Assembly: GCA_030426475.1 (NCBI GenBank)
Contig: JAUHYR010000024.1
Location: 1-34,315, forward strand
Direction: 5' to 3'
Length of the DNA: 34,315 nt
From: Bacteroidia bacterium
GTDB taxonomy: Bacteria; Bacteroidota; Bacteroidia; Flavobacteriales_E; Vicingaceae
The notes under the pieces are model-generated. The model was not told where the DNA came from, made no database searches, and saw only the letters and a list, made by a program, of their open reading frames with translations. The position numbers and the translations under genes were made by a program. Of this stretch, positions 1-34,315 are shown piece after piece (positions within the stretch are counted from its first letter, which is position 1; the number at the start of each line of letters is the position of its first letter).

Positions 1-414
1 ATTGGTATTTTAAGTAGAGAAGACTTTTTAGAATTTGTTTATCCACATACCAAAAGTTTAATCCATAAAGTTAAGCAGGCAATTGATACACCAATTATAT
101 TGTTTGGCACAAACACAGCACATTTGTTAGATGATTTTGCAAATTCCGGAGCAGATGTTATGGGTATAGATTGGAAAACTGATGTAAAATATGCTATAGA
201 TAAATATGCTGACAGAATTGCATTGCAAGGAAATTTAGATCCTACTCTTTTATTTGCAGACAAATCGGTTATTAAAAAAAGAGCGGAACATATACTAAAT
301 GCCGCAATAGGTCAGAAAGGCTTTATATTTAATTTAGGACATGGTATTTTACCCGAAACTCCCGAAAGCCATGTTGAATATCTTTCTGATTTAGTTAGAA
401 GTTTCAGAGCTTAA
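1..414 (+). CDS. hemE: Uroporphyrinogen decarboxylase, C-terminal part (5' truncated by window)
   Basis: The frame is open from base 1 and ends at TAA 412-414, so only the last 137 residues are present. HemE decarboxylates the four acetate side chains of uroporphyrinogen III to give coproporphyrinogen III in cytosolic haem synthesis. The visible part carries family hallmarks: a GADVMGIDWKTD segment, the ALQGNLDP stretch, and the near C-terminal FNLGHGILPETP motif, a strongly conserved HemE signature that includes the active-site region His. The remaining C-terminus (about 20 residues after the motif) has normal HemE length. The 190-base gap before the next gene has no clear terminator, only a weak TTCTCA/TGAGAA hairpin near 440-454. 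Function is certain from the motifs; the N-terminal half and start lie outside the window. Confidence 0.96.
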   Translation: MGILSREDFLEFVYPHTKSLIHKVKQAIDTPIILFGTNTAHLLDDFANSGADVMGIDWKTDVKYAIDKYADRIALQGNLDPTLLFADKSVIKKRAEHILNAAIGQKGFIFNLGHGILPETPESHVEYLSDLVRSFRA

Positions 415-543
415 CCAGCTATTTTTTCTGATAACTCTTTTCTCATTTTGAGAATAAAATTCCTCAACTTTCTTTTTCTTTTCCTGATTCTGTGTTTATT
501 TAATTAATTAAAAATCAATTTTTTAAATATTAAAAAATACTTG

Positions 544-559
544 TGGCATAACATTCGCT
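544..559 (+). promoter_or_regulatory. TGGCATA element, sigma-54-like, upstream of response regulator gene
   Basis: TGGCAT starts at 544 and GC follows at 557-558, giving the GG-N10-GC spacing of a sigma-54 -24/-12 promoter (consensus TGGCAC-N5-TTGC; here the -12 part is TCGC). The same TGGCATA heptamer lies at 4688-4694 before the outer-membrane protein gene, at nearly the same distance from the ATG. It could be a sigma-54 promoter or an activator site; the match is imperfect. Confidence 0.3.
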
Positions 560-590
560 CTTGCTAAGCAGTTAATGTTAAACTTAAAAT

Positions 591-596
591 AGGAGA
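591..596 (+). promoter_or_regulatory. Shine-Dalgarno site AGGAGA of the first response regulator
   Basis: AGGAGA lies 9 bases before the ATG at 606. Most genes in this window have no such site, so it stands out and supports the chosen start. Confidence 0.6.
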
Positions 597-605
597 GTTT
601 AGGTT

Positions 606-1022
606 ATGGAAACAAAAAGCAAAAAACGAATAGCAATTTTAGATGACAGTGATTACTATAACGTTATTTTAAGCAAACAGGTAGAATACTTTACAAATAC
701 ATTAAAACTAGAAAATGAAACAGAATTTGAAATTAATTCGTATTTAAGTACTGATGCCTTTTTTTCAGAGCTGAAGCCTGATACCGATTTAATTATTTTA
801 GATTTTTATTTAGATAATGGAATATCTGCACTTTCCATACTAAATAGAATAAAGAAGAGATGTAAAAAGGCGAAAATTATTGTGGTTTCTCAACTTAGAA
901 ACCTAAATACATCTGTTAAAACACTATTAAATGGAGCAAACAAGTTTATTTATAAGGATAAAAATGCACTACCAAAAATTTGTTACTCCATTGAAGAATT
1001 ATTATTAAAAAGTAATTACTAA
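606..1022 (+). CDS. Single-domain response regulator (CheY-like receiver)
   Basis: This 138-residue protein is one receiver domain with no output domain. Visible phosphorylation-site residues are the acidic pair Asp13/Asp14, the phospho-acceptor Asp66 in the LIILDFYLD strand, Ser95 at the Thr/Ser switch position, and Lys117 in FIYKDK. It would accept a phosphoryl group from a histidine kinase or Hpt domain and act by protein-protein contact. It is followed 10 bases later by a related receiver-like gene and then by a hybrid kinase, so the three probably form an operon. Its start, METKSKKRIAIL, resembles that of the regulator at 4092, which points to duplication. A good ribosome binding site precedes the ATG. 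The receiver call is firm; the cellular target is unknown. Confidence 0.9.
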   Translation: METKSKKRIAILDDSDYYNVILSKQVEYFTNTLKLENETEFEINSYLSTDAFFSELKPDTDLIILDFYLDNGISALSILNRIKKRCKKAKIIVVSQLRNLNTSVKTLLNGANKFIYKDKNALPKICYSIEELLLKSNY

Positions 1023-1032
1023 TGCCAACTTT

Positions 1033-1461
1033 ATGGAAACCGCTATAGAAAAAAACATATTAATTATTGAAAATGATCATGAATACATCAACAAATTAGG
1101 AAATGTATTCAAAACATTGAGTGTTGAATATCCAAATCATTTGATTAATGTATCTAATGCGCTTCATCGGGATGATTTTAAAAAAATTGGAGTAGGGAAT
1201 TTTGAGGTGGTATTTATTGGATACGATTTTCTTTTAATAGAAAAGGAACCAATAAAAGATATTTTAAAACGAAATAAACCTAAACAGGTGGTGATAGTTT
1301 TACCCGAAGTAAATAAGCATATAATTTCTGAATTAACTGAATTAGCCAAAAGTCATGAAAATTTAGCCGAAGAATATCTTCTAAAGAACAAGTTTTCCGA
1401 TGGACTTATTTATAAGTTTGTGAAAAGTTTAGTGATAGATAATCGGCTAAATTATGCTTAA
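1033..1461 (+). CDS. Degenerate receiver-like protein lacking the phospho-acceptor Asp
   Basis: This 142-residue protein aligns by eye with the receivers on either side: it starts with MET, has an early acidic cluster (Glu13, Asn14, Asp15), a central hydrophobic strand VVFIGYDF, and a late LLKNK segment whose Lys118 matches the receiver's conserved Lys. Where its neighbour has Asp66, this protein has Gly63, so it should not be phosphorylated in the usual way (the nearby Asp65 is two residues off). It has no Shine-Dalgarno site. Its last 8 bases overlap the start of the kinase gene, which suggests translational coupling and a direct partnership with that kinase. It could be a pseudo-receiver scaffold or decoy. 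The fold is inferred; the missing Asp is seen directly. Confidence 0.65.
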   Translation: METAIEKNILIIENDHEYINKLGNVFKTLSVEYPNHLINVSNALHRDDFKKIGVGNFEVVFIGYDFLLIEKEPIKDILKRNKPKQVVIVLPEVNKHIISELTELAKSHENLAEEYLLKNKFSDGLIYKFVKSLVIDNRLNYA

Positions 1462-3925
1462 ACCAAATATGAAGTCCGAAATAAGAATTATTGTTCTTAT
1501 TGTAATTACTTTTACAGTAGTTACTTTTTTGGGTGTACTGGTGTATAATAATCTTACTCAAATAGTTGGAAATGTAACTATCAATAATGAGTCTGAAGTA
1601 AAACAATTATTACTCAAGGAAATATTTTCAGACTTGTCTGATGCCGAAAGCAGTATTAAGTCATACTCAATTTCAAAGAACGAAATTTATCTAGACCCTT
1701 TTTACAATGCCGTTTCTTCAATTGATAATAAAATGGCGCTTCTTTATGAATCTTCTGTTAATGATGAGAAGCAAATTCCTATCATAGATTCATTAGATAT
1801 ATTGATAGAAAAAAAGTATTTCATTTTAAACCAGTTTCTTGAAATAAACCCTCAAGACGACATACAAAAATCTCTAAATGAAATTTCTAAAAAATTAAGT
1901 CAAGATGCTTTTTCTAACCGAGACACAAGCATTGTTAGCGCTGTAGATACAAGTATTAATAATACTGTTGTAAAACATAAGAGGTCTATTTTTGATAAAA
2001 TATTTGGTAGAAATAAGCCGGATACTACTCAGCAAGTTCATATTAATTCTTCGGATACAATTCACACTACTTCTAAAACCGAAATTAAAAATGAAATTTT
2101 AAAGTTAAAAACAGAGCAAGTTAAATCGCTTAAAGTATCAAACGAAAAAGAGCTTGCGTTAATTTTAGAAGATAAAATATTAATGGACAAACTTCGTAAT
2201 CTTTTTTTACGCTTAGAATTATTAGAAGAAATTAAGGTAAAAGAAAAGAACGAAAATGCAGAAAAGTTGGCAATGAAGACAAATCAGTACGTTGCACTAT
2301 TTTGCATAATAGCTTCTATATTATTACTTGTAACAGCCTATATGCTTATTGTTTATAGTAAAAGAAGCAGGGAGTATAGAAGGGGGTTAAAAGCGGCAAA
2401 AATAAAAGCGGAAGAGTTAGCTCAGGCAAAACAAAGCTTTTTGGCTAATATGAGTCATGAAATAAGAACACCAATGAATGCCATAGTTGGTTTTTCAGAC
2501 CAATTAAGTCAATCTGAATTATCTGAAAACCAAAAATCACAAGTTCAAATCATTCAAAAATCATCTGAACATTTGTTAAATCTTATTAATAATATTCTTG
2601 ATTTTTCGAAACTAGAATCAGGAAAATTAACCCTCACTAATGTTTCGTTTAATTTTCATCATGCCATTAAAAATATAGTAACCATATTATCTCAACAAGC
2701 AGAAAAAAGACATAACCGTCTTTCTTTTTCAATAGATGAAAATATTCCTGAATTTTTAGAAGGAGATGAAGTTAAGCTAAACCAAGTATTGTTTAATATT
2801 ATTGGGAATGCTATTAAGTTTACTAATGAGGGAGACATATTTTTGTCAGCAAAATTAATTGAGAATTCAAAAGACAAAGTATTACTTGAACTAAGTGTAT
2901 CTGACACCGGAATAGGGATTAAAAAAGAACATTTAGGAAGGATTTTTAATGAATTTGAACAGAGTGACGAAAATATTAGTAAAAATTACGGAGGCACAGG
3001 GCTTGGGCTTTCAATTACAAAAAAGATAGTGGACTTTCAAGGTGGTAAATTAAAAGTAAAGAGTCAGGAAGGAAATGGTACTACAGTAACAGTAACTATA
3101 AGTTATAAAATTACTGAAAATTATAGCGAATCAAAAACAAAAGCAGCCGAAAGTATAGCTGATAAAACGATAAAAATTCTTGCTGCCGATGATGAAGAGT
3201 ATAACCGTATTTTACTCAAAACCATTTTTGATAATGTAGGTGTAGAATTAAGTTTAGTTGAAGACGGTCCGGATGTATTTGAAAAAATTAAGTCAGAAGA
3301 TTTTGATGTGATATTATTAGACCTAAGAATGCCTAAGATGAATGGTTTTGACGTTGCAAAAAAACTTCGGTCACAGAATGTAGAAATTCCTATTATAGCC
3401 TTATCTGCAACAGTTGAAGAAGATGAAATTCTTAAATGCTATGAATGTGGAATGAACAAATTCGTTTCAAAGCCTTTTAAAGAAGAAGATTTGTTTAAGA
3501 AGATAAATAAGGTCACTCGTAAGAGCTCTTTAAAGTCAAATAGCCAATCTCAACAAAAAGACAATATAAAGGATGTTGTTGGGCAAAATGAAATAGATTA
3601 TTCCTTAGAGCCTCTAATTGCGATTTCTAATGAAGATGACAACTTTGTAGCTGAAATGATAGATGTTTTTATTCAGTCAACTCAAGAAGGAGTTCAGAAA
3701 ATAAAAATTGCTCTAGGTAGCGGAAATATGACAGAAATTGCCAATCAAGCGCATAAAATGGCTTCTCCTTGTAGGCATATGGAAGCATTAACTACAGTCG
3801 CCACCCTAAAAAGAATAGAAGAATCCTCTAGAAATGGTTCAAATAAAGAAGAGCTTACCAAGCTTGTAAATACACTAGAAGAGAAAATAAATAAATTAAC
3901 TAAGGCACTAAAAGCAGAAAGATAG
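1454..3925 (+). CDS. Hybrid sensor histidine kinase with receiver and Hpt domains
   Basis: This is an inner-membrane phosphorelay kinase of 823 residues. Order: TM helix about 11-31; a long extracytoplasmic region about 32-278 with helical stretches and a low-complexity insert around 175-215; TM helix about 280-301; HisKA with the H-box SHEIRTPMNAIVGF (His335); HATPase_c with N-box (443-457), DTGIGI (484-489), FNEFEQSD and GGTGLGLS (513-520); receiver with Asp579/Asp580, phospho-acceptor Asp623 and Lys673; C-terminal Hpt-like domain with His767 in QAHKMASPCRH. The expected relay is His335 > Asp623 > His767 > a separate receiver, and the flanking single-domain regulators at 606 and 4092 are the obvious candidates. 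The gene overlaps the preceding one by 8 bases. An alternative start is Met6. The sensor ligand cannot be read from sequence. Confidence 0.93.
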   Translation: MLKPNMKSEIRIIVLIVITFTVVTFLGVLVYNNLTQIVGNVTINNESEVKQLLLKEIFSDLSDAESSIKSYSISKNEIYLDPFYNAVSSIDNKMALLYESSVNDEKQIPIIDSLDILIEKKYFILNQFLEINPQDDIQKSLNEISKKLSQDAFSNRDTSIVSAVDTSINNTVVKHKRSIFDKIFGRNKPDTTQQVHINSSDTIHTTSKTEIKNEILKLKTEQVKSLKVSNEKELALILEDKILMDKLRNLFLRLELLEEIKVKEKNENAEKLAMKTNQYVALFCIIASILLLVTAYMLIVYSKRSREYRRGLKAAKIKAEELAQAKQSFLANMSHEIRTPMNAIVGFSDQLSQSELSENQKSQVQIIQKSSEHLLNLINNILDFSKLESGKLTLTNVSFNFHHAIKNIVTILSQQAEKRHNRLSFSIDENIPEFLEGDEVKLNQVLFNIIGNAIKFTNEGDIFLSAKLIENSKDKVLLELSVSDTGIGIKKEHLGRIFNEFEQSDENISKNYGGTGLGLSITKKIVDFQGGKLKVKSQEGNGTTVTVTISYKITENYSESKTKAAESIADKTIKILAADDEEYNRILLKTIFDNVGVELSLVEDGPDVFEKIKSEDFDVILLDLRMPKMNGFDVAKKLRSQNVEIPIIALSATVEEDEILKCYECGMNKFVSKPFKEEDLFKKINKVTRKSSLKSNSQSQQKDNIKDVVGQNEIDYSLEPLIAISNEDDNFVAEMIDVFIQSTQEGVQKIKIALGSGNMTEIANQAHKMASPCRHMEALTTVATLKRIEESSRNGSNKEELTKLVNTLEEKINKLTKALKAER

Positions 3926-4091
3926 TTTATTTATAAGCGCTGGATATTAATTTCTCAAACTGTGGATATTTTTCCTATTTGAGGAGGCTTTAAATCAAGT
4001 ATAATTTAGTTTAAGTAATTGTAAATTAGTATTTTATTTGATTTGGAATGATTTTTAAAGTTTCCAACTGAAACCATTAAATGGAAGAGTT

Positions 4092-4529
4092 ATGGAAACA
4101 AAAAAAACAATAAAAATTGCTATTGTAGAAGATGATGTTTTTTATAATAAAGCACTAACAAGATATGTAGAATTAGAAGGAGAATCTTTATCAAAACATT
4201 ACAATGTGGATATAAAAGTTAGCTCATTCACTTCTGCGGCAAAAAGCATAGAAAATTTAGAAGACGACCTAGACATTATGTTTCTTGATTATTTTTTTTC
4301 ATCTTCTGAAAACGATGAAGATCTAAATGGATTAGACGTATTAAAAGAAGCCAAAAAACATGCATCCAACTGCTTTGTAATTGTATTATCAGAACTTAAA
4401 GATGTAGTAATTGCAGTAGAATTAATGAGAAACGGAGTATATGAATATTTAAACAAAGACCTTGACTCCAGAAATCGTATAGGCAGTATTATGCATGATA
4501 TTGTTAAAATGAAATTAAAAGAAAAGTAA
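4092..4529 (+). CDS. Single-domain response regulator (second copy)
   Basis: This 145-residue protein is a lone receiver. Acidic residues Glu13, Asp14 and Asp15, phospho-acceptor Asp66 (FLDYFFS), Ser100 and Lys122 (YLNKD) are all in place, so it should be phosphorylatable. The METKKTIKIAIVEDD start and the Asp66 position match the regulator at 606, which suggests a shared origin. An acidic insert (SSSENDEDLNG, about 70-80) extends the loop after the phospho-acceptor. The gene lies 166 bases after the hybrid kinase; a purine-rich GGAAGAG (4083-4089) is close to the ATG. A strong terminator follows at once. Probable receiver of the kinase's Hpt signal; the output is unknown. Confidence 0.9.
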   Translation: METKKTIKIAIVEDDVFYNKALTRYVELEGESLSKHYNVDIKVSSFTSAAKSIENLEDDLDIMFLDYFFSSSENDEDLNGLDVLKEAKKHASNCFVIVLSELKDVVIAVELMRNGVYEYLNKDLDSRNRIGSIMHDIVKMKLKEK

Positions 4530-4553
4530 GAAAGCAGAAATAATTTTTTTGAA

Positions 4554-4584
4554 AATCCTCAGCTAATTTAGTTGGGGATTTTTT
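4554..4584 (+). terminator. Intrinsic terminator after the kinase/response regulator block
   Basis: A 12-base-pair stem (4554-4565 with 4569-4580, two G-U pairs) and a 3-base loop are followed by a T-run through 4584. It separates the signalling genes from the envelope protein genes. Confidence 0.85.
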
Positions 4585-4681
4585 CTTCCAGGGTGTTGAA
4601 TACTTTCCCCAAAAAAAGCACTTCTAAAACCGATAAAATAATCTAAATATCAAATAACCAGATAGTTGAAAAAAATGGTTT

Positions 4682-4689
4682 TATGTTTG
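4682..4689 (+). promoter_or_regulatory. Bacteroidota -7 element (TATGTTTG) for the envelope gene block
   Basis: TATGTTTG matches the TAnnTTTG element exactly. No well-spaced -33 TTTG is seen (the nearest TTG, 4666-4668, is only 13 bases away). It would give a leader of about 50 bases that holds the AGGAGG site. It overlaps the TGGCATA element at 4688-4694. Confidence 0.4.
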
Positions 4690-4729
4690 GCATATACCTT
4701 ACAAATAAATTTTAAAAAAATAAACTGAT

Positions 4730-4735
4730 AGGAGG
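4730..4735 (+). promoter_or_regulatory. Full AGGAGG Shine-Dalgarno site
   Basis: AGGAGG lies 9 bases before the ATG at 4745: a full anti-Shine-Dalgarno match at ideal spacing, unusual for this phylum. Confidence 0.75.
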
Positions 4736-4744
4736 AAACAAGTT

Positions 4745-5281
4745 ATGAAAACTAGAAAATTAATAATGATGATTTGTGTAGCAATGACTACAACATCATT
4801 TGTTGCAAAAGCACAAGATGATATTACCCCTGATATTTCGTCACCGGCAATTAATACAGCTAGTTATAGTACTGCAATAGGATTAAGAGCTGGAGAAACA
4901 TCAGGATTAACAATAAAACAATTTATTGGCTCGAGAAGTGCTCTTGAAGGGATACTTGGTATATGGCCAAATGCTTTAAGTGGAACTCTATTATATGAAA
5001 GATATGCTTCCACCGGAGTAAATGGCTTAAGTTGGTATTATGGAGGCGGTGGACATGCGGCTTTCCAAACAACAAGAGTTTACTACTATCCCGATAGATA
5101 TTATTACTACAGAAGAGGAGATGTTGGCTTAGGCGTAGATGGAATTTTAGGAATTGAATATAAAATTCCACCGATTCCTTTTGCTATAAGTTTAGATGTT
5201 AAACCATATCTCGAAGCCAATACGGCAGGTGGTATATACACATCTTTAGATCCGGGATTGGGAGTTAAAGTTACATTTTAA
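4745..5281 (+). CDS. Small outer-membrane beta-barrel-like protein
   Basis: The protein has 178 residues. A signal peptide (about 1-23, cleaved near VAKA-Q) is followed by alternating hydrophobic/aromatic strands and glycine-rich turns, ending in VKVTF with a terminal Phe, as in outer-membrane barrels. A tyrosine-rich patch (VYYYPDRYYYYRR, about 117-129) looks like an exposed loop. It resembles the generic Bacteroidota small barrel proteins but I do not recognise a named family. It is the first gene after the 4554-4584 terminator, with its own candidate promoter and a full AGGAGG site, and is followed after 28 bases by a DUF4382 lipoprotein gene. Barrel assignment is inferred from pattern, not from a specific motif. 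Confidence 0.75.
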   Translation: MKTRKLIMMICVAMTTTSFVAKAQDDITPDISSPAINTASYSTAIGLRAGETSGLTIKQFIGSRSALEGILGIWPNALSGTLLYERYASTGVNGLSWYYGGGGHAAFQTTRVYYYPDRYYYYRRGDVGLGVDGILGIEYKIPPIPFAISLDVKPYLEANTAGGIYTSLDPGLGVKVTF

Positions 5282-5297
5282 TTAAAACAAATAATGC

Positions 5298-5302
5298 GGA
5301 GG
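5298..5302 (+). promoter_or_regulatory. GGAGG Shine-Dalgarno site
   Basis: GGAGG lies 7 bases before the ATG at 5310, inside the short gap to the preceding gene. It supports the start and belongs to the Shine-Dalgarno-bearing gene block. Confidence 0.7.
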
Positions 5303-5309
5303 AAAAGAC

Positions 5310-5861
5310 ATGAAAACGTTAGTAAAATATAGTTTGCTGTTGATGTTGTGTATTGGACTTACAAACCTTACTACATCATGCAGAAAAGAAAACAGAACAT
5401 CTACAATGACCGTTAAAATGACAGATGCACCAGGCGACTATCTGGCGGTAAACGTAGAAATTGTGGGAATGCATATCCATTATGCCGATAAAAGAAATCA
5501 GCCTTATGGATGGGTAAGTTTAAATGTTAATAAGGGCATTTATAACCTGCTTGATTTACAAAATGATGTTACAGTTACCTTAGCAGATAATGAAAAAGTT
5601 CCGCTGGGAGAGATTGACCAAATGCGGTTAATGCTGGGTTCAAATAATTCACTAATACTCTCAGACACTAGTTTACATGATCTAAAAGTACCTAGTGGTG
5701 AGCAAACAGGCATAAAAATTAATATCAATCAAGAAATTCAATATAAAGATGAACTGGAAGTTGTAATTGATTTTGATGCCGATAAATCAATAGTAGATAA
5801 AGGCAATGGAGAATACAATCTTAAACCTGTAATTAAATTAAAAAGTGTAATTCAAAAATAA
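5310..5861 (+). CDS. DUF4382-family lipoprotein
   Basis: This 183-residue protein starts with a lipoprotein signal peptide ending at LTTSC (Cys24), so it should be lipid-anchored in the envelope. The rest matches the DUF4382 pattern: TMTVKMTDAPGDYLAVNVEI, a central region ending VSLNVNKGIYNLLDLQN, then a segment on minimum-type values (GEIDQMRLMLG) and a final strand NLKPVIKLKS. DUF4382 proteins are widespread in Bacteroidota, and their molecular role is not established. The gene lies 28 bases after a barrel gene and 19 bases before a coiled-coil lipoprotein gene, so the three are probably co-transcribed. Confidence 0.88.
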   Translation: MKTLVKYSLLLMLCIGLTNLTTSCRKENRTSTMTVKMTDAPGDYLAVNVEIVGMHIHYADKRNQPYGWVSLNVNKGIYNLLDLQNDVTVTLADNEKVPLGEIDQMRLMLGSNNSLILSDTSLHDLKVPSGEQTGIKININQEIQYKDELEVVIDFDADKSIVDKGNGEYNLKPVIKLKSVIQK

Positions 5862-5864
5862 GCT

Positions 5865-5871
5865 AAGGAGG
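5865..5871 (+). promoter_or_regulatory. AAGGAGG Shine-Dalgarno site
   Basis: AAGGAGG lies 9 bases before the ATG at 5881. With those at 4730 and 5298 it makes three consecutive genes with near-perfect sites. Confidence 0.75.
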
Positions 5872-5880
5872 AAATAAATT

Positions 5881-6738
5881 ATGAAAACAATAGGAAAAAT
5901 AATGGCAATTTTCAGTGTAATACTGATGTTTGCATGTAATTCGGAAAATAAACAAGATCAAGAATCCGAATTACTTAAAATTCAGCAAATGCAAAAAGAA
6001 GACTCTCTAGAGCAAGTTTTTGTAGACGCATTAACTGAGATTGATCAAAACTTGGAGCTCATAAGAGAAAAAGAGTTGTCTTTAGTTCTTGGACCTAATA
6101 GTCCTGATGAATCAAATATAGAGTTAAAGGACAAAATTATTAGAAACATACAGATGATTAACTCTATTATGGAAAAAAATAGGGAGAAGTTGACAGATTT
6201 AGATGAAGAATTGAAAGCAGCTAACTCTAAAAATGCCAAACTTCAGAAGCTTACTAAAACAGCTAAAAGTAAGTTGGAAGAAATGGAAAAACAATTAGCT
6301 CAGTTAAAAGAAGATTTGGTTAATAAAGATTTTTCAATAGCAGAGTTAAACAAACAACTGGAACAATATCAGTTTAATAATCAATTGCTCACTGATATGG
6401 TAAACAAGTATGATTATAAACTAAATAAGGTTTATTATACATACGGAACACCTAAAGAGTTGAAAGAAGACGGAGTAATTGATAAAAAAGGTGGTGTATT
6501 ATGGTTTGGTGAAACTAAAACTATAAATGAAGATGTTGCCGAAGAAAACTTTATTGAAATAGATAAGCGAGAAACAACGGTCTTTCCATTGTTTATGAAA
6601 AAAGCCAAACTTATTAGTGAGCATCCTGATTCATCTTATAAATTTAATATGGAAGATGGTATGATTGCTTCATTGGAAGTAACTGACCCTGATGAGTTTT
6701 GGAAAGTGTCTAAATATATGGTGATTGAAGTTCGGTAG
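5881..6738 (+). CDS. Coiled-coil lipoprotein of unknown function
   Basis: The protein has 285 residues. The signal peptide ends in a lipobox (LMFAC, Cys19). Residues about 50-185 are charged and heptad-like, rich in Glu, Lys, Leu and Gln, and predict a long coiled coil. The remaining C-terminal part (about 190-285) is a small globular domain that begins NKVYYTYGTPKEL and ends KYMVIEVR. I recognise the layout from Bacteroidota envelope proteins but can give no function; a distant relation to Bacteroides Cbp1-type adhesins is possible and untested. It follows the DUF4382 gene after 19 bases and ends just before a strong terminator, so it closes this transcription unit. Confidence 0.8.
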   Translation: MKTIGKIMAIFSVILMFACNSENKQDQESELLKIQQMQKEDSLEQVFVDALTEIDQNLELIREKELSLVLGPNSPDESNIELKDKIIRNIQMINSIMEKNREKLTDLDEELKAANSKNAKLQKLTKTAKSKLEEMEKQLAQLKEDLVNKDFSIAELNKQLEQYQFNNQLLTDMVNKYDYKLNKVYYTYGTPKELKEDGVIDKKGGVLWFGETKTINEDVAEENFIEIDKRETTVFPLFMKKAKLISEHPDSSYKFNMEDGMIASLEVTDPDEFWKVSKYMVIEVR

Positions 6739-6750
6739 TTTCTTCACCTT

Positions 6751-6780
6751 AAAGCTGTCGGGTTTTTCCGACAGCTTTTT
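6751..6780 (+). terminator. Intrinsic terminator of the envelope gene block
   Basis: A perfect 11-base-pair stem (6751-6761 with 6768-6778) and a 6-base loop end in a short T-run. Confidence 0.9.
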
Positions 6781-6796
6781 CAAAAGAATGTAGATT

Positions 6797-7525
6797 ATGA
6801 AAGCAATGAAGAAAATAGGATTTATAGTATTGTTGATGTTTTTGGCGTTAGCATGTAAAAAACAAAAATATCAGCATAACTCCAGAGTTACTCCAAATGA
6901 TTTTTTATCATCAGATAAGTATGAGGAGTTGGTGGTTGATTTGGTATATGTCGATGGGTACAGACCTTCTTCAAATACCATTCATAATCTTAAAATATTA
7001 CTAGAAACAAGATTAAATAAACCTAAGGGAGTTACTATTAAAGAAAGAGGAATAAATTCTCCGGGCAGAACTGTTTATGGCCTTTCTGATTTGGCTGAAA
7101 TTGAGAAGCAATATAGAAAGGAAAATACCGGAGGAAAAACACTAACCGCATTTTTACTTTTTTTAGATGGTAGATATAGCGAAGACGATAAAGTACTTGG
7201 AGTCGCTTATAATAATTCATCAGCTGTTATTTTTTCCAAATTGATAAAAGATAACTCGGGCGGTATTTTTGAACCACAAACGGATGTATTGGAGGGAACT
7301 GTTACTAAACATGAAATAGGGCATCTATTAGGACTTGTTAATTCCGGAAGCCCAATGGTAAATGGTCATGAAGATAGTTCTCATACACATCACTGTACCA
7401 ATGATGAGTGTATTATGTATTACGCTGCAGAAAATGTTGATGTAGTGGGGAGCTTAATAGGTTCTTCGATACCTGAATTTGACCAAAACTGTATAAATGA
7501 TTTACGCGCAAATGGTGGTAAATAG
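6797..7525 (+). CDS. Zinc metalloprotease-like lipoprotein (HEIGHLLGLVN)
   Basis: The protein has 242 residues with a lipoprotein signal (LALAC, Cys20). The zinc motif HEIGHLLGLVN gives His172, Glu173 and His176, with Gly179. The place of the third metzincin ligand is Asn182, not His. A His/Cys-rich stretch follows (HEDSSHTHHCTNDEC, 191-205) and then a Met-turn-like IMYY with Met207. This arrangement matches membrane metalloproteases I know from flavobacteria. One of the later His residues or a Cys might be the third ligand. Met4 is an equally good start. It sits just after the 6751-6780 terminator with no clear Shine-Dalgarno, unlike the genes before it. Confidence 0.82.
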   Translation: MKAMKKIGFIVLLMFLALACKKQKYQHNSRVTPNDFLSSDKYEELVVDLVYVDGYRPSSNTIHNLKILLETRLNKPKGVTIKERGINSPGRTVYGLSDLAEIEKQYRKENTGGKTLTAFLLFLDGRYSEDDKVLGVAYNNSSAVIFSKLIKDNSGGIFEPQTDVLEGTVTKHEIGHLLGLVNSGSPMVNGHEDSSHTHHCTNDECIMYYAAENVDVVGSLIGSSIPEFDQNCINDLRANGGK

Positions 7526-7546
7526 TAGTAGGTAGTTTGCGTTTTT

Positions 7547-7572
7547 CCAAAGGGGCCATCTGGCTCCTTTGG
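7547..7572. terminator. Hairpin between convergent genes
   Basis: A 12-base-pair stem (7547-7558 with 7561-7572, one wobble) with a 2-base minimal loop lies between the protease gene (+) and the HAD gene (-). The T-run is weak on both strands, so it may act by stem strength alone. Confidence 0.6.
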
Positions 7573-7576
7573 TTTA

Positions 7577-8263
7577 TTATAGTAGTTTTTTTATTTCTTT
7601 TAGCTGGCTAATTTGTGTAGATAATGGGTTGTCTATTTTTTTATTACTAAAAAAAATGGCTTTCCATCCGGCATTTAATGCACCTTTTATGTCAGGTTCA
7701 TAGTCATCTCCAATCATTAAACATTCATTTGCGGAAGCTTTTGCCAATGTTTCTGCATGGCGGAATATTTTTATGTGTGGCTTATTATAACCGACTTCTT
7801 CAGATATTATAATATTTTGAAAGTAAGTTGAAATTCCCGAGTTATTCAACTTTATGTATTGAACTTCTTTAAAGCCATTAGTGATAATGTGTAGTGTATA
7901 ATTTATGCTTAGGTGTTCTAAAATTTCTTTGCTACCTTCAACTAAGTTGATTTTTTGTGGACTTCTTTTAATGTATTCTTCTCCAAAATCTTTCCCTAAA
8001 TTAAACTGACTTACTTTAAGTTTTTTTAAGGTTTCTTCAAATCGTTTATATCTTAATTCCTCTTTAGTAATTTTATTTTTTCGATAGAGTTGCCATAGGT
8101 TTTTATTGATGTCAATATATTTTTTATGAAAGATGCTAAAAGATTCAATGTGATTATTCAATCCAAACTCAGTAAATAATTCTTGTAAAGTTTCTTTTGA
8201 ATTTTTTTCAAAATCCCAAAGCGTTCTGTCAAGATCAAAAAATATGTTTCTTATTTCTTTCAA
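7577..8263 (-). CDS. yjjG: HAD-family nucleotidase, YjjG type
   Basis: This 228-residue protein has all four HAD motifs: DLDRTLWD (nucleophile Asp10, acid/base Asp12), Thr128 in IITNG, Lys161 in YNKPH and the acidic GDDYEPD (Asp186, Asp187, Asp191). The helical cap between about 20 and 100 and the overall size fit the YjjG/pyrimidine 5'-nucleotidase group, which dephosphorylates dUMP/dTMP and non-canonical pyrimidine nucleotides. It starts with TTG, overlapping the TGA stop of the upstream gene in a TTGA arrangement, so translation is probably coupled. It is the last gene of the radC-upp run; a nucleotide phosphatase fits near uracil salvage. The HAD fold is certain, the exact substrate is not. 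Confidence 0.88.
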   Translation of the reverse strand: MKEIRNIFFDLDRTLWDFEKNSKETLQELFTEFGLNNHIESFSIFHKKYIDINKNLWQLYRKNKITKEELRYKRFEETLKKLKVSQFNLGKDFGEEYIKRSPQKINLVEGSKEILEHLSINYTLHIITNGFKEVQYIKLNNSGISTYFQNIIISEEVGYNKPHIKIFRHAETLAKASANECLMIGDDYEPDIKGALNAGWKAIFFSNKKIDNPLSTQISQLKEIKKLL

Positions 8264-8730
8264 GGGTAAATATTAGGAAATAAATCTGCAATCATTACTA
8301 ATATCAATGTCCATAAAAGTATAGAAATTACAAGACTTGGGTACGCCATTTTTTCATGGCGGTACAAGCGTGCCAATACTATACTTCCAATTGGTACAGA
8401 AAGAATAGTGGGAGTAATAGCACAAATTCCTATGTAACCAAACTTCTTTTTTATTTTAATGATAAAGCGATGCGACCTTTTAATTTTAAAAGGTAATCGA
8501 TTAGTTATTCCAAGTTTTTCATTCTTTTTAGCTCTTCTTTCAACACTTTTTTTAATAAGCCATTCACTTAAAAAAAAGAAAATAATACTGCTAAATATAC
8601 CACCTAACGATACCGTTAAAAATGCTTCAAGTTTTGAAAACCCGTTAACGTTAACTGCAAGAAAAGGAGTAGGGAGAAGTTTTACTCCGGCAAGAAGAAA
8701 GACGCTAATCGCTTTTAACCAAAAATTCAT
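8260..8730 (-). CDS. Small integral membrane protein
   Basis: The protein has 156 residues with about four membrane segments: roughly 5-25, 36-57, 98-122 and 131-150. A strongly basic cytoplasmic loop (about 58-95) joins the second and third. The segment KFGYIGICAITPTILSVPIGSIV recalls the small multidrug export/VTT-like membrane family, but the likeness is weak and no transport role can be claimed. The start ATG (8728-8730) shares its A with the TAA stop of upp (TAATG), and its own TGA stop overlaps the TTG start of the HAD gene. Confidence 0.7.
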   Translation of the reverse strand: MNFWLKAISVFLLAGVKLLPTPFLAVNVNGFSKLEAFLTVSLGGIFSSIIFFFLSEWLIKKSVERRAKKNEKLGITNRLPFKIKRSHRFIIKIKKKFGYIGICAITPTILSVPIGSIVLARLYRHEKMAYPSLVISILLWTLILVMIADLFPNIYP

Positions 8731-9386
8731 TACTCCTCTTTTTTACCGAAAGCTAAATCTCCTGCGTCTCCTAAACCGGGAACAATATAGGATTGGGCTG
8801 TTAGTTCTTCATCAATTGCGGCAGACCAAATAGTTGTATTTTCAGGTAAGTTTCTTTCAGTATAGCTGATACCCTCAGCACTTGAAATAGCTGCTACAAC
8901 ATGTATTTTTTTTGGCGTTCCTTTTTCTAACAATGATTTGTAGGTGTTTACCATAGATGAGCCGGTAGCAAGCATTGGGTCAGAAATAATAAGTGTTTTG
9001 CCTTCAATAGATGGGCAGGCTAAGTATTCTAATTCTATTTCAAATGTTCCGTCTTTATGATGTTTTCTGTAGGCAGAAACAAACCCGTTTTCTGCACTAT
9101 CAAAATAATTCAAAACACCTTGATGCAATGGGAGTCCTGCTCGCAAAATAGTAACTAAAACAATTTCTTCGTCAATTACATGAGCACTTGCTTCGCCAAG
9201 TGGAGTAGTTACTTCAGTGGTTTTGTAGTTAAGTGTTTTACTTATTTCGTAAGCACATATTTCTCCTATACGCTCTAGGTTTCTTCTAAAACGCATACTG
9301 TCTTTTTGAATATTTACGTCTCTCAATTCAAGAACAAATTGACTAATAAGGCTATTCTCCTCACTTAAATTAACTACTTTACTCAT
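8730..9386 (-). CDS. upp: Uracil phosphoribosyltransferase
   Basis: UPRT makes UMP from uracil and PRPP in pyrimidine salvage. The 218-residue length is typical. Motifs seen: RFRRNLERIGEI near the N-terminus, TILRAGLPLHQG (79-90), the PRPP-binding loop LIISDPMLATGSS (132-144, Asp136), and the uracil-binding C-terminal GLGDAGDLAFG (204-214). There is no Shine-Dalgarno. It lies 26 bases after the polysaccharide deacetylase-like gene and is followed by two overlapping genes, so it belongs to the radC operon. Confidence 0.97.
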   Translation of the reverse strand: MSKVVNLSEENSLISQFVLELRDVNIQKDSMRFRRNLERIGEICAYEISKTLNYKTTEVTTPLGEASAHVIDEEIVLVTILRAGLPLHQGVLNYFDSAENGFVSAYRKHHKDGTFEIELEYLACPSIEGKTLIISDPMLATGSSMVNTYKSLLEKGTPKKIHVVAAISSAEGISYTERNLPENTTIWSAAIDEELTAQSYIVPGLGDAGDLAFGKKEE

Positions 9387-9412
9387 CTTTTATATTTGTG
9401 TAAAAATATAAA

Positions 9413-10681
9413 CTATTGGTGAATATGAGTGATTGATTTTGTATAAACCTCTTGCCAATTTTTCCAGTTTTGAAAATTGCTAATGGTTTCGTTGTGCCAA
9501 CAGGTAAATAAATCTCCTTTTATTGATTTTACTTGCTCCGATATTTTTATAACCTCATTAATAGCCTCTTTTGCATTTAACTTTAGATGCATATTCAAAG
9601 TGGTATCCATTATGGGTGTGGAGTGAATAAGTAATGGATTTTCTTTATTTTCTTTTAAATCAAAAAAATGAAAAGGTTGTGAGGTGGAAGCTCTATAGCC
9701 AATATGTTTGGGATAGGCCATAGAATAATCTTTTTTTATGCCTGCCGAAATTAAATTGTTGTAGGTGGTGGGTAGATTTAGTTTTAAGTAATGTTGACGG
9801 CTAATAGTTACTTCTTTTCCGGTTATATTTTCTAGTCGTTCTTTTTCAATTTTAATTTTTTCAGGTTGTTGATTTGATTGATAAGATGGATGAATACCAA
9901 TCTCTCCATCTAAATTTTTAATTATTTGTTTAAACTCCGGTGAGGAGAAAGGAACATTTTTATCATATTTTCCATAATTTCCGACTAAAACAAAATACAA
10001 CGGCTTACAATTATATTTCTGATGAATTGTTTTAAAGTCATTAAACGTATTAAAAGGGTCTCTTTGTTTTTTGTTTAATGTATTTATTCTGCTATTTATT
10101 TCTTTTCCTTGAATTAAATCTTTTAAAGCCGAAAATGAGTTTCTTATTATTCCTTTCCCTTCATAAGCAAAGGCATTATCAATGTCTATTATTGGTTGAT
10201 GTTTAAAATTTCTATCGCTTTTAATTTTGAGAGACTTTGCTAAATCGTTTAGCCAGTAATCTATAATCGGGATTTCTAAAAAGCCTTCTTTAAAGGCCAG
10301 GCTTTCTTCTGCAGGAAACCTTTCAAGCTCATCTTTTTTATGGGGTAAATACTCTTCATATCTGGAGATTAAGTAAAAGCATGTAGAAAATAAATCAAAT
10401 CTGTAACCACCATTTTCGGTTTTGAAAAATTTATATTGGTCAGTACTATCAACTTTTATAATTTGATGCTTAATATCATTTTCAAATAGCAATGAATGTG
10501 GAATGATTTGTATGGTAGACTCGATATGTTCGTTAGAATAATTAATTTTTATACCACTTACTGAATTGAAGTCTTCTTTAGAATGAATGAGTGTATAAGA
10601 TGAATTTAAAAATTCAGAAAAAATAAACTTTAAAATAAAGTTTAATCGGTTAGATGTTTTATTTGAGTAGATGTAAATCAC
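9413..10681 (-). CDS. Polysaccharide deacetylase-like protein
   Basis: The protein has 422 residues and no signal peptide. The N-terminal half (MIYIYSNKTSNRLNFIL to PHSLLFEND) is the extra domain found with this Bacteroidota family. The C-terminal half carries NodB-like features: an acidic motif in PIIDIDNAFAYEGKG (about 164-178), the IGIHPSYQS motif, and a QHYLKLNLPTT segment before AGIKKDYSMAYPKHIGYRAS. The last part reads FTCWHNETI. Such proteins are annotated as polysaccharide deacetylases, but the substrate is unknown. It starts with GTG, and GTGA overlaps the TGA stop of radC. Confidence 0.75.
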   Translation of the reverse strand: MIYIYSNKTSNRLNFILKFIFSEFLNSSYTLIHSKEDFNSVSGIKINYSNEHIESTIQIIPHSLLFENDIKHQIIKVDSTDQYKFFKTENGGYRFDLFSTCFYLISRYEEYLPHKKDELERFPAEESLAFKEGFLEIPIIDYWLNDLAKSLKIKSDRNFKHQPIIDIDNAFAYEGKGIIRNSFSALKDLIQGKEINSRINTLNKKQRDPFNTFNDFKTIHQKYNCKPLYFVLVGNYGKYDKNVPFSSPEFKQIIKNLDGEIGIHPSYQSNQQPEKIKIEKERLENITGKEVTISRQHYLKLNLPTTYNNLISAGIKKDYSMAYPKHIGYRASTSQPFHFFDLKENKENPLLIHSTPIMDTTLNMHLKLNAKEAINEVIKISEQVKSIKGDLFTCWHNETISNFQNWKNWQEVYTKSITHIHQ

Positions 10682-11373
10682 AGCAGGCCTTCATCAGCAA
10701 AACTAAAATAATCAGCTTCAGTAACGATAATATGGTCTAATAATTTTATTTCAAATAAATCTAAAGCTTGTTTTATTTTTTTAGTGAGACTTTCATCAGC
10801 CATACTGGGCTTTTTATTTCCTGAAGGATGATTGTGTGATAAAATAATTCCTGAAGCTAGTTTTTCTATGGCAGGTTTGCTGATTAATCGAATGTCGGCT
10901 ACTGTACCGCTAATTCCACCAACACTAATTTTTATTTTATCAATAATGCTGTTGGAACGGTTTAAGAGTAGTACCCAAAATTCTTCGTGTGGTAAGTCTT
11001 GTAATAGTGGATGCATTATTTCAAATGCATCTTTACTGGATGTTATTTTTTGTCTTTTACTTGGCTCTTCTTCTTTTCTCCTTTTACCTAATTCAAGAGC
11101 GGCAATGATGCTAATTGCTTTTGCTTCGCCTATACCATTAAATTTCATTAAATCGTTTATGGTGAGTTTGCCAATCTCATTTAAATTATTTTTAAAAGAG
11201 CTTAAAATTCTTTGTGAGAGCTGAACGGCACTTTCATTTTTATTTCCACTTCCAATTAGTATGGCAATTAGTTCAGCATTACTCAAAGAGGATTTTCCAT
11301 TAAGCATTAGCTTTTCTCTTGGCCGGTCTTCTTCTGAGAGTTGCTTTATTTTAACACCAAATTCGTCACTCAT
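10678..11373 (-). CDS. radC: RadC family JAB-domain protein (UPF0758)
   Basis: This 231-residue protein has a helix-hairpin-helix (LMKFNGIGEAKAISIIAALELG, about 75-96) and a C-terminal JAB/MPN domain with the JAMM-type metal motif: Glu at 130/131, His180 and His182 in SHNHPSG, and Asp193 in SMAD. The name comes from a suspected DNA repair role that has not held up; the biochemical function is unknown. It is the first gene of the downstream run of five and has its own -7 element only 5 bases before the ATG, just after the rpsT terminator, so its mRNA may be leaderless. Confidence 0.95.
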   Translation of the reverse strand: MSDEFGVKIKQLSEEDRPREKLMLNGKSSLSNAELIAILIGSGNKNESAVQLSQRILSSFKNNLNEIGKLTINDLMKFNGIGEAKAISIIAALELGKRRKEEEPSKRQKITSSKDAFEIMHPLLQDLPHEEFWVLLLNRSNSIIDKIKISVGGISGTVADIRLISKPAIEKLASGIILSHNHPSGNKKPSMADESLTKKIKQALDLFEIKLLDHIIVTEADYFSFADEGLL

Positions 11374-11378
11374 AGTTT

Positions 11379-11386
11379 CAAATGTA
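11379..11386 (-). promoter_or_regulatory. -7 element TACATTTG directly before radC
   Basis: On the minus strand TACATTTG matches TAnnTTTG exactly and ends 5 bases before the radC ATG. A TTTG (11402-11405) is 15 bases upstream, closer than usual. If used, transcription would begin at or next to the ATG. Confidence 0.45.
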
Positions 11387-11388
11387 AC

Positions 11389-11416
11389 AAAAAAAGTCCC
11401 ACAAATGTGAGACTTT
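11389..11416 (-). terminator. Intrinsic terminator of rpsT
   Basis: On the minus strand an 11-base-pair stem (11406-11416 with 11393-11403; the only G-U pair is good in this orientation but a mismatch in the other) is followed by a T-run (11395 down to 11389). Confidence 0.85.
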
Positions 11417-11441
11417 TATAAACCTATCTGAAAACTTAATT

Positions 11442-11696
11442 TTACTTAAGTGTATTTACGTGTTTAGTCAACTTAGACTTTAAGTTAGCAGCCTTATTCT
11501 TATGAATTATGTTTTTCTTAGCAAGCTTATCAATCATTGAAGTAGCTTTTACTAATAATTCTTCAGCTTCTTTTTTCTTTTCTGCTGCTTTAAGGTTTTT
11601 AATAACCGTTCTAGTAGATTTAGAATTGTATTTATTTCTTAACCTTCTAGTTTCGGTTTGTCTAATTCTTTTAATTGACGATTTATGGTTAGCCAT
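11442..11696 (-). CDS. rpsT: 30S ribosomal protein bS20
   Basis: The 84-residue, very basic protein starts MANHKSSIKRIRQTETRR and has the alternating Lys/Ala-rich helices of bS20, including HKNKAANLKSKL near the end. bS20 binds 16S rRNA early in 30S assembly. The gene starts 20 bases after tRNA-Glu and has no Shine-Dalgarno; it is probably transcribed with the tRNA from the promoter at 11819-11850 and stops at the 11389-11416 terminator. Confidence 0.97.
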   Translation of the reverse strand: MANHKSSIKRIRQTETRRLRNKYNSKSTRTVIKNLKAAEKKKEAEELLVKATSMIDKLAKKNIIHKNKAANLKSKLTKHVNTLK

Positions 11697-11716
11697 AATA
11701 TTTTGTTTTATTTAAG

Positions 11717-11788
11717 CAGCCCGTAGGGGAATCGAACCCCTGTTTCCAGAATGAAAATCTGGCGTCCTAACCCCTAGACGAACGGGCC
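11717..11788 (-). tRNA. tRNA-Glu (anticodon UUC)
   Basis: The 72-base cloverleaf folds: acceptor GGCCCGT with ACGGGCT (first pair G-U), D-stem GTCT/GGAC, anticodon stem CCAGA/TCTGG with loop TTTTCAT giving anticodon TTC, and T-stem AGGGG/CCCCT with loop TTCGATT. The discriminator is G, as expected for Glu. The CCA end is not encoded. It lies 20 bases upstream of rpsT on the same strand. Confidence 0.96.
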
Positions 11789-11818
11789 TAAATTGGTTTT
11801 ACCCCAAAAAAGGGAGTG

Positions 11819-11850
11819 CAAATGTATATTTTTTTTGATTGTCCAACAAA
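11819..11850 (-). promoter_or_regulatory. Promoter of tRNA-Glu and rpsT
   Basis: On the minus strand TTTG (11847-11850) and TACATTTG (11819-11826) are separated by 20 bases, a complete match to the Bacteroidota TTTG/TAnnTTTG promoter. Start of transcription would fall near 11812, about 25 bases before the tRNA. Confidence 0.65.
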
Positions 11851-11869
11851 AAAAGAATAAAATTTATTC
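11847..11869 (-). terminator. Possible AT-rich terminator at the end of the proS operon
   Basis: On the minus strand GAATAAATTTTATTC (11855-11869) folds into a 6-base-pair hairpin followed by a T-rich tract. It overlaps the stop codon of the 11864 gene and the -33 box of the tRNA promoter. The stem is weak. Confidence 0.4.
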
Positions 11870-12550
11870 AAAATGGTCGTTATCAGACTGAAACCTAAAG
11901 CCTAAACGCTTTCCGGTAGCAACTTTTGAGCTCATTTCTACCTCAATGATTTGGTCAACGCTTATTTGAGCCATACTGTCATAAGGAGGCACTTGTAAGT
12001 CAAAGTCCATAGAGTAAAGCATAGCAGATTCAACAACCGAAATCATCTTTTTCTTATCAAGGATATCTGTTGGTAGGTCGTTATATAAAAAGGCTAATTG
12101 CCTTTTACCTTCTACAAAAAAATGCTCTTCTGCGTTTACAAATATTCTTGCTATTAAATAACCGATGTCGTTACTTCTATTAAACTTAAAGGAATCGGCT
12201 AAAAAATTATAAATGCTTATCATTCCAAAAAAGCCTCTACTTTCCTCTTCCTGGAGATAGCTTGTTTTCCAAATTGGATGACTTTTTTCAAATGTGAATA
12301 TATTTGAATGTCCGTGAAATACTAATATATCACTTGCAAATTTTAATTGGCAGTCAAACTCACTTTTATCGGTATATTTAATTTCAATGTTTTCATTACA
12401 TCCTAATAATTTAGGAGCTATTTCTGTTTCCACTTGCAATAGACACTCTTTAAGTAGATTAATCTTTTCTAAGGTTACCCTATAAACATTTTGCTTAAGG
12501 CATCCTTTTTCTTTAATAGTGTTTATAATGAGATCTCTTGCAGGTTTCAT
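11864..12550 (-). CDS. Conserved hypothetical protein after proS
   Basis: The protein has 228 residues, no signal peptide, no membrane segment and no motif that I can name. It looks like a soluble alpha/beta protein: an N-terminal helical part (MKPARDLIINTIKEKG to about 45), a beta-rich centre with CQLKFASDILVFHGHSNIF, and an Asp/Pro-containing end (DFDLQVPPYDSMAQIS). It starts 2 bases after the proS stop, so it is coupled to prolyl-tRNA synthetase. Whether this pairing has a functional reason cannot be told from sequence. Confidence 0.75.
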   Translation of the reverse strand: MKPARDLIINTIKEKGCLKQNVYRVTLEKINLLKECLLQVETEIAPKLLGCNENIEIKYTDKSEFDCQLKFASDILVFHGHSNIFTFEKSHPIWKTSYLQEEESRGFFGMISIYNFLADSFKFNRSNDIGYLIARIFVNAEEHFFVEGKRQLAFLYNDLPTDILDKKKMISVVESAMLYSMDFDLQVPPYDSMAQISVDQIIEVEMSSKVATGKRLGFRFQSDNDHFE

Positions 12551-12552
12551 GT

Positions 12553-14028
12553 TTAATATGCTTTAGCAAAAATGACTCTTTGTATAGATGGTTTTCCTGA
12601 ATAAACACATTCACCTTCTTCTTGAGAGTTATTTAAAGGAATACATCTAATTGTAGCTTTTGTTTCGTTTTTAATTTTTTCTTCCGTTTCAGCTGTTCCG
12701 TCCCAATGGGCAGAAATAAAGCCGCCTTTTTCTTCAAGAACCTCTTTAAACTCATCAAAAGTGTTAACTATTGTTGTTTTCTCGAGCCTATGTTGTTTTG
12801 CTTTTTCAAATAAATTATGCTGAATTTTTTCAAGTAAATCAGGAATGATGTTACCCAACTCATCAATGGAATAAGTGTCCTTTTCTAAAGTATCTCTTCT
12901 AGCAACTTCAGCGGTTCCATTTTCTAAGTCTCTTGGTCCAATGGCAATTCTTAAAGGAACTCCTTTAAACTCGTATTCCGCAAATTTCCATCCCGGTTTT
13001 CTATTATCGTCATCATCAAACTTAACAATAATGCCTTTCGATTTCAACTCTTTTTTTAGTTGATGTGCTTTTTTAGAAATCTGATTTAATTGTTCTTCAT
13101 TTTTATAAATAGGTACAATTACAACATGAATAGGGGCTAACTTTGGAGGTAAAACCAATCCATTATCATCGGAGTGGGTCATAATTAGTGCACCCATCAA
13201 CCTTGTAGACACGCCCCATGAGGTAGCCCATACATAATCTTCTTTACCTTGTGAATTAGCAAACTTAACGTCAAATGCCTTCGCAAAGTTTTGTCCTAAA
13301 AAGTGAGAAGTTCCAGCTTGAAGAGCTTTTCCATCTTGCATAAGTGCTTCAATACAATAGGTTTCTTCAGCACCTGCAAATCGTTCACTAGGGGTTTTTA
13401 TGCCTTTAATAACAGGCATTGCCATCCAATTTTCGACAAAATTGGCGTATACATCAAGCATTCGTTCTGTTTCTTCAATGGCTTCTTCTTTGGTTGCATG
13501 AGCCGTATGACCTTCTTGCCAAAGAAATTCGGCAGTTCTTAAAAATAGCCTTGTTCTCATTTCCCATCTTACTACATTAGCCCATTGGTTAATTAAAATT
13601 GGTAAGTCTCTGTATGATTGAATCCATCCTTTGTAGGTATTCCAAATTATGGTTTCCGATGTAGGTCTAACGATTAACTCTTCTTCCAATTTTGCTTCTG
13701 GGTCTACAATAATTCCATTTCCATCAGGGTCATTTTTAAGCCTGTAGTGAGTTACAACGGCACATTCTTTGGCAAAGCCATCAACATGACTAGCTTCTTT
13801 ACTTAGGTATGATTTTGGTATAAACAATGGAAAGTATGCATTAGAATGACCGGTATCTTTAAACATTTTGTCCAAAGCACTTTTCATATTTTCCCAAATG
13901 GCGAAACCGTGTGGTTTAATTACCATACATCCTCTAACCGCAGAGTGTTCAGCCAAATCGGCTTTAACCACCAGTTGATTGTACCATTCAGAATAATTTT
14001 CTTCTCTACTAATAAAATCCTTTGCCAT
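12553..14028 (-). CDS. proS: Prolyl-tRNA synthetase, archaeal/eukaryotic (short) type
   Basis: ProRS charges tRNA-Pro with proline in the cytosol. The 491-residue length, without the bacterial INS editing insert, marks the archaeal/eukaryotic type common in Bacteroidota. Class II motifs: GFAIWENM (41-48), RPTSET (121-126), motif 2 region [20 protein letters not shown] (154-173), [10 protein letters not shown] and motif 3 around [10 protein letters not shown]. The anticodon-binding domain follows ([11 protein letters not shown] onward), and a C-terminal zinc-domain-like tail ends FAKAY. It starts 2 bases before the 11864 gene region, so the two form an operon. Confidence 0.97.
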
Positions 14029-14069
14029 TTTTTGGTATGAAATTTGTTTGTTAAATAAATGTTAAAGCA

Positions 14070-14077
14070 CAAAAGTA
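14070..14077 (-). promoter_or_regulatory. -7 element TACTTTTG of proS
   Basis: On the minus strand TACTTTTG matches TAnnTTTG and would give a leader of about 35 bases. No well-placed -33 TTTG is seen. Confidence 0.45.
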
Positions 14078-14140
14078 AATTTAATTTATAAAATGAAACT
14101 TAAAAATACCATATATAACCAAACCAAAACCTTTTCAATT

Positions 14141-15778
14141 ATGAAAAATTTAGCTTTTTTAGTTATCGTTTCATATATAGCGATGGCTTGTTCGTCAACT
14201 CAAATGACTAGTTATTCAGTAGATGATGATTTATACAGCACTTCATCTTACAACGATGATTTTACTCCATCTAACAGATTTGAGGATAACCAAAACGATA
14301 ATTCTACTAATAATGAATATTATGAGAATGAGAGTTTCAATAATTCATCTTCACAGCAAGATGATTTATATGGAGACAACTCTAACGAAGACTATATAGC
14401 ATCTTCAAACAGACAATATGATTATTATCAAGAAACCGATTCAAGTAACGGTGATACTTACATTACTAATAACTATTATTATGATGATTACGATTATGTC
14501 TATGCAAATAGGATAAATCGTTTTTATAGAAATTATGGTTATTGGAACTATTATGCTCCTGTTTATACAGGGTATTATTATAATTATAGCCCTTGGTATT
14601 GGGGGGTTAGTTTAGGTGTAAATATTGCTTTTGGATACAACTGGTGGTATAACCCATGGAGACCTTATTGGAATGGGTATGGTTATGGAACTTGTTGGAA
14701 TTCATGGTATGGATGGAATGGTTACTATGGCGGATACTATGGTTGGAACAATCCTTATTATTATGGGTATTATGGTTGGGGACACCATCACCATCATTAC
14801 GGAAATGGCTACTATGGTGGAAACTATTATGCAAATAATGGTGGAGGAACTTATTATGGGCCAAGAGGAAATAGTAATGGAACCAACTATAATTCAGGTG
14901 GTAATGGAGTAGGAAATCCTAATGGAGGCTATCAAAAACCAAAAGCCACTTCTGCAACTACGCAACCTGTTAAGGATATTTCAAATTTGAGTAATTATAC
15001 TACTGTTCATGCGGCTTCTTCAAAAGGTAAAGCTAATACAACAAAGCCTTTAGGTACTCCCGGGCATGGAACTGCTTCAGGTACAAACCTTGGACAGAAT
15101 ACAAATAAACCGGCAGTAAGTTCTTCTAACCCTAAGAATTATACAACTGCTCCTGCAAAAAGTAATTCGGTGGGTAATACTTCACAACCTAATTATTCGA
15201 AACCAACAAATGGTACAGCTCAACCGAATTTTAATTCAGGGAAACCACAGCCTAGTGGTTCGGTTCCTGCCGGAAATTCAAGACCACAAAATGGAACGGT
15301 TCAACCTAAGCCTAATTACAGTAAGCCTCAAAGCGGAACAGCGGTGCCAAGAAGTAATTATAGTAAGCCTCAATCGGGAACTGTGCAACCTCAAAATGGA
15401 ACAATAAAACCTCAGGGGTATAAACCTTATCAACCTAATTATAACAATTCTAATTATGGTAAACCGGCTAATGTAAAACCAAGTTATAGTAGTCCAAAAA
15501 ACAATTATAGTAAACCTACTTATAATAAACCGTCTACGCCAACTTATAATAAACCATCGGCACCTACTCGTAATTATTCTGCTCCGAAGCCTAGTTATAA
15601 TAAACCTTCAGCTCCAAGTAGAAATTATAGTGCTCCAAAACCAAGCTATAGCAAACCGTCAGCTCCTTCAAGAAGTTATAGTGCGCCTTCAATGGGAGGA
15701 GGTAGTAGAGGTGGCTCATTTGGAGGTGGAAGCAGAGGAGGTTCGTTTGGTGGTGGTTCTGGCAGATCTCCAAGATAA
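14141..15778 (+). CDS. Aromatic-rich, low-complexity lipoprotein
   Basis: The frame is open from ATG 14093, but the ATG at 14141 starts a clean lipoprotein signal, MKNLAFLVIVSYIAMAC, so I take that one (545 residues). After the Cys come an acidic Asn/Ser/Asp/Tyr-rich part, then about 100 residues very rich in Tyr, Trp, Gly and Asn with a His5 run, then Thr/Asn/Pro repeats, then many copies of YSKP/YNKPSAP-like units (about 15310-15680), and a final GGSRGGSFGGG tail ending RSPR. No enzyme domain is seen. Such composition suggests an exposed, disordered or amyloid-like surface protein. It lies 31 bases before an OmpP1/FadL gene. Function unknown. Confidence 0.8.
   Translation: MKNLAFLVIVSYIAMACSSTQMTSYSVDDDLYSTSSYNDDFTPSNRFEDNQNDNSTNNEYYENESFNNSSSQQDDLYGDNSNEDYIASSNRQYDYYQETDSSNGDTYITNNYYYDDYDYVYANRINRFYRNYGYWNYYAPVYTGYYYNYSPWYWGVSLGVNIAFGYNWWYNPWRPYWNGYGYGTCWNSWYGWNGYYGGYYGWNNPYYYGYYGWGHHHHHYGNGYYGGNYYANNGGGTYYGPRGNSNGTNYNSGGNGVGNPNGGYQKPKATSATTQPVKDISNLSNYTTVHAASSKGKANTTKPLGTPGHGTASGTNLGQNTNKPAVSSSNPKNYTTAPAKSNSVGNTSQPNYSKPTNGTAQPNFNSGKPQPSGSVPAGNSRPQNGTVQPKPNYSKPQSGTAVPRSNYSKPQSGTVQPQNGTIKPQGYKPYQPNYNNSNYGKPANVKPSYSSPKNNYSKPTYNKPSTPTYNKPSAPTRNYSAPKPSYNKPSAPSRNYSAPKPSYSKPSAPSRSYSAPSMGGGSRGGSFGGGSRGGSFGGGSGRSPR
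15310..15680 (+). repeat. Degenerate YSKP/YNKP codon repeats
   Basis: About a dozen short units built on Tyr-(Ser/Asn)-Lys-Pro, spaced 4-17 residues apart and lengthening to YNKPSAPxRNYSAPKPS towards the end, lie inside the lipoprotein gene. Unit changes of this kind can alter length without shifting frame. Confidence 0.6.
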
Positions 15779-15809
15779 ATACTTGATTATAAATTAATTT
15801 ATGACAGAC

Positions 15810-17282
15810 ATGAGACATTTATTTATATGTAGTTTTATTCTATTGACAATTGGGACTTATTCTCAAAATGAAAAAGATGTGTTGAGATATTCAACTCAAC
15901 ATTACCATGGATCTGCTAGGTTTAATGGAATGGCTGGTGCTTTTGGTGCATTGGGTGGAGACTTAACCAGTATAAGTATAAATCCGGCCGGATTGGGAGC
16001 ATATAATAAATCTGAAATTAGTTTTACTCCAGGTTTTCATTTAGCATGGAGCTCAGGTTCTTATAAAGGACAAACTTATGAAGAGGGAAGAGGAACAATG
16101 ATTATCCCCCAAGTAGGTTTTGCTTGGGCTTTTGAACCAAATTCAGTTAGATGGAGTAAAGCTGCTTTTTCTGTGGGATATAATAGACTGGCTAATTTTA
16201 ACAATAGAGTTTATTTTACCGGAGAAAGTAATTCTTCTTTGTTAGATGGATATGTTTCTAATTTGAATTCTGGTGGCGGAATTAATCCAAGTAATATTAA
16301 TTCAAGTGGCTTATACGAGTATGACGCTAACTTAGCTTACCAAACTTACTTAATTAACCCGACTATGTCTGATAGTAGCCAATACGAACATGTTTTGAAA
16401 AATTCAACAAATATTACTCAAGAAAAAACAATCCTTCAGAAGGGTGGTATAGGTGAAACTTATATAGCTTTTGGTAGCAGTTATATGAATAAACTTTATT
16501 TAGGAGGTTCAGTAGGATTTCCTACTATCAAGTTTTCTGAAGAAACCATCTATAAAGAAACTTCTGATAAGTCAGATACTCTGACAGATTTAAAGAGCTA
16601 TTCTAGAAATGATGATTTAATTACAAGAGGAAATGGTATAAACTTTAAATTTGGCTTAATATACAGGCCAATTGAGTGGATTCGTTTAGGAGCGGCTGTT
16701 CATTCACCTAATTTTTATGGTATGTCAGATACATGGAGTGCGAGAGTGAATTCTGAGTTTAAAGATGGAGCCAATTATGATTACACTTCTAAAGTTGGTT
16801 TATATGATTACAATTTAATAACACCTACCAGATTAATTGGAAGTATGGGTATTGTTATTGCCAAAACAGCAGTTTTAAGTGCTGATTATGAATATGTAGA
16901 TTATTCTGTAGCCCGATTAAAATCATCAAGGAAATATTTAGCGGGAAGTTATAGTTTCCAAACTGAAAATAATACCGTTCAGGATATTTATACTGAAACG
17001 CATAATATAAGAGTAGGTACTGAAGTTAAATTAGAGCCGATAAGATTAAGAGCGGGATATGCTTATAATATGAATCCGTTTTCTCAGAATGTAGGAGGAG
17101 ACAACAGTAGTCAAACTTATTCGGCCGGGATTGGGATTAAAGAAGATGGGTATTTTATTGATTTAGGCTATGCTCTAACTCAGGTTAATGAAAGACATTA
17201 TTTATATAGTACTGTGAGTGAACCGGCTAATATTAAAACAAATAATCACTTTGTAACGCTAACGGTTGGATTTCAGTACTAG
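15810..17282 (+). CDS. OmpP1/FadL-family outer-membrane transport protein
   Basis: The frame opens at ATG 15801; Met4 (15810) begins a better signal peptide, MRHLFICSFILLTIGTYSQ, giving about 490 residues. The mature part has the OmpP1/FadL hallmarks: an early GSARFNGMAGAFGALGGDLTSISINPAGLGAYNKSE stretch, in which the NPAGLG motif is the signature of the family, then repeated amphipathic beta strands and a C-terminal FVTLTVGFQY ending in an aromatic residue. FadL-type barrels carry hydrophobic substrates across the outer membrane; the substrate here is unknown. It follows the low-complexity lipoprotein and overlaps the end of the convergent glucosaminidase gene by 24 bases. Confidence 0.9.
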   Translation: MRHLFICSFILLTIGTYSQNEKDVLRYSTQHYHGSARFNGMAGAFGALGGDLTSISINPAGLGAYNKSEISFTPGFHLAWSSGSYKGQTYEEGRGTMIIPQVGFAWAFEPNSVRWSKAAFSVGYNRLANFNNRVYFTGESNSSLLDGYVSNLNSGGGINPSNINSSGLYEYDANLAYQTYLINPTMSDSSQYEHVLKNSTNITQEKTILQKGGIGETYIAFGSSYMNKLYLGGSVGFPTIKFSEETIYKETSDKSDTLTDLKSYSRNDDLITRGNGINFKFGLIYRPIEWIRLGAAVHSPNFYGMSDTWSARVNSEFKDGANYDYTSKVGLYDYNLITPTRLIGSMGIVIAKTAVLSADYEYVDYSVARLKSSRKYLAGSYSFQTENNTVQDIYTETHNIRVGTEVKLEPIRLRAGYAYNMNPFSQNVGGDNSSQTYSAGIGIKEDGYFIDLGYALTQVNERHYLYSTVSEPANIKTNNHFVTLTVGFQY

Positions 17283-18197
17283 AGTTTTTTTTCTGAGAGA
17301 TAGCTTTTGTCCCACTTGCGGTGAAGTACCTTGAATCATGTTATTTTTCTTATAAAGTTTTTTAAGTTTAATTCCGTGTTCTTGAGATATTTCTCGCATG
17401 GTTTCATCTTCTTGAACTATATGATAATCTTCTTTAGCTTTATTTCTTTTAGGCTGTAAGTATATAACGTCTCCGGGATGAATAATATCTGATTTATTTA
17501 AGTCGTTATATTTTAATATTTGCCATAATGCCATATCAAAATCATTGGCAATTTTAAAGAAGGAATCTCCACTTTTAACAATAGTATATTTAATATTATT
17601 ATTATGAATCTTCACCAGCCTTTTAGGTGCTTCCATTTCTATTGTAGGAGTTTCTTTTTTATGTTTTTTTGGCGGAACTTTTCCTAATCTATCAAGCTCA
17701 TGAAGATTATGTTTTTCTATCAAACTAATTAATAAATCAGGATATTTTGGGTTAGTAGCATACCCGGCTTTTTTTAATCCTTTTGCCCAGCCTTCATAAT
17801 CGGTAATTTTTAGTTCAAAAAGCTCGGCATACCTAGATTTATTTTTTAAAAAGTCAGAATGATCTTTATACGAATCTAATACAGAATGATATTTCCGGAA
17901 ACATTCGTTAGGCTTATCATCGTCTACATAAAAAGTTTTTCCTGTCCAGTCGCTATGGCATTTAATTCCAAAGTGATTATTGGCATATCTTGCCAATGGA
18001 CTGTTTCCATCACCACTTTCTAAAATAGCTTGAGCCAAAGTTATACTTGCGGGAATTCCGGTACGAAGCATTTCTTTCACTGCTTCTTCTTTGTAGGTGT
18101 CAATATATTCTTCTCTACTAATGCGTCTTTCGGCAGGTTGAGAAAAACTACTTTCACAAGCCAAAATTAAGCCTAGTATCACTAATCTCACTTTCAC
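17259..18197 (-). CDS. Glucosaminidase (GH73) with two LysM domains
   Basis: The 312-residue protein begins with a signal sequence; cleavage after SSFSQ or lipidation at Cys14 (LILAC) are both possible. The GH73-type glucosaminidase domain (about 25-170) contains ITLAQAILESGDGNSPLA with the likely catalytic Glu60, and ANNHFGIKC. Two LysM peptidoglycan-binding repeats follow, about 198-241 (YTIVKSGDSFFKIANDF) and 258-303 (YHIVQEDETMREISQEHG). It should cleave glycan strands in the periplasm for wall growth or division. It starts with GTG. A -7 element lies about 26 bases upstream. Its 3' end overlaps the FadL gene. Confidence 0.92.
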   Translation of the reverse strand: MKVRLVILGLILACESSFSQPAERRISREEYIDTYKEEAVKEMLRTGIPASITLAQAILESGDGNSPLARYANNHFGIKCHSDWTGKTFYVDDDKPNECFRKYHSVLDSYKDHSDFLKNKSRYAELFELKITDYEGWAKGLKKAGYATNPKYPDLLISLIEKHNLHELDRLGKVPPKKHKKETPTIEMEAPKRLVKIHNNNIKYTIVKSGDSFFKIANDFDMALWQILKYNDLNKSDIIHPGDVIYLQPKRNKAKEDYHIVQEDETMREISQEHGIKLKKLYKKNNMIQGTSPQVGQKLSLRKKTLVLKSNR

Positions 18198-18222
18198 GTC
18201 AATACAGATTATACTTAAATTT

Positions 18223-18230
18223 CAAAAATA
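18223..18230 (-). promoter_or_regulatory. -7 element TATTTTTG of the glucosaminidase gene
   Basis: On the minus strand TATTTTTG matches TAnnTTTG and lies about 25 bases before the GTG start. The -33 box is not clear. Confidence 0.4.
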
Positions 18231-18300
18231 GATGATGAATTTCCAAGTTTTTTAGGTGAAATCGTATAGTTTTCAACACATATAATTGAAAAAACTACAT

Positions 18301-20871
18301 TTAATCTAACGATTTTGTCTTTATTTGATTGCCTTCAACCCAAATAAAATCAATTTGTCCATCTCTATTGATGTCAGTGATAATTGGTTTTCCGTATCCT
18401 TTAATTGGAAAACCAAAGACTTCTTCTCCCATTGAATTAATAAGGTGAAAATTGTTATCTACTGTTGAGATAAGCGTATATCCACTTTCCGTTTTAATAT
18501 ATTTTGGTTGAGAGCAATGAAAAGAAAGTATTTTCTGAGATTTTGTTTCGGCTATTATTCCTGATGAATCTGAATAAACAAGGTCAATTTGATTATCGCC
18601 ATTTACATCAACAAATGATAAAAATGAAGTGTTTAATGTGTTTTTTTCAGTTACTCCTGTTAAGGATGTTTTAATAAAGTTATTAGCCGAATCCGAAGAT
18701 AGAATATAGGTATTATCCAAATTATTTCCTTTCTGTAAGACATAATTTGAGTTGGGAGCTGTTGATTTTATAGGCTCAAATCTGTATTGTCCTCTTCTGT
18801 CAATAGCATAAATGTTTCCGTTTATGTCTGTAAAGATGAGGTAATCTTTTTTTGCAATAACATGATGAAATATTTTGCCCTTGCAAGTTGTTTTTAGTGT
18901 TGGATATTCCCAACCATTAACAGGTTTTCCAGTTGCATCAAAATTGTGAATTTTTAAATCTTCGCAGGCAATTAAAATTCTGTAATTGTGATTGTTTTCG
19001 TAATCAAAAAGGCTAAGGCCATTAGTTGCTTTAGATTTGAATTTTGCAGGGGTATTTTCTACAAAGTTTCCGTTCCTATCTAATATTATCAATTCATCTG
19101 CTGTATTAAAAACTAGTTGTAGCTTATTGTTTTTGTAGATGTCTATTTGTTTTATGTCGCTGATTATTGGTCCGCTTATTTTTTTCTTCCAAAGAACTTT
19201 TCCCATGTTACTGATGAGGTAAAGTTGATTGCTTTGGTCTTGCACTACAATTTCGCTGGTGTTATCTAAATGGTTTTTTACTTTAAATGGACCTACTAAT
19301 AATTGAGTATCTAGCTTGGTTTCCCATAAATTACGCTGCTTTTCTTTGTAAACGGGATTGTACTGCAAAAAGAATTGGGTATAAAACTGTTGAGAGTTGT
19401 GTGCGGTAAATTGCAATGTAAAAGCCTCAAATTTTCGAATAGTCTCAATGTAATTTCCAATGGAGTCGGAAATTTCTGAATTAAAATAATTACTGAATTG
19501 ATTAACAGACCTTGCAATAGAAGTATGAAAAGTAATATTGCTTTTTGATGCTAAATTTTGTTGATAGCTAATATAATTGGCGTCATTATTTAGTGTTTTT
19601 TGGCTTTCGGAGTATAACAAGTATTCATCCATTGCCATGTTTGAATTAGCAATAATTAAATATTCGTTTTTAATGGCATAGTTTGCTTTTTGAAAATTAT
19701 TGAAGAACGGACAAATAAGCTGAAGCCATTTGAAATTCTCAGCTTGTTGGTTTATAAATGCATTACATTTTTCTGCATCAGAAAGCTGAATAATTCCTAT
19801 TTCATTATTGGTATTATTTTCATTTTCTAAACTCAATATCATCACTTCATTGCCAATCCAATCAGTAATTTGAGCAGTCGCATCATTTTGATTGATGTTG
19901 TTGTAATTAATACCAATGGTAGAAAGGTAATTTTTATAATTGCTGCTATAACTTTCAAAATCAGAGATAGAGAAATGAACATAGCTAGAAGTAATTTCGG
20001 GCATTAACTGAGTGATGCTGTTTTCCTTTGCTTTTTGGTTTGCAAAGCATGAAAAGTAAGCAGAATCAGTAATGTAGGCAAACCCATTCATGAATACTCT
20101 GTCGGGTTTTAAAGTTACATCTGCCTCACACCAAAGTGTGTTTGCGTTAAGTGCGTTTAGCTTTATTTTCTGTTCAGCATTAAAAAAGCTTAGTGTACTT
20201 CCTAGTTTTTGGTAGTTACACAAAAGCGTAATTTCTTCATTTTTTCCGGCTGTTTCCAGGGCCTTTAAAAATGCCTTGTCGTTTGCTAAACTGTTTGAGT
20301 TAGTTTGTGTTCTTATAGCTTCTTCAATTAATTCGGGTTGTGAAGACGCTACCAAATAATCACCAATTAAAGTAAATGATAGTTTACTTTTTGTAGAAAG
20401 TAATAAATCTACAATCATGTTTCCTTCAAATTCTCTTTCGGTTGTATTTTTATTAAAAATCAACTTCAGATTGGCTTTTAAATCATCAGTAGTTAAGTTT
20501 TTGACTAGCTTGTAGCCAATTAATCCAATTTTTTTTCCGCCCACAGGATGAATAGAAAGACATAGTTTTTTGTTTTGAAAAAAGTCTGTGGCTTCTTTTC
20601 TTTTTAATAAAGAATCTAATAATGCTTGTTGCATAAAAAAATCATGAAATGCAGGAATGGCAGATAATTCTTGCATCATAATATTGGTAGAAACAATATC
20701 AAGGTTGGTTTGATGAAAATCTTTAAAGCTGATTACCGCTAATGAACTGGAAGGAATGTGATTATAAACCGTTTCGTTTCTTTCTTCACCACCTTTAAAA
20801 AAATGGTAAAGCACCAGCAAAAGTGCTAGTGTTAGCAACCCAACAATTACTATGCTTATCTTTTTTAACAT
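18301..20871 (-). CDS. Membrane-anchored DUF3352-like protein with C-terminal beta-propeller
   Basis: The protein has 856 residues. One N-terminal membrane helix (about 5-25) is followed by a large extracytoplasmic region beginning YNHIPSSSLAVISFKDF, which fits the DUF3352-like pattern of repeated substrate-free alpha/beta units (about 35-510). From about 515 on, PQQ/FG-GAP-like blades are visible: LVGPFKVKNHLDNTSEIVVQDQ, LYLISNMGKVLWKKKISG, LFDYENNHNYRILIACED, IFTDINGNIYAIDRRGQYRF, FVDVNGDNQIDLVYSD and ITDINRDGQIDFIWVEGN, the last two with calcium-loop-like acidic spacing. Likely a periplasmic or surface scaffold. It has an exact -7 element. Function unknown. Confidence 0.72.
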   Translation of the reverse strand: MLKKISIVIVGLLTLALLLVLYHFFKGGEERNETVYNHIPSSSLAVISFKDFHQTNLDIVSTNIMMQELSAIPAFHDFFMQQALLDSLLKRKEATDFFQNKKLCLSIHPVGGKKIGLIGYKLVKNLTTDDLKANLKLIFNKNTTEREFEGNMIVDLLLSTKSKLSFTLIGDYLVASSQPELIEEAIRTQTNSNSLANDKAFLKALETAGKNEEITLLCNYQKLGSTLSFFNAEQKIKLNALNANTLWCEADVTLKPDRVFMNGFAYITDSAYFSCFANQKAKENSITQLMPEITSSYVHFSISDFESYSSNYKNYLSTIGINYNNINQNDATAQITDWIGNEVMILSLENENNTNNEIGIIQLSDAEKCNAFINQQAENFKWLQLICPFFNNFQKANYAIKNEYLIIANSNMAMDEYLLYSESQKTLNNDANYISYQQNLASKSNITFHTSIARSVNQFSNYFNSEISDSIGNYIETIRKFEAFTLQFTAHNSQQFYTQFFLQYNPVYKEKQRNLWETKLDTQLLVGPFKVKNHLDNTSEIVVQDQSNQLYLISNMGKVLWKKKISGPIISDIKQIDIYKNNKLQLVFNTADELIILDRNGNFVENTPAKFKSKATNGLSLFDYENNHNYRILIACEDLKIHNFDATGKPVNGWEYPTLKTTCKGKIFHHVIAKKDYLIFTDINGNIYAIDRRGQYRFEPIKSTAPNSNYVLQKGNNLDNTYILSSDSANNFIKTSLTGVTEKNTLNTSFLSFVDVNGDNQIDLVYSDSSGIIAETKSQKILSFHCSQPKYIKTESGYTLISTVDNNFHLINSMGEEVFGFPIKGYGKPIITDINRDGQIDFIWVEGNQIKTKSLD

Positions 20872-20885
20872 AATGAATTAAAGCC

Positions 20886-20893
20886 CAAATGTA
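20886..20893 (-). promoter_or_regulatory. -7 element TACATTTG before the DUF3352-like gene
   Basis: On the minus strand TACATTTG matches TAnnTTTG and ends 14 bases before the ATG (20869-20871), giving a leader of about 10 bases. The -33 box is not clear. Confidence 0.5.
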
Positions 20894-20956
20894 GGTTTAA
20901 TGAGAGCTAGAAATACATAAAGCCGAACTAAGAATTAACAGGTTAATGTTAAAGTA

Positions 20957-22240
20957 TCATTTCCAATCCCCAACGGTAAGTTCAATCATATTTTCTTTTG
21001 AAAAATATTTTTGAGCCATTTCTTTTACTTTCGCTGGTGTAATATTTTTTATAGAAATTAAATAGTTGTGATAATAACTCATATCGAACCCATGAAGGTG
21101 AACTATTTTAAATCTTTCGGCTAATGAAAAAGGTCCGTCTAATGATTTTAAAAGTTTTCCGCTTAAATAGTTTTGTACTTGTAGCAGCTCCACTTTTGGA
21201 ACTTCTTCATTGCATAATAGGTTCAACTCTTTATAAATTTCGGTTAATGCATCATTGGTAACTTCTTTTCCTACTTCAGTAGAAATTTCAAAATAACCTG
21301 CATCTGATAACGGAATTAAAGCAGAATAGATACCGTAGGTAAAACCTTTATCTTCTCTGATATTGCTCATTAACCTAGAGCCAAAGTAGCCGCCTAATAA
21401 GCAATTGGTAATGAGTGCGTCAAAAAAATCAGGATTGTTTCTGGTAAAAAGTGGTTTTCCAATTTTTATAGCCGATTGAATGGCTCCTTCTTTTTTAATA
21501 TAATGCTTCTTTTCACTGCTTGTAACTAAAGTAGGTTTATCTAAAACTATAGGTGTATCGTCAACTAAAATATTTCCTAAATATTTATTAATAAGTTTTA
21601 AGGTATTTTCATTTACATTACCGGAAGCAATGATGGTAAATTCTTCATTAGCGTAGTGGGTTCTGTAAAAAGAATACACGTCTTCTCTGGTTAAATTTTC
21701 AAAATCAGATAACCATGCGCTTGCTCCGTAATAATGGTCTTTTCCAAAAAGAATGGTGTTGAAATGCTTGCTTGCCAGGTAATCTACTTTTTCGGAGTTT
21801 ACCTTAAATTTTTGCATTTTATTTTTCTTGAAAATGCTAAACTCTTTTTCAGGAAATTGGGCGTCTGTTAAAATTTCTTGAAGTAGCGGAAGTAAATTTT
21901 CTAAATACTTGGTGGTGGAATACAATATAATGGATGAGTAATCTCTATGATTTTCACTTTCCAGGTAGGCGCCATAAAAATCTACTGTATCTGCAATTTG
22001 GTCAGCACTAAGCTTAGAAGTTCCGTTTTTAATTAATGCATTTGCAAAATAAGCGCTCAACAATTTTTGTTGGTGTTTGCTTCCTGCTTTAAAAAGTAAT
22101 TCAAGCTTTATAATTTCTATTTCAGCAGAATGAAAGTAATAGGCCTCTATGCCATTGTCTAACTTTACATTATTTACTTTAGGAAAGTAAAGTTTTTCTA
22201 CTGGCAATGAAGGTGGCGTTATGGTTCTGTCTAAATTCAT
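20957..22240 (-). CDS. M16 peptidase family protein, non-catalytic partner
   Basis: This 427-residue protein has the two-part M16 (pitrilysin/MPP) layout but no HxxEH: the corresponding region reads LLSAYFANALIKNGT. It keeps the C-terminal-half signature GGYFGSRLMSNIREDKGFTYGIYS, where Arg and Tyr help bind substrate in partner subunits. In paired M16 systems the inactive subunit forms a clamshell with an active one. The gene starts 1 base after the stop of the active M16 gene, so the two should be made together. It acts in the cytosol or periplasm; no signal peptide is visible. Confidence 0.92.
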   Translation of the reverse strand: MNLDRTITPPSLPVEKLYFPKVNNVKLDNGIEAYYFHSAEIEIIKLELLFKAGSKHQQKLLSAYFANALIKNGTSKLSADQIADTVDFYGAYLESENHRDYSSIILYSTTKYLENLLPLLQEILTDAQFPEKEFSIFKKNKMQKFKVNSEKVDYLASKHFNTILFGKDHYYGASAWLSDFENLTREDVYSFYRTHYANEEFTIIASGNVNENTLKLINKYLGNILVDDTPIVLDKPTLVTSSEKKHYIKKEGAIQSAIKIGKPLFTRNNPDFFDALITNCLLGGYFGSRLMSNIREDKGFTYGIYSALIPLSDAGYFEISTEVGKEVTNDALTEIYKELNLLCNEEVPKVELLQVQNYLSGKLLKSLDGPFSLAERFKIVHLHGFDMSYYHNYLISIKNITPAKVKEMAQKYFSKENMIELTVGDWK

Positions 22241-22241
22241 C

Positions 22242-23480
22242 TTATTTCTTTTTTCGGTAGTAAAGTGTAGAACAATTGGTTTGTTGAAATAGTTTGCTGC
22301 TTACTTTTTTAACATCTTCTGCTGTTACTTTTCTGTAGTCATCAATCTCTGTGTTAACCAAATTGGCATCTCCTAATAATTCGCCAATAGCAAGGTTCAT
22401 GGCTTTGTCCAAAATATTTATTTCAGAGAATAAAATGGTAGATTCTACTTTGTTTTTTACTTTGGTAAGTTCAGTTTCTGAAACTCCGTTTTGGCTTAAA
22501 TCATTTAATACATTTTGAATGGCTTCATCGGCTTCTTCAATGGTATGTTTATCATTTATTTTTCCGCCTACAATAAATAAACCGTCATCAAAATATCCGG
22601 AAACGTAAGCGTTTATTTCACTAAATATTTGCTTGCCTTTTACCAGCTCTTTATAAAGTCTTGAAGATTTTCCTCTTGATAAAACATCAGAAATTAAATC
22701 ACTTGTGTAATACTCTTGGCTGTGTCTGTCGCACATTTTGTAGGCTTTGTAGATTGCATTTGCGGGCACTTTTCTTTCCACTTCCAATAATCTGTGCTCT
22801 GTTTGTTTCGGTTCTTTTGGCAAATTCCTTTTGGGAACATCTCCTTTTTCAATTGGTCCAAACCATTTTTCAGCAAGCGTTTTGATATCGCTTACATCAA
22901 CATTTCCGGCAACACACAAAATAGCATTATTTGGTCGATAAAATTTATAGAAAAAGTCTTTTACATCTTGTAAAGTTGCATTTTCGATATGGCTAATTTC
23001 TTTACCAATGGTTGCCCAACTGTATGGGTGTTCTTTATATGCTAGTGGACTTAATAAAAGCCAAACATCACCATACGGTTGGTTTAAATAACGCTGTTTA
23101 AATTCTTCAATAACCACACTTCTCTGAACTTCAAGACTCTTTTCTGTAAAAGCAAGACTCAACATTCTATCAGACTCTAACCAAAAACCTGTTTCAAGAT
23201 TTTGTAATGGAAGAGAAAGGTAATAGTTAGTCATATCGTTTGTTGTAAACGCATTGTTTTCTCCGCCAACCATTTGCAAAGGCCCATCGTAATTAGGAAT
23301 ATTAACTGAGCCTCCAAACATTAAATGTTCAAACAAATGAGCAAATCCTGTTTTATTGGGGTTTTCATCTCTAGCGCCAACATCATATAACACATTCATA
23401 ACAGCTATTGGCGTATTTTTATCTTGATGGGCAATAACTTTTAGCCCGTTATCTAGTGTAAACTTTTCGTACTTAACCAT
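22242..23480 (-). CDS. M16 family zinc peptidase, catalytic subunit
   Basis: The protein has 412 residues with the inverted zinc motif HLFEH (His48, Glu51, His52) and a downstream Glu at 125/126 in VVIEEFKQR as third ligand. Family features YDVGARDENPNKTGFAHLFEH and GGENNAFTTNDMTNYY are complete. It would degrade small peptides inside the closed chamber formed with its inactive partner. It has no signal peptide. It sits 3 bases after the nitronate monooxygenase-like gene (the stop is at 23484) and 1 base before its partner, so three genes form a tight run. Confidence 0.95.
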   Translation of the reverse strand: MVKYEKFTLDNGLKVIAHQDKNTPIAVMNVLYDVGARDENPNKTGFAHLFEHLMFGGSVNIPNYDGPLQMVGGENNAFTTNDMTNYYLSLPLQNLETGFWLESDRMLSLAFTEKSLEVQRSVVIEEFKQRYLNQPYGDVWLLLSPLAYKEHPYSWATIGKEISHIENATLQDVKDFFYKFYRPNNAILCVAGNVDVSDIKTLAEKWFGPIEKGDVPKRNLPKEPKQTEHRLLEVERKVPANAIYKAYKMCDRHSQEYYTSDLISDVLSRGKSSRLYKELVKGKQIFSEINAYVSGYFDDGLFIVGGKINDKHTIEEADEAIQNVLNDLSQNGVSETELTKVKNKVESTILFSEINILDKAMNLAIGELLGDANLVNTEIDDYRKVTAEDVKKVSSKLFQQTNCSTLYYRKKK

Positions 23481-23483
23481 GTT

Positions 23484-24443
23484 TTAGAATCTGAATTTAT
23501 CAGAATGACTTTCTTCTAAGGCCATTCTATATTCATTGATAATATTTTCAACTATTGTTTTGGCAGGTAAAATTTCATTGATTTGAGAGGATACTTGTCC
23601 AATTTCTAACTCACCTTCATTTAAATCGCCTTCAAACATTCCTCTTTTAGCTCTGGCTCTACCCAATATTTCCTTTAATTCATCAGGCGATGCGCATTTT
23701 ACATATGCTTCCTGCACTTTTTTATAAAAATCATTTTTAATTAATCTTACAGGAGTAATTTCTTTTAAGGTAAGAATAGTATCGCCTTCACCTGCATTTA
23801 CCACAGTATTTTTAAAATTAATATGTGCAGATGATTCTTCTGAAGCAACAAATCTACTGCCTATTTGTACTCCGTCCGCTCCAAGATTCATTGCGGCCAA
23901 CATGGCTCTTCCGCTTCCAATTCCACCTGCAGCTATTAGTGGTATATCTATGGCTTTTGCGACCTGCGGAATTAAGCATAATGTTGTTGTTTCTTCTCTT
24001 CCGTTGTGTCCACCGGCTTCAAAACCTTCGGCTACAACAGCATCAACACCTGCATCTTGGGCTTTCAAAGCAAATTTTGCACTTGATACCACATGAACTA
24101 CAGTAATCCCATTTTCTTTTAAAATAGGAGTCCAAGTTTTAGGATTGCCTGCAGATGTAAAAACTATCTTCACTTCTTCTTCAATAATGGTTTTGACATG
24201 TTCTTCAATCTGAGGATAAAGCATTGGTAGATTTACCGCAAAATTTTTCTCTGTAGCTCTTTTACATTTTTGAATATGCTCTTTTAAAATTTCAGGGTAC
24301 ATTGAACCTGAGCCAATAATGCCCAATCCACCAGAATTACTCACAGCGGAAGCTAATTCCCAACCGCTACACCAAATCATGCCTGCCTGAATTAACGGGT
24401 ATTTTATATCAAAAAGTTGACTAATTCTATTCATTGAATCCAT
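23484..24443 (-). CDS. Nitronate monooxygenase / FabK-like FMN enzyme
   Basis: The 319-residue protein is a TIM-barrel flavoprotein of the NMO/2-nitropropane dioxygenase family. Seen: PLIQAGMIWCSGWELASAVSNSGGLGIIG at the start (FMN and substrate face), GFEAGGHNG (about 140-148, His146 as catalytic base), IAAGGIGSGRAMLAAMNLGADGVQIGSRF (phosphate-binding). NMO oxidises nitronates such as propionate 3-nitronate; the FabK group reduces enoyl-ACP. The sequence does not decide between these. Met4 is an alternative start. It is followed after 3 bases by the M16 pair. A near -7 element (TATGTTTC) lies about 35 bases upstream. Confidence 0.88.
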   Translation of the reverse strand: MDSMNRISQLFDIKYPLIQAGMIWCSGWELASAVSNSGGLGIIGSGSMYPEILKEHIQKCKRATEKNFAVNLPMLYPQIEEHVKTIIEEEVKIVFTSAGNPKTWTPILKENGITVVHVVSSAKFALKAQDAGVDAVVAEGFEAGGHNGREETTTLCLIPQVAKAIDIPLIAAGGIGSGRAMLAAMNLGADGVQIGSRFVASEESSAHINFKNTVVNAGEGDTILTLKEITPVRLIKNDFYKKVQEAYVKCASPDELKEILGRARAKRGMFEGDLNEGELEIGQVSSQINEILPAKTIVENIINEYRMALEESHSDKFRF

Positions 24444-24540
24444 TTGACTGCAATATTCGTATTCTTATCTTAAAAATGAAACATATTTATTTTTTTAAAG
24501 TAAAAAATGAGCTTGATTTTAAGTTTCATCTATAAATAAG

Positions 24541-24548
24541 TATATTTG
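24541..24548 (+). promoter_or_regulatory. -7 element TATATTTG of the DUF6089-like gene
   Basis: TATATTTG matches TAnnTTTG. Transcription would start about 24552-24556, so the TTG at 24546 cannot be the start codon and the TTG at 24564 is preferred. Confidence 0.55.
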
Positions 24549-24563
24549 CCTTTTAGTCAAAGT

Positions 24564-25493
24564 TTGAAAGCTAGAATACTAATCATATTATTTGTTTTAC
24601 CTGTTTTTGGGTTTTCCCAATATTATTGGGATTATGGCTTGAATCTTGGGCCATCTAACTATGTCGGTGATATCGGTGGAAAAGAAAAAACTCGTAGAGA
24701 TTATTTTGTGGATATGCACCTTAAAACTACTAGATGGGTAGTGGGAGGTTATGCTCGTTATAAGGCTACTCCAAAGTGGTACTTACGTTCAAACTTAAAT
24801 TGGATTCGATTAACCGCCTTTGATTCAAATTCGTTGAACCCTGCTAGAGTTGGACGAAATCTTAACTTTAGAAATAATGTAATTGAGGCAAGTGTTAGAG
24901 GAGAGTATGTTTTTGAACGAACTTCTGATGTTGGTAGAACGGGAAGATATAGACTTGCTTTTGATGCTTATTTGTTTGGAGGTGCTGGAGTTTTTTATCA
25001 CAACCCTAAAGGTAAATATAATGGAAAATGGGTTGCTTTGCAGCCTTTAATGACAGAAGCTCAAGTTAAGCCTTATTCTAGATTTCAGTTTACTATTCCT
25101 TATGGTATAGGTATGCATTATACCATAGATAGAAAATATCGAATTGGCTTGGAGTTAGAGTATCGCACTACTTTTACAGACTATCTAGATGATATTAGTA
25201 CAACTTTTCCTAAATATGGTCAGTTGTCTGATCCTATGGCTATAGCACTTTCCAATAGGTCAACGCCTGACGTAGTTAATAGTATTGAACCTCAAGAGGG
25301 GTACCCTCAACCTACTATTAATACCTATTCTCCAGGTCGTAAAAGGGGAGATCCAACTCATAATGATGCTTATCTTACTGTAAATGTAACGGTGGGAATG
25401 GTTATTAGAGGTAAGAGTAACTTTTACAGAGCTAAATACAGCTTTGGTAAAGGAAGAAAAGGTGTAAGAAGAAAATCTAGAGCTAAATTCTAA
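24564..25493 (+). CDS. DUF6089/PorG-like outer-membrane protein
   Basis: I take the TTG at 24564 as start, giving a signal peptide (MKARILIILFVLPVFGFSQ) and 309 residues; the earlier TTG at 24546 lies within a promoter element. After cleavage at FSQ-YYWDYGLNLG the protein shows the pattern of the DUF6089 family: GPSNYVGDIGG near the start, TRWVVGGYARYK, RYKxxPKWYLRSNLNW, a barrel strand around YGIGMHYTIDRKYRIGLELEYRTTFTDYLDDIST, and a basic tail RRKSRAKF. PorG, a T9SS-associated outer-membrane protein, belongs to this family in Flavobacteria. A T9SS role is inferred, supported only by other T9SS-type cargo in the window. A terminator follows. Confidence 0.82.
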   Translation: MKARILIILFVLPVFGFSQYYWDYGLNLGPSNYVGDIGGKEKTRRDYFVDMHLKTTRWVVGGYARYKATPKWYLRSNLNWIRLTAFDSNSLNPARVGRNLNFRNNVIEASVRGEYVFERTSDVGRTGRYRLAFDAYLFGGAGVFYHNPKGKYNGKWVALQPLMTEAQVKPYSRFQFTIPYGIGMHYTIDRKYRIGLELEYRTTFTDYLDDISTTFPKYGQLSDPMAIALSNRSTPDVVNSIEPQEGYPQPTINTYSPGRKRGDPTHNDAYLTVNVTVGMVIRGKSNFYRAKYSFGKGRKGVRRKSRAKF

Positions 25494-25515
25494 AGCTGAA
25501 AATTAAAAAATAATA

Positions 25516-25546
25516 AAACCCTAATTCGAAAGAGTTAGGGTTTTTT
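25516..25546. terminator. Bidirectional terminator between convergent genes
   Basis: A 12-base-pair stem (25516-25527 with 25532-25543) with a GAAA tetraloop has a T-run on the plus strand and an A/T-rich flank on the minus side. The stem overlaps the last codons and stop of the retropepsin-like gene. Confidence 0.85.
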
Positions 25547-25946
25547 CGTTGTAGTTTATTATTGCATTGTATTTTACTAATAAGTCACCTCCTATAATTC
25601 CATCAATTGGTTTTAAACCAATATTTTCATACGAATGATTTACATGTGATAAATCTAAAACAGCTACTTCGTAATTAAGCTCTTCAAAACTATCTAATTC
25701 AAACTTATCGATAGTTGTTTTAAAACTTTTCATTGTGTTTGTGCCTAAACCTGATGAAAGTTTGTCATTTTCATTTAAAGCATCTTGTTTTACCATTTTT
25801 TTAATCGTATTGATATCAAAAACAGTTTTTGAAGCTCCGGTATCAATTATTAGATTTACTGCTATTCCATTTGCTTTTCCTTTAATATTTAGGTGAAATC
25901 CATCACCTTCAAGGTCAATTAATTCAAATATGATAATTGTATTCAT
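25521..25946 (-). CDS. Retropepsin-like aspartic protease family protein
   Basis: The 141-residue protein is a single retropepsin-type domain: LIIDTGASKTVFD with catalytic Asp35, and the later GLKPIDGIIGGDLL with the typical hydrophobic-hydrophobic-Gly fold. Single domains form homodimers with one Asp from each. There is no signal peptide, so a cytosolic role is likely. Its last residues (TLTLSN) and the TAG stop are encoded inside the shared terminator at 25516-25546. It sits downstream of mdh on the same strand, separated by the mdh terminator. Confidence 0.85.
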   Translation of the reverse strand: MNTIIIFELIDLEGDGFHLNIKGKANGIAVNLIIDTGASKTVFDINTIKKMVKQDALNENDKLSSGLGTNTMKSFKTTIDKFELDSFEELNYEVAVLDLSHVNHSYENIGLKPIDGIIGGDLLVKYNAIINYNEKTLTLSN

Positions 25947-25951
25947 AGTGT

Positions 25952-25988
25952 AAAAATAAAAAAGCCCTGATAAATTATCAGAGCTTTT
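25952..25988 (-). terminator. Intrinsic terminator of mdh
   Basis: On the minus strand a stem (25975-25988 with 25960-25973, one wobble; the innermost pairs open into the loop) is followed by an A/T-rich U tract. Confidence 0.8.
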
Positions 25989-26009
25989 CTAAGTATTATC
26001 TTATGTTAC

Positions 26010-26942
26010 TTATGCTGTAACCTCAAGTAAATCATTAGTTTTTCTAACCCCTTCTGCACTTGCTTGCATATGGGCTTTTTCGGCATCACTTAGGCTAATT
26101 TCAACGATTTTTTCAATCCCGTTTTTACCTAAAACAACCGGAACTCCAATGCAAATGTCATTTAGTCCATACTCACCTTCCAATAGTGCAGAGCAAGGAA
26201 TCATTTTCTTTTGGTCACAAGCAATTGCTTGAACTAAAGTAGAAACTGCAGCGCCAGGTGCGTACCATGCAGAAGTTCCAAGCAACTTAGTTAATGTTGC
26301 ACCACCAACTTTTGTGTCTTCTTTTACTTGATTTAATCTTTCAGCATTAATAAATTCAGATACTAAAACTCCATTTCTAGTAGCTTTTTCTGTTAACGGA
26401 ACCATACCTGTATCGCTATGACCGCCAATTACCATTCCTGAGATTTCTGAGCCAGGACAGTCTAAAGCTTCAGCTAATCTATATCTAAATCTTGCACTAT
26501 CTAGTGCGCCACCCATTCCTATAATTCTGTTTTTTGGTAATCCTGTAGATTTGTGAACTAAATAGGTCATAGTGTCCATAGGGTTACTCACTACAATTAT
26601 TATAACATTAGGTGAGTGTTTTATTAGGTTTTCACTAACAGTTTTTACAATTCCTGCATTAATTCCAATTAGTTCTTCTCTTGTCATCCCCGGTTTTCTT
26701 GGAATACCGCTCGTAATTACAGCTACATCACTATTAGCTGTTTTAGAATAATCGTTGGTACTTCCTGTAATTTTAGTGTCAAACCCATTAAGGGTTGCAC
26801 ATTGCATTAAATCCATTGCTTTTCCTTCGGCATATCCTTCTTTTATGTCAACTAAAACCACTTCAGAAGCAAAATTTTTCATCGCGATGTATTCAGCACA
26901 ACTAGCGCCTACTGCACCCGCACCTACAACTGTTACTTTCAT
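26010..26942 (-). CDS. mdh: Malate dehydrogenase (LDH-like)
   Basis: MDH interconverts malate and oxaloacetate with NAD in the citric acid cycle. The 310-residue length is typical. Motifs: dinucleotide loop GAGAVG (7-12), NAD-selective Asp32, substrate arginines Arg82 and Arg88 in SGIPRKPGMTREEL, Asn120 in VVSNPMD, the pair Asp148/Arg151 and catalytic His175 in GGHSDTGMVP. No Shine-Dalgarno is seen (leader ends TTCTCTTATC). A terminator follows. Confidence 0.98.
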   Translation of the reverse strand: MKVTVVGAGAVGASCAEYIAMKNFASEVVLVDIKEGYAEGKAMDLMQCATLNGFDTKITGSTNDYSKTANSDVAVITSGIPRKPGMTREELIGINAGIVKTVSENLIKHSPNVIIIVVSNPMDTMTYLVHKSTGLPKNRIIGMGGALDSARFRYRLAEALDCPGSEISGMVIGGHSDTGMVPLTEKATRNGVLVSEFINAERLNQVKEDTKVGGATLTKLLGTSAWYAPGAAVSTLVQAIACDQKKMIPCSALLEGEYGLNDICIGVPVVLGKNGIEKIVEISLSDAEKAHMQASAEGVRKTNDLLEVTA

Positions 26943-26995
26943 GATAAGAGAATTGTTTTAAAATTTGAATTGATTGATTATTGCTTGCGAATTTA

Positions 26996-27032
26996 ATAAA
27001 AAAAAGAAGCTGCCGAAAATTCGACAGCTTCT
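26996..27032 (-). terminator. Intrinsic terminator of the PKD protein gene
   Basis: On the minus strand the stem (27020-27032 with 27005-27017, one wobble) is followed by a U-rich tract. It separates the secreted PKD protein gene from mdh. Confidence 0.8.
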
Positions 27033-27059
27033 AAACCCGCTACTATGAGAAAACTACTT

Positions 27060-29006
27060 TTAGTGTTTTATGAATTTATGTACACTAATTTCGCTACCTA
27101 CTATAGTGTTTACAAAATATATGCCAGAATTTAGATTGCCTAAATTATATTGTATATTTCTATTTCCGCCTGATAAGTACTGACTTTCTAAAATTACTCC
27201 CACCACTCTTCCGCTAACATCTGTTATGGTAATATTAACGTCTTCTGACTCTATTAAATCAAAAGCTATATTAATTTGGTTTTTAGCCGGGTTAGGATAA
27301 AGTTTAAAGTCTTTTAACTTATTTATTTCATGTATTGAGTTTGGAATGCAATTTACTGTCACAGTATCGCAATAAGTTGCCTGACATGTGGAAGAACTGT
27401 CCCATATAGTTACACAAACATAGTATAATCCCGGAGCATTATATTGGTGAACAGGAGATTCTTGATTACTTGAATTGCCGTCTCCAAAATTCCATATATA
27501 ATTATAGTTTGGATTAAAAGGGGTTACTGTTGGTATGAAATAGGTGTAGCAAGCAGAGTCAAATGTTGTAAACATAATTTGACAATTACTGGTTCCTCCG
27601 CAATTTGTAATTTGAACCGGATAACATATAGTGTCAGAACATCCTGTTATGTTGTTCCATGCGGTTAAACAAACATTGTAATTACCATTAGCAGAGTAAG
27701 TATGTAAAGGGTTAGCTTGATTACTTGTTCCGCCATCTCCAAAGTTCCAATAATAATACCAACCACTGCCACCAGGTGTAACGCTTGAATAAAAAGATGC
27801 AGTACAGTTTTGAACGGAGTGAGTCCATTGAACATTACATGAAGTGGCTCCGCAATTTACATAAATGCTATCACAATAGTAAGCTTGGCATTGGTTTACG
27901 CTATCTATAATGGATAAGCATACATTATACCAGCCACTTGATGTATATGTGTGTGTCGGAGAAATAATTTGACCATTGGTTGCAACAGTTCCACTCATTG
28001 ATGTTCCATCTCCAAATGTCCATGTATAATAATGATTTAGGTAAGCCGGATAAGAGGTGTAATGATAAAACGTTACTGAGCAGCCATTGTAAAGCGTGTC
28101 TGTAAATAGTGCAGAACAATTTGAGTTGGAGCAATTAGTAATACTAACCGAATAACAAACTGTATCAGCACACCCGGAAAGGTTATTCCAAGCAGTTAAG
28201 CAAACATTATATATACCATTAGAAGAATAGGTATGTGATGGATTAGCCTGTGAACTATAGTTGCCATCTCCAAAATTCCATGAATAATTCCAACCATTAT
28301 TTGATGGATTTACGGTAGATATGAAAGTAGTATTACAATTTTGAGTAGTATGTGTCCAGTTTACAGAACAATTAGAACTTCCACAATTCACATATATACT
28401 ATCACAATAATAAGCTTGGCATTGATTAGCACTGTCAACTATTGATAAACATACATTATACCAGCCACTAGAGCTATAGGTATGGGTTGGGTAAGGGATA
28501 TTTGGATTGCTATTGGGATTTCCGCTTAATGAAGTTCCATCTCCAAATGTCCAATAAAAATAGTATCCCAAGTATGTTGGCCAAGGAGTAGAATAATTAA
28601 AAGTCACACTACAACCATTATGGATGGTATCTACAAAATGTGCTGAGCAATTTGAACTTCCTCCACAGTTTACATAAATACTATCGCAATAGCTATTTTG
28701 GCAAAAAGAACTATCCCACATAGTTAAACACACATTATACCATCCACTGCTGGTATAAGTGTGAGTAGTAACACTTATATTGTTTTGGGATGTTGTGTTA
28801 TTAGCAAATGCACCATCTCCGAAATTATAATTTAAATGAGATGTATGTGTTGGGTTGGTGTTAAAGTGATAAAAATCAACTGTACATCCGTTTGAGAAGT
28901 GTGCAGAGTCGACAAAATATGCACTGCAACTTGTTTGGCTATGTACATTGTAATTACTTAGTAAGCCTATTATGCTTATTATTGTGTAGTAGATAAATTT
29001 TTTCAT
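27060..29006 (-). CDS. Secreted protein with six PKD domains and T9SS sorting domain
   Basis: The 648-residue protein has a signal peptide (about 1-24, cleaved at VHSQ). Six PKD-like domains follow, each with an FGDG motif (residues 62, 154, 245, 331, 422 and 507) and a WYNVCL or IYNVCLT strand, and with conserved Cys pairs, suggesting disulphide-stabilised extracellular domains. The C-terminus (about 563-648) is a type A T9SS sorting domain: LYPNPAKNQINIAFDL, a central ITDVSGRVV and a final VHKFIKH. It should be exported through T9SS and attached or released. Domains 2-3 and 4-5 form a repeated A/B pair (see findings). A plausible adhesin or matrix protein; no catalytic domain is seen. Confidence 0.93.
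   Translation of the reverse strand: MKKFIYYTIISIIGLLSNYNVHSQTSCSAYFVDSAHFSNGCTVDFYHFNTNPTHTSHLNYNFGDGAFANNTTSQNNISVTTHTYTSSGWYNVCLTMWDSSFCQNSYCDSIYVNCGGSSNCSAHFVDTIHNGCSVTFNYSTPWPTYLGYYFYWTFGDGTSLSGNPNSNPNIPYPTHTYSSSGWYNVCLSIVDSANQCQAYYCDSIYVNCGSSNCSVNWTHTTQNCNTTFISTVNPSNNGWNYSWNFGDGNYSSQANPSHTYSSNGIYNVCLTAWNNLSGCADTVCYSVSITNCSNSNCSALFTDTLYNGCSVTFYHYTSYPAYLNHYYTWTFGDGTSMSGTVATNGQIISPTHTYTSSGWYNVCLSIIDSVNQCQAYYCDSIYVNCGATSCNVQWTHSVQNCTASFYSSVTPGGSGWYYYWNFGDGGTSNQANPLHTYSANGNYNVCLTAWNNITGCSDTICYPVQITNCGGTSNCQIMFTTFDSACYTYFIPTVTPFNPNYNYIWNFGDGNSSNQESPVHQYNAPGLYYVCVTIWDSSSTCQATYCDTVTVNCIPNSIHEINKLKDFKLYPNPAKNQINIAFDLIESEDVNITITDVSGRVVGVILESQYLSGGNRNIQYNLGNLNSGIYFVNTIVGSEISVHKFIKH
27597..28658 (-). 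repeat. Tandem duplication of a two-PKD-domain unit
   Basis: FGDG motifs are spaced 91, 86, 91 and 85 residues from domain 2 to 6. Domains 2 and 4 resemble each other, as do 3 and 5. The repeated unit is about 177 residues (531 bases): 28128-28658 and 27597-28127. Strands such as AYYCDSIYVNC and YNVCLTAWNN recur in both. Confidence 0.8.
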
Positions 29007-29264
29007 AGTATTTGTTTTTTTATTTCTATGACAAATCTCACTAAGCTTATCTTATTATTAAAATTAAATATTTTATAAAAACCCTTATTTAAACCTGTGT
29101 AATTTATTTTAAATAATTGATAATTAAAATATTAATTAATTAAAAAATAACTTTTTTAATTTTAATATTGGCTTCAATAATAATCTTTATCAGTTAGTTT
29201 TTTTTATAAAAGTTATTAAACAGGCAACCCTTTTTTAATTTAGTCGTCTTAGAAGTTGTAATGA

Positions 29265-29843
29265 ATGGATTCGTTAGACGAACAACAAGTAAAAGAAATA
29301 GTTAAAGGTTGTGTAAATGGCGACAGAAGATGTCACCAAAAGTTTTACGAATTCTTTTATAGCAAAATGATGGGAGTTTGCTTCCGATACTCAAAAAATT
29401 CGGAAGATGCTAAAGACTTACTTCATGATGCGTTTATGAAGGTTTTCAAATATTTGGAATCCTACAGTTTTGAAGGTTCTTTGGAAGGATGGGTTAGAAG
29501 AATAGTTGTAAATACAGCTATAGATAGGTACAGGAAAAACAAAAAGGCAGTTTTTATATCAGAAGAAGATATTGGAGAATTACCTTTTCAGTTTAAAGAT
29601 TATCAGCCGGGAGCAGTAAGTCAAATTAATGAGAAAGACTTAATGAATGCGGTGCAATCTTTATCTCCGGCCTATCAAGCAGTATTTAACTTATATGCTA
29701 TAGAAGGTTATTCACATAAAGAAATTGCAGAACAACTTGGTATAAGTGAAGGTACATCTAAATCTAATCTTGCAAAAGCCAGAATGAATCTTCAAGGAAT
29801 TATTGATAAATTAATGAGTGTTAAAGATGACACAATTGGATAA
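29265..29843 (+). CDS. ECF-type RNA polymerase sigma factor
   Basis: The 192-residue protein has a sigma-70 region 2 (about 20-95: FYSKMMGVCFRYSKNSEDAKDLLHDAFMKVFKYLESY, then GWVRRIVVNTAIDRYRKNKK) and region 4 (about 128-180: LSPAYQAVFNLYAIEGYSHKEIAEQLGISEGTSKSNLAKARMNLQ), and no region 1 or 3. It is an ECF sigma factor that directs RNA polymerase to a separate regulon. The next gene overlaps its end and encodes a membrane protein with an anti-sigma-like N-terminus, so the pair is probably regulator and sensor. The gap upstream has no obvious promoter match. Confidence 0.95.
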   Translation: MDSLDEQQVKEIVKGCVNGDRRCHQKFYEFFYSKMMGVCFRYSKNSEDAKDLLHDAFMKVFKYLESYSFEGSLEGWVRRIVVNTAIDRYRKNKKAVFISEEDIGELPFQFKDYQPGAVSQINEKDLMNAVQSLSPAYQAVFNLYAIEGYSHKEIAEQLGISEGTSKSNLAKARMNLQGIIDKLMSVKDDTIG

Positions 29844-31077
29844 AATATTAAAAGAGAAGCTTAATAATTTTGAGGTTGAATATAACCCAAATCATTGGGC
29901 TGAAATGGAGAGTATGTTGGATAAAAATCCGGTAAATTCTACTCCAAAAAGTTGGAAAAAGTATTTAGGTTATGCTGCAGGTATAGTATTAGTTACTTCA
30001 GCGGTTGTTTACTTTACTATTGGGAATGATAGCAAAAAGGACAATACAAGTGAAAATAAATCAAAAGTTGAAATAAACGAAAATATTACTCCTGTAAATG
30101 AGACTAATAAAAGTGAAATAGTAGTTAGTGAGAGCAATAAAAGTAATTCAAATGAAACTATAAATACTAATAAAGTAGAGGAAAACTCTGAAGATAAAAT
30201 TATAGAAGCTTCAGAAGATATGAAGGAGAAAAATGAGGAAACCCAATATGGGGATACAAGAAGTAATACTAATTCAGGGAACGAAAACAGAAATGTTAAC
30301 GATCAAGTAGTGTTTTCAATTAATTCAAATAAAAAATCAGTTTGTCAAGGCGAAAAAATTAACTTATCTATTTCAAAAGAATCCGGACCAGATAATGTTA
30401 TTTATAAATGGTATGTAAATAACAGTAATATAGGTACTGGTGAATCATATAGCTACTATCCTCAAGAAATAGGAGAGCAGATAATTTTGGTAGAGGCGGT
30501 TTCTGGAAAATCAACAAATAAGGCAGAAATAAAAATTGACGTTATTGAATTACCTAAATTTGAATTAGAAGTTATTAACCAAGATAGAACTATTGCAAAC
30601 CCATATACTACTATATCTGCTAATAATCCTAATTTAAAATATCAATGGAAATTAAATGGAGAAACAAAAACAGGTGCTAACTTAGTATATGAATTTGAAA
30701 AGAAAGGAAGCTATGATGTAGAAGTTATTGCAACGAATAAAAACTGTAAGTCAGAAAAGCCTGAACTCCTTACAATAACAATTAATTCAAATTTAACTTT
30801 AGCTCCAAATAGTTTTAAACCGGAAATGGGAGCTAATGAAGACCCTGGAAAAACATTTTTCCCAAGAGCTCTGGAAAACTATAATTTACAATTTGAATTA
30901 ATCATAAAAGACATTAGTGGAAATGAGGTATATAGAACCAATGAAAAAACTCCTTGGAATGGGCGACTAAATAATACTGGTGACATGCTACCTGTTGGAA
31001 ATTATTTCTGGATACTAAATGTTACCGACACTAATGGTCAAAATAATTTATATACAAATGTTGTAACACTTCGTTAA
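29827..31077 (+). CDS. Membrane-anchored anti-sigma-like protein with Ig/PKD-like domains and gliding-type C-terminus
   Basis: The frame can start at GTG 29818, but ATG 29827 is preferred (416 residues). It overlaps the sigma gene by 17 bases. Order: a short cytosolic part, TQLDKILKEKLNNFEVEYNPNHWAEMESMLDKNP, of the anti-sigma type seen next to Bacteroidota ECF genes; a membrane helix about 48-66; a long Asn/Glu/Lys/Ser-rich linker; two PKD/Ig-like domains (about 165-325); and a C-terminal domain beginning LAPNSFKPEMGAN and including ELIIKDISGNEVYRTNEKTPWNGRL and LPVGNYFWILNVTDTNG, which matches the gliding-motility-associated (T9SS type B) domain. There is no signal peptide before the membrane helix. 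A terminator follows. Anti-sigma activity is inferred from position and N-terminus. Confidence 0.78.
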   Translation: MTQLDKILKEKLNNFEVEYNPNHWAEMESMLDKNPVNSTPKSWKKYLGYAAGIVLVTSAVVYFTIGNDSKKDNTSENKSKVEINENITPVNETNKSEIVVSESNKSNSNETINTNKVEENSEDKIIEASEDMKEKNEETQYGDTRSNTNSGNENRNVNDQVVFSINSNKKSVCQGEKINLSISKESGPDNVIYKWYVNNSNIGTGESYSYYPQEIGEQIILVEAVSGKSTNKAEIKIDVIELPKFELEVINQDRTIANPYTTISANNPNLKYQWKLNGETKTGANLVYEFEKKGSYDVEVIATNKNCKSEKPELLTITINSNLTLAPNSFKPEMGANEDPGKTFFPRALENYNLQFELIIKDISGNEVYRTNEKTPWNGRLNNTGDMLPVGNYFWILNVTDTNGQNNLYTNVVTLR

Positions 31078-31109
31078 GTAATAAATTTCCCCATATATTA
31101 ATTGTTCAG

Positions 31110-31139
31110 AAGCCGACTTTTTTATAAGTCGGCTTTTTT
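31110..31139 (+). terminator. Intrinsic terminator after the sigma/anti-sigma pair
   Basis: A 10-base-pair stem (31110-31119 with 31126-31135), a short T-rich loop and a T-run through 31139. Confidence 0.9.
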
Positions 31140-31195
31140 AATTATTTGTAAATCATAAAAAAAAGAGATAAATTGGCACTCTTAAATAATTGACT

Positions 31196-33217
31196 ATGAA
31201 GAAATTTAAAGCTTTACTTCTTTTTGGCATCGGGCTAACCACAGCCCTTTATTCTCAGAATAATGTGGGTATAGGAACAAACACGCCCGATCCTACTTCC
31301 GCTTTAGAAGTACAAAGTACCGATAAAGGAATTTTAATACCAAGAACAGATACGAATTCAGTAAATGTTGCATCTGTACCTGGAAATCCTGCCACAGGAT
31401 TATTAATATACCAAAATACGGATAACATATTTTATTACTTTGATGGAGTAAAGTGGACACCAATCGGAGCTGGAGCCTCAGCCGGCCCAACTGGCCCAAC
31501 CGGTCCAGCGGGAGCTAACGGAACAAATGGTGCAACAGGAGCACAAGGTCCAACCGGTCCTGCCGGAGCTAATGGAGCAACTGGCCCTACCGGTCCAACA
31601 GGTCCTACAGGTGTAGCGGGTACTAATGGAGCAACCGGTCCGACTGGTCCTACAGGTTTTGGAGTTGGTCCTACAGGTCCAACTGGTCCTGCGGGAGCTA
31701 ATGGAGCAACCGGTTCGCAAGGTCCTACTGGTCCAACAGGAGCAAATGGAACTAACGGAGCTACTGGAGCTCAAGGTCCGACTGGCCCAACAGGTCCAAC
31801 AGGAGCAAATGGTGCTAATGGAGCAACCGGAGCTCAGGGTCCGACAGGAGCAAATGGTGCACAAGGTCCAACAGGTCCAACCGGAGCTAACGGAACTAAC
31901 GGAGCAACCGGTTCGCAAGGTCCAACCGGAGCAACCGGTCCAACAGGTTCTTTTACAACAAATGCATGGCTAATTTTAGGTAATGCTGGTACAACCCCTG
32001 CAACCAATTTTATTGGAACAACAGATAATCAGTCATTTGTAGTTAGAACAAATAATAATGAAAGAATGAGAGTTTTGAACACTGGTCAGGTTGCAGTAAA
32101 CTCTACAACAACTTTTGCTAATTCTACATTCTTTTCTGCAGCTGGAGGAAATAATAATGCTGTAGATGGAAGCGCAGCAGGTACTGGAGATGCTGTATAT
32201 GGTCAACAAACAGGAACAGGAAATGGTGTAAGAGGATTAACGAATAATACAGGTAGAGGAGTAATTGGAATTCATATTGGTGCTGCCGGTGGCTATGGTG
32301 TTCAAGGGCAGTCAAGTGGAACTACAGCGCTAGGTGTTTTTGGTATTGTTACTAATGCAGCTGGAACCGGAGCAGGTGTGCAAGGACAAACAGCAGGTAA
32401 TGGAGTAGGTGTTGCAGGCTTTAGTACAGGTGCTGCAACTACTGGTCTAGGAGTTTATGGGCAAGCTGCAAACTCTTTAGGTATTGGAGGATTTTTTTAT
32501 AATACTCATGCAAGCGGTACTGGAATTGCAGCAGGAGGTAATAATATAGCTACGGCATACTATTTAACGGCAGGTAGTGGAGGTGCATTTACTGCTAGAG
32601 ATTATGGGGTTTATGCTTTTGCTTACGGTGGTGCAGCTGGTGGTGTTACTGCTGGTGGTTATTTTAGAGATAGCATTAGTGTGGCTATTGATTACTGGGC
32701 TAGAGTAGCATGTAGAAATGCAGGTATTGACCAAAAAATAATTGGTTCTGGAGCAAACTCTACTGTGGTTAATGGTTTAGATAATAAAGAGGTAGTAATG
32801 TTTTCAACAGAGGCACCTGAAATATTGTTTGAAGATTATGGAAAAGCTCAATTAGTAAATGGATATGCCAAGATTACCTTAGACCCTATTTTTTCTAAAA
32901 ATATTACTGTAAACGAAAAACATGAATTAAGAGTATTTATTCAACTTGAAGGTGATTGTAATGGAGTTTATGTAACTAATAAAACTAAAAATGGATTTGA
33001 AGTAAAAGAACTTGCTAATGGAAACTCTAATGTTAGTTTCTCATATCATGTAGTTGCGAATAGAGCGGACAGATATTCTAATGGACAACTATCTTCAAAG
33101 TTTGAGGATATTCGATTCCCTGAGGCTCCTTCAAAGGAAAAAGTAAATTCTGTTACTAAAAAGGAATTAATTCAAGGTCAGCCAATTGAGAATTCTGAAA
33201 TAAAGAAATTGAGATAA
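31196..33217 (+). CDS. Collagen-like repeat secreted protein (first copy)
   Basis: I take the ATG at 31196 (673 residues) rather than the TTG two codons earlier. A signal peptide ([21 protein letters not shown]) is followed by an N-terminal head, [20 protein letters not shown] to WTPIGAGAS, of the type that heads phage-tail-like and Bacteroidota surface proteins. Next come about 50 Gly-X-Y triplets ([12 protein letters not shown]), interrupted once by GFGV, then a Gly/Ala/Thr-rich region that looks like repeated fibre turns, and a C-terminal domain (about 545-640) with [23 protein letters not shown]. Likely a trimeric surface fibre. No sorting domain was recognised. A second copy follows directly. 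Confidence 0.9.
31259..31483 (+). repeat. Direct repeat of the head-domain DNA (partner at 33354-33578)
   Basis: The DNA for the mature N-terminal head is the same length and close to identical in both collagen-like genes, with mostly third-position differences, while the signal peptide DNA just upstream differs. This points to duplication or gene conversion. Confidence 0.85.
31484..31948 (+). repeat. Gly-X-Y collagen-like repeat tract, copy 1
   Basis: A run of 9-base units coding mainly [12 protein letters not shown] and GPA, with one 4-residue interruption (GFGV). Its GC content is higher than the surroundings. Confidence 0.95.
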
Positions 33218-33245
33218 TTTTTATAAAACTGCAACCTTACCAATA

Positions 33246-33273
33246 AAAAAGCCGTCTAATAGATGGCTTTTTT
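33246..33273 (+). terminator. Intrinsic terminator between the two collagen-like genes
   Basis: A 12-base-pair stem (33246-33257 with 33261-33272, one wobble) with a 3-base loop and a T-run. The copies are separate transcription units. Confidence 0.9.
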
Positions 33274-33281
33274 AATTTTAA

Positions 33282-33289
33282 TAGCTTTG
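33282..33289 (+). promoter_or_regulatory. Possible -7 element TAGCTTTG of the second collagen-like gene
   Basis: TAGCTTTG matches TAnnTTTG and ends 4 bases before the ATG at 33294. The terminator stem occupies the -33 region, so the match may be chance; if real, the mRNA is leaderless. Confidence 0.35.
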
Positions 33290-33293
33290 TATT

Positions 33294-34315
33294 ATGAAAA
33301 AAATTAAATTACTTGTTTTATTATGTGGGATGTCTGGTGCTATAATAGCCCAGAATAATGTGGGTATAGGGACGAACACACCCGACCCTACCTCCGCTTT
33401 AGAAGTACAAAGTACCGATAAAGGAGTATTAATACCAAGGACAGATACCAATGCAGTAAATACAGCATCTGCACCCGGAAACCCTGCCACAGGATTGTTA
33501 ATATACCAAAATACGGATAATATATTTTATTACTTTGACGGTGTAAAATGGACACCAATAGGTGCAGGAGCTTCTGCCGGTCCAACTGGCCCAACCGGTC
33601 CTGCCGGAGCAAATGGTGCAACAGGTGTACAAGGTCCAACTGGTCCAGCGGGAGCTAACGGAGCTACCGGTCCTCAAGGTCCAACAGGCCCTACAGGAGC
33701 TGCTGGTACTAATGGAGCAACCGGTCCGACTGGCCCAACTGGTTTTGGAATAGGTCCAACAGGTCCAACTGGCCCTGCTGGCCCAACAGGTGCGAATGGA
33801 GCAGCCGGAGCTACAGGTCCAACAGGCGCAAACGGAGTCACTGGTCCAGCGGGAACTAATGGTGCTACCGGACCTCAAGGCCCTACTGGTCCCACAGGAG
33901 CTAATGGTGCAAACGGAGCAACAGGAGCACAAGGTCCTACCGGCCCTACGGGAAGCTTTACTACCAATGCATGGTTAATTTTAGGAAATGCAGGAACTAC
34001 TCCTGCTACTAATTTTATTGGTACTACTGATGCGCAAGATTTTGTTGTTCGGACAAATAATGTTGAAAGAGCAAGAGTAGAGAGTGCCGGAAGAATTACA
34101 GTAAATTATACTCCGTCTGGTGGGTATGAACAATTTGGAGTTGGAACCACTGGTTCAAATGCGGCAATATTAGCATTTACTAATAGTACCGGAAGTGGTG
34201 CAGCTGCAGGTTTAGGCTTGTATGCTAATGCATCTGGAACCGGAACAAGTGGTTCTGGTTACTTTTTTAATTCAAATGCTTTAAATACTGGTGTTGCTTT
34301 AACATCTTGGCATCA
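33294..34315 (+). CDS. Collagen-like repeat secreted protein (second copy, 3' truncated by window)
   Basis: The frame opens at ATG 33294 and stays open to the window end (340 codons). The signal peptide, [20 protein letters not shown], is unlike that of the first copy, but from the first mature residues on the head ([24 protein letters not shown]...) is almost the same and its DNA is close to identical to 31259-31483. The Gly-X-Y tract is shorter, keeps a GFGI interruption at the same place, and is followed by the shared [21 protein letters not shown]. The next part (after about 260) departs from copy 1. Probably the same kind of surface fibre with a different C-terminal part. Confidence 0.88.
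33579..33953 (+). repeat. Gly-X-Y collagen-like repeat tract, copy 2
   Basis: Same triplet set and same GFG(I) interruption as the tract at 31484-31948, but about 90 bases shorter and in different order. Confidence 0.95.

Follow-up and report, generated by a model that had tools for sequence, protein, structure and literature searches.

Why would a protein that resembles a membrane-anchored anti-sigma factor end in a secretion signal of the type IX secretion system (T9SS)? The question is raised by two overlapping genes in the window, by which we mean the whole 34,315-nucleotide stretch analysed here (contig JAUHYR010000024.1, assembly GCA_030426475.1, a Bacteroidia bacterium of the Vicingaceae). 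The upstream gene encodes a sigma factor, and the product of the downstream gene carries a T9SS type-B C-terminal domain (CTD) at its far end.

The operon and the architecture of its anti-sigma protein

The upstream gene is securely assigned to the ECF sigma factors on the domain matches of its product in Pfam and NCBIfam (Sigma70_r2, E 6e-13; Sigma70_r4_2, E 4e-17; TIGR02937, E 1e-27). The anti-sigma gene starts either at the ATG at 29827 (416 aa) or at a GTG at 29818 (419 aa), so that it overlaps the sigma gene by 17–26 bp depending on the start codon. With the promoter and terminator listed in Table 1, the two genes are predicted to form an autoregulated ECF sigma/anti-sigma operon. A FecR domain was not matched by Pfam in the anti-sigma protein, so that we rejected cell-surface signaling of the FecR/TonB type, and the genes on either side of the pair encode a PKD/type-A CTD protein and a collagen-like protein, with no TonB-dependent receptor. 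Nor does a PorP/SprF gene adjoin the pair among the open reading frames of the window searched with Pfam.

Table 1. Features of the sigma/anti-sigma operon and of the encoded anti-sigma protein, in window coordinates
Feature	Position	Strand	Basis
Promoter of ECF type (GGCAACC-N15-CGTC) for the two genes; autoregulation predicted	29223..29248	+	Exact motif match
ECF sigma factor gene, 192 aa	29265..29843	+	Pfam and NCBIfam matches
Transmembrane anti-sigma-like protein, 416 aa, T9SS type-B CTD at its end	29827..31077	+	
Cytoplasmic N-terminal domain, residues ~1-43, two helices, predicted sigma-binding	29827..29955	+	AlphaFold, conservation
Single transmembrane helix, residues 44-65, N-in/C-out	29956..30021	+	AlphaFold, positive-inside rule
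Disordered polar linker, residues ~66-157	30022..30297	+	pLDDT <50 for 66-156
Ig-like and PKD domains, residues ~161-318	30307..30780	+	Pfam Ig_7, PKD_4; AlphaFold
T9SS type-B C-terminal domain, CHU_C, residues ~325-416	30799..31074	+	PF13585
Rho-independent terminator after the two-gene operon	31108..31137	+	

In the AlphaFold2 model, the anti-sigma protein begins with two helices (residues 3-13 and 21-32), followed by the membrane helix at 44-65, a disordered stretch (66-156, pLDDT <50) that makes up most of a ~97-aa linker, and confidently modeled Ig (162-240) and PKD (247-317) domains and most of the CTD (330-416). The two-helix domain is common to all anti-sigma architectures that we recovered, always with an adjacent ECF gene, and its Trp24 is invariant in alignment A2; these features suggest that it binds the sigma factor. 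Positive residues ahead of the membrane helix give an N-in, C-out topology by the positive-inside rule. The start of the protein does not have the form of a cleavable Sec signal peptide, the hydrophobic helix beginning only at residue 44, behind a charged cytoplasmic domain. We could therefore reject the idea of an ordinary cargo protein placed behind a sigma gene by accident, given the missing signal peptide and the conserved domain ahead of the helix. Among the outer domains, PKD_4 (265-310; 34.7 bits) and CHU_C (PF13585, 343-411; 29.0 bits) both exceeded their Pfam cut-offs of 27, and Ig_7 (166-210) fell slightly under its own. A Foldseek search with the whole model returned generic Ig-fold matches, from which only those to the Aureispira surface protein GhpA, the top match for the Ig-PKD region, were singled out.

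Conservation of the pair and its predicted regulon

A search of 60 related genomes gave full-length matches in most genomes of the same family and in a few other families. The pair and its domain order were present in each of the 28 loci that we examined first and that showed both genes. All have an orthologous sigma gene directly upstream on the same strand, and the longest reading frames overlap by up to 23 bp or are separated by up to 13 bp. Two genomes in which the pair at first seemed absent or weak (G007 and G026) also carry it. Every same-family locus inspected, and about ten other families, have the same pair and domain order, a recurrence that rules out a chance fusion or a misassembly. 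The preliminary description had read positions 29265-31077 as an ECF sigma/anti-sigma pair whose second member is anchored in the membrane without a signal peptide, and had suggested looking for the same domain order beside ECF genes elsewhere; the sigma-domain matches, the recurrent pairing, and the N-in helix at 44-65 agree with that reading, and the domain order does occur elsewhere.

Orthologous sigma factors share a mean identity of 53% and the anti-sigma proteins 27%. Within the latter, conservation is highest in the CTD and lowest in the linker. In 27 homologues the linker measures 91–123 aa, so its length is kept and its sequence is not, which fits a tether. Correlating the presence of the sigma factor with that of the T9SS was uninformative because SprA occurs in 152 of the 158 genomes of the class.

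Upstream of nearly all orthologous sigma genes in the family lies the motif GGCAACC-N14-16-CGTC or a close variant, and class-wide the motif precedes 33/41 sigma genes under relaxed and 24/41 under strict matching (reversed pattern, 0/41), with a minority of genes lacking it. The operon promoter is the only exact match in the window. The whole 2.87-Mb genome has five exact sites (reversed control, none): one before the sigma gene, and four located 18–47 bp before genes for large secreted proteins of 1423, 828, 1218, and 2210 aa, all of which have signal-peptide-like starts and type-B CTDs. CHU_C proteins number about 35 in this genome, a share of its genes that we estimate at roughly 1–2%. At two of the four target sites, the -35 element GGCAACC doubles as the 3' arm of the hairpin that terminates the gene before, and it may therefore be partly coincidental there, which weakens each of these two sites. 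This sharing is seen at L079 6450-6500 and 9015-9065, where the hairpin reads AAGGTTGCTTCGGCAACCTTTTTT.

Across the same-family genomes we tallied 91 motif sites, these four included, of which 20 had no nearby start and 3 lay at sigma genes. The 68 others, each with the start of an open reading frame within 130 bp, preceded signal-peptide-like proteins in 60 cases, and a type-B CTD was found in 33 of the 56 complete downstream proteins, counts that do not represent independent events because the genomes are related to each other. Sites of the reversed pattern were intragenic in 21/22 cases. Some sites in relatives stand before type-A CTD proteins or lipoproteins. From these promoter matches, the regulon of the sigma factor is predicted to consist of T9SS type-B surface proteins, and in the genome of the window it comprises cargo without T9SS machinery. 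With such targets, the cell appears to match the production of these proteins to their export.

One sigma factor with a type-B domain or a PorP/SprF barrel as proposed sensor

A phylogenetic tree of 114 CTDs, built on few columns so that its details are unsure, placed 50 of the 52 anti-sigma CTDs in one group (95/90) apart from cargo, with a single stray cargo domain inside it. In the family of the window, 28 of 29 anti-sigma CTDs carry WNG, as part of WNG..NN.G, where cargo mostly has WDG, and the NN.G extension is found in 23/29 anti-sigma versus 1/62 cargo CTDs. The tree and these sequence features support the anti-sigma CTD as a specialized, old copy, separate from cargo CTDs. We also considered whether it might closely mimic the CTDs of the regulon, an idea left unsupported by its separate clade; regulon CTDs rank high in similarity to it but are intermixed with other cargo. 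The copy in the window has the WNG, strand, and C-terminal blocks, and the 'PNGDGxND' loop usual in type-B CTDs, intact in many homologues, is degenerate (PNSFKPEMGANEDPGK), so this CTD may not be export-competent.

A class-wide search with the sigma profile retrieved 40 loci, in which three anti-sigma builds share one sigma factor and most loci also have the promoter in common. The first build is that of the window (N-terminal domain, helix, linker, Ig/PKD, and type-B CTD), with a further type-B CTD gene alongside in 15/23 loci. The second is a short anti-sigma protein without Ig, PKD, and CTD, followed by a PorP/SprF gene in 8/12 loci (PorP/SprF matches adjoining the short genes, E 3e-63 and 2e-63). 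In the third, from family f12, the N-terminal domain is repeated three to five times, a PorP/SprF barrel is fused at the C-terminus (E 2e-19, 2e-21, and 2e-16), and a CHU_C lipoprotein gene follows the anti-sigma gene. In the sigma tree, the second and third builds each correspond to one clade (99/93 and 100/99, respectively). At five f12 loci (L227, L268, L270, L272, and L276) the repeats stand before the helix, as if several sigma molecules were held.

The proposed sensor thus carries the CTD in some lineages and the receptor of the CTD in others, strong gene-context evidence that the input is the type-B export route. The preliminary description had tied the pair to the T9SS, a link that both the predicted regulon of type-B surface proteins and the specialized, old CTD bear out. 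It had also named homologues that keep the pairing without the domain as evidence that would count against its reading. Such homologues exist in other families, and neither an indispensable CTD nor its exclusive conservation within the pairing holds; the T9SS link survives, since PorP/SprF is adjacent or fused in most of these loci.

The genome of the window carries SprA and 13 PorP/SprF genes. One of the latter (L068, G000:C134:3431-4258) is a clear orthologue of the PorP of the second build (E 3e-140) and a candidate partner for the anti-sigma CTD of the window. A gldJ-like gene (TIGR03524, E 4e-134, slightly under the model cut-off) follows it directly. The PorP protein ends in a two-cysteine tail, CKPKPRRFRTISCPSF, as in its second-build relatives.

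We favor, with somewhat better than even confidence, a Dma-like trans-envelope anti-sigma factor whose outer end is a type-B CTD and which couples the expression of surface proteins to their export through the T9SS and PorP. Coupling of expression to export is strongly supported by the genomics, whereas the signal, its sign, and the topology are what we infer. The N-terminal domain would keep the sigma factor at the inner membrane, and the helix together with the ~100-aa disordered tether would extend the Ig, PKD, and type-B domains toward the outer membrane. There, the CTD may engage SprA and/or a PorP/SprF barrel, competing with or replacing real cargo, and might cross the outer membrane in the protein of the window. 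Occupancy of the export route, relayed along the tether, would then set the amount of free sigma factor, so that the synthesis of cargo and its export are linked in a closed loop. In a simple version, a vacant route would hold the anti-sigma CTD, leaving the sigma factor free and cargo being made, and a cargo-filled route would displace the anti-sigma protein so that the sigma factor is recaptured; the opposite sign would likewise yield a loop. The CTD may sense load or blockage of the system, as the preliminary description suggested. Several observations weigh against the favored model: the degenerate loop of the CTD in the window, the overlap of two target sites with terminator hairpins, the pair's lack of a neighboring PorP/SprF gene, a predicted regulon of cargo and not of machinery, the sites of relatives at type-A CTD or lipoprotein genes, and the sigma genes that lack the motif.

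That description suggested a periplasmic decoy. A reading close to it is that the CTD never leaves the periplasm and, as a decoy, reports that unexported cargo is accumulating there or that the translocon is blocked. The absent signal peptide, the uncleaved helix, the degenerate loop in the CTD of the window, and the distinct clade of anti-sigma CTDs all fit a probe of this sort. We nevertheless consider it rather unlikely, because the tether is kept at around 100 aa and because related proteins, to judge from the PorP/SprF fusions, have one end in the outer membrane. A linker of this length may be enough to bring the CTD to the outer membrane, which makes a trans-envelope protein no less likely than a decoy in the periplasm. 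Length is also compatible with a quite different role, in which the T9SS exports the Ig-PKD-CTD portion to the cell surface. There it would serve as a receptor for a ligand or contact from outside, with the tether passing the binding event on to the sigma factor and the CTD being a mere localization device. The Ig/PKD modules resemble segments of surface adhesins such as Aureispira GhpA, the predicted regulon consists of adhesin-like surface proteins, and Dma proteins have been described as reaching from the outer membrane to the cytosol (PMC13088901), so that we regard such a receptor as a possible, though clearly less probable, explanation. It would require the chain to remain threaded through the outer membrane. 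Moreover, the PorP-adjacent and PorP-fused versions lack Ig/PKD and keep the same sigma factor and promoter, which indicates that the recurrent part is the link between CTD and PorP and not a ligand-binding module.

Finally, with about 35 CHU_C copies in the genome, domain capture would be easy, and an ordinary transmembrane anti-sigma factor could have borrowed its periplasmic domains from surface proteins without any role in the T9SS. We consider this very improbable: no other block of the protein is as well conserved as the CTD, the anti-sigma CTDs form essentially one old clade, other families have the binding partner of the CTD in its place, and the predicted regulon consists of CTD proteins.

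Relation to known systems and neighboring genes

Dma anti-sigma factors are built from an N-terminal domain, a helix, a disordered tether, and a barrel (PMC13088901). As in the window, they occur in Bacteroidota with an adjacent ECF gene, an N-terminal anti-sigma domain, one transmembrane helix, and a long disordered tether; however, their outer end is a beta-barrel, whereas the protein studied here ends in Ig-PKD domains and a T9SS type-B CTD and, having no barrel, is not filed as Dma. The nearest bridge is formed by the PorP/SprF-barrel fusions of f12, and paralogous sigma/anti-sigma pairs found in this analysis carry OMP_b-brl_2 barrels. B. thetaiotaomicron is not known to have a T9SS. The logic proposed here, in which a regulator reads the state of the machine that exports the cargo of its sigma factor, is shared with FlgM, the anti-sigma factor of sigma-28. 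FlgM is soluble and a substrate of the flagellar type III exporter, whereas the protein of the window is anchored in the inner membrane with a type IX signal, and its export is hypothetical.

The nearest precedents for T9SS-linked ECF control are PorA with PorXY-SigP and the SM6 promoters. In P. gingivalis, the cell-surface CTD protein PorA acts upstream of PorXY-SigP via a two-component system, and SigP, activated by PorX, controls machinery genes (PMC7712824). There too a T9SS-CTD protein stands upstream of a T9SS-tied ECF sigma factor, but PorA is a separate protein, and SigP is activated by PorX instead of being held by an operon-encoded anti-sigma factor as proposed here. The F. psychrophilum SM6 promoters precede T9SS genes and the sigma/anti-sigma genes THC0290_1774/1773 (PMC9723704). 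They likewise form a class of ECF promoters whose -10 box is CGT and which cover T9SS genes and a sigma/anti-sigma operon, a likeness drawn from the -10 box and gene content; their gene set includes T9SS machinery (GldN and PorU), unlike the regulon predicted here. Each type-B CTD binds a cognate barrel of the PorP kind (PMC9143113, PMC12618676), as in SprB-SprF and PG1035-PorP (PMC9143113), and these barrels have been described as cognate shuttles (PMC12618676). The protein of the window shares this CTD family and its predicted partner, but the members known so far are cargo proteins bearing Sec signal peptides, whereas here the CTD sits on a regulator whose other end is cytoplasmic.

Searches of the open-licence literature found no anti-sigma factor carrying either a type-B CTD or a PorP/SprF barrel, an absence that is no proof of novelty. 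Apart from PorXY-SigP, no pathway is known by which T9SS bacteria adjust their supply of huge surface adhesins to what can be exported. The pair offers a testable answer across many families of the class, with a single sigma factor and promoter, a regulon of cargo, and a proposed sensor made either from the secretion signal of the cargo or from the partner of that cargo in the outer membrane. The Dma anti-sigma factors, a recently named group, would thereby be extended from barrels to secretion signals, and the promoter motif could be used for sequence-based prediction of surface-protein regulons.

A malate-dehydrogenase-like gene (26010-26942, minus strand) lies near the pair in the window and adjoins it in many relatives (L014, L017, L022-L024, and L026-L031), indicating a conserved neighborhood. 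The divergent neighbor (27060-29006, minus strand) encodes a protein of 648 aa that combines six PKD domains with a type-A T9SS CTD, and on the other side two tandem genes (31190-33217 and 33294-34313, plus strand) encode collagen-like GPT-repeat proteins with an N-terminal stretch in common. The genome also contains a second, paralogous ECF/anti-sigma pair (L305, G000:C58, 1430-3089), whose 381-aa anti-sigma protein has a PKD domain and a weak CHU_C-like end (20.7 bits, under the cut-off). This pair has its own promoter type, TGCAACC-N16-CATCT, and another such site precedes the gene of a 'SHGAAFEITYKHL' surface protein (L354).
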